A stretch of DNA of 64,000 nt, from positions 4,820,563 to 4,884,562 of the forward strand of contig LR990048.1 in assembly GCA_905147135.1 (NCBI GenBank), read 5' to 3'. The stretch is from Blastobasis lacticolella (Eukaryota; Arthropoda; Insecta; Lepidoptera; Blastobasidae). The notes beneath the pieces are model-generated. The model did not search any database, was not told where the DNA came from, and was given only the letters and a program-made list of their open reading frames with translations. The position numbers and the translations under genes were made by a program. Below are positions 1 through 64,000 of this stretch, piece after piece (within the stretch, counting starts at the first letter, position 1; each line of letters opens with the position of its first letter).

Positions 1-1014
1 GCACAAACGCAACTCAAGTACGAGTAGATAAATGACATGGCACATGCAGACATGGCAACATGACGACATTGGTAAGCAAGGAGATTTTACATTACGCAGC
101 GATAGAAAACAAATATAGTTATTATAAAAGCTATCATAAACCTAATAATTTACTCACCTACCGAAAGTACCACCAAAATATCACTCCAAAAGTGCAAAAA
201 AATAAACAAAACAGCGAGTAAGTCGTTAATTACGCGCGCGATAAGGCAATAATATACGTGTAGACGGCGAAGCTCCCACGAACGGAATGAAACGTTGTCG
301 ATGTTTGTGTGTGATGTGGTCGCCGATATATCGTCGATGTATCGTTCACCGAAATATCGATGTTAACAGCGATGTTCATGAATGATACATCGATGTTTTG
401 TAAATATCGATGCATCGTTTGCATCCCTACCCCTACGCGAGGTCGTTCGCCGGGCTGATCCACCCGGTGCGCTTGACCTCGGGGGGCGTGAAGAAGGCGC
501 CAACTCCAGCGACCACCCCATTGTAACGGGGTGCGAAACCACACTACCACCAAAGGGCAACACCGACCATATATGGCATTGGAACGGGACTAGTGCCTAC
601 AGGATTTCGGATTACAGTGTCGTTTAAAGATATAGTGGAAGTTTATCAATTTATATTGATAAAGTGGGTGGCAAATACCAATATAAAAAAATAAATTATG
701 AACATAGTGAATGTTACATTAGAAATTATTTTCTCAGCCCAGTTTCATCTACATTCACCATCATCCCATTTCCTGATTCAGAAAGCCTCGTAAGTTCTGT
801 GACTAGAATCATAATCTTCATTACACAGTGATCGCGAAGGACGGCGTTGGTGGAGCACATCCTCCTCACCAAGCAGTACCTCATGAGAGTTTAACTTTCT
901 TCATAACAGAAGACTACTGGCCAAGGGTGTGGTATTCCAGTGATTTAGAATCTTATGGGAAACAATGGTTCAGAGTAACCCTATGTTTGAAGCCAAGTGT
1001 GACCAAATCGCGAA

Positions 1015-1254
1015 ACAGTTTACATTTGGAAAGAGATACCAGATACAAACGGAAACGGAGGCAGACTGGTCTGGGATAAGAGAAGTCATATCTACATGAA
1101 CGGATCCAAGACCGACCAAGGCACCGGTGCAGGAATCTTCTTGCTGGATCTGAATATTAAGAGTTCCATACCATTAAGGAAACATAGTACCATATTCCAA
1201 TGCGAGTGTGTAGCAATCACACAGGCCGCCATGCGAGTAAAGAGACTTGACTGA
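1015..1254 (+). pseudogene. LINE RNase H domain remnant
   Basis: Reads IYMNGSKTDQGTGAGIF and STIFQCECVAITQAA, matching the YTDGSKT and FQAE motifs of the RNase H domain of R1/I/jockey-type LINEs. The first catalytic Asp is Asn here. Isolated fragment ending in TGA. Confidence 0.65.
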
Positions 1255-3130
1255 AATGTTGTCATTTGTTATGCGCATAGTTTTTCATATACAGGATAAT
1301 CAAAAACAAGTTTTCACCCCGTTCCCCAATATCATTCAAATTTTACTAAAACAACATTTCACAAAATGTTTGAATTATATAAGAAACTACTAGTTTGCGT
1401 TCATTATTATTTTATTTGTTTCTTAGGTATAGTAGGCTACTGCAATTTTTATCCTCTGATGTTTCGAGGGGGTTATTTTTTTTTGGTGAAGACCATTTGC
1501 TTCTAGGTCCACCACCACCACAGGGGTACTTTCTATCCGGTAGTCCTAAGTGGTGACCTTTATTCTAAGTAGATTTACTACAAGGGATACCTGTATAGTT
1601 TATTTTTATAATTGAGTGGGATTAAAGTGTGAGCCGTACTATTTGGCTATCACACTCAAAAAGCTAATGGAGTGGGAGTCTATTTTGCTTTCTATGGATA
1701 AACGAAACATTTTTAATTTTAGGGCTTATCCATTTATAAATTGCTGCCTTATAGTTTCTAATATAATTGTGTTGTTAAAAGTTGTATTATTAAAATTATA
1801 ATTATATCGGGGAACGTATTTGTTGTTGAACTTTTAACATAAAGTTTTTTTTATTCTGAACTATTTACATTTTCAAACATTTTTATACGCTAGGGTCAGT
1901 GGTGTTTAATCCTTTTGGATTGAACTTTTACTAGTTGGGGGTTTTGTAACGTTGCAGTTTTATGAATGTTCCTTTTACTTCTTTTTTTTTTTCCCCATTC
2001 TCCGGTGACACTAAAAGTTTGTGGACACCACTACACCATTATTATTACATACCCTATAAGAAATCTTAGGCATAAGGGAGGCTAAAGTATAAATATCTGA
2101 ACTACTTTTACAAATCTGTAGCGATGAAAATTAAAACCAAGTTTTCAGAAACTACAAGAAAAAATTTAATTTAAATTGTGATGTACCTTACATAAATTTT
2201 CTCCTACTCAATCATCTACTTGAAAAAATTAAGGGAACTTTCATAAAAATGCAATGTTACACAATTCAGTGACTTGCTCAAGTATACACTTAAAATTTCA
2301 TCGGTCCAGCCGTTTAGGAGGAGTTAGGTGACACACATATGGAAGAATTATGTAGATATATAAAGATATAAAACTAAAAGTATAGTAAAAAATAACATGA
2401 TCCTCAGGAATGGAACTAAATAAAATTCTCAATAATATGGTAGTTGTTGTTTTTTTGGCATACCTGTTCCCCAAAATATGTGTACGGCAACAAAGAAACA
2501 AGAATACTTCAAGGAACCTCATGTGCGGCAAATACAATTTAAGAAATTTGGTATAGAGCTTTGAAGGAACGTTTAGCCAAAAAATACTTGAATTCTTAGG
2601 GAAATCTACATATTGGTTTACCTGACTATGTGGCACAAGTTGATTTTATTTATGTTTCAATTTACTAATACTGTATTTTAAAGGAAAAATTTGTTTGTAG
2701 TTGGTAATCCTGACAACAACTTAATTTAATAGGCAGCTACACTATTTATTTATAGGGAAATATACTTTTGGTCTCACAGATCTCACAGAATAGTTGAATA
2801 TCCACAAAGATCCAAACTGCACATGGATAATAACTGCGGAAGATTTTATGAAGTGATAATTACCTATATGTTATATCTCAAACTTTGTCAGTATTTCATA
2901 AATATAAATTGGTCTGCAAATGGCCACTGGGCTGCAAGAGTGGTATTTCAGGATTGAAGCATATAGCACTTATCTGCCTAACCCTATGGCATATGGGCTT
3001 GAGTGTATGTGTAGGTATGTATAATTAGTAGGTATGTGTAGGTATATATAATTATAAATTAATACTTGATTATTCAAATTTTTTCTCCCCTCTTGGATGG
3101 TTGGTTTACATTAATATGTTTTTATTATAT

Positions 3131-3700
3131 CATCTTGGTGTTAAAGTCCTAGCTATGCTCACGCACGAGGGCCTGGGCAGTCCGCCTTGACCATGATCTC
3201 ATCATGAGCAACTCCCATCCGACAGCCATAACATCTGTGAGCCAGTGACCATGGGACCCAGACCAGATTCAATCATGATTACATATTCAGTTGATGACGA
3301 CCTGAGTGGTTCAGTGGTCAACAACTGAATACGGCCGGGCAGAAATTTTAATTTTTGTTATAGGTCTGGATGTTCTATGTATAATAAGTATGTATTTAAT
3401 AGTATATAAGTGGTTTATCAGTTATCTAGTACCCATAACACAAGCTTTGCTTACTTTGGGGCTAGATGGCGCTGTGTAAATTTGTCCACGATTATTTATA
3501 TTATTATTTATTTTTTTAGTTGCCTGAATGTGCAGGGTCCATCACTATATTTTCCACCACCATAAGAGCATTAGTTGGTATTCAACTAATGTACATAATG
3601 CAGAAAAATTACATTGGTACATGGCTGCAGTGGGATATGAAGCCAGTAGCTCTCACTTATGATTAGGATAACTTAACTACTCGGCCACCAATGCTCCACT
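3131..3700 (-). mobile_element. SINE family A, older copy split by a SINE B
   Basis: Same family as 5467-5838 but more diverged; the tRNA-like head (3675-3700) has decayed boxes. It is interrupted by a SINE B at 3294-3517, flanked by AGTTG on both sides. Confidence 0.75.
3294..3517 (+). mobile_element. SINE family B, nested in SINE A
   Basis: Starts near GACGACCTGAGTGGTTCAG (tRNA-like) and ends CTTTGGGGCTAGATGGCGCT followed by a T-rich tail. AGTTG target-site duplication at 3289-3293 and 3518-3522. Related copies at 43288 and 15550. Confidence 0.7.
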
Positions 3701-5466
3701 GGAGCCTCATTACTGTGGTGTAAACATAAAATATATCATATGTTTATAAAAAGTAAGTAAATGGTATGTATATTAGCCACCTGAGGTTACTATGAAAGTT
3801 ATTTAATGTCATAATACATATGTATACTGTTTGTAGGTATGTCTAAACACTAACAAACTATGTAAAACATTAAATAAATAATAAATAAATACTCTTTTGC
3901 TTGAAGAGCTTGTTGTGACTAATTTTATGCAAGACAAGACCTCTGTAGACCAGGGGCATATATCATTTTATTAAAACTATATATTTTCTACTACATTTTT
4001 ATTGTATTGACTCAAAATATATAGTTCTATTGCATGTATTTAAATTAGTAAGAGATACGAACTTGTAGACTTGACTAGCAACAAACCCAAACCCAAGCAG
4101 TGTTGAAAGTCACATCAAATTCACTTCAATACACAGATTGTTTATTGGACTTCAACCAATTGTCTAGGTAGTTTGTTTTGTACGAGTTCACTGACGACAC
4201 TGTCACAACACTATGTGGTAACTTATTCCACTTCATAACCAGCCTGTTCGGAATTCATTATGGATGGATTTACATGAAGACCACGTCAACCTTTTCTAGT
4301 ATTGTAGGCCTCCCGGGTGCTTTTTCTAGATTTGCTCTAAGTTCTTTTGAATTGCACCCATTGGTATCCCCTAAGCCCCATGTATAACAGAGCGCACGGA
4401 ATTTCTTATTCGTCTGCAGATTATAGAACTTGTCGGGAGGTCTGCGCGCCTGTGAGGCGGTCCTCGTGTCCAGGCTGCATCTAGGATAGGACAAAATTTG
4501 GGTAACTGCTTTTCAGTTGAGGCAGTCGTGATGTGCCGATAGTTAACGGGGAGCGAAGGCCGTCTCACCCGTTCAAGGACGGGGAACGCAACAGCTCGCG
4601 GGGCATGGTGCGGGGCGATGCTGTAGACGTGTGGTTGCGCCCGTGGTCGTTGGGATTGGATTGGTTGGGATCGATCGAACATTTGACGAGCCAACTTACG
4701 GACGAACTTGTCATCTGCCGGCAGTGTTTCCGGCCGGGTCAAAATTACCACATTTTTGGGAAAATTACGGTGTTTCAAATAATAAAAATACGGTAGAATT
4801 ACGGTGATAAATTTTAGTATTATAGATAGATAAACACTTTATTGCACATCAACAACAATAAATAGCTTACGTTTTACTGTGTTTTTTATAATATTTATGA
4901 ATTATATTAACGTGAAGGGAAAAATAAAGAAATTATTTTAAATTTTACTTAGTTGATTTTATATATATTCATGTATCAGAGTCACTTTCAATAGTTATAG
5001 TTGATTTAGTTTTGTTGTACATAGATATATTAACTTTATTCAAAATATCTTTATTGGGTTCACATGTATTTTGTTAATTTTATTGGCTTATTTTGCCAAT
5101 AGATTTCCGTTAATGGTATCAGTTATCAGTTTATTACGCTTTTTTGTTTTGAGTTCATTTACTATGCTAAATATTCTTTCGCATTCTGCGTTAGAGTGGG
5201 ACAATGACAGTATACTAAAAAATACGGTCACTTTCAAACCCAATAATTTATTACTACGATAGGTGGCCGAACTAGAAGAAAATGTCTACCGTAGTTACGG
5301 TGCACTTGGCAACACTGTCTGCCGGACTACGGAGGTAGGGTTGCCAGATGCAGTGTTGCCAACGCTTAAGCCAACTCCCCACCAGATTTTTTTGCAAAAG
5401 CTCCAGAAAAACACTAACAAAAACTGTTAAAAATCTGGAATTCACTAAATTGCCCACTAAAGAATA

Positions 5467-5838
5467 ATAATCATCTTGGCGTTAATGTTCCGGTTGTGCT
5501 TTCGCGCACGAGGGCCCGGGTTCCACCTTGACCATGATATAGGATTCGGCAGGTCAGGTTATTACAGTGGAGCGACTACCATCTGACCTCCATGACCCTG
5601 CTAACAGGGGAACCTGACCAGATTTGATCATGGTTACACATTCAGTCGCCTGAATGTGCAGGTTTCATCACGATGTTTTCCCTCACCGTAAGAGCATCGG
5701 TTAGTATTCAACAAATGTACATAACTCAGAAAAGAGTCATTGGTACATGGCCGGAGCGGGTTCGAACCCGGGACCTCTGGCTTACGTGTTGCGTACTCTA
5801 ACCGCTCGGCCACCGACGCTCCTAAATTTTAAATGTAT
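5467..5838 (-). mobile_element. tRNA-headed SINE, family A, complete
   Basis: The minus-strand head carries an A box TGGCCGAGCGGTTAG (5798-5812) and a B box GGGTTCGAACCC (5758-5769), the internal RNA polymerase III promoter of a tRNA-derived SINE. The body runs to CATCATCTTGGCGTTAATG at the other end. A perfect 20-bp target-site duplication (5447-5466, 5839-5858) flanks it, indicating a fairly recent insertion. Confidence 0.85.
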
Positions 5839-7511
5839 AAATTGCCCACTAAAGAATATTTTCATTCAATCACGGTATGAAACAATGGTCAAATTGAAAA
5901 GTCTTTCATAAATATAAACATTTGTCCTTATAATTTTTTATTGACATTATAATAAAAGGTAAGGTGTCTAGTGAATCAAACCCACGCCCTGATACCTGCC
6001 ACCGTCTTTTTGATCTCTCGATCCTACATACCGTGAATCGGCAGTGCTTGTTTTTGCATAAAGGAGGGTTTTGAGGATTTTGACCTGTATAAATGTTTAT
6101 TTGTTGTCTTATTACTTCTAAACTAAGTAGGTACCTACTTACTTATCGTTAGAAGTATCTTCATTATCCACATTTGGTTGGCCTATGTGACTTCACAATA
6201 AATTGAATATGATGCCCTCTACAGGACATAGTCATAAACAAAAAATGAAATGGATAGGTACATTAATATAATAAACATGCAGCATAGGTATTCTTTATTT
6301 TCAATAAAAATTCATATAATGATGATACACCAGGACTGAAGGGACTTGCTTTTACTTATTATCTTGTTCTTCAAAATGTTGACAACGCTACACTTCCAAT
6401 TTGCAACCCAGACATAGCCATGTCTGGTCTTTAGGAAACCTAGAAAAACAAATAAATGTAAATAAACGTAAATACGCGATTAATCCGTTAAGTTGTTTCA
6501 TAAACTGTCAGAACATTAAAAATGACATTTAGGTACATTTTTGGTATGAAACCCTAATTTATACATATAAAATTGAGGACCGCTATTTACAAGATTTGAG
6601 TATTATTATTTTATACAATTAATACTAAATCCGACCCTGTTAGCATCAAAATATTTACGATCACCGAAATATTGCTCAATTTGCCAATAATTTTATATCT
6701 ATCTTTAATGGCATGTTGTTTTAAGGTAAATCATTTCAATGATTGCAAATTCACACTATTGCGATTGCGATGCATATTTTTGTCACAATTTCTAAAATTG
6801 ATTCACGATAGCCACGAAAACGATTGTTTACTTACCGTTGAAAGGATAATTCAGGTGTATTTCCATACTTTGCGCTTTTACATAACTGTGCACTATATTA
6901 CGTTTTACTTTTATATTACTTCTATATTAATTATTAAAAGATTTTAAAATTTACACTGATGTTTCAAAAGAAACGTCAGGTCGTTGGTAGCTTGAGTTGA
7001 GCAGCATGTCGAACGTTCAAAACATTGCGCGCGTCATTATCTTTGAGCTTATATGAACCATGGACTTAATATGAACAGACGAAAAAACGGGATAGCAAGA
7101 TTCATAATCATTGTAGAGTGAACGAACAGGGATTTTTTTGTGATTTGTATTAATTCTGGTATGTCTTTGGTTCTCTCAGCTTCTGTCATGGACTTACTAC
7201 CCAAAGCTTCTGTAGATATTTTTTTTTTCTATGCCTATATTAGACAAAGCATAGCAAAAACAGCACTAACAGCATCGTGAACGCATTCGTCGGGCGGTGG
7301 GACTCCCCTATGATGGAGAGGTGGATGAGACTGCATGCATGCCAGCTCATTGCCTTTCATCAAATAAAATTTAATGAATTTATTTATTTTTATTTATTAT
7401 GATCAATAATAATTTATGTTTATTTCCATTTATTTTACACTATAACATTATTATACATATACTTCTATTATTGACCTAAATGTATGGACATTGTCTGAAA
7501 TAAATGATTTT

Positions 7512-7535
7512 TAATTTAATTTAATTTAATTTAAT
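7512..7535. repeat. (TTTAA)n microsatellite
   Basis: About five TTTAA units, probably the 3' tail of a degraded retroposon. Confidence 0.7.
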
Positions 7536-7904
7536 AGCGGCAAATAGTTTGCCAAAAGTTTAGGCCATTATGTAGAGCCTCCTTTAGATCATAGACCAAT
7601 ATATTTATGGTCTTCGACTGACTGACAGCGGCGCCATCTAGCGCTAATTATTGATACTAATGTTGGAAATGAATAATGGCGGATTTTCGGATTCATTTTG
7701 TTGACATGTCAAGGAGAGAGATTGTAATAAACCCAGTTCGTAAATTCAATAAAATTAATTATATATGTGTATGAAGATATTTTTTATAATCAAGTTTATG
7801 CCGTCACCAAAACACTAGGATTTATAATAACTGGTAAGTAATAACAACAATCATTTTGTTTATACGCATATAAATCCGTGACCCGAATAATGGAGCGGTA
7901 CTTC

Positions 7905-8140
7905 GTGTACCGTTAACCGAGCGAGGCCGTGGCCTGGCGCGTGGCGAGTGGTGGTGTGAGTGCCGTCCGATTCGAGGGCCGCGTGCAACCTCTCCTCTCG
8001 TTTCCCTGGCGGTGGAGGAAGCGCCGGGAGCGGGAGTGATTTTGTATCGACTCGTTCGCGCATGGAGGGGATCCCTCACTTGGTGGGGATGCGTGGCGTC
8101 CGCGCGATGGCCGATCCAAGGAACTGGTAGGGGTGAACAA
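7905..8140. promoter_or_regulatory. GC-rich island, possible alternative 5' exon
   Basis: A second GC-rich island about 1.7 kb upstream of the first. It has no convincing coding exon; a donor-like AACTG|GTAGGG near 8129 would allow a non-coding first exon. The function is inferred from composition alone. Confidence 0.25.
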
Positions 8141-9654
8141 CCTTCGCTTTCAGTCAGGATCCGCCCACTATCATATGGTTTTCCTAAACTTTACAAACTT
8201 CGTAAATACAAAACCTTTTTGTAATTGCGTAACGAAAAAACAGTACGCCATTTTTGTCATCGTTCTTTGTCTTGTATTGCTTGATCTAACAAAAGCTCTG
8301 AGCTGTAAAAAAGTTTCATTAATTACTAAAAACACTACTCAGATCACTAACTACATAATTTATTTGGTATTTCATGTGCTTAGAGGCAAATCATAATTTA
8401 TATGGAACCGCCACCTTGGAGGTACAATGTGCAGCGAATGTTTGACCTCAATATAACTTTCTAAAAGTTATTTTAATGATTACCAAAATATAAGCAATAC
8501 CTAACTTAGGTACCTATGTTATTATTGTTTGTATCTACAAAGTTATAAGATTGGACATACACAAAATACTGTAGCTTGTGCTACAGCAAAATAGTCTTAA
8601 ATTTAATAATAAGTAATAATATACAATCACGGAATGCCAACCAGCTCCCAAGACAGTTCAACCAGTCTCAGGGTCCCCAGCAGAACGACCTTGGTCATAA
8701 ATTTCTCAGTTAAAAATATTATCAAAGCTATCTTGTGGTATTTTTAATAAAATCAATTTATGTATCCACCAACAACTTTAGAATAATATATTACTTGTAC
8801 GATATTTTATTTATAATAGTTATAAATTAAGTTCCTTTTATGTTTAGAAACATCACTACAATTATAAAATGAAGGCCCTTGCCATATCTGTCTGTCTGTT
8901 TGTTCGCGGTAAACTCAAACGACTGAACCAATTTTCATGTGGTTTTCATGAGGAAGTTTTAGGTGTGTATAATTTGTTAAGGTTACTACCCATGCAAAAC
9001 CAGGGTGGGTCACTAGTAAACTATATTTTAGGAAATTATGCATAAAATGTATCAGAGGTCAAGACTCATTTTGGGTTGCTGCGTCGACATAAGTAAGTAT
9101 TTAAGTAGTATGTAAAAAATTTTAAAATTCAAATCCATTTTATGTTTTACTTTTTCATTTATAGTTTACGAGTGACAAAACAGATAGATTTAATTTTCAG
9201 ACTGCCCCTTATCTTGATACAGTTACAAATCTATATTTTTATGTAATCAACTAGCAATTTGCCCCCAGAATACAAATATGGACTTTGTTCACATATTTAT
9301 GCAAGAATAAATGCATGATATTTTTTCATAGAACATTACCACAATACAGTGACTATATGATAGGGTAGGGGCCTCGATTTTTTACTTAAAAATGCTAATA
9401 TCTATGAAAATAAGCACCAAAGTAAGAAATAAGCTACTGCAGACAATAACATGATTACCCAACACTAGCCAACGAAGCAAGACCACACTCGGTTGTGTGA
9501 TGTCTTGTGAAAGTGCAGCCAAAGAGAAAGTGAGCATCACGTTAGAGCAGGCCGGGAGCGGCGCACATACACACCGGCCAGTGTGTATAACTAACTCGCC
9601 CGTCGACTGTCGCGCCCGCATAAAAAACTTTCTTTAACCCACTTTCTTGGGCGC

Positions 9655-9836
9655 GATCATCTCGCGTCTCTCGCTGGGTGATTTTAGTAGTGTGTCGCGT
9701 GTGGTGGTCGCCAGTGGTATGTGCCCTACCATCGGGGTGCCAGCGTAGTCCCGCGGGTGGGACGTGGTGGGACGCCGTCGACGCGTCTCCGTCGGTCTCC
9801 CGCTTCGCCGCGCGGCGGAGTGGAGGGTGTTACGCG
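9655..9836 (+). promoter_or_regulatory. GC-rich island at putative 5' end of gene A
   Basis: A local GC-rich, CpG-bearing stretch in AT-rich surroundings, directly upstream of inferred exon 1. It probably holds the 5' UTR or promoter. No TATA box or initiator could be assigned. Confidence 0.35.
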
Positions 9837-9883
9837 ATGTGTGACATGCAGAAAATGCCTCAATCGAGAGACGATGACATCTG
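9837..9883 (+). CDS. Gene A exon 1 (inferred start MCDMQKMPQ)
   Basis: ATG at 9837 opens 15 codons plus 2 nt and ends at donor CTG|GTATGAGT. Joined to the acceptor at 11939 it stays open and in frame (DDDI-C-EEESD-MNFATF). It lies at the end of a GC-rich island (9655-9883). Further in-frame ATGs at 9846 and 9855 are alternative starts. Support is phase agreement and composition only. Confidence 0.5.
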
Positions 9884-12800
9884 GTATGAGTGAGGATCAA
9901 TAATTATTTTGTCCTTCGATCGTAAAAATTCCGAGCTGTATGGTGCAACAGTGATGTTCCAAGTTTAATGATTAGTTGTTATTGCTATATTTTTTAACTC
10001 ATTTTGTATGGGGTATTTGTGTACTTTACAAGTTATCAATATCGTGTAGGTACACATTAATTCACATACGGCCGCAGTTCCTGCTTTCACTGTCCCTCGT
10101 TGAGCAATATTTTCGCGAACTCGCTAAACTACTTTCTAATTTACAATTATTAACACTGGAAATGGGTCCATTTATAGTTCATTTGTAATTTTAGGAAATA
10201 ATAAAATAGAATTAGTAAATCGTTAGTGAAGTTTGAAATAATTAGAAAACAATTACCAACCTAGATTTTACGTAGGTACTACAGGAAAGTATTAAATTAC
10301 TATTAACTAACGAACTTAATGCGTAGGTAATATAAACTTTTTACGTAGGCATTAACTAATCGAACTTAGCAAATATGCTGTCGTGATTTTTTCAATCGTG
10401 TTTTTATTTTCGTTAGACGTCACTGCGAACATCAATGGAACAATGTTACTAAGATGCTATTTTTAAGATTCGTCGGTGATTCTCTGTAGCCAACTCGAAC
10501 CTACACTTATTGCCTCTTCAAAGAGCTTTCAAAGGCTCCCCATAAATATTGAAAGTTGGAACTGCAAGAAGGCATTTGGGATTGGCTTCTATGTGATCGA
10601 AAATGCGCGACAATAATGCTTATGCCTATTTATTACTTTGCGATGCGATGGTCCTAGATACGCCTCAGTCATCACTATCAGCCTATATAATTCAAATTTT
10701 CAATTCTATTCGGTTTGCCCCGTGTTCGCGGGGCTTCTTGGCGCTTTGGCACAACACAAAGCCTAACCGAATTGAAACTTCCAACTAACCTGGTGAAGTG
10801 GCGGTCAAATGCCTGACTAGTATTAAAAATGAAACGATAGGCCTAATTCTACGATTTGCGGACGACACCTACACTACGCCTGTTGATTCGCGTGGCCAGT
10901 CTCCACTCAAGAGCTCGTTTACCCCAGCGGTTGTCGGTTCTTCGGCAAATAGTACTGCCAGCCCACTGCCACTTCAGCTTACTAATTCTGTACGCCTCAC
11001 TCAAGAATTACACTTAGTGGAAGTGCTGTGTGCTATCTACTCCGGATGTAACATTACCTCTGCCTCATTATCATCCTAGCGGTCAGGGCTTCTGCCCGTT
11101 TTCCTGTTTCCTCCACTTCGCTCAGTCTTGAGCACCCTCTCGTTGTAAACCGTTAGCTCTCGCACCCGATTTAGCGAAATCTTCGCGAAACGTGTATTTC
11201 CATATCCCATATACCCAGGTACCCCTGGGGTTTAAGTATTAAGTGACCAAATAACACAACCTATAAAGCACTATTTCTTTTATTACTAGCGTACTAGCAA
11301 CTCGCCCCGGTAACGTAAAGGTTACAATTTAGGGATACCTGTACCTAAGCATTGCTCGGGACGTGTGTCTGATCCGCAAGGGATAAGAGGTATATGTACC
11401 TAGAGGTAGGTCGAGGGAGTTTATCCTCACAACTTAAAACCTAATCATAACTGGTCGCGAACTGTGCTGTTCCAAAAGAACTTTCTCCTGCACACGCTAA
11501 AAATTGTGGATTGAGCTCCATGGGAGAGGTTGTCCCAGGAGAATACAATAAGGATTTCTGTAAGAAAGGGATTTAAATACCTACAGGGTCGGCAACAAGG
11601 TCGTTTTACCCTGGTATTGCAAACGTCCATAGGTTGCGGTGACTTATGATTCTGTGGTGTGTGGATCACCTAGGACCTCCGTAGACCAGAAAAAGAGCAG
11701 CCTCATTTGCTATTGCGTTTTTTCACACTAAGATCTCCAACCCGCCATGCTCGGAGATAATGGCTTGTTTCCACCACTTAATTAAAGGAGGCCCTAGGCC
11801 TGTCACTTTTCCGACAGACCGACCATGGGATGAGACAGAGAGACAGACGCAGCGGGGGTACTATGTTTTATACTCGTAATATGTATATATTGTGTACAGA
11901 TCTTTTGAATCCTACAATATTTTTCTGTTTATTTCCAGCGAGGAGGAGTCAGACATGAACTTCGCGACATTCCAAGCGGTGGGCACCTCCGGGACCCACT
12001 TCGTAGCCACGACCGGCGGCCAGATCCCGGTCACCAAGCTACAGCAGAATGTCGGCAACAACGGCGCGTCTTTGCAACAGGTGTGTGTTTTTACCATATG
12101 TCATTGAAGATGGCATAATGTCATAGGGGTAGACCAGGTAGTAAAGTAAAATTTGTTTTCCATCATCAATTCAAAGAAATACAGGGTTCCAGTAGGCTCC
12201 GCACTAAATGACTTGTGTAGTCGTCCTTGAGATTTACAAAAAAAAACAAGGTTACAACAGTGTGTGGTATCATCATCATCATAGTTTACTGCCGGATCCT
12301 CGGAAGCATCCACCTTCTGCAAATCGCCACAGCAGCCGGTGAGCGTCCCACACTCCGCTTGCCGACTCACTGGCTCCGCTCAAGAACTCGTTAATACTCG
12401 TCGAACTCAAAGTATAAGGGGCTGTACTAATCGTCAACGGTCGTGCGACGGGCGGTTTAAAGGTCGGGTGATGTCCGTCGTACAACCGTTGCCAATTAGG
12501 ACAGCGCCTACAAATCTGCCTGTTTTCTCTAGCCGAGTAGCCTTTAGCACTTTCCCTGTCCGAATACTTCCCGTTATACTTGTTACTATAGTGCTCACTG
12601 TTGCCGTTCCTATGAGGCTTATCTGTTACAAGCTAATATGTCCGTCTCCGGCAGGTGGTGGGTATGGTGGGCGGTGAGATGCAGTACCTGACGCACGCAA
12701 CGCCTCAGCTCATCTCCGTGCCGATCGCGCTGCCCGGCGCCAAACCCGGTACGTGCTACTTTTAAGATAAATAATAAAAAAAAACAGGTTGTGGTAGGTC

Positions 12801-15800
12801 TAGCCCAACGAGTCCGCCAGGGTCAGTACCAGCGCCTTATCTATTTATCAAGCGACAATGTGGGCGTTGCTATGTTCCGATTTAAAGGATGAGGTTGCCA
12901 GCACAATTACAGACATGAAGCATTTCATCTTGATTCTGACGGTAAGACATGCGATTTAGCATTTTTGTTATAAAAATCGTAGATGTTATGGGCGACAGTT
13001 GCTGCTTACCTAGATGGGACGTAGGTGAGTTGTGGCGCGCATTCTTATCTCAATAATATTGTCATTTAAATGTATTGTTTCGCCAGGGATGTGGATCAAA
13101 GTTTCCAAGATTGAATAAGGACAAAAGTAAATATTTTGTTAAACCTAAAACGGTACAAAATCATCCTATCGAAGCATGCATTTTCTTGGTGGTTGCACTA
13201 GTTTATCATATCAGTGTGCCTACGAGGATATACGTGTCGTAGTAGTTCCTCGCTACTATATCATTAATACTCGGCCATAAAAACAGGTAAAGTGACTGAA
13301 GATTTTACGCACTACCATCTGCTAGGCCGCTACATGTATTTGCGATTATAACAAATAAACAATTTACTAAACAAACGCTCTGTCCCCTCCAGGCGACCCG
13401 CAGCCGACCGTGCAAATCCAGGTGTTGAACCCCAACATGCTGGCTCAACAGCAGCAGCCGAAGTACCAGATGCAGATACCCATACAGGGATTTCCACAGG
13501 GTGAGATACGTTGTACTACTGCCTGCGTAGCATGATGACGGACTGTGGCGCTTATTCCAATGCCTATAAGAGCTAGAGTTATGTCGCTCTCTGACGCGCG
13601 GTCAATCTGTCAAGGTACGGGAGCTGGTACACAGCGCTAGCGAAGGGCTCGACTTTAGAAATCTATACTAATATTATAAAAAGGGAGAAGTATGTATGTT
13701 TGTGAATTTTGTATGTTTGGGGGTGATCTCATAAATTACTGTACCGATTTTCAGAATTCTTTCACGAATAGGAACCTACATAGGCTACTTTCCATCCCGG
13801 AAAAATGATAGGGTCTCGCAGGATAGTTGAATGTTTACCCAGTATGTTCCCAGCGGGTACGACCGGGGAACGAATGGTATATTATTGGGTTATTATTTAC
13901 ATGAGCTGTATAATAAATTTATATTAAAATTTCCACCATGCTTATAATGAATTTCTTAAAGTCTATAGCCCTGCACAGCTGAGACGAATTCGACGTTACG
14001 CGAATGCGCTCTCCTGATGCCGCATTTAAGCGTTCTAATTTGATTCCCATGCTGTGAACTAGATAGATAGGTGTCAGTACTACCCATATGAACTTTAATG
14101 AAATTCCAGGAATTCACAACTTTCCAAGTTTGGTCCAATAGAAATCTATGTACTGTATCCGTTTTATCATACATTGGTTGGATCCAGGTGGCGCCGTGTT
14201 GACAGTGGCGTATTCGCCCGAGGCCAACGAGGCTGGCGGCATACAACTGCTCGGGAACACCCTGCCGGAAGGTGAGCCTATTTCTATGTCATTCTATTTT
14301 AAATCGTAGTCCGTATAGCCGGGTATCCGGGTGGCGGATGTAGATAAATACTATCAGATATCATACCCAAATACCATAAGAAAAAACACGGTGACTATAC
14401 TATTGAAAAGGATTCGAATTTTAGTTTTGTTACAATATGTTCCAGAATAGCTGATAAGATTGCGTGTTTATAAATAACTATGAATGAGTATGCCTGTTTT
14501 ATTGGCGTATGTATACAAATTAATCACAAATTATATAATTAGTAGATATTGTCGGTGTTTAGTACTAGTAGTAACCAGAATCGGTTTATGTTATCATCTT
14601 TATAGCGAGCAATTATCTTGTTGAATTCAGTAGTGTTAACGGTCAAAATACACAATATTATGTTCTTTTATAAATAAAAACATATTTTTCCCAAATACAC
14701 AGGTACTATAAGGATGAGAACCAGTGATTTTGGTAATTGTCAATGATTTTTATTAAGTGTTTTTAACGTTTGTTGTGTGTGCATTACTTTCATTTTGTGC
14801 CTTAAGTTTTTTTGTATTGTTTTATTATTTGTTTTGATGTGTAACGTGTATTGAATTTACTCATGCACACAGTCCTGCCCATTCACTATAAGGTATGGAC
14901 TTTATCACGGATCACTACGCACTTTTTCATTAAAGAATGATTAGCAGCATTATTTCACCTTATTTTCATCCGTAGTTATGTGATTTTCTTTTAAATGTTT
15001 AGAAACAAATTATTGTGAATTGAAAAATAAGGAAAGGACTTTTTTGCCGGTAATGAGGTTTATAGGCCTTCTGGTTCATGATATAAAGAAAAAGAAACAT
15101 TGCTTCACATCCAATGGGAAATGGGAAATGTTACAGAAAAGTCTATATTCAATAAACAAGAAACAACTTCAAGTGAAGGTTGAATGATCTCTAATATTAT
15201 CACAAAAACATGCCAGCCAAAATAAGATAGAGTCTATCTTGCATTGAATGTTGCTTTCTATGGATTAAAAAATAACTAGTCACGGTTCTTTCAAACACTA
15301 GTTTTCTCCGCTAACCAGTGCACCTTTCCAGGTCTCCAAGTGGTGGCCGCACTGCCGCAGGAGATGCAGTTTCTAAAACCAGAAATCAAAGAGGAGCAGC
15401 CGATTCATCAGGTCAGTGCTATCACGATGTCATAAGTGCACATTACATATGGACGCGAACATTTTAGAGCGACGAGTGGGCCTGGCGCGAATTCATTCGT
15501 GTGGCGTCCTACCTACCGTACCCTACACTACACCTACTTCCCAACCTACCTATACCACCTAGCACCCATAGTACAAGCTTTGCTTAGTTTGGGGCTAAAT
15601 GGCTCTGTGTGAATTTGTCTACGATTATGTATTTATTTTATTTTATTTTTTACCCTTTTTTTGCTATGAACCTTCCTCCCTACACTACCCTACATCTACA
15701 TTACAACAACCTACCCACTATTTCTTGCTATACACCTTCCTCTCCAATCTCTCTACCTATTGAAACACCGCATTAAAATCCGTTGCGTAATTTAAAAGAT

Positions 15801-18800
15801 ATAATTCTACATATAGTATAGATATATCTTTTAACAAACACAGATACCGGCAATAAGCGGCTTTGTTTTCTACTATGTATATACGTGGAAATCTTTCACA
15901 CTAGTCGCTGGTAGATGACGCATATCTGGTGCTACTTTCGGCTTCGTATTTAAATACACGCGTGCGATAGACGACGACGCTCCAGGAAATTGAACTAGCA
16001 GATGTTCGTGCGACAGACGACGATGATCTGGTAAATGGCACTAGCAATGTTCGTTATTTACCGCCTATATCTGTACTTATTTATGCGCTTAAGTTTAAGT
16101 TGTTAAGGTACGATATGTGTATAAACCAACACTTGATAAGCTCGGCTCTAATACAGTTCTATTGCAGTTGATAAGCATAGCGTATCTGCTCCGGCTTTGC
16201 CTGGCATTGTCAGACAGTGTCTGACAAGCTGAGGACTTATGTCCAGCAGTGGACTCGAACATATAATGCTGATAAATATAAATAAAATAATAATTTTGGC
16301 TAAAATAACCCGATTGTGCGCGCGCGGGATCTTGAGGTCCGCCTTGATCCAGGATTTGGCAGATCAGGTAATTACAGTGGAGCAACTGCCATCTGACCTG
16401 CGTGAACCTCACCAGATTCGATCATGGTTACAAATTCAGTTGCCTTAACGTTCAGGTTTCATCATGACGTGTTCCCTCACCGTAAATACTGTACCCCATC
16501 TTGGTGGTTTCTAATATATTATACCCGCTAATTATGATATATGGGAGTCCGGTATTTCAGAGAGAAATAAAAAATGCCTCTGTCAATAGCAAGGGTATAA
16601 TCCGAATTGACTATATACAGCTACCTCCACATTAATTAACCCGATTGACATTATATTTTATTAAACCTACCGAAACCTATCGCCATCACACTAATATGTA
16701 ATTAAAATTTAATTAGGTACCCTATTTAAAATTTTAATTATGTCAATAATTATTAGTGTATTGTTAAGGACATATAATGATCTTATTTACTTAAATGATA
16801 ATAATGAATACCAATAGGGTATTTATATAATAATAACTATCTAGATACATATCTTTATTACATAAATTCTTCACACAAGATTTTATGTGATAAAGGTATG
16901 TATCTAAAAATATCATATCATAAATTCTTCACACAATTTCACAAAAAATCTTCACACAAGATTTTATGTGAAAATTGTATCTTTGTGTAACAAAAAAAAC
17001 TAAACTAAACTATGATATTCTACCCCGTCAGGTGTACATAACGCCGAACCAGCAGATAGTGATAAACGGCCCCGGCACCGGCGGCTCGGGCGTCACGGAG
17101 AGCGATGACGGCGTCACCAACATCGTCATCAAGGAAGAGTTCGACGACACCATGAACGATGAGGTGGGTGTCGAAAAACCATGACATAAAGGTCACAATA
17201 TTTTTAGCGTGAGGGATATCGCATTTAAGATCGACGAGGCTCGCCTGCGCTGGTTTGGTCACGTGCTGCGTAAGCCTCAGGGATACGTGGGAAATAGGTG
17301 CCTCAACCGGCTGTAATAAGGAAAGAGGCCCTAAGAATCGATAGATTGACGGCACTGAGTCAAATGCGAGAGCCAACGGCTTATTAGACGAGGATGCCGA
17401 AGACCGGACGAAGTGGAGAAGAATGGTAGGAAAGCGGACCCGGGCAGGGGCCGGGATAAGCGATAGGACGATGATGATGATTTTTGGTCACAAGCACGGC
17501 TAACACAAGCATACGCGTAAGACTGTCGAGCGAAGAGGCGCGACGTAGATCTTCATATCTCTTTCGTCTCAGTATTGAGAGAAGGAAATGGGAGGCATTC
17601 TCGCGGCGCGAGCTATGTGGCAAGCTTATTGTGTTAGCCGAGCAATTGACGCCTATGTCGAGTAAATGTTAAATTCTAGATTGTATTTCTGCCGGTAAGT
17701 CTTACCGCTTACCTGTTACATAAGAAATTATGCGTTAAATATGCACTTGTATTGATTGCAGGAGAGTTCCGCCGATAAGGATACAAGTTGGGCCACCACA
17801 GGGGTCAACGCCGACCTCATCAAGTATTTACATACGCTACCGCCACAGGTAACTAAAATATTTTATTTCTTGTGCGGAGTTGAAGTGCGAGGCACCAGCA
17901 GCAGATGGGACCGGAGAAATTCATTTTCAAAGATAGATTTAAGTACCTATACAAGATACTTCAGTCTATCCCACTGCTGTCGGCTGTGAACTCGCCTTTA
18001 ATGTCTTTTGTTCTTCTGGTTCGCATATTCTGTCTAACACACCCATTAAAATGATAGTACCCATACTCCAACTAATTTTAAAACGAGTTTTATGTATAGC
18101 AATTACAGAGGAAAGTTGGCTATATTAGTGTGCATCTGGCGTGGCGCGAGTTCAGTTTAGTTTGATTACCGAAGATTAAATCAATTCAATTCAATTAAAA
18201 TTTCATTTGCACGTATTACACCCCGACATTATGGTCTCTTCACGGATTGGTAGGTTGGCTGGAAGAGATCTCTTTTACGGATAAGTTGGCCTTTGTACTT
18301 TGTCTTGTGACTATGTTTCTAATGTGTTTTGTGCAATAAAGAGATATGAATGAATAAATGATGTAACTTTAGAGCGAATATCGAGCGATAACCTGCGATG
18401 TCCTACGACTGGGGCGATACCTTCGAACTACAGTTGTGAAAGGACCTTCGGACCCTGTCATCAGTTTTCACTCCAAAGAACGAACCCCTAACACATAACA
18501 ACTGGTGCCGCAAGCGAAATTTGGTGATGCCACTGACTACGAGCGACGAAGGCGCTACATGCTGCGGAGGCCACGCCCACTACCAACCAGGCCACGCCCA
18601 CTGCCCACCACGCCACGCCCGATGCCCGCCAGGCCACGCCCACTGCCCGCCAGGCCACGCCCACTCCCACCGTACTTCGCCCCGAGACTGTGGGCGTTAC
18701 CCTCACGCCGGCACCTGCAGTTTAGGTCCCTGGTGGCACAGTTTAGGGGCCTATCGTGCAGGTGGCGGTATATGACGGTACCACTAGCGTCCACTGCTGC

Positions 18801-21800
18801 AATCGAGAAGGATATTCGCGAGGAAGATTACGAGGAAGATCGCTTCGCGGGACTGGAAACCGATATGGACCACATGTAGATGGTCTACTAATGTAATAAT
18901 AACGTAAAATATAACGTTTATTTCAGGCCTTACAGTGAAGTATAAGACATAGTTACACAAACAAATCCATATTTTGTTGGTATAAGTATTAAATGTATTG
19001 CTCAGTAAATTTATTTAATCTAATTTATCTAGTTTGTTAAATCGTTATTGGCCATCCCTATCCATCACTCCAATTTCTTTTCCTACTCCTTGACTGTTCA
19101 TGCTGCGAGACTTCGGAACTCTCTTCCACATGAGGTGCGGGACAGTCCGTCACTACAGACTTTTAAAAAACGTGTCAAGGAACATTATCTATCTCTGTCT
19201 AGTTGTACATAGATATGTATGTATAGTATTGTATTATTATAAGTTTATAATATATTTTATTTGAGAAGATAAGTATGTTTAAGTATTTTAGTATGTATTC
19301 TATATCGCGCACGTCGATCTGCTTTACTTATCACATCTCTCTTCTGTAGGCCTGCTGGAAGAAATTTCTTTTAGAAATAAGTAGTGCCTGTTGTGTCGTC
19401 TATATGTATGATGTGTTGATTATCTGTAATTTTCAAAGTTTCCCCTGTTTACTGTTCTAGTGGAATAAATAACTAACCGAAACCCGTCGGAAAACGCAGG
19501 AACAAGTTTACGTGTGCTCATTGAATTTTCTAAGCCACCAAGTCGATTTCAATGTAAAAAGCTAAGATTAAGCTGGCTTTGGTCCATTTGTTCGGGAGCC
19601 AAAGATACTGTGAATAGGCTCTTTCTATGCTCTATATTCAATATCTTTGAGAAACCATGATGCCACAGACAGACAAAGACAGCCACAAATACACGTCACA
19701 CTCAGAACACCCTCATTTTTCGTCGTTGTTTTAAAAAGCTAACATAAACGGTACATTCCAGCAAGCGCAAGCGTTGCCGGTGTCGCTGCAACAGTTCCTG
19801 CGACTGAACCCGCCCGCCGCGCCCGACAGCGAGAACAGCGCCATGGACGCCGACAACACCGAGTCCGAAATGCCTGATGGTAGGTGGCTAAATAAAAAAA
19901 AATAAAAAGAAATTGCATTGTTATAAAAAAATAAAAATAGTTAATTTATTCATGAAACTTAAGTCAAAAATTTTAGTATTAGTGTTTAATTTTTATTTCT
20001 AATTGTAAATATTTTGTCTATAACTAAATTTAAATTTGAAATTAAAATAATACTGTGAAAAAAAAGTCTAAAATAACACCATACTGTAGCTAAATTTAAA
20101 AGTACCAAGTAAATAGAACAATTACAAGTTATTTACAACCCTAGTTATTTATGTTATGTAACATGTCGGAATATCCACGATAAATATGTAATGAAGCCAA
20201 AGCATTAGCTTGTCACCGTTATTAAACGGTCACGATAAAATTGGCTTCCAAAGGAAAACCAAAATCTGGTTGAAATCTGTCCATCCATAGCCAGACACAC
20301 AGATACATGCATACGCAGATACACACGTCAAATTTATAAAACCCTACTTGCTAACTTGTTGAAAAAAAGCTTTATCTACGTACTGAAGACAGCATCTAAA
20401 CTCAACCCAGCCTGTTTAGACTTCCTGACAAATCTCTCTCGGTTCTTCCACATACATCAACCTTTTCGTACATGCTCGTCGGGTTAGGGTACCCTTGAGT
20501 TGACCTTCCTTTCTTGTTTCTTTAAGATATATCTCTTCCATGTTCATCTTTCTTGGTAGTTGATACTTTGTGTTGTGCATTCTTGATGGAACTCCCATAT
20601 ATTATAGATTAAAACACTATTATACACTAGTATCACACTTTTAATTAATTCCGACCTGTGGGGCCATTGGTTACGAATTTGACACTAGATAATTCTACAC
20701 TAAGTCATCTACGTTGGCCACTGGCCATAGCGTCTACCAAAATAGAGCAGTATAAGATTGTTTTATGTCAAATTCAGTTATCAACTGAGTTAGCCAATAG
20801 CCCCTCTGTTTCGGACATCATATTCTTTCAATGTTCCTCTCATTTCCTTTAGCACTAACCACCCTCCCACTCCCCCCAGACCCGTTGCTCGTCGTCACCA
20901 ACAAGAAGAAGAAGAAGTACAAGAAGAAGCCCCCGAAGCCCGCGAGGCCGAAGCCCGGGCAAGTCGTGATCGCCACCGCGGCCGATGGCACCACCATATA
21001 CTGCTGTCCAGAGTGCCAGATGGCATACCCTGAGAAGGAACAACTAGAGATGCATCTGATTGTACACAAGATTGAGAGGCGGTTCATTTGCGGCATCTGC
21101 GGGGCTGGGTGAGATGGTTTTCTTAGTTTTTTTGTTTGTGCCAATGTGTGGGGGTTGATCTATGACGAATGATACTCCTTTTAGGAAGACAGGTTACTGT
21201 TAAATAATGCGTGTATACCTAAATATGACTGTATCAGAAAATGGCCCAAAAAGAACTAGGAACTCCCTGGCATCATATAGTACAATATGCCTTGACATCG
21301 CCATAGGAATTGTAGCAAATGAATCGGCGCTATTTTGACTACGCTCGCCAGTGGAATCTGGTGAGCAAATTTCGTTAAGCTCGTTAAATTAGTAAGGGAC
21401 TGATAGATCCTTTGATGCCTCCTAGATTGAGAGGTGGTTCGTATGCGGGATTTGTGGAGCCAGGTTTTGTTTTGCTTTAAAAAAAGAAATAAATTTAGTT
21501 TCGTTGCTCGTTTGTTTCCTGCGGCTGTAGGCAAGATGTCAATCGCTTTGAAGCGATTCTATTGCGATTGACGATCAGAATTTGTCGACTGCTTTCAGCC
21601 AGCATTGCATCATTCGCAGCATACAGGCTCGTACAGACGAAGTACGCCGAACGCAGCCGACAAGTTCCGAATTACAGTAGCTGATTGCCATGCTGGAACA
21701 AACGCAACAATACTAAACTAAAGCTATTCTACCTTGCTTTCTTTCAACCCCAGGCTGAAGCGCAAACAGCACCTGGAACCCCACTGCCATTTATTTATTT

Positions 21801-24800
21801 TATTCATCCAATCCTCTCCCCCCAGGCTGAAGCGCAAAGAACACCTGGAACGCCACAAGCTGGGCCACAACCCGGAGCGGCCGTACGTGTGCGACGTCTG
21901 CATGAAGGGCTTCAAGCGAAGGGAACACCTCAACTTACACGCCGTCATACACTCCGGCGTCAAGACCGAGATGTGCGGCGAGTGTGGGAAGGGTGAGATT
22001 TGGATGTTTTCTATATGTATAACAAGCCCTCCTCCAAGGTAGTTGATCTTAATAAGGAGGCCAAGAACTGGAACGCATTACCCGCGAGTGTGTTCTCTGA
22101 TCATTATAATCTAGACGCCGTCGAGGCCAAAGTGAATAGGCTGTTCCTAGACAGGCATGCTTCATAATCGGCCGCATCGTCACTTACCACCAGGTGAGGT
22201 GGCGGTCAAATGCCTGGCTAGTCCAATTATAAAAAAATTAAGGTATAACAAGGGGGCAACCGAGTAAGTAGCTTACCTAATGGTAAATGAACAACGCAAC
22301 GCCAGGGGTGTCGCGTATGGTGTAGACTTTTCTTCGAATATTCCAATGTCGTACCGGCTCGGAAACACCGCTGCAGGGAATTTATTTCGTAGAATGATCA
22401 TACGCGGCAGGAAGTTTGAAAAGAGTAGTTGACCGCCACCTAGATGTGTCCAGCTACCTGGTGACTGCCAGTGATTTCAGTTATTGAAATTGTTACCTTA
22501 TTATTATATATTATCGATTTTATGGGTTCCTTTGCTAACAAAGTTCCATTGCATTAAACTGAAACTTAATAGTTTCGACTACTAAATCGATCATACCTAA
22601 TCGCAAAAGTAACAATTACATTCATTGAAATCAAAGAATTATTGGCAACAGCATTATGTAATTAGCCTACAGGTGGTACAAATGGTCAAATCAACGAAGA
22701 CCTTTAGGCAACTGATGATAAAAAAACCCTCATTGCCCTACAACATACTTACATCCTTCACATCTCATCCCCCAGGCTTCTACCGCAAGGACCACCTTCG
22801 TAAGCACACGCGCTCGCACGAGACGAAGCGGGCTCGGGACGAGGCGGCCGCGGGGGAGGATCGGGGGGTCGCCATGGCCCCCCTCACGAGGGGGGGCGGA
22901 CCCCCCGCGGTGCCCAACCCCGGGGGCAACACTATACTGCCGGAGATTACTATACATGTGAGTGGTGAAACTAAACTCGCTAAAAATTGTTTTTACAGAC
23001 GAACCTCACGTTTCTATAATGACACTTGAGTGATATAATAGGACCACTATAAGTCCGTATAGACCATTGATTTATTACTAACCGTAGATAGCACATGAAC
23101 GCTTGAAAAGTGGGCCGAGGAAGGACTGCTTAATCGCTAGTCAAGCAGTCCTTTTCCGTAGTCTGTCATTAGCCGTTGGCACGTAAGCATGCCCAAGTGC
23201 GCGTTCAAAAATTGTCGAAACACTATTGTTTCGATAGCCTTATACGACGAAAAAAGTATAGAATTTCATATTTTGCGTGAATAAACTCATTATACATCTT
23301 ATCATGCATAAATATAGCGATTTACACATAAACAACCATCAAAAATAATTATTTTATTCATAAACATATTGTCAGTGTCAGACATCACGTCAGTTGTCTC
23401 ATTCATGCGCATGCGTTAAAGCGAAAACAAATTGCACACAAAAAGAAAGCATTATCCACAGCGCAAAAAGCAATTTTGAGCTTTATAAGTATGAAAAAAA
23501 GTTGATATTTGGTAAATACGATACGGTACGTAATGGCATTTTGATTGGGGCGTGCGTATTTGGCATAAAATTGCTACGTACAAATGTGTTGTCAATTAGG
23601 CGACAGATTTCAAGCGCATTTTTGTATGAAGTGCTTTATCTACGGTTTAGTAGATCAATGGTATAGACTGACTGTAGTAAAAATTATGAAGTGTAGATTG
23701 GCAATAATCTGGGGATAATCTGTCTTTGTCAGTCCTTCTTGTAAACATTCAGTTATTTGGTCACTATCGACTTGAACTTGTACTTTTAGTTTGTCTAAAA
23801 TATTAATTGTGGTGAAAATTATCTTCTGCACTTCCTTATTAATTAATAGTCATGCCCATTATTTTTTTTTTTTTTTTCTCTTCCCTCGTAATCTCCATCT
23901 GCCATCAGCCCATTGGCTATAATCAGATTGTTTGTCGGTTTTGGGTGTAAAGGGCGCACATCCAATGACGTGGCTACCCATATTCAGCATTAGACAGCTG
24001 TCATAGCGAGGCTAGCCTTGCCCTCTTCAGGCGATGCACGGTTTTGCTATCATCGGTTAGGTTGGTGGCCAGTTTGTTTACATGGTTTTCCAGTCTATCT
24101 TTATACCCTGCACAGTACACCTCAATTTCATTCTTTACTGTGGGGATATTCAGGTACTCATGCACTTCTGAGTTTTTTATGTACCATGGGGCATTTGTTA
24201 TAGTTTTCAAAGTAATGTTTTGGAAACGTTGCAATATGTCGGTATTGGATTGACTAGCTGATCCCCATAACTGTATCCCGTATGTCCATATCGGCTTGAT
24301 TATGGTCTTATATACAAGCAGTTTATTGTTTAGGCTTAATGCAGAATGCCTCCCAATGAGCCAGTTCAACTCTCTCATTCTCAAGTTTGCCTGATCTCTC
24401 TTTGCTTTTATGTGATGTTTCCAGTTCAGCTTGCGGTCCAGATGCATTCCCAGATATTTAACATGCTCCTGATGTGGCAAAATTGTATTATGAAGCTTCA
24501 CTGGAGGGCAATTACCTTCCCGAAGTGTGAATGTTATGTGGCTGGACTTTGATGCACTTACTTTAATTCGCCACTTGTCAAGCCAGTGTTGGATTTTATA
24601 CAAATATTCTTGTAGAATTTCCGAAGCCGCCTCGGCAGAGTCACTACCAGCCAGGACAGCTGTATCATCCGCATATGTGGCTATTAAAATCTCCTCTGTA
24701 ACAGGAAGGTCTGATGTATAAATGGTATACAATACCGGGCCAAGCACCGAGCCTTGGGGTACTCCAGCATAGATTTGTCTACAAGTTGATGCACTGCCCT

Positions 24801-27800
24801 CCAACTGCACCCGAAATTTTCGATCCTTTACATATGATTCGAGAAGTTTATAGTAGGAGTTCGGAAGATTGCATTTTATTTTGTAAATAAGCCCCTTGTG
24901 CCACACACGATCAAACGCCTGCTGTACATCAAGAAACACCGCTGAGCAGTACTCTTTCTTCTCCAATGTCTGGCGAATTTTATGAGCAACTCTGTGCACT
25001 TGCTCTACGGTAGAATGGTTGGCTCGAAATCCAAACTGATGATCAGGGATGATTTTGTTTTCATTCAGGATTGGTGCCATTCTTTTTAGGACAATTTTTT
25101 CAAACAGTTTTGATAACACAGGTAGGAGACTTATTGGTCGATAAGATGTTACTTCATGAGGAGGCTTCCCAGGCTTTGATATCATTTGTATGATGGATAT
25201 TTTCCATAATGCAGGAAAGTATTGCAATCGCAAGACAGCATTAAACAACACCGTGATGTATACTATTCCCCGTCTTGGCAGCTGTTGTAGTATTTCTGCA
25301 GTTATTAGATCAAAACCTGGTGCCTTTTTTGGTTTGAGCAGCCTAATTTGCCTGTACACCTCTCTGGGAGATACTGCCTTTATTGGTGGTGACATCTGTT
25401 GATCACTTTCAAGTATTAAATCAATGTCATCTTCTTGATAATTAGATACCGGATCGTTTGGCTTAAACACACTGGACAGGAATTCGGCAAAAAGTTCAGC
25501 CTTTTCAGAGGTACCTCGAACCCAGCTGCCATCGCTTTTACGCAGTGGAGGGATGTGGTCTTTGGGTCGCTTTAGAGATTTTGTTAGCTTCCATAGTGAG
25601 TAGTTGTCAGCTTTGTCATTTGATAAAGTTTCAAGTCTTCCTTGCAGTGTTTTATTCTCGACTTTATCAAGTATATCTTTTAGCTCCTTTTGGCATTTAT
25701 TTAATGCTGTCTTATCAGTTGCATGTCTACTCAATTGCCATTTACGTCTCAAACGTCTTTTTTCAGCTATTTTGTTTCTAACCAAAACAGAATAATCTTT
25801 TGCTTTAAGGCCCCCATTGATGACTGGAGTTGACTTCCAAGATGCCACTTGTATAAGATTAGTAAAAGATCTTGCAGCTTCTTCCACTTCACTATTTGTT
25901 TTCAGTGATATTTTCAAATTCAAGTGCCTGTCAATATAATCTCTAAAAGAATCCCAATCGGTTTTGTGATTATATAGTTTCTCCCTTTGTTCTAGTTGAA
26001 CTATGGAGGTGCTTATTATGCAAATTATAGGGGTATGGTCAGATGCACTATCCAGGCTAGATTCCAGTTTCATATAGTTATTGGAGATTCCCTTTGCTAC
26101 AAAATAGTCTATTAGGTCTGGTATTTTATGTGGGTCAGTTGGCCAATATGTAGGCTCTCCTGTAGAGTGCACTTGCAAGTTTAATGTGTCCACGCACTTT
26201 TTCAGTTCCCGACCTCTAGTTGTAATGAGCCGTGATTCCCAAAACGTGTGTTTCGCATTCCAGTCCCCACCAGCAATAAATCGTGGACCCAGGGACTGAA
26301 AGAACCTCTTAAATGTTATTTCCTCGATTCGATGGCGTGGGGGACAGTATACTGCAGCAATATTCAATACTCCCATCCAGTCCTCCACAGATATTACAGT
26401 TGCTTGTAGATATGAATGGGTTGTTTCAGGAAGTGAAAAGTGTTTGATGCTTTGTTTCACAATTATTGCAGCTCCTGCATGTGCCGTTCCATCCGGATGA
26501 TTACTGTAGTATATTTTATAGCCAATAATGTCAACAGACCGTTGATTGGTTAGATGAGTTTCAGATATTAATAGTATATCAATTTTGTTTATATTTAAAA
26601 ATACTTCAACATTATATTTGTTTGGTGCCAAACCATTTATGTTCCATGTCGCTATTCTTAGAGAAGTCATTGGTTATGGATTCATTTTGGATATTACAGT
26701 TGTTAAGAGATTTAATAGTGTGCCGATTTGTTGAATTAGCAGGTCTATCTTTTCAGATTGTTTGGTAAGGATTTTCTCTAGCATAGAAGTTTGGTGGCTG
26801 GTAGTTGCTGTGTTTTCATTGTTGGTATCAATAGGCTGACGGTTGGCCGTAACATCAGAATATGTCCTTGGCTGCTGAGAGCTTTTATGTGAAGGCACTT
26901 CTATCTTTGGTGTCGGTGTGACAAGATTGCTCTTGTACATATCCTTGGAAGGTTTAGCTGGAGGTTTAAAATTACTTTTTCTATTTAAAATCTCTTTATA
27001 GACGTGACAGCCCCTGTAATTTGCTGGATGGTCACAGGAGCATAGGGCACACTTAGCTGGAGTGTTTCTGTCTTTCTTGTCACAGTCCGATGTCTTATGT
27101 CCATCTCCACACTTTACACATCTGAATGGCCTCATGCAGTTATTTTTGGAGTGTCCGTACTGTTGACACCGATGGCATTGCACTATAGAAGTAGCTTTTC
27201 GAGGATCCTCAATAATTACTTGTTGGTGAAAGATGGACTTTATTTCTTTTACAATTTTATTATTAACAGATTGTTCTATATTGACAAAGAATGTTGATGT
27301 TGGAAGTTTTTCAGGACCAAAACGGGCATTAATAATTTCGCCCTGAATTTTGTTGCCAGTGGCTTCAATAGCTTCCACAATTTCACTGTGCGGTGTTGTG
27401 TGATGCAGTTTTCGAATGACTATTCGGTAAGGTTTTTTGTCCTTGGGAGTAAATGTATGTCCAATTAATTGATGGCTTCGGATACCAGATATTACGTTTT
27501 TATAGTGTTCAGAGGAATCCACAAGTATTCGGAGCAAGTTCTTATTGATGATGCGTATTTTATAGTTGTTAGGACTGCAATAGCCATTTAAAAGTTTTGT
27601 AAGTTCATTTACATCATCAATACCATATAGCACAATTGGTGGAGGTTTGTAGGTTTTTGTTTATGTTTCTGGTATTTCGGTAGATGGATCCAGTGGGAGT
27701 GCATCAAATCTATTGGTCGTCAAAGGAACATAGTCGGTGTTTGGTGGGGAGACACTGGTTCTTCGGCGTTTACTGGATGGCAACCGCTGCCATGAAGGAG

Positions 27801-29136
27801 GACATTGGGTATTTGACTGGCTCTCTGGTGTTATTTGAGTTCTGTGAGGAAGCAATTGCACCCTGTGCTTGTTTATTTGTGCTTCTGTACTGACGAGTTA
27901 ATGGTACAGTTTGCCAATCATTGTTACAATCTTGATTATTTGGGTCTAAATTTATTCGATCAGAAGATTGCATTTGGCTTGAGTGGCTCATTCTTGGTGT
28001 TTGTATATATTCACCAGTAGCATTTTCTTTGCCAGAAGCCTGGACAGCCACTTCTGGCAAGTTCTTTTTGTCTGGAGTTCTTAGAATGTTATTATAATTA
28101 GAATTTTAAGAATTAATTATGAAAAAAAAATTAATAATTTTGTATGAGGGTAGGCAAAAGTAATAGTTCAAAGGGCGATAATTTAAGTACTATTTGTGCA
28201 CTAAATCTAATGTCTTTTGTGGAAATAACACTATCACACAGTCTTCAAGTGGTAATCTACACTTTTATAATGTTTTTAGAGCACAGAGTCACTTTTTAAC
28301 ACTAAACTGAATTTAATTTTCTGGAGCACTTGTACATCTTACGAATGACAGTTGACAGGTCAACTGCCCATTATTTAATAATATTTTTCTTAACGAAAAT
28401 AAACAGTCCTACAGAAATCAAATTGTTATAACTTTTATGAATGACGCTCTATGACGGATAAAAAACTTGGCATAAGTTGCCATACAGAGATTTAAATATG
28501 CCATTCGGACTAAGGCAAGGTCTTATTATATATGCTACCACTATAGAATAATTTATTGTACTTACCACAATTGTAGCAAATTATATTATTTAGGTACTTA
28601 GTATTGTTATCAGTCGTAGCAGATTATTATAAATTACATTTAGGAAACTATAAGGTCTATTTAAATAGCTTTTTGAATTTATAAAACTTGATAAAAACTG
28701 TTTGTTTCTAAATAAATAAAAGAATTTAACTTTATGACATCGATTTGTGACCCCTAAAAGTTTAGGAATGTCTTAAGGCGCCAACTTAAGAGTCGCCTAA
28801 GTTCAGTGCAATCGGACATTAGTGCTGCCTTTGTGTATAGGCAGCGGAGCGGTGACCACTTTCCATCAGGTACCAACGATAGCCATTGTACTATCTGCGA
28901 GCACCTGTTAATGGTCTCAATGTTATAAATGTTCGTAACTATTACTTGTAACTGGCTGTTGGTGTCCTAAATAAAGGTAAAAATAAAATTGTTATTGGTT
29001 CCAGGTACCGACGAGCGGGAATATGCAGATGCCCGTCCAGATCAACATCCCCCAGCACGTCGTGTCGTCGCTTCAAGCCGCGGCCAACGGTGACGCTACC
29101 TCGCAGCTAGACGCTCTATTGGCTCAACACACGTGA
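9837..29136 (+). CDS. Zinc-finger gene A: four-finger C2H2 protein, 13-exon model
   Basis: Predicted 533-residue nuclear DNA-binding protein. Exons: 9837-9883, 11939-12080, 12655-12748, 13393-13500, 14188-14271, 15332-15411, 17032-17163, 17762-17848, 19762-19879, 20880-21108, 21826-21992, 22776-22957, 29005-29136. All junctions are AG/GT and phases agree throughout. Residues 1-297 are low complexity, with glutamine runs and two IKEE sites that fit the SUMO consensus. A lysine-rich segment (about 306-325) precedes the fingers and could be a nuclear localisation signal. Fingers: C340/C343-H356/H360, C368/C371-H384/H388, C396/C399-H412/H416 and C424/C427-H440/H444, the last being FYRKDHLRKHTRSH. 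The C-terminus ends AQHT. Gene B is a close paralog and gene C a more distant one. Exons 2-13 are well supported. Exon 1 is inferred; without it translation would start at the ATG at 11955 (512 residues). Drosophila l(3)neo38-type proteins have similar fingers as far as I recall, but I could not compare them. Confidence 0.85.
11440..11660 (+). pseudogene. LINE 3' end fragment, before gene A exon 2
   Basis: Diverged copy of the 37850-38200 tail (GGTCGCGAACTGTGCTGTTC through GCAAACGTCCATAGGTTGCG) with frameshifts. Confidence 0.55.
11939..12080 (+). CDS. Gene A exon 2 (MNFATFQAVG)
   Basis: A strong acceptor (TTTCTGTTTATTTCCAG) precedes the exon. The ATG at 11955 gives MNFATF, matching MNFAPF at the start of gene B. 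It ends GCAACAG|GTGTGT in phase 0. If exon 1 is wrong, this is the first coding exon. Confidence 0.85.
12655..12748 (+). CDS. Gene A exon 3
   Basis: CGGCAG|GTGGTG to AAACCCG|GTACGT. Phase 0 in, phase 1 out. It encodes a hydrophobic and glycine-rich segment starting VVGMVGGEMQYL; no domain recognised. Confidence 0.85.
13393..13500 (+). CDS. Gene A exon 4, glutamine-rich
   Basis: CCCTCCAG|GCGACC to CCACAGG|GTGAGA, phase 1 in and out. It encodes NPNMLAQQQQPKYQMQIPI, a glutamine-rich stretch typical of activation or low-complexity regions in transcription factors. Confidence 0.87.
14188..14271 (+). CDS. Gene A exon 5
   Basis: GATCCAG|GTGGCG to CGGAAG|GTGAGC, phase 1 in and out. It encodes AVLTVAYSPEANEAGGIQLL; no domain recognised. 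Confidence 0.85.
15332..15411 (+). CDS. Gene A exon 6, with IKEE motif
   Basis: CTTTCCAG|GTCTCC to CATCAG|GTCAGT, phase 1 in, phase 0 out. It encodes LQVVAALPQEMQFLKPEIKE followed by EQPIHQ. IKEE fits the SUMO-attachment consensus (hydrophobic-K-x-E). Confidence 0.85.
15550..15655 (+). mobile_element. SINE B 3' fragment
   Basis: Matches the SINE B tail (CACCCATAGTACAAGCTTTG through GTGTGAATTTGTC) in gene A intron 6; the head is absent. Confidence 0.55.
16309..16487 (-). mobile_element. SINE A fragment
   Basis: Body segment of SINE A (GGCAGATCAGGTAATTACAG to TTCCCTCACCGTAA) without the tRNA-like head, in gene A intron 6. Confidence 0.6.
17032..17163 (+). CDS. Gene A exon 7, acidic, with second IKEE motif
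   Basis: CCGTCAG|GTGTAC to GATGAG|GTGGGT, phase 0 in and out, 44 codons. It begins VYITPNQQIVING and ends in an acidic run VIKEEFDDTMNDE, again with IKEE. Confidence 0.87.
17190..17480 (+). pseudogene. RTE-type LINE 3' remnant, gene A intron 7
   Basis: Reads LRWFGHVLRKPQG and, after shifts, DRTKWRRMVGKR, the usual C-terminal signature of RTE-like elements, ending with a GATGATGATGAT tail. Confidence 0.6.
17497..17640. mobile_element. Small inverted-repeat element, gene A intron 7
   Basis: CGGCTAACACAA at the left and its inverse at the right enclose 144 bp. An internal segment (GAGAAGGAAATGGGAGGC and TCTCGCGGCGCGAGCT) recurs diverged at 48460-48515. Confidence 0.45.
17762..17848 (+). CDS. 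Gene A exon 8
   Basis: GATTGCAG|GAGAGT to CCACAG|GTAACT, 29 codons, phase 0 in and out. It encodes ESSADKDTSWATTG and ends LIKYLHTLPPQ. Gene B has a comparable LPLPLHHLLKYS segment in its exon 4, possibly homologous. Confidence 0.83.
18200..18360 (+). pseudogene. LINE 3' UTR fragment, gene A intron 8
   Basis: Ends GCAATAAAGAGATATGAATG and contains GGCTGGAAGAGATCTCTTTT; related to 19060-19480. Confidence 0.5.
18566..18670. repeat. 21-bp GC-rich minisatellite in gene A intron 8
   Basis: Five imperfect units of about 21 bp based on AGGCCACGCCCACTGCCCGCC. Read in one plus-strand frame (18505-18879, 124 codons without stop) they give a PRPLPAR-type heptad; the frame starts at a non-ATG codon. 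Confidence 0.75.
19060..19480 (+). pseudogene. LINE C-terminal and 3' UTR fragment, gene A intron 8
   Basis: Reads FPTPLTVHAARLRNSLPHEV and LQTFKKRVKEHYLSL, a LINE C-terminal tail, followed by CCTGCTGGAAGAAATTTCTT and GTGGAATAAATAAC. Confidence 0.55.
19762..19879 (+). CDS. Gene A exon 9
   Basis: CATTCCAG|CAAGCG to CCTGATG|GTAGGT, phase 0 in, phase 1 out. It encodes QAQALPVSLQQFLRLNPPAA then a serine and acid-rich tail (TESEMPD). Confidence 0.85.
20673..20804. mobile_element. Truncated copy of the 152-bp foldback MITE
   Basis: Shares the centre and right arm with 45969-46120 (ATGTCAAATTCAGTTATCAA to GCCAATAGCC); about 75 bp before gene A exon 10. Confidence 0.65.
20880..21108 (+). CDS. Gene A exon 10: lysine-rich segment, finger 1, start of finger 2
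   Basis: CCCCCCAG|ACCCGT to GGGGCTGG|GTGAGA, phase 1 in, phase 2 out. It encodes a basic stretch (TNKKKKKYKKKPPKPARPK), finger 1 (CPECQMAYPEKEQLEMHLIVH) and the cysteine half of finger 2 (RRFICGICGAG). The downstream intron contains partial copies of this exon's end and of exon 11's start. Confidence 0.9.
21426..21464 (+). pseudogene. Partial duplicate of gene A exon 10 end
   Basis: 39 nt about 77% identical to 21071-21109. It follows an acceptor-like CCTCCTAG and reads IERWFVCGICGAR against IERRFICGICGAG in the real exon. Six of the nine differences are at third codon positions and both finger cysteines are kept. It lies in gene A intron 10. Confidence 0.75.
21754..21788 (+). pseudogene. 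Partial duplicate of gene A exon 11 start, with acceptor
   Basis: 35 nt close to 21826-21860, preceded by its own acceptor CTTTCAACCCCAG. It lies exactly 72 nt upstream of the real acceptor, and the interval contains no stop in frame, so its use would add 24 residues inside finger 2. Confidence 0.75.
21826..21992 (+). CDS. Gene A exon 11: fingers 2-3, start of finger 4
   Basis: CCCCCCAG|GCTGAA to GGGAAGG|GTGAGA, phase 2 in, phase 1 out. It encodes the histidine half of finger 2 (LKRKEHLERHKLGH), the linker NPERP, finger 3 (CDVCMKGFKRREHLNLHAVIH) and the cysteine half of finger 4 (CGECGKG). A second acceptor lies 72 nt upstream at 21754. Confidence 0.9.
22030..22235 (+). pseudogene. LINE C-terminal tail, second family
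   Basis: Reads NKEAKNWNALPASVFSDHYN and FLDRHAS then stop, followed by the 3' end CCAGGTGAGGTGGCGGTCAA. An inverted relative is at 57690-57800 and a short piece at 10788-10830. Confidence 0.6.
22776..22957 (+). CDS. Gene A exon 12: rest of finger 4 and GC-rich linker
   Basis: ATCCCCCAG|GCTTCT to ATACAT|GTGAGT, phase 1 in, phase 0 out. It encodes FYRKDHLRKHTRSH, then a very GC-rich linker with glycine and proline runs, ending ILPEITIH. The end matches gene C (IKPEITIT) at the same intron position. Confidence 0.9.
24001..26670 (-). CDS. LINE ORF2: APE endonuclease and reverse transcriptase, 889 aa
   Basis: Uninterrupted ORF. The N-terminal AP-endonuclease-type domain (about 1-220) has TWNINGL, ISETHL with Glu37, GGDWNAKH and SDHTPI, the usual catalytic set. 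The reverse transcriptase domain (about 450-730) has YRPISLLPVLSKLFEKI, AVFLDVQQAFDRVWH, GVPQGSVLGP and the active-site YADD. The C-terminal part has the LINE thumb region. No disabling change was seen, so the enzyme could be active. The start ATG lies 3 nt after the ORF1 stop, suggesting termination-reinitiation coupling as in other jockey-type elements. Confidence 0.92.
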   Translation of the reverse strand: MTSLRIATWNINGLAPNKYNVEVFLNINKIDILLISETHLTNQRSVDIIGYKIYYSNHPDGTAHAGAAIIVKQSIKHFSLPETTHSYLQATVISVEDWMGVLNIAAVYCPPRHRIEEITFKRFFQSLGPRFIAGGDWNAKHTFWESRLITTRGRELKKCVDTLNLQVHSTGEPTYWPTDPHKIPDLIDYFVAKGISNNYMKLESSLDSASDHTPIICIISTSIVQLEQREKLYNHKTDWDSFRDYIDRHLNLKISLKTNSEVEEAARSFTNLIQVASWKSTPVINGGLKAKDYSVLVRNKIAEKRRLRRKWQLSRHATDKTALNKCQKELKDILDKVENKTLQGRLETLSNDKADNYSLWKLTKSLKRPKDHIPPLRKSDGSWVRGTSEKAELFAEFLSSVFKPNDPVSNYQEDDIDLILESDQQMSPPIKAVSPREVYRQIRLLKPKKAPGFDLITAEILQQLPRRGIVYITVLFNAVLRLQYFPALWKISIIQMISKPGKPPHEVTSYRPISLLPVLSKLFEKIVLKRMAPILNENKIIPDHQFGFRANHSTVEQVHRVAHKIRQTLEKKEYCSAVFLDVQQAFDRVWHKGLIYKIKCNLPNSYYKLLESYVKDRKFRVQLEGSASTCRQIYAGVPQGSVLGPVLYTIYTSDLPVTEEILIATYADDTAVLAGSDSAEAASEILQEYLYKIQHWLDKWRIKVSASKSSHITFTLREGNCPPVKLHNTILPHQEHVKYLGMHLDRKLNWKHHIKAKRDQANLRMRELNWLIGRHSALSLNNKLLVYKTIIKPIWTYGIQLWGSASQSNTDILQRFQNITLKTITNAPWYIKNSEVHEYLNIPTVKNEIEVYCAGYKDRLENHVNKLATNLTDDSKTVHRLKRARLASL
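26674..28110 (-). pseudogene. LINE ORF1 (gag-like, CCHC), broken
   Basis: Nucleic-acid-binding protein of the LINE. The C-terminal frame (to 26674) has PPPIVLYGI and three zinc knuckles (CHRCQQYGHSKNNC, CVKCGDGHKTSDC and CALC...C). Upstream in the same frame there is a TAA at 27661-27663, nine codons before VLYGIDD. Further 5' the reading moves to another frame (LPEVAVQASGKENATG, 27770-28093), so a frameshift lies between about 27770 and 27861. No ATG was found at the N-terminus. ORF1 is therefore disabled at least twice while ORF2 is open. Confidence 0.8.
29005..29136 (+). CDS. Gene A exon 13: C-terminal module and stop
   Basis: GGTTCCAG|GTACCG to TGA at 29134-29136, phase 0 in. It encodes VPTSGNMQMPVQINIPQHVV, then an alanine-rich tail ending LDALLAQHT. 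The PVQINIPQHVV segment aligns with PLQIKVPYQVV in the last exon of gene C; gene B lacks it. The upstream intron is about 6 kb and carries the LINE at 23862-28364. Confidence 0.85.
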   Translation, partial: VPTSGNMQMPVQINIPQHVVSSLQAAANGDATSQLDALLAQHT

Positions 29137-31086
29137 CCCCGCGCCTAGGCGGACCTACACTGGCGAGAGGACCTATGATACTGGGCCTACGTGTGGGGTC
29201 ACACGGACCGCACGCCATGCCAGCCACCAAGCCATATAAGCCAGACGCCTTGCCATCTGTTGCCAAGGAATTTGTAAGGTCTTACCTGCTTCAATGGGGA
29301 CCAACACGCCGTGACTAGTGCCGTCGCCTTTAACCCTTCCATGTTTCGAGTCGAGGAATTTGTAACAAAAAACTTTGGGGTTGTATTCCAAAAGGGTGCC
29401 CTTTTGGAAACCTGACGTCACTGGTCAACGTGTTGTGTGATTCCGCAGACAGTGTTTTTTACAAAATCTCATAGGTTGATTGAATTTCAGTCTGCAAACG
29501 AGTTGTGTCAAGGCGTTGAAATTTAACTACATTTTGATCGCCATCTTGACAGTAATTTCATAGAAACCAAAGCAGTAGCGTTGCTACCATCGCTACCAAA
29601 GATATTGGACATACGAGCTTCGGCTGTGAGTACGCTCCTTCTATGCATCTATGTCCAATTTCTTTGATCGCTACGGTCGACAGTTGCCATCGCTTGTGGA
29701 GTCCGTCGTTACGTACCTAAATCAACACATGAATGAAAATATTTGTATGAATTACTAAACCGGCCACGGCCAGCGTCTTTTCGTCAACATATTTAGGCGG
29801 GTTGCAAAAAAATTAATTTGGCGAAGTGAAAACTTGTCTCGTCACAAGTTCTAAGGTAGTTCTAGTTTTGGTGAGCGCGGCAGGCTTTGAAGTTGCCGGC
29901 TAATAACAATAGGGAAGAGTCGGTCACGTGATAGATAATATTAGAGGAATGTTTTCCATGACAGTTTTTTAATTTATTCGTTTTTGAATGGTTTTCTATA
30001 ATAATGTCAGAATGATACTCTCGAAATTATCTTCTACCTAGAGCTGCTATATTAACCAGTTCTTAATAATTTATTTTTATGATTATAAAGATATTTTCCA
30101 ATGCAGCAATGTATGGTTCCCAGCCTATATGACTCATAACGTTGACCGATATGTTATTAGAAAGGATATTTAATTTTCTATAACTTTTATTCGTTAAGGT
30201 AACAACTCTCGATTCGTTGTAGAAAAAAAAATTATGGTCAATTAAAATATACTTCATTTTGTACTGAAAAGTTCAGCATCTAAAAATCTTTTCCAATGAC
30301 ATATCGCTCAACGATATTGGTCATATAGGCTGCGTTGTCTGAACCACCTTTTCCTTTAGTGTGTGTATAGTATACTACAGCTGACTTAATTAATTTAATA
30401 GAATTGGAGAGGACAGGGTATGTTGATTATATACCAATGTAATCTTTTGGCGTCACACGTCAGTTTTTATGTGAAAAAATAAGCAATTGGCGAATACGAG
30501 GCGAACTTGGTCAGTATGTTTTATAAGAATTTATTTATCATATTCTTAAAAATGTTTTAGGTTGTCATACAAAAGATATCGGTTTAGAAGTTTAGATGTA
30601 GGACCAATTTTTTTGATTTTTTGATTATTTATACAAAAATACATATCTTTTTGCTCATTGCAGAAACTGATCCGCAATTTGTGTAGGTTGAATATAATGA
30701 AGTAAACACGAAAAGAAATGCAATTGTTATGTACACTTAAAAGGTCAATTTATTATCGCAATTGAATTTTTGTGGTATGTTTTGAATTATGAGCCTGGAG
30801 TTTCAAAACACTGCAAATTAGCGAAATAGTGTGCGGTTCCTTCATAATCACAGGCAGCAAGCTCCATTGTAAAAAGTTGTAGGAAATGTAAATGTCATTT
30901 CCACTGTGATATTTATACCATTTTCCTTATTTACTGCCGCTAATCATGTTGTGATGGAAATTATATCGGATTTCTTATAATATTCCGTCGTATTTGTGAT
31001 ATGTAAACTACTTACCTACATGTAGCGTGATAAACGAGTACCGGGTAAGTATTGTGGGGTAAATTCGAATTCAATAGTGTAGGTAT

Positions 31087-31735
31087 CAAAGAGATTGGAA
31101 TGTTAGCGACCTTCATGGTTATAGAAGAGTGGCCCTGAAGGGTAAAATGCATGCTACCCGTCAGTTTGACAATCATTTTTTTTGTCAGACGCAATGAGGA
31201 GTTTTCCAGTAGGTATTGATTGTTTGTTTTAAAAAGCATCAATAGATGGCGCTCCCACAATTTTGGTAATCTTCTTTAAATCTGTATAATGGTGGCAGTG
31301 ATTTCATGCAGCCAAGTAATACTAAACTTGAAAATAAAGTGTTTATTAATAAAAACATCACTGTGAAAGGTTGAACGAAGTGTAAAAAGAAATATTTATA
31401 GAAGGTGGCACTATGTTCCATTATTATTACAACCTCTAAAATGGTTGAAAACTATTGACCAATATAATATTATCCAATACAATATACCCAGTGTTTATAT
31501 CCTGTTTGCTAAGAACCTATTTCAAGCGATTATCAATTACCAAAATTGTCGGGGTGCCATCTAGTGAGTGGTTAGGAATGCCTTAAATACCTATTGGAAA
31601 ACTCCTCATTGTAAACAAACAATTTCAATTTATTTATTGGTAAAATATTTTTATATTTTGTGTTATAGGCTTTGTAATTTTATTAAATTTAAAAATTAGA
31701 CTGGCAAGAAGGTCGCTAACATTCCAATCTCTTTG
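31087..31735. mobile_element. hAT-type non-autonomous element with nested MITE
   Basis: Perfect 28-bp terminal inverted repeats (31087-31114 and 31708-31735) beginning CAAAGAGATTGG, flanked by an exact 8-bp duplication GTAGGTAT (31079-31086 and 31736-31743). The 8-bp duplication and CA-start ends fit the hAT superfamily. No transposase. A 418-bp MITE (31193-31610) sits inside and accounts for most of the length. Confidence 0.85.
31193..31610. mobile_element. MITE copy nested in the hAT element
   Basis: Same family as 53775-54188: terminal inverted repeats AATGAGGAGTTTTCCAGTAG and its near-inverse at 31587-31610. It contains GATGGCGCTCCCACAATTTT near one end, shared with the other copy. Confidence 0.85.
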
Positions 31736-33589
31736 GTAGGTATCGTTCATGAAGACGAAATGTCGTCATTTTTAGTAACATTCAATGAAGAGTTATATTT
31801 ATTTCCCCATAATTTTTACCCTTGGAACAAAAAAATCAGTCTAAAACGTAATTTCTACGACAAACTAATATTATATCAGCTTTAATATAGGTGTAAAAAC
31901 TGATTTTTTAAATTACAATTTTGTACTTAGATATAAGTAATTTTGACATTGTGTGTAAATTTTGCTTGGAATACTAGAATTTAATTTTCGAAGGTGCTCT
32001 TAGGCAATTTTTATAGGTAGATCTTCGGATTTGGGTAGCCTGGATGTGATTGCGAGGCCTAAAAATCGTATTATTTAAGTTATTCGTTGTACATTTGCAC
32101 AATTATAATTTGTACATTGCCAGCGCTCGAATTGGCCCGCGATCACAATTAGCTGGTCTAGTTTATCTGCATAAGTTCAACATTTTCCAACATTAGGGTA
32201 CCTATTTTCATATATTTTGTAAGCTGTAAAGTGTTGTTTTTTATACTTTAAAATTAGCTAGAACATAAGTAAATCATCATCACAGTATTTCTTTTAAATT
32301 AAAGATCCTGAAATCTCATTGTACGCAAACTAAGAAAATCATCTACAAATTTTTGGCTGAACATGTTTTTTCTCCAGCGGAAGTTATTCCCATTATCTGA
32401 TGTAAATACTTAAAACATAACGTCCTTCCAACACACCCTCGCTCAAAGAATTTCAGGTCATCTTACCAAAAATGTTGTCAGCCAAAAACCTTACTTAACT
32501 TTCTCTCTTTTTATATTAATAATGTTAACCAATCAATATGTTTAAGCAGATGTATTTTTTCACTGTTAATTTTGATATTAATTAAGTATTATAGCTGTAA
32601 ACATTTTGGATCATCATTTTGTGAGACCACATAATGCAATGAGATTAAAAATAAAACGATTTTTTCAAAAACAGTGTTTTATTCTTATTTTTTATAGTGC
32701 ACGTAAGTTTTAGGGTCAGCGCAGACAGACGGAGTGGTGGCAGAGCGACTAACTTATACAGGGGGAACCCAAATTGATGATACAAACTGGTTCCGTATGC
32801 ATGTAGTCTGAATTTACTATTAATTTTGTAGTTCTACAAGATATATATTTTTTTCTAATTTCTAATGTTTTGTGCACTGTAATTTTTTTAAAACTGTGTT
32901 TAGTTTGACGTTCATAAGTGTTTTTTAAGAACCTAAACTGAATAAATATGTTTGACTTGACTTCACTTGACAACATGTGCAACTCTGATATCTCGACAAA
33001 CGAATTCTGTCAAAATGTATGAAAGATTATTTTTGATACAAAAGTTGTTTGTTATCACGAGCACACATATTGTACGAGCATTCGGTACCCTTTTGTATTA
33101 TCAAATTGATGAGTTCACATGTAAGGTAGTAACGACTGGGGGCTATGCAAGAACTAAGCGTCACTATTGTTGAAATGTATCTTGGCTAAGGCTAATGATG
33201 CATCGTTCCTGTAACTGTTTTTACACAAAGAAAATAAACCTTATTTTTGAGTTTAGAGTCTACAGGCTATTGTGCGTGACTCCGTTCCCGCTAGAACCTT
33301 TCGGGATAAATTATAGCGTATGTATTATTCTGGGATCAAAATCCATTGTAGTTTTTTCGTGAAGGAAAACAAACATCGATACTTACCTTAGCTTTCCGCC
33401 CGCGTGGAATAAATTGTAGCTATAGCTTGCGAGTGGAGTGGAACAGAAAATACAAACTCTATGTCTATCTTGTGGTGCTCTATCTACATACCGAACTTAA
33501 CCAAAATCTGTGCAGTGGTTTAGCCGTGAAAGCGTAGAGTTACTTTCGCGTTAGTTGATATAGTCGGATACAAAAATATTGGGTCCTTA

Positions 33590-33895
33590 TGAAATTGGCG
33601 GTATTTTTTTTCGCAATTACACGTTGCTCATATATTTTTATTTGAATATAACACATCAAAAGTTCAGATGCCAAATGTATGTCTAAAATATAACAAAAAT
33701 ATTTTCTCTAGTTTTTAGAAGGGTTTGAAAATAGGTACCCCTTTTCATTTGTCGTCTGTTTTGCCTCTTTAACCAGATGTAATTTTATGAAAAGTGTAGT
33801 TATCAAAATGACATGCTGAATGTTGTCTGATTATATCTACCATCGTAATAAGATTGGCCATTTTCAAGAAATTGGTAAGTTTGCTTTCTACTTCT
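33590..33895 (+). repeat. Interspersed repeat, inverted partner at 56060-56410
   Basis: Shares CCCCTTTTCATTTGTCGTC, GTAGTTATCAAAATGA and GATTGGCCATTT in order with the reverse complement of 56060-56410. Unclassified. Confidence 0.65.
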
Positions 33896-34944
33896 ATACA
33901 TATATCAATGTTTAATGAAAATTCCATTTTCCGTCATTTTTGCCACACAAAATGCTAGTTTCATAGGGTAGGTAAGGACCTAATACCAAGCTCAATTTAT
34001 TAACTCCTTTGAATGAGAAAATATTTTCAAAATTTTTTTAACGGTAATTTATCTTTTCCTGTGATAAAGGTTACACGGTCATCCTCGGTATTTTTATTGC
34101 AGAGCCAAAATAAAGCACGCCCTTTTAGAAAAAGGCATTTTCTAATAGGCCGTTTACCGTATCTCTAATAATAACTGTCCTTTGTCATCATCATCTCGGC
34201 GTTAATGTCCCGATTGTACCGATTGTACGGTACAGGATACCGATACCAGGTAATGATACGAAATTCTGGGCTGGACACATAAAAAACTTCTAATAACTTC
34301 TAAATACAATCGAGGAATCCAGAAACTTTTTTTTGCAAAGGAGTGTAGGTAGGTATAAGTTGTATTTCTAGTGGTGGACTAAAACTTCGACTCTAGATAG
34401 GTGGCCTGACTTTTGCTCTCTTCAGCTTGTCGAGTTCTGAAAGTCGAATTCGAATTCTGAAAGAAGGACACTGCCCTTTAAAATGACAACCACATTTCAT
34501 TACAATTAAATTAAATTACAATCAAAGCTAGATTGAGTTATATTTCCAAAAGTCGGCTAACAAACTTAAGAGAGAATTTTTCAGCCCACCAGTAAATAAT
34601 AGTCGAATGTTCAACCGATCGACGGCGAGTGATATTTGTTGACCCAAAAAGTGTCCAGATCGTGGGACCCTATACCTCAACCGATGCCCCAACTCCTGAT
34701 ACAGTTTTTTATGCTGATTCGAGCACCGCGGGCCCCCGCGCAGTCTCTGCAGCGAACGGCACAAAGTGTCGTATGCTGCCTCCAACAGTATTTGCCCTGC
34801 TCGCCGTCAGTAGCGTAACTAGAGCGGTACCAGTGGTGCCCAGGCCAGGCGCGGATCCAGGGAAGTGGGGGGTAATGGGTGCATTGGCCACCCTGGAGCC
34901 CCGACTCTGACTCACAATCGCCCACGGTTTTTATAACAAAAATG

Positions 34945-36410
34945 TAAAAAATTACGAGCTCGCGTCTCTCGCTCATTCATTTGCTTCAGGTTTTTCATAC
35001 TATAACCAATCTTTCAAAACCTATAATTCCGAGCTCGCTGCGCTCGCTCATTCATAAGTTTCAAACACTTTTTACAATAAATATTTGATCATTTTAACAA
35101 TCACCCTATCCATAAATTACGTCACACGAATTTTAGGACTTTTGAGCCCCTCCCCCCGTCCTTGTCGCAGGTTGTCACAATTTTATAATCCCCCCCTCCT
35201 GATGTGACGTCACACTTTTTCAAAAGAAGCGATAGCAATGTTTTTGCCACCTTCTCCAGAATCTGAAAATGATCCAGATTCGGAATCTGAAACAGAACAG
35301 GTCGCAGAAAGTGACGATGAACCCTGGCATTCTTCCTCATCAAATTGATTTTATATAAAAATTTACGTTATTTGTCGATAAATAAATTTCAAATCGTGAA
35401 TACTCCTTTATTTTATCATCATATCAGCCCATGACGCTCACTGTTGCATAAAAGCCTCCCCAATGGTGGTCTTGTATATTTTATGAAGTCTTACCTACTT
35501 TAGAGCAGAAAAAACCGAACAAATAATTTCGCCCGGCTAGGAATGCAAAATACCCCTATGTGCGACGCGAAGAACGATAGAAAAGCGAGCGAGCACTCGC
35601 CGCTGACTTAAACCTATTTAAACCCTTATCATTCAAAATTCTCATGAATATGAGTGTCTGAATTGCATAACAGCGACGTTCTGGAAGTTAAATGTTCGAG
35701 CATGAGAGATAATTTCATAGTGAGAATGCGAAATCTTAATAAATATGGATCAAATTCGTTAAATTTTAAGATTTTTTATTCACATCTTAACGTCGCGTTT
35801 GATTATTAATTTTTAACATGTGATGTCACAAAATTTTTGACCCCCCCTGCCCCTTGTCACATTATGTCACATTTCAGTAATACCCTCCCATCCCTATTAA
35901 GGTGTGACGTAATTTATGGATGACCCCCTAGCTTATAAAAACCATTGCTCATTCAATAATTTATATTACTTTTGTTGTCTTTTATTACGATCAGCATCAC
36001 ACATCATCACAGCACCTAAGCTAAAATATCAAAATTAAAATGCTAAAAATACATTATCACACCAACTTTTACGACTTAAAATGTAAAAAATTTCGAGCTC
36101 GCTTCGCTCGCTCATTCATAAGTTTCAAACACTTTTCTTATCATTCACCTAACTCGTTGCGGTCACTCATTCATTAATTTCCTTTAATTACTATTGTGAG
36201 GATCACCCATTGCTGTTAAGACTAAAATGTTTAAAATTACCAGCTCGCTCCGCTCGCTCATTCATTCAATGATTACTCCAGCATTTAAGACCTTAAAAGT
36301 AAAAAATGTCAAGCTCGCTCCGCTCGCTGACACATTCGGTGTTCTCCCTCAGGTTTTAAAACCTAAAATATCCGAGCTCGCTCGCTCGTTTATCCGCTCG
36401 TTCACCCCAC
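34945..36410. repeat. Dispersed GAGCTCGCT-CGCTCGCTCATTCAT repeats
   Basis: At least six related blocks (near 34955, 35030, 36092, 36240, 36312, 36375). Most have a TAAAATGTAAAAAATT-type AT-rich lead-in, then GAGCTCGCT(C)CGCTCGCTCA, some followed by TTCATAAGTTTCAAACAC. The four right-hand blocks lie about 60-150 bp apart; the left pair is 75 bp apart. Confidence 0.7.
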
Positions 36411-36449
36411 TAAAAGTAGAGTAGAGAATACCTATAATTTTGACTTTTG

Positions 36450-36468
36450 CCCCCCCCCCCCCCCCCCC
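36450..36468. repeat. Poly-C tract, 19 nt
   Basis: Uninterrupted C run ending the GAGCTCGCT-repeat block. Long homopolymers of C are rare in AT-rich insect DNA and prone to length error in sequencing. Confidence 0.9.
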
Positions 36469-36584
36469 TTAACCAAATCCTGGATCCGCGCCAATGACTG
36501 CACATTGGCGATCGACTCGGTTTCATCAGCCACCTCAGGGGCCAGGCCCCCCCTGGAAAATAGCCCTAGATACGCCAATGCCCG

Positions 36585-36770
36585 CGCTCTACCTTAACCA
36601 TGATTGAGAATTTGGCAAATCAGATAACTACAGTGGAGCGACTGCCACTGACTACCTTGGCCCTGCTATCAGGGGAACCTGACCAAATTCAGTCGCCTGA
36701 ATGTGCAGGTTTCATCACGATGTTTTCCCTCATCGTAAGAGCATCGGTTAGTGTTCAACGAATTAAGGTA
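36585..36770 (-). mobile_element. SINE A fragment; its other end may lie at 34188-34230
   Basis: Core SINE A sequence (GGCAAATCAGATAACTACAG to TCATCGTAAGAGCATCGGTT). A matching distal end (CATCATCTCGGCGTTAATGT) occurs at 34188, so the 2.3 kb between may be an insertion into one SINE. Confidence 0.5.
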
Positions 36771-36929
36771 CGTATCACAGAAAAGAGTCATTCTCTCTGT
36801 AATTACTTTTTTAGCAAAATTAATTATTGTAGTTGGAATAATTACGTCCAACCCATCATGTCTACGTAACCTACGCAAAAGTCCTTTGTTTGTAAATAAA
36901 CCGTTGTTTATATACGGGACCTTGGGCTG

Positions 36930-37373
36930 GGAGGTGCGGCTGCCCCCGCGCCCGGCGCCCGGCGCGCGTGGTGGCGCACTGCCCGCCGCCGCCACCCGCC
37001 GCCCCTCGCACCGCGCACGCGCGCGCCGCCGCGCACCGCCCCGCGCATGTTCGCAACCCTCGTCTACCATAATTCACCGAAGTCAGAGCGCTAAAACAGC
37101 ATGAAAACCTTCCCCGACGCGTAGAAACAGGTAACGCTCCGCGTATCCACGCAACCCTCGCCGTCCGCCAGCCTCCGGGGCCCGCGGTGGCTCGCCGGCC
37201 CGCGATGGTGTGGGACGCGGGCCGGTAAAAATAAAGCGCCACGACCGACTGGGGTGAGGCAGAATGGCGGGGGTTGAGTGAGCGCCCTCCGGGGCGGGCC
37301 TCGCGCCCGGCACTCGATGCCGCGGGACTAGCGGGCATGGTTGCGGTTTCAGCGCGCCGCGGGTGCTGCCGCG
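36930..37373 (+). promoter_or_regulatory. CpG-rich island upstream of gene B start
   Basis: Very GC- and CpG-rich sequence running into exon 1 of gene B, in contrast with the AT-rich flanks. Likely promoter and 5' UTR. The overlapping open frames on both strands are a by-product of high GC content. Confidence 0.5.
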
Positions 37374-37617
37374 ATGAACTTCGCGCCGTTCACGGGGCAC
37401 ATCCCGTCGGCGGCGGCGATCCCGAGCATCCACCAGTTCGCGGCCAAGTTCGGGTACGAGGGCGGCGGGGCGGCGGCGGGCGCGGCGGCCGGGGTGCAGT
37501 TCGCGGTGGCGCCGGCCGTGATGGACGCCAAGTTCCGGCCGGCCGAGGGCGTCGTGGTGGTGAGCGCCGCGCCGCCGACCGCCGTCGCGCTCGCCGGGAT
37601 CGCGCCCATACACACAG
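37374..37617 (+). CDS. Gene B exon 1 (MNFAPFTGHIPSAAA)
   Basis: The ATG at 37374 sits in a GC-rich island; the exon ends CACACAG|GTCAGC, phase 1. It is alanine and glycine rich (for example GGGAAAGAAAG). A pyrimidine-rich TTTCAG at 37347-37352 could be an acceptor from a non-coding upstream exon, so the mRNA 5' end is uncertain. Confidence 0.8.
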
Positions 37618-40600
37618 GTCAGCTGTACCTTGTTTACTGCACTGTTTTTGTTTACCCGGCTTGGTTGTGATCGTGAATTTTCCTGTTAACAAATCTCTAA
37701 TCAACTTTTTTTTCTAAGACTGTCTTAACATAAAATACGATACTATGCTCACAAGTGGTATTGAGCCGCTGAGTCAGCGGAGGGATTTCGCCTCCCTTTG
37801 TGTGTTCTACCTTATTATCTGATTTGCTTGTACAACGGTGTTTGTTCTGAAGAACTGTTTGACATGATGCCTACAGCTACATTCTTTCATCGCACCGCTC
37901 GCCATCGACAGGGAGTTCAACCTCACACCTTGGAGCCAAATTGGTCGCGAACTGTGCGGTTCCAAAGGAACTTTCTCCCACGCACACTAAGGTTGTGGAA
38001 TGAACTACCTGGAGAGGTTTTCCCTGGAGAGTACAACATGGAGTTCTTCAAGAAAGGGGTTAAAAGGTTTTTACGGGGTCGGCAACGCGTGGGTGATGCC
38101 CCTGGTATTGCAAACGTCCATAGGCTGCGGTGACTGCTTACCATCAGGCAACCCGTAAGCTTGTTTGCCACCTTGGTGGTATAAAAAAAATAGAAATAAA
38201 ATTCCCAACACATTCAGCCCAAACTTCTCTTGCTTTACTAATCATTCTCGTTCCTACGTTAATAACACATAATTATCTAGTGTTCTACTTATTTTACGAC
38301 AGTAACCTACTCGATACGAGCTTTCTGCATAACGAAGGACTTCTCCGAAATATAATTACCTACTCATTCCTTCCCGAGCAGTGAACACTGGCGTGAAGTA
38401 CCAGACGATATCGTCGTCATCCGTGAGCCTGGGCTACGGCGGTGCGCAGTACGCGGCTGAGCTGAAGGGGGAGCAGCGCGACAAGCGAGAGTACCGGGAG
38501 GATCTCCACCATGACATCATGGCCACTATGATGCAACAGCAAGGTGGGGATTCACTAGTTTATAGACATTCACCAAATTTTCTCCTAATGTTCTATTAAA
38601 ATAGCCCCCACCCCCAATAACGCCCCCTTCCACTACGAGCCCCTTAGAAATACGGGTGTTCCGTTCATTGTGGTATTGTAAATATGTATGGCCACGATAC
38701 AGGGACCACAAGATAACCGATCCATGTAACTAACATTTATCTAGGGAATTTCATAGATATAATAAGTAAGTATTAAGTACCAAACTTAGGTACTAAAACT
38801 TATAACAATCAAACTACTGCAACCATTTCTATTATTTAATTTGTATTTGCTGTTTGGTGTTCGTTAGAGTAGACTAACAGCATCCAATTCGACTTACTAC
38901 TTATACAACTTACTTGTGTTGCACAAGGCGACTATATGACCCGGCTAGGACCTTCGTCGACCCGAAAATGGACAGCAGCGTATTCTGTTGATTGTTTTTA
39001 AACAATGAAATCTCCAACATCACGTCTGCCAAGCATGGAGTAGAGATTATTTCAAGCCCTTTCAGTCCAGCAGTCAATACTGTGAACTGTTATGGTTTTG
39101 ATGTGATTTAGGTACATTTTATTTATAAGATTTAACACACCTCGCTTGAACGTGTGGACTGTATCAGACCTAATCAGGGGTGAGGCGCGCTTTTATTGGT
39201 AAACTCGATCATCATCATTATCACAGCCTATAACAGTCCACTGTAGCACTTAGGGCCTCCCCACACGAAAGGGGAGGTTATTGCCATAATCTCCACGCTT
39301 GGCAGGCGGGATAGAGGTCGCAGTATTATAAATATAACAATGGATAAAGCTGCTGCCCGTTTTCCACCCTACGGAGACGCTAGATCATTTGCCTCAAAAC
39401 ATTAGTCGCCTTGCACGACACCCACGAGTGTACGGCTTGGTGCTATTCTACTCTGCCGACACCACACGGCCAGGTAATCTCGATGTACGCTGTATATCTA
39501 CACCGACAGTCCATAATCACAGCGTGTGTTCCCAGTCTCGCAGGCGCCTCTGAGCATGGGTACGCAGCAGCTAGTGGTAGTGCTGGCCGATCCGAAAGAC
39601 GCAGCGCTGCGGCCGGTCAAGCAGGAGGCGCGCGCCGACCGAGCCATTGGGCCCAACGATTATATCAGTGAGTACAACCCACCACCACACAAGGTATCGT
39701 CCTTTGGGTCATACTACAACTGGTAACAGACGCGTCGATTTGGCTGGAGCTGACACACCGGCAGTTGCAGTGGATACTAATCCTTACTTTGTACAAAATA
39801 AGGTTGCTATTGGATTAATGCGGATTTACGGGCGAGTTGACCTTGGTCGGCCGTCCGACCATGTCCCCCGCACCCAAAGCGACTTTATTTTATACTGCGT
39901 AAGGATTAGTATCAACTGCAACTGAAGGTTGGTCAGCTCCAAACAAAACGTCTGTTACTAGTTTACGGATTGCGTCACAATCATGGAAGGTGCGCGCGCT
40001 ACTTGACGAGCTACCGGGCGCGCGCACTTGACTTCAAACCACTCTCGATCACACAGTGAGTGGACTTATAGAGTCCACAGTTCAGTCTGCTATTTGGAAA
40101 ATGAAACTACTTACTCTTCCTTCCGTGAGGGCCGTACCATCATCTCATTGGCCCAAGCCAACCTCATCTACTCGTGATGGTCAGTGCAAGCAATTACGTT
40201 TTGCGAGTTTATTAGGTAAATGTTATGAAATATTTGCTCAGCTTCTACTTTGGATAACCACACTATAACTATAAAACAAAATTTCATCTAAATCGGTGCA
40301 GATAAATAAATTACCTTCGCATTTATAATTAAGTAAAAAAGGAAGGTTTATTTATTTTAAGTCCAACGTAATTTCAACTTCATAACCTCATACAGATTGA
40401 CTGCCGTAGAATATCGAATCTTATTTTAATTAATATAATAGCAAATAAATTATTTAGATACCTTAGAACAAAAGATGAACCATCTTAGAACCCTAAGAAA
40501 CCGTTTTTATCTCCTCCTTCTTCTCCTATGACCCTACACAGCTGTCAACCTCTCCGGCTTGGGCGACGTGTCGGACGCATCCTGGCAGCTTGGCAGCGTG

Positions 40601-43600
40601 ACAGGCGTGGCGGGCGTGACAGGAGTGGCGGACTACCTGTCGGCGCTGCCATTGCCGTTGCACCACTTGCTGAAGTACTCGGCAGACAAGCGTGATGACC
40701 AGCCGACTGTGCTTGCTGTCAACGCGCTGCCGGCTGGCGCTGTGCCTGTTGCTACGGTAGGGGTGTCTATCATACTCTGGAGTGATACTGTGTTCGGTAA
40801 AGTAGGATATAGCAGTAGAAAGGTAGTAAAGGTTTTAAGAGAGGTAGGGCATAGCGGGGTATCCCGTTTGTATTGGAGCCGCCCGACTGGGGAAGTACCT
40901 CCACCTTACAGAATACCGCAGCTAAACAATACTCTTTTAAATAGTATTGTGTTTCTGCCGGTGAGTAAGGTTTCCAGAGCTCCATGGGGTGGGAATTTGG
41001 GGAACCGTGACTTTGGCAGTGGAGGGATATTTGCCTTTTTGCTGCCAGAGTAACGTGTTATAGAGGTGGGCAACGCATTGGCTATAGTCTCGGTGTTGCT
41101 AATGTCTATAGGCAGTGGTGACCACTTTCCATCAGGTGGCCCGCTTGCGTGTTTGCCTATCGCATGACATTAAAAAAAAAAAAACATTCGACGTATATCA
41201 TCATCTTGGCGTTAATGTACCGGTTGTGCTCTTGCGAACGAGAGCTTGGGATTTCCCTTGACCATTATCCAGGATTTGGCAGATCAGGTTATTACAGTGG
41301 AGCGACTGCCATCTGACAACCGTGAACCAGCGGAATCTGATCAGATTGGATCATGGTTACACATTCAGTCGCCGCAGTGAATGTGCAGGTTTCATCAAGA
41401 TGTTCTGCCTGCCAAGCTTTGAGATTTGGACAAGGCCGTATCTAGACATACCGACTGCATTTAAACTGCACGTTAGGCGCCAGATGGGAAGTTGTAGTAT
41501 GGCCCCACTTTGTTTCAATTGCACATAAACCACGAAGTTGGTGATATTTTCAGCTTGCGTGTGCAACAAATGCGGTCCGTCTGCTGCACAAACTCGTGGA
41601 GTTTACTTTTGCTCATTTCTTTAAGCACCTTACGCTCACACTCGCATGGATGAACGAGCTCGCCACTCATTAGGTGTACCGTTGGCAAAAAAAGGTTGAT
41701 CAAGGTCTACCGTTGGAGACCCTGAGACTGGTTGAACAGTTTCAAGAACCAATTGGCACCCCGTGACTAGGCGTAGGTATAAATATTATTGTTAAGAAGA
41801 GAAATTCAAATTTGACTCTTCCCATTTAGGGAGAATAGGTACTCCTATGGGGTATTAAGATTGTTCCTTTTTTTTGCCGCTACCGCAAAGGGTATAATGT
41901 CGCGCTCCTGATTATCAAGGAAGGGAGGCAAAAAACACTCGTGTGTACCAGCGCGGCCGGCCGGCTAGACTCGCAAGAGACCTAGGAGTCTTCCAGCTAA
42001 ACCTTGCCTTGAGAGTACTTATAGCCGGGAAGGCTTTTTAGGTTTCCTGTAGCCGTATTCATAATGGCTCGGAAATCGGTTTCGGATTCGGAATCGACAA
42101 AGGACCCTGCAAAAGTTCTTAGGAAAATGTGGTTTCAGTAAATTTTGATGAAATTTTCATATTTTATAGAGAGTAGAGTTTCCGTGGAATGAATCGGGAT
42201 TCTGAATAACAGTTTTCGAATCGATCGACACGGATTCGCCGCTCACGAATTTCGTGTCGAATCGTTCGGAAACGGTTTCGAATCATTGTGAATACGGCCA
42301 CTGAAATGCGACACCCCATAGGAATGGGGTGCGCACGTGATTGTTCTTTCCTTATTGTTATTTTTATTATCAGATGGTGGCCGCGGATAACAGCACATTG
42401 GTGGTAGCGGAGGACAGCCCCGCCCCCACCCCGCCGCCCGCGCCCACCTCCGTCTCTAAGAAGAGCAAGAAGAAGAAGAAGAACGGGAAAGAGAAGAAGC
42501 CACGCCCCGTGCCCGGCGAGATACGGCTCACGACCGCTTTGGGTACTTCCGTTTGATTTACGTTCTTACTTTTGGATCATTTCAGGATATCGGCATCTTC
42601 TAAGGAATGCTAAGGAATCCGGAACCTCTCGGGGTACCTACGAGTTACACATTGCTTTTATACATAACTACATATTAAAAAACAAAGCCCCACGCCACGT
42701 TTGTCTGTCTGTTCGCGATAAACTCAATAACTTCTGAACGGATTTACATGCAGTTTTCACCAATAGACAAGAGTGATTCATGAGTATAATTGTAAATGCC
42801 ACTAGCCATGCTAAGCCGGGGCGGGTGTATTCGCTTATGTATTCTTTATTTAAAACAGGGGCTGGGTCTAACTCTAGCCGTAAGAGTTTTTTTTAATATT
42901 ATAAAGATCGCGAATTTACTACTACTTTATCATCATTGTCATCATATCAGCCGAAAGATGCCCACATCTGGGCATAAGCCTCCCCCAGAGATCTCCACAA
43001 AGGCCGGTCCTTTCCCTTCCACTTCCAGCTGGTACCTGATATCTTTACCAGGTCGTCGGTCCACCTTGTGAGAGGCCTGTCCACGCTGCCTCTTCCGGTA
43101 CGTGGTCGCCTGCTACGGAGTGGGTGCGACTACTTATACCGTCTATTTATAAACTGTCCCTTTCCCCAGACGGCAGCACGCTGTACTGCTGCCCCGAGTG
43201 CCACATGGCGTACCCGGAGCGCGGCCTGCTGCAGCAGCACCTGCTGGGACACACCATGGAGAGGAGGTATGCATCACCCGCAATTTTGATGACCTGAGTG
43301 GTTCAGATGGTTAATATGCCGGTCGCCACGCAGAGGTCGCGTGTTCGATTCCCGGCCGAGCAGAAATTTAAATGATTAATTTTAATTTCTTTTACGGGTC
43401 TGGGTGTAGTATGTATAATAAGTTTGTATTTAAAAAATATATAGGTAGCTTATCAGTTTTCTGGCACTCATAACACAAACTTTGCTTACTTTGGGGCTAG
43501 ATAAGAATAAGAATATTTATTTTTCCACACAAGAATAACGTAATATGTCATATACATTGGAACCTTATACCTAGGGTACATACAAAATTAAATATTAAAA

Positions 43601-45540
43601 ACAGAAAAAAAGAAATTGTGTGGAAGGGCACAGTCTCAGTTTACGCTGAGAGCTAAAGGCCTGCAGCACTGATTTTCAGACTGCCCCTGACTTTATCAGT
43701 AATATATATTTGGAATAGCAGGATACTATTTGCAAGCAAACATAAAGTAGGTAAATGATACCTAGTACGAATTTAAATTTTAAATTAATTTCAAGCTACA
43801 CTCTTTTACAAAAAAACAAAAAATAATCTTAACCGAAACCAATAATACATACTTAATTCAATATTTCCATAGCTTACAGTAATTTTAATATTATAATGTT
43901 AGAAATACAGTAACTAGTAGTTATGTGTTCATATAATTAGTACACTTTCCTTCTGTTGCTCAAACAGAGCTCTCTTAATGTGCGATTTAAAGGTTAATTG
44001 GGATATTAGATGTGGTTAATTGAGATGGCGCTGTGTGAATTTGTCCAAACATATTTATTTATTTAAGCATATTTAATGCATCCTTACGTTAGACTAGACA
44101 GCCGGCCGGAGGCACTCACTGCACGCTTGGCGCCTCGCGTGGCAGCTTCGCTACTGGCTAACCACTAGCCAAGCGACTAGCTAGGCTCAAATGGTGGATT
44201 TCACCATCATGGCGCTTGATCTTACCGTGTGCGAGATAAAAATTTCCGTCAAGTGGCATGTCCTTCTAAAATTTCTCCCCACACACGGTCATTTTGGTTT
44301 TTTCAAGGGTACTTTATCCTTGCTACCTACTGTATCAAACGGCAAGATGGTCAGTGGCCACCATAAGCAAGCCATCTTTCAGTATGACCATATTTCTATA
44401 TCAAAGAAGTTTATATAATTGAAGTCTGAGCTGTAAGCGGTCTCGTACACGTTCTTTTGGGACTGCTATCTATCAGGTAAACTGTCTGACAATGTGCCTC
44501 TCTAGGTTATAAAAAAATCATGCTAATATCATACTTTGATGGATAGTCATGCTGACCCCATTACGAGCGCAGTCGATGGAAATCGCAAAAGTTCATCCTT
44601 GCTTTCAAACTTTCGCATTTATTATGTAGGATATTTATGGCAGTGATGCCTTACCAGGCAGATTCCTCAAGCCAGAGTCACCACCGGTAAAACATGGTGT
44701 GACGACACGCACACTGAGGTTGTGGAATGTGCTCCCTGGAGAGTACAATACGGATTTCTTCAAAAAACAGGTTTTTACGGGTTCGGCAGCGCGTGGGTGA
44801 TACCCCTGGTATGCAAACGTCCTTACTACAGAGACTGCTTACCATCAGATAGGCCGCAAGCTTGACACCTTAGTGATATATAAAAAAACATTTTCCGCTC
44901 CCAGATTCATCTGTGACATCTGCAACGCGGCTCTGAAGCGCAAGGACCACTTGACGCGGCACAAGCAGTCCCACAACCCGGAGCGGCCGCACACCTGCAG
45001 CGTCTGCATGAAAGCCTTCAAGCGCAAGGAGCAGCTCACGCTACACTTTGTCATACACTCCGGCGAGAAGCGGCACGTGTGCACCGAGTGTGGGAAGGGT
45101 GAGCAATTCCTATTCATACTAAAATTCGTGATCTGTAGGCTAAATCCTAACCTCAATTAAATTAGACAAATTTTATTGGTACAGCACGCACACCTGCAAA
45201 ATTGCAGTTGCAAACACCACTCAGGAACCTAACTCAAATTGAACGTCGCCGTATTTAGCCTGTAGGGATAGGGACCAATCGCAGATATCATATAGCCGCT
45301 ACTCACTCTATATTTGTCAACTGTATGCACCTATGACGACGAAACAAATACATTGATTTATTGCAACAATTACCCATATCCCCAGGCTTCTACCGCAAGG
45401 ACCACCTTCGCAAGCACACGCGCTCGCACATAGCGCGGCGCGTGAAGGCCGAGCTGTCGGCGGGGGGCGCGGGGGCGGCGGGGGACGGGGGGCCCCCGCT
45501 CCCGGCCGCGGTGCCCGCGCCGCAGCCCGAACCCTCCTGA
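37374..45540 (+). CDS. Zinc-finger gene B: four-finger C2H2 protein, 8 exons
   Basis: Predicted 455-residue nuclear protein, a close paralog of gene A. Exons: 37374-37617, 38382-38543, 39536-39667, 40542-40756, 42374-42542, 43170-43266, 44905-45098, 45386-45540. All junctions are AG/GT with consistent phases. Residues 1-250 are alanine, glycine and valine rich with a VKQE SUMO-type site. A lysine run (about 280-295) precedes the fingers. Fingers: C315/C318-H331/H335, C343/C346-H359/H363, C371/C374-H387/H391 and C399/C402-H415/H419, the last being FYRKDHLRKHTRSH. The tail is alanine and proline rich, ending PEPS. It lacks the C-terminal PVQINIP-type module of genes A and C. Gene B lies about 8 kb downstream of gene A, same strand, and converges on gene C. 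The start MNFAPF matches gene A's MNFATF. Confidence 0.87.
37850..38200 (+). pseudogene. LINE 3' end (C-terminal tail), gene B intron 1
   Basis: The open frame reads FQRNFLPRTLRLWNELPGEV and FKKGVKRFLRGRQRVG, typical of the C-terminal tail of lepidopteran non-LTR elements, ending with the usual CCATCAGGCAACCCGTAAGC 3' end. Related fragments at 11440-11660 and 44650-44880. Confidence 0.65.
38382..38543 (+). CDS. Gene B exon 2
   Basis: CCCGAGCAG|TGAACA to CAGCAAG|GTGGGG, phase 1 in and out. It encodes VNTGVKYQTISSSSVSLGYG and a charged stretch KGEQRDKREYREDLHHDIMA; no domain recognised. Confidence 0.85.
39215..39475 (-). mobile_element. Diverged inverted copy of the (TGA)n-tailed retroposon
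   Basis: Begins with ATCATCATCATTATCACAGC, the reverse complement of the tail, and runs to the AGAATAGCACC-type 5' end. It lies in gene B intron 2, ending about 60 bp before exon 3. A further degraded fragment lies at 38925-39065. Confidence 0.6.
39536..39667 (+). CDS. Gene B exon 3, with VKQE motif
   Basis: TGTTCCCAG|TCTCGC to ATATCA|GTGAGT, phase 1 in and out. It encodes GTQQLVVVLADPKDAALRPV followed by KQEARAD. An alternative acceptor 8 nt downstream (CGCAG) would break the frame, so 39536 was chosen. A 246-bp inverted-repeat element starts about 50 bp after the donor. Confidence 0.83.
39718..39963. mobile_element. MITE with ~65-bp terminal inverted repeats, gene B intron 3
   Basis: Left end AACTGGTAACAGACGCG, right end the inverse of AACTAGTAACAGACG; both arms run to GATACTAATCCTTAC. 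246 bp, no coding capacity. A half copy is at about 46306-46432. Confidence 0.75.
40542..40756 (+). CDS. Gene B exon 4
   Basis: CTACACAG|CTGTCA to GCTACG|GTAGGG, phase 1 in, phase 0 out, 215 nt. It holds a short repeat (TGVAGVTGVA) and ends ALPAGAVPVAT. The LPLPLHHLLKYSADK stretch loosely resembles gene A exon 8. Confidence 0.83.
41199..41408 (-). mobile_element. SINE A fragment
   Basis: CATCATCTTGGCGTTAATGT through GTGCAGGTTTCATCAAGATG in gene B intron 4, truncated before the tRNA-like head. Preceded by a poly(A)-ended LINE tail at about 41100-41184. Confidence 0.6.
42374..42542 (+). CDS. Gene B exon 5: proline-rich and lysine-rich
   Basis: TTATTATCAG|ATGGTG to CTTTGG|GTACTT, phase 0 in, phase 1 out. 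It encodes DSPAPTPPPAPTS, then KKSKKKKKNGKEKK, a likely nuclear localisation signal. It matches the basic region fused to finger 1 in gene A exon 10; in gene B an intron separates the two. Confidence 0.87.
43170..43266 (+). CDS. Gene B exon 6: finger 1
   Basis: TTTCCCCAG|ACGGCA to GAGAGGAG|GTATGC, phase 1 in, phase 2 out. It encodes DGSTLY and finger 1 (CPECHMAYPERGLLQQHLLGH). A SINE begins about 20 bp beyond the donor. Confidence 0.88.
43288..44060 (+). mobile_element. SINE family B in gene B intron 6, itself interrupted
   Basis: The tRNA-like head has a B-box-like GTGTTCGATTCCC. The SINE body ends at GGGGCTAGAT (about 43502) and resumes at GATGGCGCTGTGTGAATTTG (about 44024). The intervening ~520 bp, starting AAGAATATTTATTTTTCCAC, is a later insertion of unidentified type. 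The SINE begins about 20 bp from the donor of exon 6. Confidence 0.65.
44650..44880 (+). pseudogene. LINE 3' end fragment abutting gene B exon 7
   Basis: Diverged copy of the same tail; its last recognisable bases lie about 25 bp before exon 7. Confidence 0.5.
44905..45098 (+). CDS. Gene B exon 7: fingers 2-3, start of finger 4
   Basis: CGCTCCCAG|ATTCAT to GGGAAGG|GTGAGC, phase 2 in, phase 1 out. It encodes finger 2 (CDICNAALKRKDHLTRHKQSH), linker NPERP, finger 3 (CSVCMKAFKRKEQLTLHFVIH), linker SGEKR and CTECGKG of finger 4. Confidence 0.9.
45386..45540 (+). CDS. Gene B exon 8: rest of finger 4 and C-terminus
   Basis: ATCCCCAG|GCTTCT to TGA at 45538-45540, phase 1 in. It encodes FYRKDHLRKHTRSH, a basic segment IARRVKAELS and a GC-rich alanine, glycine and proline tail. 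It is the terminal exon, unlike the corresponding exons of genes A and C, which splice on. Confidence 0.88.
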
Positions 45541-45968
45541 CCCGACGACAAACACGACCTGCTCACGCTAATCGCAACTGCCAAGGACGTGTTCTGAACG
45601 ATAAATGAACATTCACGTGACGCTCGCTATTGAGTACGTTTTAAGCTTAAGCGATTTAAATTATGATTCAAGAAAATATTTTAGATAACTTGATTATTAG
45701 TTTTTTTTGTACCACTAATGTGGCAAAAGCTTACGGGCTGTCTGATGGATTAGTAACATGCTAGTGACAATTTGTCTTATTAACGTTAGTATTGTTAAGC
45801 GCGTGTTTTAATATAATTTTAGTTTTTAACCACCTCCATGCAGTGTTTTTGGATGGGACAGTCTGGTCTAGCAAGTAGCATTTTCAGGATTTTGTTCCGA
45901 CTGTTACGCATGCGCTGCAGTAGTGAGGCTGCTTTCTGACGCATAATGACATGAAAGCCGTCTTGCGC

Positions 45969-46120
45969 GGCTATTGTCTAACTCAGTTGGCAACTGAATT
46001 TGACATTTAATCATTCTACACTACGTATCTACGTTAACCACTGGCTAGTGTCTACCAAATTGGAGTAGTGTAAGATTATTGTATGTCAAATTCAGTTGCC
46101 CACTGAGATAGTCAATAGCC
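45969..46120. mobile_element. 152-bp foldback MITE 3' of gene B
   Basis: 38-nt terminal inverted repeats with about three mismatches (GGCTATTG...GAATTTGACAT). A related copy with a truncated left arm is at 20673-20804 in gene A intron 9. Confidence 0.75.
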
Positions 46121-46305
46121 CCGCTGGTCCTGGTTTTGTGGTTTCTAACCATATACCTAATTTGTCATGTTCTTCACCGCCAAGGACGTGCACTCACGCA
46201 CATAGCATCGGCTTTAAGTTATCGCTATTTGGACGATTGATATAGAATTATGAACTGCGTTCTATGACCATGAGGTTGTAGATAATGGTGGAAAGAATAC
46301 TCGTT

Positions 46306-46432
46306 AAACTAGTAACAGACGCTCCTATTTGGCTGGAGCCGACCAACCGTCAGTTGCAATCGATACTAATCCTTACGCAGTACAAAATAAAGTCCGCTTT
46401 TGGGTCCGGCGGACGTGGTCGGATGTCAGCCC
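46306..46432. mobile_element. Partial copy of the 246-bp MITE
   Basis: One arm (AACTAGTAACAGACGCTCC to GATACTAATCCTTACG) and part of the centre; the second arm is not recognisable. Lies 3' of gene B. Confidence 0.6.
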
Positions 46433-47371
46433 AAGGTTGGCTCGCCCGCGCTTCCGAACGGGCTAGAAATAAAAGAAAACCCGAAATGTTCGGACCTTTC
46501 CCAGTTTTCTACTTAATACTCGAAAACGGCGGCCTCTAGCAAAAAAAACTTATACCAAGGTAATATAATAAGTAAGGGTAGGTATAATTATGTATAAAAT
46601 TCTCTACAACGTTTGCAAAAAACATATTTTTCAAATTCCTAACCGTTTACGAGCAAAACAATCTCGGTTATGAAGGTAGATAGGTAAAGAAAGCTTTTCT
46701 TAAAGAATGGTATGAAAAAAACTGGAAAAAATGGAAAATGTCCGAAAACTGCATGTTTTATGCCCTGAGTTGTATAGTATTTCGATTTGGAAGATATTTT
46801 TTAGAGGATTTTAATAAATAATGCAAATTAATGTATGGAATTATTCGTTGTGTTGCTATGATTTGTTTAATTAGGAAATGAAATTTTAAAAGAATTAAGG
46901 GTTGAAATAATGTTAATAAATGTTGGTGATCTCTAAAAGAGTTGTTTTATGTGATATTTTATTATTTGTAATATTTTTGTGTGTCGAAGCGTAGTTTGTA
47001 TAAATTCATAAATTAAATATTTATAATATAATATAATGTAGTGGTAATAAACCACATTTGTAGCGTAAGATGCAGTTTGATTTTACTTAAGCCAGGCACC
47101 ATCTTAGCGGAGTATTCTCTATCTATAAATATTTATATTCCTTCAAAATATTTTTTATAGAAAACAGTAGTTTTCCAAATTGTTCAGAAAATATATTTAA
47201 TGTAGGTCTAAAGCAAAGTACAAACATTTCATAAGTACGATAAAAATTAATACTTAATCAAGATAAATTAAAATGTAAATAAAAGTTGCAATCGATAGTA
47301 CATTTTTATTGAAAATTGTGCTTCCTTTAACTTATGAAAGATTTGCTTTGATTTAACCATAAATAAATACA

Positions 47372-47377
47372 AATAAA
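47372..47377 (+). terminator. Candidate poly(A) signal of gene B (AATAAA)
   Basis: AATAAA followed by a GT-rich segment. Several other AATAAA hexamers occur between 46386 and 47365, so this is one candidate only. Confidence 0.25.
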
Positions 47378-47734
47378 GTTTCATAGCGTTATATTTACTG
47401 GATGTTTTATTTCTGTATTAAGGCTAGAGTCCCTCTAGCAGTGATCATATTGTCAATATTACAAAGCCAATGAAATTTTGTAGACCAATATCTGTTCTTG
47501 TAATCTTTCAGATTTTCGTTAAAATATGTATTTTCAAAGTTCTCTCTCAAATCGAAAATTTCTTTGACTTTGATAGCGTAATATTGAAAATATTTTAACT
47601 TGTATTTAAATTGTGATTGCACTGTGTATAGTAAGTTTGGATTTGCCTACGTTTGTATGGAGCGCGTTCGGGGGAAACTCCTCTTAAAAACTACAACGAA
47701 AACAAAATACGTACTTCCATGACGTGCAAAATAT

Positions 47735-47740
47735 TTTATT
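47735..47740 (-). terminator. Candidate poly(A) signal of gene C (AATAAA)
   Basis: Minus-strand AATAAA (TTTATT on plus). If used with 47372, the convergent transcripts would end about 350 bp apart. It implies a 2.2-kb 3' UTR for gene C. Confidence 0.25.
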
Positions 47741-48215
47741 GTTTGTACTCTTTTTTTATACATAATTACGAACTTATCATTTACATCACATCAACTATGC
47801 GTTAAAAATCTACGATTTAAAGACGAAGTGGAGGAACTAGAAAGTTAAAACTAGTTATTTGGTACGATGGCACGTCGAGTGTCACATTAACTTAATTAAA
47901 TTGTATTTACATTGGTGAAAATAAGAATTAAATTTGGCCAATACCTTGTGCAGGAATGTAATAATGATGAAAGGCGATGTAAATTCAACATGATATTGTT
48001 TTTCAAATGGATTTAGTGAATCTGTGACGGAACGATTTCGATAGGCGATTCTTGTTTTAAATATGATGACAAAAGCGGATTATGAACACCTAAACCATGA
48101 TTTTTGTGAATTTCATGCGTGTTATAATCTACTAAAATTACACTACATGGTTAGCACAAGTGCACTCTCGCGCGCGATAAACGAGAAAAGGGCCACATAA
48201 ATACTGCAGTACAAA

Positions 48216-48414
48216 TTTAAAATGCAGTGAGTGCATTTTTTCACTTTTGGGTTTATTTTTCGGAATCTAGAAAACGAAATCTACTCGAATCAGATACCTG
48301 TTTTTTGATACTTTGTTCTTTTTGTCAAAGCAAAATTTGTTACAAAAAAATAAAAACCTGTACTGCAAACACGTTTTTCTCAAAACTAGATAAATGCGCT
48401 CACTGCATTTTAAT
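48216..48414. repeat. Inverted repeat pair, MITE-like
   Basis: TAAAATGCAGTGAGTGCATT at 48216 and its near inverse at 48395-48414 enclose about 160 bp in the gene B-gene C intergenic region. No coding capacity. Confidence 0.5.
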
Positions 48415-49940
48415 GTTGTACGGCAGAATACTGCTATCACTTTCTATCAAGTATTAAGAGAAGGAAACAGACGCTCTCTCGCAGCGCGAGCTGTGTCGCG
48501 GGCATACTTCTGCTAGCCGTGTAAGGCGGGATATGTACAATTATTTCATTGTCTAACTAATACAGCAAACAAAACTGACCTAAGTACTATTACATTGAGA
48601 TCACGTAAACTACAATGTATACGTATTTGTGTGTGACGACACAATTTGGACCCATTCAATACAAATAAAGTTATTTAAATATTTACGCTAGGAAATTAAA
48701 GTTTTTGGGACCACCAATACACATTTCATCTTTTAAAGACATGTCACATGGGCAAGGTTCTCAATTTAAATACATTCTCACATATGTATCTTAAAACTAG
48801 AATTCGAGTAAAGATCATCACCTACATAATTGATTGAAAAACAAACTTATGCTTATCTAGTAACCTGTACAATATACACATATAAAATCTCAATATATCC
48901 TGATATTTCTTAATTAATTAAAAGTAATTTGGGTCTAGTCTAATCAATTCAGAAATTAATATTAGTAAGACCTAATACATTTTTATTGATTACAAAATAA
49001 CATGACAGTAAATTTTTTATTCATTTTAAAAGTGGACTTATTATGGTCGGTTGGTGACGATGTTTAATACTTAAATCAGAATGCAGTGGTAATAGTAGAT
49101 AATTTTTCAAAGACATTTTCGCAATCAACATCCTTTAAACATTCACCACGATATTGTAAGTACCACTTCTATAAGTAGGAATGTTATCTTTTCGAATATC
49201 TATTTCAGTGTAGATATGGCCCTCGCCTTAAATATAGCTATTGCTCGGGGCATTCGTGAGGCTGCTACAGTGCATGCGGTCATTCACTCATCGTATGAGG
49301 TCCCCTTGTAATCAGACATTATCCTGTCACTCCTTTTTAATGTCATACGATAGGCAAACAGGCAAGCGGGCCACCTGTGGGCTTACCACGAGCTCTTATA
49401 GCAGGACCTAAACAGAACTGCCCTGCTTATTCGTACCATGAACAACATTTAGCAGGCTTGCCGGCTTGTCAGAAAAACAATTCTTAAATCGTTCACCGAA
49501 ATTTGTATGAAGAATCGTACCATGACCATGAATTTCACAACAGCAAAACGAATAGTGCGCGCTTGCGAGTCAGCAAGCGTAGGACACCTCTGGCTGCGGT
49601 GGAGTGGCGATTTGCGTTTGCAAGTGAATGCTGGATACGACAGAGAACAGGCAGCATTGACGCGAGGGAGAATCCTACGTCCAGCAGTGGACTAAGTATA
49701 AGCTGATGATTATCCTTACTTAATGGACCCCTGGTGCTACAACTTCTATTCTGCCCTTTGGGTCCTGACACCTGCACAAAGAAAGACCTCCACGAAGCCA
49801 CTAAAAATGCAGTGTGCGTGGCAAATTTTTGGGCGTCTAAAATATAATGTAATTTGCCAACGACTCGCTAAGAAGAATGGACCCCTGCTGCGGAACTGCT
49901 ATCTTGGGGTTGATTGTACCCCACACCATGTCACGGCCGT

Positions 49941-50051
49941 CTAGTCCTGCGGGTGTATGGTCACGGGGCGCTGGTCCGCGGCTCCGGCCACCACTACTTG
50001 GTACGGCACTTTGATCTGTAGCGGTACGCGCAGCTTGGCCGCAGACGGCGC
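49941..50051 (-). CDS. Gene C last exon: C-terminal module and stop
   Basis: Acceptor CTTTCCCAG|GCGCCG, phase 0, 36 codons and TAG at 49943-49941. It encodes APSAAKLRVPLQIKVPYQVV and ends VTIHPQD. Homologous to gene A exon 13. Confidence 0.85.
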   Translation of the reverse strand, partial: APSAAKLRVPLQIKVPYQVVVAGAADQRPVTIHPQD

Positions 50052-53000
50052 CTGGGAAAGAAAGGTATAAATAAGATAGATATACCAGCAGGTCTAGCCA
50101 ATATGCTACACCAAATATTTTGGACATAGAGCCTAGATGAAGTCTACTCACAGCCAGGCCTTACCATGAACTTTATAAAACGGTCAAATTTCCGCCAAGT
50201 TCAGTTGGCAAGACAAGCTTATGTGACACGTATAGCGTTGTCTCGTTCTAAGCAGAACAGTTTTGTTTAGGTCATGGTAAGCCCCCTGAACTCACAATCT
50301 ACATTTTCTTTCCCTTTTAATGGTACATATAACATATCCAAAGGCGGGTGCTAAAGTTACCAAATAGCCCTCCATAACCACCGCTGTTGTCAAATTTGGT
50401 GGCCTGGATCACCTAATGTTCTAACTTTCTGTATGATACTGAATTCATTTGTATAAAGTTGTGACAGTGTATATTCTCTTCCATGTGGTGTCCGGCAGAG
50501 TAGAATAGCACCAACCCTTACACTCATGGGTGTCGTAGAAGGCGACTAGTGTTTTCGAGGCAAAATATCAAGAGTCTCCGTGGTCTGGAAAATGGGCAGC
50601 AGCATTTTGCATTGTTATATTTAAACACTGCGATCTCCAACCCGCCTGCCAAGCGTGGAGATTATGGCAATAATCTCCCTTGTCGTGGGAGAGGCCCTAA
50701 GTCCTGCAGTGGACTGTTACGGGCTGTGATGATGATATTCTCTATAGGTCGAAGTTCCATCTATGATCTATGTTCAAAATCATGATGCCGCACGCTTCGT
50801 AGCAGGCCCCTTCACTGCCAACCCCACGAAGCACAGACCTCACTCCCAGTTGGTAACCTCTACTCACAGTGATAGTGATCTCCGGCTTGATCTCCGTCTT
50901 GACCTCGGCCTTGGGCGCCCGCCTGATGGGCACCAGCCCCGGGACGGCCTTCCGCTGCAGGTACGGCGAGCCGTCCGCCTTCACGCTGTTCGCCTTCATG
51001 TGCACTATGTAGTGCTTCTGGAGGTGGTCTTTGCGGTAGAAGCCTGGGAGTATATAATAGTTTATTGAGAATAGGAAATATATGGTACACGATATAATAA
51101 AGTAATAATTTACACAACAGGCTGTTTATGATAATTAGGTGTAATTGTGGGTAGTTCATTGTTTGCGTTACTTTTTTGGTGCAACAAAAGGAGGTCCTTT
51201 TTGGAGGGTATGGTGATCCAGAATATTAACAATGTTCTTTTCACCTCAGCAGCACGAAAAGAGCGCGTCTGTTGCGTGAAAACTCGCAGCAAAATGCTTA
51301 TTACACACGAGAGAAAATATTTTATGATTTATGCTTTTAAAATACTCTCTGTGCTCCGTAGTCGGGTAAATGAATCACTCGCTACGCTCGTGATTAAATT
51401 CTGGTCTACTTCGCTAGATCGTGATTTAAACGAGTCTCGAGACACTCACAACAAAAAGTAACATTGCTCTCTTGTATAACAAATAACTATTTTCAAACTT
51501 TAATAGGAATATATAGAGTCATACATTTCTTATCACGCATGACCAGCCTATAACAGAATGGGCTTTGTCGCGCCCGACTTCTTTCAATTTGCGTTGAAGG
51601 AAGAGTCTTGACACAAAGCCCATCTCGCAACGCAGGCTATTATCAAAAGATTAGAAATAAAAACAAAGAGAAAAAATCCCTCAAACCACCCACCTTTCCC
51701 GCAATCCGGACAGAAGAACGACCGCACGCCCGTGTGTATGTTCAAATGAATCTTGTAGTGGTCTTTCCGCTTGAACGGCTTGGAACAGTACTTGCAGACG
51801 AACACTTTCTGTGGTGTCGGCAGCGAGCGCTCGGCTGCTAACGCGGCGAGTGTCGCCCCGTTGCGAGACGGTGTTGCCACCGGGGCCACTTCAGAGACCT
51901 GTTGTAGTAATAACTTATGGTTGAGGGAACTGCGGCCTCATTTATTTATTTATTTTACAGTTTTACAGAAATCACAAGAGGTTTCGTTAATCTACAATCG
52001 TTTGTGGTAGAAAAAATGTGTGGGATTTGACATAAGCTAACGTTATCTGACATAAGCGGTTTGTGGTAGAAATTATTGGTCCATAGACAATTCACGCACT
52101 TTCGGTGTACAAAGGAGGCGGATTGGCGGATGATCCTACACAATCAGAGTCAATGTAGATGTTGGTACACAGCTCAGCGTAGTTTTGCGTGCCTCTTATT
52201 TGGTCTGAGGATCTACTTTTGGTCGCTGAGTCCAGCGCGGTAAGTACGTAGTATAAAATTTTAAACCATCGCGGTCATTATCACGTACTTCAAAATTATA
52301 TTCCGTGTTTCCTACCGCGTACCTTTGTTGCCGAGAAGCCCGATATTTCGACGCAACTGCATGCATCATGGTACGCGATAGGAAACCCGGAATATACTTT
52401 TAAAAATAAATAACTGACTAAGTGTACTGTCACCGATGACAGCTCCTGGCGCGAAAGCACAAGGACGCCCGACCCCAGCTAAACTGGGACAAGATCTGAC
52501 GGAAGAAGGACGAACACAGTGTTTTAAACTATCGCGGTTATTATCACACATTCTAAGGGTATGCTTCGGGTTTCCTACCGCCAACCTTTGTTGCCGAGTA
52601 GCCCGATGCATCACGGTCACGGGACGACTGTACTTAAGAAGTAGTGATACTAACATATGGCCGTGTGGTGACCGGCAGAGTAGAATAGCACCAACCCCTT
52701 ACGCTCATAGGTGTCGTACAAGGCGACTAATGTTTTCGAGGCAAAAGACATAAAGTCTCCGTAGTCTGAAAAATGGGCAGCAGCATTTTCCATTCTTATA
52801 TTTAAACACTGCGATCTCCAACCCGCCTGCCAAGCGTGGAGATTATGGCAGTAACCTTTCGTGGGAGAGGCCCTAAGTCCTGCAGTGGACTGTTACGGGC
52901 TGTGATGATGATACTAACATCAATGAATTCCGGCGGATAATCCGGCTGGTAGTCCCGTGCGTAGATGGGCTGGTACTCCGGCTGGTACTGGGGCTCGTTC

Positions 53001-56000
53001 TCCTTCTTGGCGTCGCCGGCCGCCGCGGCAGAAGCCTCGCACGCGTGTCGCTCGAATTGACCGTTGTCTTCGAAACCTGGTGGGAGATGGGAATAAAGAT
53101 AGGTGGATTTAAATGATAACGCAGTGAATTGCCCGTTGTCTTCGAAACCTGGTGGGAGATGGGAATCAAGTTAGGTGGGTTTAAATGATAACGCAGCGAA
53201 TTGCCCGTTGTCTTCGAAACCTGGTGGGAGATGGGAATCAAGTTAGGTGGGTTTAAATGATAACGCAGCGAATTGCCCGTTGTCTTCGAAACCTGGTGGG
53301 AGATGGGAATCAAGTTAGGTGGGTTTAAATGATAACGCAGCGAATTGCCCGTTGTCTTCGAAACCTGGTGGGAGATGGGAATCAAGTTAGGTGGGTTTAA
53401 ATGATAAGGCAGCGAATTGCCCGGTGTCTTCGAAACCTGGTGGGAGATGGGAATAAAGATAGGTGGATTTAAATGATAACGCAGTGAATTGCCCGTTGTC
53501 TTCGAAACCTGGTGGGAGATGGGAATCAAGTTAGGTGGGTTTAAATGATAAGGCAGCGAATTGACCGTTGTCTTCGAAACCTGGTGGGAGATGGGAATAA
53601 AGATAGGTGGATTTAAATGATAACGCAGCGAATTGCCCGTTGTCTTCGAAACCTGGTGGGAGATGGGAATCAAGTTAGGTGGGTTTAAATGATAAGGCAG
53701 CGAATTGCCCGGTGTCTTCGAAACCTGGTGGGAGATGGGAATCAAGTTAGGTGGATTTAAATGAAAAGGCAGCGAATGAGGAGTTTTCCAGTAGGTATTG
53801 ATAGTTGGTTTCAAAAAGCATCAATAGATGGCGCTCCTACAATTTTGGTAATCTTTTTTTTTTTGTATGATGGTGGCAGTGATTTCATGCGGCTAATACT
53901 AAACTTAAAAATAAAATGTTAATTAATATAAACATAACTGTTAAAAGGTTGAACGAAGTGTAAAAATAAATATTTATAGAAGTTGGCACTATGTTCCATT
54001 ATTACTACAACCTCTAAAATGGTTGAAAACTATTGACAAATACAATATTATCCAATACAACGTACCCAGTGTTTATATCCTGTATGCTAAGAACCTATTT
54101 CAAGCGATTATCAATTACCAAAATTGTCGGGGCGCCATCTAGTGAGTGGTTAGGAATGCTTTAGATACCTATTGGAAAACTGCTCATTGCCCGTTGTCTT
54201 CGAAACCTGCGAGATCGATGGGAATGTAAAGTTACGTGGGTTTAAATGATAAAGCGTCCTGTAATCATCACTTTTGCCATAGCATAAATAACGCCTCCCA
54301 ATAGCAGAACCTCGCGACTTCGTCTGGTCTTCGCCAGCACGGTATTCGTTCAATCCGTTCGGGAGCTGCGTAGCCATAGACAGCCACACAGATTCACTAA
54401 TACTTGTACCATCTCTCTTTTTTCATCGAATGTGAAAAAAAACCTTTGAGAAATATCCGATAAAACAGAATTTCACTGTTGCAAGAGCAGTAGTTCCTTT
54501 TCACGAGTTTCTTGCGAGACTAGGGTTACCCCTATGGGATTCGGGCGTGAGTGTGTATTATGATTTGTTGAAGCACTAGCTTGAAGCTTCTTTCAATACG
54601 CAACAACAGTTACCACAGCCTATGGACGTTTGCAATACCATTTACCGTTTGCTGATACGTGTATATCACTAGCACTGTGTCAGTCATTTATTTAGATAAT
54701 CCAGTCTGTTTTAGAAGATATTGACAGACGCACTTATGAAAATGAGAAAAAAAAATATAAACGCTTATTTGTTTTATGAATTAAATCACTTTTTGTACAC
54801 TAGTTCCACTTTATTATACAATTTTATTAAATTGCAACCGGTTTCGAATTACTCATCTTCAGGCAATTAGTTTTATATTGTTTTATAAGTGATTTAATTC
54901 ATAATAATGGAGTTCCATCATGAAGTGACAACGCAAAGTGTTAAATACTTATTTGTTTTGCTTAGGTAATAATACAAAGAGGAAATGCATTATCACGTGT
55001 ATGTAGGTAAAAAAAACAGTATCACATACCGTCCCCGCAGCTGGAACACCACACGCTGCAGTTAGCGGAGGCGGGCGCCCGCAGTCGCATGTGAACGCTG
55101 GCGTGTACCTTCAGATGCTGTTTCCTCTTGAACCGACGCCCGCAGATGTCGCACGCGTGGGGACGCTCGTCCGAGTAGTCCGGTCGGGGGACCAGCAGAT
55201 CTTCTATTGGCTGAGGAGGGGAGGAACGATTGAGAGCGTTGACAGGGGATTGGGAGCCCTCGAAGAGAACAAGCTGGAGTCCTTTAGAGGCAGAGTGAAT
55301 TGACCAATAAAAGTTCTATCCTCAGTCGTATCGTAGCTTACTATTAAATGATGCGGTCAAATGCTTGCCTAGTCTATATAAATATTATAAAGAGCAAAAA
55401 TTTGATTGAAACTCAAAAACTAGTTGACCGATTTTAAATATTATTTTGCCTAAACAGTGGCTAACTAGTTACAGGCTACAGTTTTACCCGAAATTCAATG
55501 TGGTTTTCACGGGAATGGGTCCGTAGTAACAGAAACTTACGCGAAAGAAGTGTAGTAAATCCTAGTAGAATCTCTTTTGCTAATTTTGTCATAGGCGATG
55601 CTAGAAGGAGCTTCGGAGCCTTACAGTGATTCAAACTGGTCAGGTTCCTGGTAGCAGGGTCACGGAGGTCACATGTCAGTCGCTCCACTGTAATTATCTG
55701 ATCTGCCAAATCCTGGATCATGGTCAAGACGGATTTATTATTTATTTATCATAGTCCATGCTGAGGTTTAGCCGTAAGCTGCAGACATGGTCATTTTCGC
55801 ATTTTGCAATATAAAGGGTTGTGTAATTTCATATCTCAGCGATATCGGGTGACCAGTTATAAATAATCGCTCTTTTCTTGTACAAAAAACACGAGGCGCA
55901 CCCTCAGGGGTCGTCCCATTAATCATGTGAGCTGAGCACCATATAGGGGGGTTCTTTTCTAACATCACTATCGATCACAATGGGGGGAGGGAGGAAGTTG

Positions 56001-57411
56001 CTATATTAGGTTATTACCTATGAAATTGACGTTGTGTATGCCGAAAATGATGTAACTGGAAGCCAATGTTTCAATTTCTTGGAAATGGCCAATCCGATTA
56101 CGATTTAACTTTGTAGGTATAATCAAATAACATATAACTAACTGGTGTATACCATTTCATTTTGATAACTACCCTTTTAATAAAATTACGTCTACTAAAA
56201 GTGGGTAAAACTGACGACAAATGAAAAGGGGAAATTTCAAACCCCGTTAAACACTTTAAGATGTTTTTTTATTCAATTTTTGAGACTTATGGGATCTAAA
56301 CTTACCTACTCTATTTTAGAAGTCGAGTATTAATTTTGATATGTTATGTAGTACAAATAAAAATATTTCAGCAAATGTGTAATTGCGAAAAAATCGCCAA
56401 TTCCCGCCAAATCTCGAATGTCGTGCCGTGCAGTACGATGCAAGTAACCCGAATGTGACGTAGGCTCTTTGTGATATCGTATTTATTGGCAGTATCCGAA
56501 CGACCTACATTCTCATTGGATACCTGATTCTGTGTTCTTATAATATCATAGAGAGATAGATCTGTAGGTAGATAAGGAATATAGTAATTGCCAAACTTAA
56601 AGGCTGCATCTCTAAAAATCTACCAAATGTTTAATGTTGCACGAGGCTTAAGCGGCAAATAAAAATGCTTCTTTATAAGCCGTTCTGAGCAAGTGCGTAT
56701 ACTTAAATATATCCTAAGCTGTCGTTTAATGTAACAAAGCTAGGAACCGTCTCAAATTGGTTTTCAAATATAACAACCGTATCGAAATCGGTCCAGAACT
56801 TCTGTAGCTACGATGGCACATGCAGACACACATATAGACACATCATTTTTATAACACCGCTCTTTTTTCGTCGGGGTTTAGTGCGAGATGAGAGAGTAAC
56901 TCTGAGTAGAAAAATGGTTACCTCACGTGCTTAACGTTGGAATAGTATGTTTGCCAAATGGATGTCGATTTGCTATTTCCAACAAATAGCAAAGCATTCT
57001 TTTTCCAGGTGAGATAACTATCAAATACCTTGCTAGTCTAATAATAATAATAAAAGAGAAGTGTCCGATTAGATACGCGCTGCGTAACTCTCGAGTTTGA
57101 CCTTGGGCTATATGGTTACAGGACATAGCTCCATAGAGCTAACCAATGAAAGCATCAACAACCCTTCCGCCGAGCACAGAACCGCGGTTTCGACCGCATA
57201 CTTTCTCATCCTTGTTCAAAACCAGTTACGTTCAAAGCCCTTCCTTGTACGAAACCAGCTGCTAACACAAGTGAACACGTTCCCCTCACCATGATCCCGA
57301 TGTTGTGCTCGACGTAAGGCTCATCGCCGCCGCTGTCCCGCAGCCCATCGCGTAGCCCGGAACGCAGGTGCGTACTCATGTGGTTCAGCAGCTGCTCCTC
57401 GCGGTGGAACG
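49941..57411 (-). CDS. Zinc-finger gene C: 3' part of a C2H2 zinc-finger gene, 6 exons seen
   Basis: The visible part encodes the last 317 residues. Exons in transcript order: 57411-57290, 55210-55030, 53076-52919, 51898-51694, 51043-50868, 50051-49941; all AG/GT, phases consistent. It opens in the middle of a finger (AFHREEQLLNHMSTH) whose cysteine pair must lie on an upstream exon. Then follow finger CDICGRRFKRKQHLKVHASVH, a degenerate C2HC finger (CSSCGDGFEDNGQFERHAC), a tyrosine, proline and glutamine-rich linker (EPQYQPEYQPIYARDYQPDY), and fingers CKYCSKPFKRKDHYKIHLNIH and CPDCGKGFYRKDHLQKHYIVH. The C-terminus carries VKTE and IKPE SUMO-type sites and PLQIKVPYQVV as in gene A. No exon with the missing CxxC and a fitting donor was found up to 64000, so the gene extends beyond the window. 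It converges on gene B. Confidence 0.85.
50484..50736 (+). mobile_element. (TGA)n-tailed retroposon, second copy
   Basis: Close copy of the element at 52663, in the last-but-one intron of gene C, ending in GATGATGAT about 130 bp from the donor of exon n-1. Some single-base differences from the other copy. Confidence 0.75.
50868..51043 (-). CDS. Gene C exon n-1: last finger and SUMO-type sites
   Basis: Acceptor ACTCCCAG|GCTTCT (phase 1) to ATCACT|GTGAGT (phase 0). It encodes FYRKDHLQKHYIVH and a basic linker ending APKAEVKTEIKPEITIT. The intron position before FYRKDHL is identical in genes A and B. Confidence 0.88.
51694..51898 (-). CDS. Gene C exon n-2: finger and start of last finger
   Basis: Acceptor CTACAACAG|GTCTCT (phase 0) to GGGAAAG|GTGGGT (phase 1). 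It encodes VSEVAPVATPSRNG, finger CKYCSKPFKRKDHYKIHLNIH and CPDCGKG. Confidence 0.88.
52663..52912 (+). mobile_element. (TGA)n-tailed retroposon adjoining the gene C donor
   Basis: Non-autonomous retroposon starting GTGTGGTGACCGGCAGAGTA and ending in a short GATGATGAT tail. Second copy at 50484-50736. The flanking ATACTAACAT at 52647-52656 and 52911-52920 is its target-site duplication. The right-hand copy spans the 5' splice site of gene C exon n-3 (minus strand AT|GTTAGTAT), so the donor now exists twice. Confidence 0.8.
52919..53076 (-). CDS. Gene C exon n-3: degenerate finger half and tyrosine/proline linker
   Basis: Acceptor CTCCCACCAG|GTTTCG (phase 1) to CATTGAT|GTTAGT (phase 0), 158 nt. 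It encodes FEDNGQFERHAC, completing a C2HC-like finger, then AAAAGDAKKENEPQYQPEYQ and a tail ending PPEFID. Its acceptor and first 22 nt are tandemly repeated upstream (53077-53786), and its donor is duplicated by a retroposon target-site duplication downstream. Confidence 0.85.
53050..53786 (-). repeat. 72-bp tandem array of splice-acceptor units
   Basis: Ten acceptors spaced exactly 72 bp: first-exon-base positions 53076 (the real one), 53148, 53220, 53292, 53364, 53436, 53508, 53580, 53652 and 53724. On the minus strand each unit contains the first 22 nt of exon n-3, a spacer, a branch-point-like CTAAC (or CTATC in variant units), a pyrimidine tract and CCACCAG. Variation among units is limited to a few substitutions, so the array is young. 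A MITE (53775-54188) interrupts its far end, and one diverged unit survives beyond it (acceptor near 54206). Confidence 0.92.
53775..54188. mobile_element. MITE with ~24-bp terminal inverted repeats, in the 72-bp array
   Basis: Ends are AATGAGGAGTTTTCCAGTAG and the inverted TACCTATTGGAAAACTGCTC plus ATT. It is 414 bp and close to the copy at 31193-31610. The uninterrupted array sequence GCGAATTGCCC shows the empty site; the junctions fit an AT dinucleotide duplication or insertion between A and T without duplication. Confidence 0.85.
54775..54902. repeat. Inverted repeat pair, MITE-like
   Basis: ATGAATTAAATCACTT at 54775-54790 and its exact inverse at 54887-54902 in a gene C intron. Contains ACCGGTTTCGAATTACTCATC, a common style of insect repeat core. 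Confidence 0.5.
55030..55210 (-). CDS. Gene C exon n-4: complete finger and CSSC of next finger
   Basis: Acceptor CTCCTCAG|CCAATA (phase 0) to GGGGACG|GTATGT (phase 1). It encodes PIEDLLVPRPDYSDERP, finger CDICGRRFKRKQHLKVHASVH and the cysteine pair CSSCGDG. A second AG within the exon (CCAATAG) is a less likely start. Confidence 0.85.
55590..55735 (+). mobile_element. SINE A fragment, opposite orientation
   Basis: Contains the reverse complement of the SINE A core (CACTGTAATTATCTGATCTG, then GATCATGGTCAAG) in the gene C intron between exons n-5 and n-4. Confidence 0.55.
56060..56410 (-). repeat. Interspersed repeat, inverted partner of 33590-33895
   Basis: Reverse-complement copy of the 33590-33895 repeat, in the gene C intron between exons n-5 and n-4. 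Confidence 0.65.
57290..57411 (-). CDS. Gene C exon n-5: second half of a finger
   Basis: Acceptor CCTTTCCAG|CGTTCC (phase 1) to ATCATG|GTGAGG (phase 0). It encodes the histidine half of a finger (FHREEQLLNHMSTH) and a linker ending EPYVEHNIGIM. Confidence 0.83.
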
Positions 57412-60400
57412 CTGGAAAGGTGAGCACCAACTTTTAAAAACATAAATAACCCTTTAAAGGGAGTATGGTATAAAGACACACTGGCAAACTTCTTTTTAAC
57501 TCCTATCTGTTACTTCTTAATTCTATTTGTTGCGGGTTCTAAGACAGTATTAGCTTGTCCTCGGGCGCGCCTGAGTGTCAAAACTTGGGACCATTGTGTG
57601 GTCGCCGCTGTAGATCCTGGCTACACAGGAGTTGCAGCGGTGGGAATGAGTGGTGGGGCAAAGAAAAAAACTTATTTTTTTAGTTACAGAGTAGCCAGGC
57701 TGTCAGCCATTTGACCGCCATCTCACCTGGTGGTAAGTATGCGGCCGTTGATGGAGCATGACTGTCTAGGAACAGCCTATTCACGCTAGCCTTGAAGGCG
57801 TCTTGGGCACAGTAGCGACTTTACGTACATATAAGATTAAAATACTATGGTAACTGTCCATAAGCGGCGGCGACCACTTTCCATCACGTGGCCCGCTTGC
57901 CTGTTGTTCAGCAGTATAACAAAAAAAAATTTAGACTGACGTCATATCTTTTTTTGGGTAGGTACCTCCCCTACCCTTTAACCAGGGGTGAATTTGTTTC
58001 GTCGTCTATTGTGTGGGGTGTCCTTGAATAGGTCTTTTTAAAGCATTTAGGATGGGTTAAGAGTACTTTTCGATAAAACTCTGTTTCAGAAATATTTAAC
58101 TGTAGGTGATTTTTTTGTTAGAAACCCCGGGGTCTTATACTGCACGTGGTCCGACACGTTTTAGCTGGTTCTCGTTCATATTCTTTAATATAAAAGTAGC
58201 ATCTAATCCTCGAAGTCGTGCGTGCCTCTTGCTGTCTAGCTAGCTGATATTATAAAAATTTTGTAAACACTATAATTTCCAGCCTATCTTTATTTCTAGA
58301 GCGGAAAACTTAAAGCGAAGGGCTTGTAATGGGTTAATTTTTTTTTTGTTAAGCACAATAGGTACTTTACTATTTTGTTTTGTTTATTCCCTCAGAACCG
58401 ATTCTAAATTCTACTGAAAATTCTTTACAAATACGAAGCTAGAACGTTCGCGAGAGACTTAAGGCACTTTGATGCCGGTATTTCCCACGGGAAGGGTGCG
58501 AGACGGGGGTGGGAATATTGTATGGAGTCCGAGCGGGAAATAAAGAACTACGCGAACAAAGTCTATTGGGGTTTATCTTAAAATAAAGAAGACATAATAT
58601 GTAATGCGTCTATGCTATAAAACATTGCAGTTCACTTTAAAAGTAAAATGAAACCTTACACGTAGCTCTTACTAAGATTTTTCGGGGACAAAACCCAGTT
58701 TTTTGAGAAAAACTGTCAAATAATGACAATATTCAAGAACTTGTTGTTGTACTATTAGCATATAATTAGAAGGAGAATAAAATGAAGAGATTTAAAAAAA
58801 CTACGGATTTATGTCACAAAGTACAAAGTCTATTCCATTGATTTCTATCATTTTAGGTCACAAACTGCTTCCCTAGAGACCCAAGGTGGAGAACGGAGTC
58901 CCACACATTTTGTGTTTAATATAGGTATTTTAACACAACACTAACACTAATTAAATCATTTCATCGACCATAAGGCAGAGCACCGGGGTTGCTGGGGTTA
59001 AGTAGATAGCTATATCATAACCCCACCCGTCCACGCACCTAACACCACGAATAGTTCGCCAAATACAGGTATCGCGAATACGAACTAATTTTGATATTAC
59101 TATATTTCAATGTATGTTATGTAATGCATATAATAGCTAGACAGTAAGATGCTTACATTGGTACCACGTCGATTATTTTATTTTTCTGCAATTATGTGTT
59201 TTGAGTGTTTAAATATATTTTTAGAGTCGTGGTTATCAGCCAGTACCTATAATTGGCTTGACTATATCTACTTATAGTATTTAATTTGTTTTATAGCTGC
59301 TATATAATTTGTTATATATGGTACTCCAACAAATAAATAAATAAATGTTTTGTACTTGGATGAAGTATTACCGTATATAGCACGTGTCGTCTTTAGAACG
59401 CCCTTGACAGACAAATTAACACAACAGTTGCGCTGTTTTGTTGTCGTCACATCAAACAATGACATCGGTACCTACGTGTATCTTGTAAGACGAACGTTCA
59501 TTATTGTATAATTTCAAAAGAATACAAACAGTACTGACTTACACATGAGGAAACATATTATGTATCGCTACGGTAGCGTTTTCGAAACCAAAAGATTTTT
59601 TTTTGCTAAAGTTTCTTATTTTGGTCAAATTCAGCATGATGTTATGGTTTCTTTATCATGTTTGTTGACCGTACCGTTTTCATGTACCGTACCTGACCTA
59701 ACTGCTGATTATTATTATTGAAAATAAATTCCACCTGTACCTTACGATACTTGAACCAAAGAAAAAGAAATCACCATTGTCATAAGTACAATATAACAGG
59801 GTGACACAGAGCGTTGCACAGATTCAGTGGAATAAAAACCGACCAAAACGTGTCGGGCCACGTGCAGTGTAGGGTTCCGTAGTTACCCGTAAATATACAT
59901 GATTTAATGAGGGCTATTTGTTACTATAAACACATTAAAAAGTTACAAATGCACCTAGCTTCCATACAATTTGTATTAAAAATTTGTTAATCCAACTACA
60001 TTATAAAGCGGTTGACTATTGTTTGCGATGTAACTACAAGTTTACGGTTTTTGGATTTTTACCTTTACTTGTGCTACATGGCATTGCTTCTTGCCCATTT
60101 TCATGATTCTAGTTCAACGGGAAGAACCCTACCTATAGGTTTTGATTCCCTTGCGAGTGTCAGCTAGATACGTCCACGTTCTTGGGAAATAGGGTTGACA
60201 GACGGACGAACGGACGGAGAACAAAGTGTTCCTACAGGGGTTCCTTTTTTCTTTTGAGATACGGATCCCAAAAAAAAAATAGGTTCGTAACAATAAACTA
60301 TTTTTCTGGTTACCACCGACTGTTACCGCCTATTGTATATCGACAGGGTAATACTAAAAAAATATAGATTTTACTGTCGACATATCCTTTCCCCTACCCA

Positions 60401-63400
60401 GTATCCTACCCTACCTACCTGTCCACTTACAAAGCAAAAATGTGACGATGGAAAGTCCCGACACTACATTTTTCTGTCGGAATTGTTCCACAAATAGCCT
60501 TCTGCCCATGTCGCAATCCCAGGTAGGTGAAAGTAGGTATCCACGTGTACCGAACGGAGGGCAGCCGAGCCTTCTGGGAAATAGAGTATGGCTTGGTATA
60601 GCCCCCCCCACCCACGGCCTCCCACTTGCGACTACCCGACCCGGCTACCCAGTACTACCCACTGGGCACTGGTCGACTGCATGGAGTGGACCGCTTGATT
60701 TTAAGTACCTAGGTAGGTATACTCTATGTATGTTTTCTAACTAATTGGTGTTAGGATCTGGGGTGCCGGTGACGTCACTGCGCTTATTGCGTATTGTTGT
60801 AACCTATTCTTTAATCCCATTCATTATTGGTTGTTTGGAATGGATAAATTCGAAACTACTGAGTAGACTTTCAAAATTCAGCTATTTCTGAATTTTAGTT
60901 ACTTTAAAAACTAAGTGCAGGCGTTGTAGATGTTATGGGTGACAGTTACCGCTTTCAATCAGGTGGGCTGTCTGCTCGTTGGTCACAGAGTAGTATAAAG
61001 AAAGCTACCTTGATCCCAAACCCGAAGCTGAGTGATTGATTCCGAAATTTCCAAAGGGAATGGGGTAGAACGGGGGAAGGAATAATAATAACCGGACCGA
61101 CCGATGTAGGAAAGTACCTAGTACCTAGACACCTAGACAAGTACCTAGACATAGTCTAAATATATTCAAATATTTCCCAAACTATTCTGAATGGTTTTAT
61201 TGAAACGCGCCTAGAACCAAACTCGGTTAAACTGGTGTTTAAATAAAGAAAACCGCATCGAAATCGGTCCAGCCGTTCGGGGGCTACGATGCTACAGATA
61301 CACACTCAAAATAATTTTAACAAACTGGTCGACTGGAAGTCGCGGCGATAATTCATTTTTTTCACACTCATAATCCGAAATGACTCATGTTGTATAAGTA
61401 ACACGATACAAGGTTGAGTAACCCTTTGACAATGAGACAAACACGCAAATGCCCAGACTCAAAAATATTACCTAACCTAAATTTCATTTGAAACTTCCAA
61501 ACAATAACTGTTAGGAGATATGTTCAGACGTTACAAATAAGTAAAAAACAAACCAAATATCGAACACCGGCGCGAAATCTCGCCATTATTCCCCCCGAAA
61601 CGAGTCATGGCTTGGGATATAACCGTCGGCTCCCCGGTTCCCCCACCGGCAAACAAAAATGTGATTAGATCCCATACGCAGGGTCTCCCCTCCGTTATTC
61701 CCCTATGCCTTTTTGCTTTGCCCACGTGGTGCCGCACCGGGCTGCCTCCGCCAAGCGAGTAACGCGCGCTAGTGTATCGTCGACAACGCGTACAATAATC
61801 TTGTAAAATAAACACGAGACGCCTCTATGAAATTTTACATGCATATTTGCGTATGAATATGGATATTAACGGTAATTTTGCGAGGTGTAGTTTTTCGTTT
61901 TGCCAATAAACAAACGTTTTACTAAGTACAATCGTACGTAGTGTTACCGACAGAAAATACGAGTTTGAAGTTTAAACTTAGTGACCTTCAAACCTGACTA
62001 ACAAAAAGCTAAGGTCACAAAGTTTAAAAAGTAGGTCAAGGGGAAATTAGAGCTTCTGGGGTCTGATTCTCGCGCTGTGACATTTATAAATCGACATTTC
62101 ATTTAAAAATCTCTAATAAAAATGTAATTTAAAACCATCCTTGACAATAAAGGATTAACGAATATCGTTGATAGTAAGTTTTTGCGTATATTTGAGATTC
62201 AGTAACTTTTTAACAGTTATTTGTGGCTAAAGAGAATCGCCCCCCTACTTCCCAATACTTTGCGTCGAAATTAATCGACATATTTATTAGTGAACTCCGT
62301 AATTGGAGTAACAATATCACTTATCGGTACCTACAAAATTATTATTTTATATTAAAATCTTAACTTAGTCATCAGATTTCGCCCTACGACCGCGAGGTAT
62401 CTCGTTCCACTTCCCAAGCGAAGCCCCAACATTTACATTATGAAGCCAGCGCGCTCGGGAGAGGAATTTTGGATCGTGGGAGGGATTTGATCCTAAAACT
62501 TGTCCGGTGGGAGGCGACCGGCTCCAGTTCAACTCGATAAATTGCCAGTACATGGGCTTATTTACCGGGGCTTATGTACGGCCGTACCCCGACACGGCTA
62601 TGTACGCGGCGCCTGTTCTAGCTTCACATGTTAATGTTTCTACACTTACCATGGGCTAAGCGACCATCTATTTAAAAAATATTCATTGCGAATGCTAAAC
62701 AAAGACGCCTAAGCATTTAAATTATGATCATAATCATCTTAATAAACGAATAAATATATCCATGTGCATCTAGCAAACATTATACGCATTATAAATCAAC
62801 TGCGGTCTTATTCTCAACAGGTGCGACGTGGTTCTACGCAAAAAGGTCACGCAAGCGTAATGCAACAGACGACACTTAAGCAATGCGTCGTGACGACATC
62901 CAGTGACATGCAAATCGCTCTTGAAAACCGGACGGGGGCTTCCTTTTTTTCACTCTCAAATAAAAATAGAAAAAGGACGTCGCTCCATAAGCTCCTGTTC
63001 AAAAGGCACCCCTCCCTTAAAATAAATTAGATCCAAAAAACGGTCGGCGGGTTAGAGCTCCCCACCGGTTTACCCCCTCGGTTACCCATGGGGCTCTCTC
63101 CCCTATTCTAGGGGAGGATAGGGGAGGGGCTGAGTGGCGCGCACCGGGCGGTTGGTAACCAACGTCCTAATAATAATACGTTGGCTTTACGACCCACCAG
63201 CTTCAGAGAGCGACGCGCTGATCTAAACGTGTTTTATGGGGGCCCAAATGAGGCTTATCGGGACAAAAACAGTCCTTGTAGTAGATCACAGACATACTGG
63301 ATCAGTATTTAGTAGCCCTGTAGAGGTACATGTGTATTGCTAATTAATATGGAACACGTAAACGCGTGGGATATTATTGAGTCTATCTAAAGGTTGAATT

Positions 63401-64000
63401 GATTAAATTAAATTAGATTATCTAAATTAATTGGGGGAAGAGCTGTTCCTTTTCGTAGTAAAACAAGAAATTGTATAGAGTTAAAACATAATGAGAGTTA
63501 AGTACGGCCAACTTATGTACTTGAGTAAACAACACATTCATACAAATTTCATATAAATAATTGAACTAGGTGCATTTATAACTTTGTGGCAGGCAACTAC
63601 GGAACGGACCCTACAACCTACACACAACCCTACAACCCGATATGTCTTTACCTACTTTTTTAAACAAGAGTGACAGACAAATGACGCAGACCAAAGGGTC
63701 CCGTTGCGCGATTACTTCGCAACACTGAAAGCAGGTCAGGAGCAAGGGCAACCAGACGGCCTATATACGGCCCACGCGAGTCGTAATACCATATTTTAAG
63801 TGGTAATGCAAGTAACACTACGTCAGTTAATATGAAGTGTGCAAGGCGAAAGATATACGCTCGATGGTGGCGAAACTCGTGGCGCAGTCTGCGTTGCTTG
63901 CACACTATTTTTAGCCCCTGACGAAAAAAGGGGGGCGTTATGAGTTTGACGCGTGTACCTCCACAAGGAGGTGTGTGTCTGTGACATCGAAGCTCCCGAA
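57412..64000. other. Upstream intron or 5' flank of gene C
   Basis: A manual search of the minus strand for a TGY-N6-TGY-N6-G|GT exon end, required to complete the first visible finger, was negative. GC-richer patches near 61560-61790, 62380-62560 and 63030-63220 did not give a recognisable exon. Confidence 0.5.
57690..57800 (-). pseudogene. LINE C-terminal tail, second family
   Basis: The reverse complement contains GTGAATAGGCTGTTCCTAGA and the CCAGGTGAGATGGCGGTCAA end. Lies upstream of gene C exon n-5. Confidence 0.55.

Follow-up and report, generated by a model that had tools for sequence, protein, structure and literature searches.

A minisatellite with a 72-bp unit repeats the 3' splice site of an inferred zinc-finger gene exon in an apparent insect genome

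Minisatellites that repeat an intron-exon boundary in tandem have been described in amphioxus, where they are called "mirages" (Adh3 and the globins, PMC3087553; TnC, PMC3902484). In the portions of these papers that were available, the Adh3 and globin mirages, as their authors infer, do not disturb regular splicing (PMC3087553), and the same is said of the Adh and TnC mirages (PMC3902484). The Adh3 mirages (Canestro 2002, as cited in PMC3087553) lie across an exon-intron boundary with units of 10-72 bp, are reported to leave splicing intact, and show both length and somatic instability (PMC3087553). The closest system that we found is the mirage of the amphioxus globin gene BflGb6, which, like the array described here, joins the 3' end of an intron to the start of an exon (exon 2), with splice signals in many of its units and with concerted evolution that excludes the border units (PMC3087553). 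As far as the available text goes, the BflGb6 units measure 150-160 bp, number 6 and 3 in two haplotypes, belong to a chordate and were followed by RT-PCR, whereas the present array has 72-bp units (10 + 1), an insect-like host and a MITE-like element in its midst, and is described from genomic DNA. Repeats over the splice sites of lancelet PGBD5 are likened to mirages by their authors, but in the accessible part of that paper, where TnC is merely mentioned, they amount to a few imperfect copies, 3 x 108 bp (PMC3902484). In human, variable internal tandem repeats at exon-intron boundaries are minisatellites that alter splicing, with 27 intron modifications; unlike the array here, they occur in recent paralogues and often form new introns, and all the variable repeats of that study, in the part available, average 30-bp units repeated 4 times (PMC2812944). 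Because boundary repeats of the human type can alter splicing, a functional effect of the present array is possible as well.

With its boundary placed from reading frame and motifs, the array fits the definition of a mirage, that is, a minisatellite across an intron-exon boundary. The original prediction knew of no described case with so many units in register; boundary-spanning arrays as such are already in print, and the kind of repeat is rare but known. What seems to be new is the insect-like host, the presence of eleven copies and the near-equality of the competing acceptors. Among the matches listed in a literature search, which are no proof of absence, there was no boundary-spanning acceptor array in an insect; two other papers (PMC7536079, PMC12783039) deal with different subjects in the parts that were available. 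Splicing probably goes to the last copy, although the remaining ones might in principle change the protein. The locus offers a natural test of how the spliceosome chooses among many locally identical acceptors: apart from a minor difference at the branch point, the ten contiguous copies vary mainly in position. With it, an apparent insect joins amphioxus and human among the boundary-spanning minisatellites that we found, a distribution that would agree with their being a general result of mutation.

In the window, i.e. the whole stretch of 64,000 nucleotides that was analysed, Tandem Repeats Finder places the array at 53053-53777, with a period of 72, 10.1 copies, 95% matches and 0% indels; the unit register and a 27-mer count also give ten contiguous units on the minus strand. 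Aligned on the splice site (a slash marks the border), each of the ten consists of 50 nt of intron end and 22 nt of exon start, and the first exon bases fall at 53076, 53148, 53220, 53292, 53364, 53436, 53508, 53580, 53652 and 53724, every neighbouring pair being 72 bp apart (53076 + 72k, k = 0 to 9). An eleventh acceptor on the same strand, at 54206, lies 482 bp past 53724 in a diverged unit (54186-54256; 86% over 70 bp). The AG/GT splice signals are kept in all ten units and in the eleventh copy. The 27-mer across the acceptor, searched with up to 3 mismatches permitted, has 10 matches in the window, all of them exact, against a mean of 0 in 100 shuffles, and neither it nor the unit matches at any other place within the 64 kb. 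Around AG/GT, 18 intron bases and 12 exon bases are identical in 10/10 units, and 8 of the 72 columns vary. The central claim of the original prediction, ten acceptors 72 bp apart before one exon, is borne out by the ten indel-free units and the ten exact 27-mers; the count of ten holds for the contiguous units and rises to eleven with the distal copy. The further claim that every unit is a 3' splice site with CTAAC holds for the local parts, which are found in each, and fails for CTAAC, found in only 7/10; nor is the interval 53050-54262 array throughout, since 53778-54185 is a MITE-like element.

CTAAC stands at -23 in seven units and is replaced by CTATC in those of 53076, 53436 and 53580. 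The first form, CCTAACTTGATT, puts a TAA in the gene frame, and the second, CCTATCTTTATT, has no stop. All ten units have a match to yUnAy whose A lies at -18 (TTGAT or TTTAT). The acceptor needed by the gene, 53076, is without CTAAC; its unit (53055-53126), classified by unit alignment and frame check, is of the CTATC/TTTAT type and has no in-frame stop. A crude acceptor criterion (pyrimidines, the base at -3, and yUnAy without an intervening AG) was passed by 12 of 78 intron AGs, namely the 11 array copies and 53937 in the MITE, by 32/3441 AGs of the minus strand and by 45/3384 of the plus strand; since it passed only one of the five inferred real acceptors (53076), it is a poor detector and we draw nothing from it.

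The host gene is, judging from frame and motifs, a split C2H2 zinc-finger gene on the minus strand, whose exon borders we infer from reading frame, AG/GT borders and motifs. From upstream to downstream, the putative exons are 57290-57411 (frame and motifs), which opens on the latter half of a finger; 55030-55210 (frame and Pfam), with one C2H2 finger, the half finger CSSCGDG and the donor ACG/gtatgt at 55029; the exon behind the array, 52919-53076 (158 nt; frame and GC3), which begins with FEDNGQFERHAC and has the donor GAT/gttagt at 52918; 51694-51898 (frame and motifs), running from phase 0 to phase 1 and ending in the half finger CPDCGKG; and 50868-51043 (frame and motifs), whose acceptor divides a finger at the position seen at 53076. 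Joined via 53076, the five are in frame (phases 1-0, 0-1, 1-0, 0-1, 1-0) and give 280 open residues, a model in which PF00096 scores 58.9 bits (cut-off 25.2) in 3 stretches. The exon beyond the repeat has a GC3 of 0.80 in the gene frame vs 0.42 and 0.70 in the other frames. The junctions at 53076 and 51043 split a finger at one place (CGDG/F and CGKG/F), and the exon at 57411 likewise opens on a second half finger, all of which speaks for 53076 being the ancestral acceptor. The finger across the 53076 junction, CSSCGDG/FEDNGQFERHAC, is degenerate, with a weak match to PF13894 (16.1 bits, cut-off 27). A protein search with 113 residues returned 5 candidates, none of them at E<=0.001. We call the host insect-like by judgement, from the general character of its sequence and repeats. 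The window also holds a plus-strand open frame at 44801-45160 with C2H2-like finger motifs, read by eye, which ends in the half finger CTECGKG and may be related to the minus-strand gene. A dispersed repeat of ~260 bp (52658-52918) starts 0-6 bp from the donor at 52918, so that repeats flank the exon behind the array on either side; the dispersed repeat recurs at 50481-50737 and 39214-39472, and is nearly whole in 9 of 22 genome stretches (L009-L030) and partial in 3 more (L016, L027, L030).

The consequences of using each acceptor can be read from the frame. Use of 53076 would give the exon of 158 nt. Use of 53148 (unit 2, 53127-53198) would give 230 nt, with no stop and the frame kept, and would put 24 residues inside the degenerate finger, which then has no match up to E 0.1 across the junction. 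Any of the eight acceptors from 53220 to 53724 (units 3-10, 53199-53774) would give an exon of 302 to 806 nt with a premature stop 255 to 759 nt before its end (8/8), which for 53652 and 53508 falls in the second added unit, and use of 54206 would lead to a TGA at the MITE junction. Two further parts of the original prediction survive this frame check intact: that 53148 adds 24 codons without a stop, and that the units further upstream, the eleventh included, add one in frame. As the stops here lie far ahead of the next junction, decay of the mRNA is expected; in insects nonsense-mediated decay depends less on junctions than it does in mammals.

We favour, with a probability of roughly 0.72, the reading that the array is a tolerated mirage in which 53076 is dominant and the products of upstream use are mostly removed by decay. 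According to it, tandem duplication, by unequal exchange or slippage, would have multiplied a 72-bp segment made up of the 3' end of the intron and the opening 22 nt of the exon. The spliceosome would mainly pick 53076, the copy closest to the downstream donor, since long introns flank the exon and this copy keeps it short (158 nt). Occasional splicing to 53148 would insert 24 residues into the degenerate finger, and occasional splicing to any of the remaining acceptors would bring a stop 255 nt or more ahead of the end of the exon and hence nonsense-mediated decay, so that the array would be tolerated, nearly neutral, and its unit number free to drift. The pattern of minisatellite turnover is present, with a homogenised inside (pairs of the ten contiguous units differ at 0-7 of 72 bases) and the diverged border copy. 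Against such turnover, unit types are scattered along the array, and neighbouring units resemble each other no more closely than distant ones do (p 0.65 by permutation; p 0.14 at lag two). Conservation among the ten units is not clearly higher in the exon part than in the intron part (mean pairwise difference 0.032 vs 0.051; variable sites 2/22 vs 6/50). A 200-kb sample of this genome (20 regularly spaced stretches on five chosen contigs) contained 0 loci with a period >=40, >=5 copies and 90% match; by the rule of three this means at most ~15 per Mb, a ceiling under which many chance overlaps of such arrays with acceptors are possible.

The choice of 53076 is not favoured by every indicator. 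In the available part of a human study (PMC9225289), 250 nt of intron length is given as the bound for exon definition, long introns on either side move the choice towards the two sites that face each other most closely over the exon, and where alternative 3' sites lie >=20 nt apart the upstream one is favoured overall, a preference that long introns significantly reduce. The introns flanking the 158-nt exon (1953 and 1020 nt) exceed that bound, which points to exon definition and leans towards 53076, as a tendency rather than a proof. Against its dominance count the fact that 53148 also keeps the frame, and the presence of CTAAC in 7/9 of the other contiguous copies and its absence from 53076, so that on the branch-point view the upstream copies are favoured. 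The published mirages, in which splicing was reported or inferred to be normal, are a better guide than intron length, and they argue for a tolerated array with 53076 dominant.

That the array is instead a regulated multi-acceptor switch is unlikely. Unit number and acceptor choice would then set the amount of functional protein, with 53148 producing an isoform with a broken finger and the upstream acceptors producing poison extensions. The local equality of the ten contiguous acceptors, a unit length that is a multiple of three, and a 53148 insertion that is in frame and stop-free when the next eight are not would all suit such a switch. Its difficulties are that splicing is intact in the published mirages, as far as the available accounts go, that three of the ten units are of the CTATC kind, so that the place of the stop-free proximal one could be chance, and that 6/9 upstream units are at the majority sequence or one base off it, which looks more like homogenisation than tuning. 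It is decidedly unlikely that the array acts as a VNTR-driven splicing rheostat, i.e. a ladder of up to 11 acceptors, ten of them locally identical, whose number would set the fractions of intact finger, of 24-residue insertion and of decay; the proposals of the original prediction that splicing starts from several units and that unit number tunes the protein gained no support, and dose tuning is no more than a possibility.

The length or even the presence of the array could also be an artefact of assembly, the repeat having been falsely expanded or collapsed. Short near-identical units misassemble easily, and in the available text the BflGb6 mirage is said to be aberrantly assembled in the amphioxus draft (PMC3087553). 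Here such an error is quite improbable, since the units differ at 8/72 columns and fall into a few types, the assembly comprises 577 Mb in 45 contigs, which suggests long reads, and a MITE-like element sits inside the array with fitting junctions. This element (53778-54185, minus strand, 408 bp), recognized from its terminal inverted repeats, its junctions and its other copies, is inserted in a unit, flanked by CAAT and ATTCG where the intact unit reads CAATTCG, and the AT found at both ends (53776-53777 and 54186-54187) fits a 2-bp target duplication. Element and duplication account for 410 of the 482 bp between the last two acceptors (408 + 2 + 72 = 482), which leaves a spacing of 72 without them. 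Because the element lies inside a unit, at least two units were in register before it was inserted. A second copy in the window (31196-31607, ~92%) has the flanks AAT and ATT, like the copy in the array, and the flanks of the two suggest an AATT-like target. Genome-wide there are at least 138 matching stretches (40 scored of 1735 first-look candidates, the element dominating those scored); in four of the seven best-match loci L002-L008 (L002, L003, L004 and L006) the element adjoins one or more further copies. The copy in the array differs from the majority of 13 others, most of them from the best-matching loci, at 6 of 403 scored columns, columns with <5 other letters or <70% agreement being left unscored, and at least part of the array is therefore old. 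At the mutation rate of Heliconius (2.9e-9 per site per generation) the age of this copy would be about 5 million generations, a rough lower figure.

Each unit carries AG/GT, an acceptor followed by a possible donor, and one may ask whether the array is removed piecemeal by recursive splicing or is on its way to becoming introns. Intron gain from mirages has been proposed (PMC3087553) and tandem duplication has been named as a source of introns (PMC2809761), both in the parts of the papers that were available. Scored crudely, by counting matches to 9 consensus positions, the 18 GTs of the ten units comprise 10 CAG/GTTTCG (5/9), 6 TGC/GTTATC (3/9) and 2 ACG/GTCAAT (6/9), the last of which equals the inferred donor at 52918; the distal copy has CAC/GTAACT at 54235 (7/9), upstream of its own acceptor 54206. 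The five inferred donors of the gene match 6 to 8 of 9 positions and at least 3/4 after GT, whereas CAG/GTTTCG, with 0/4 after GT, falls short of the donor expected at a recursive site. Nascent introns or recursive removal are accordingly very improbable, and from these scores we judge recursive splicing or a cassette exon within the array to be unlikely.

Hardly credible, finally, is a coding array read through as a repeated peptide: one frame of the minus strand runs without a stop for 315 codons (52873-53820), and over all units because 72 = 3 x 24, but it differs from the frame of the exon, and in the gene frame 7/10 units have a TAA; on these two grounds we reject this reading. The same open frame, spanning the array in the wrong frame, could be misannotated by a gene finder.
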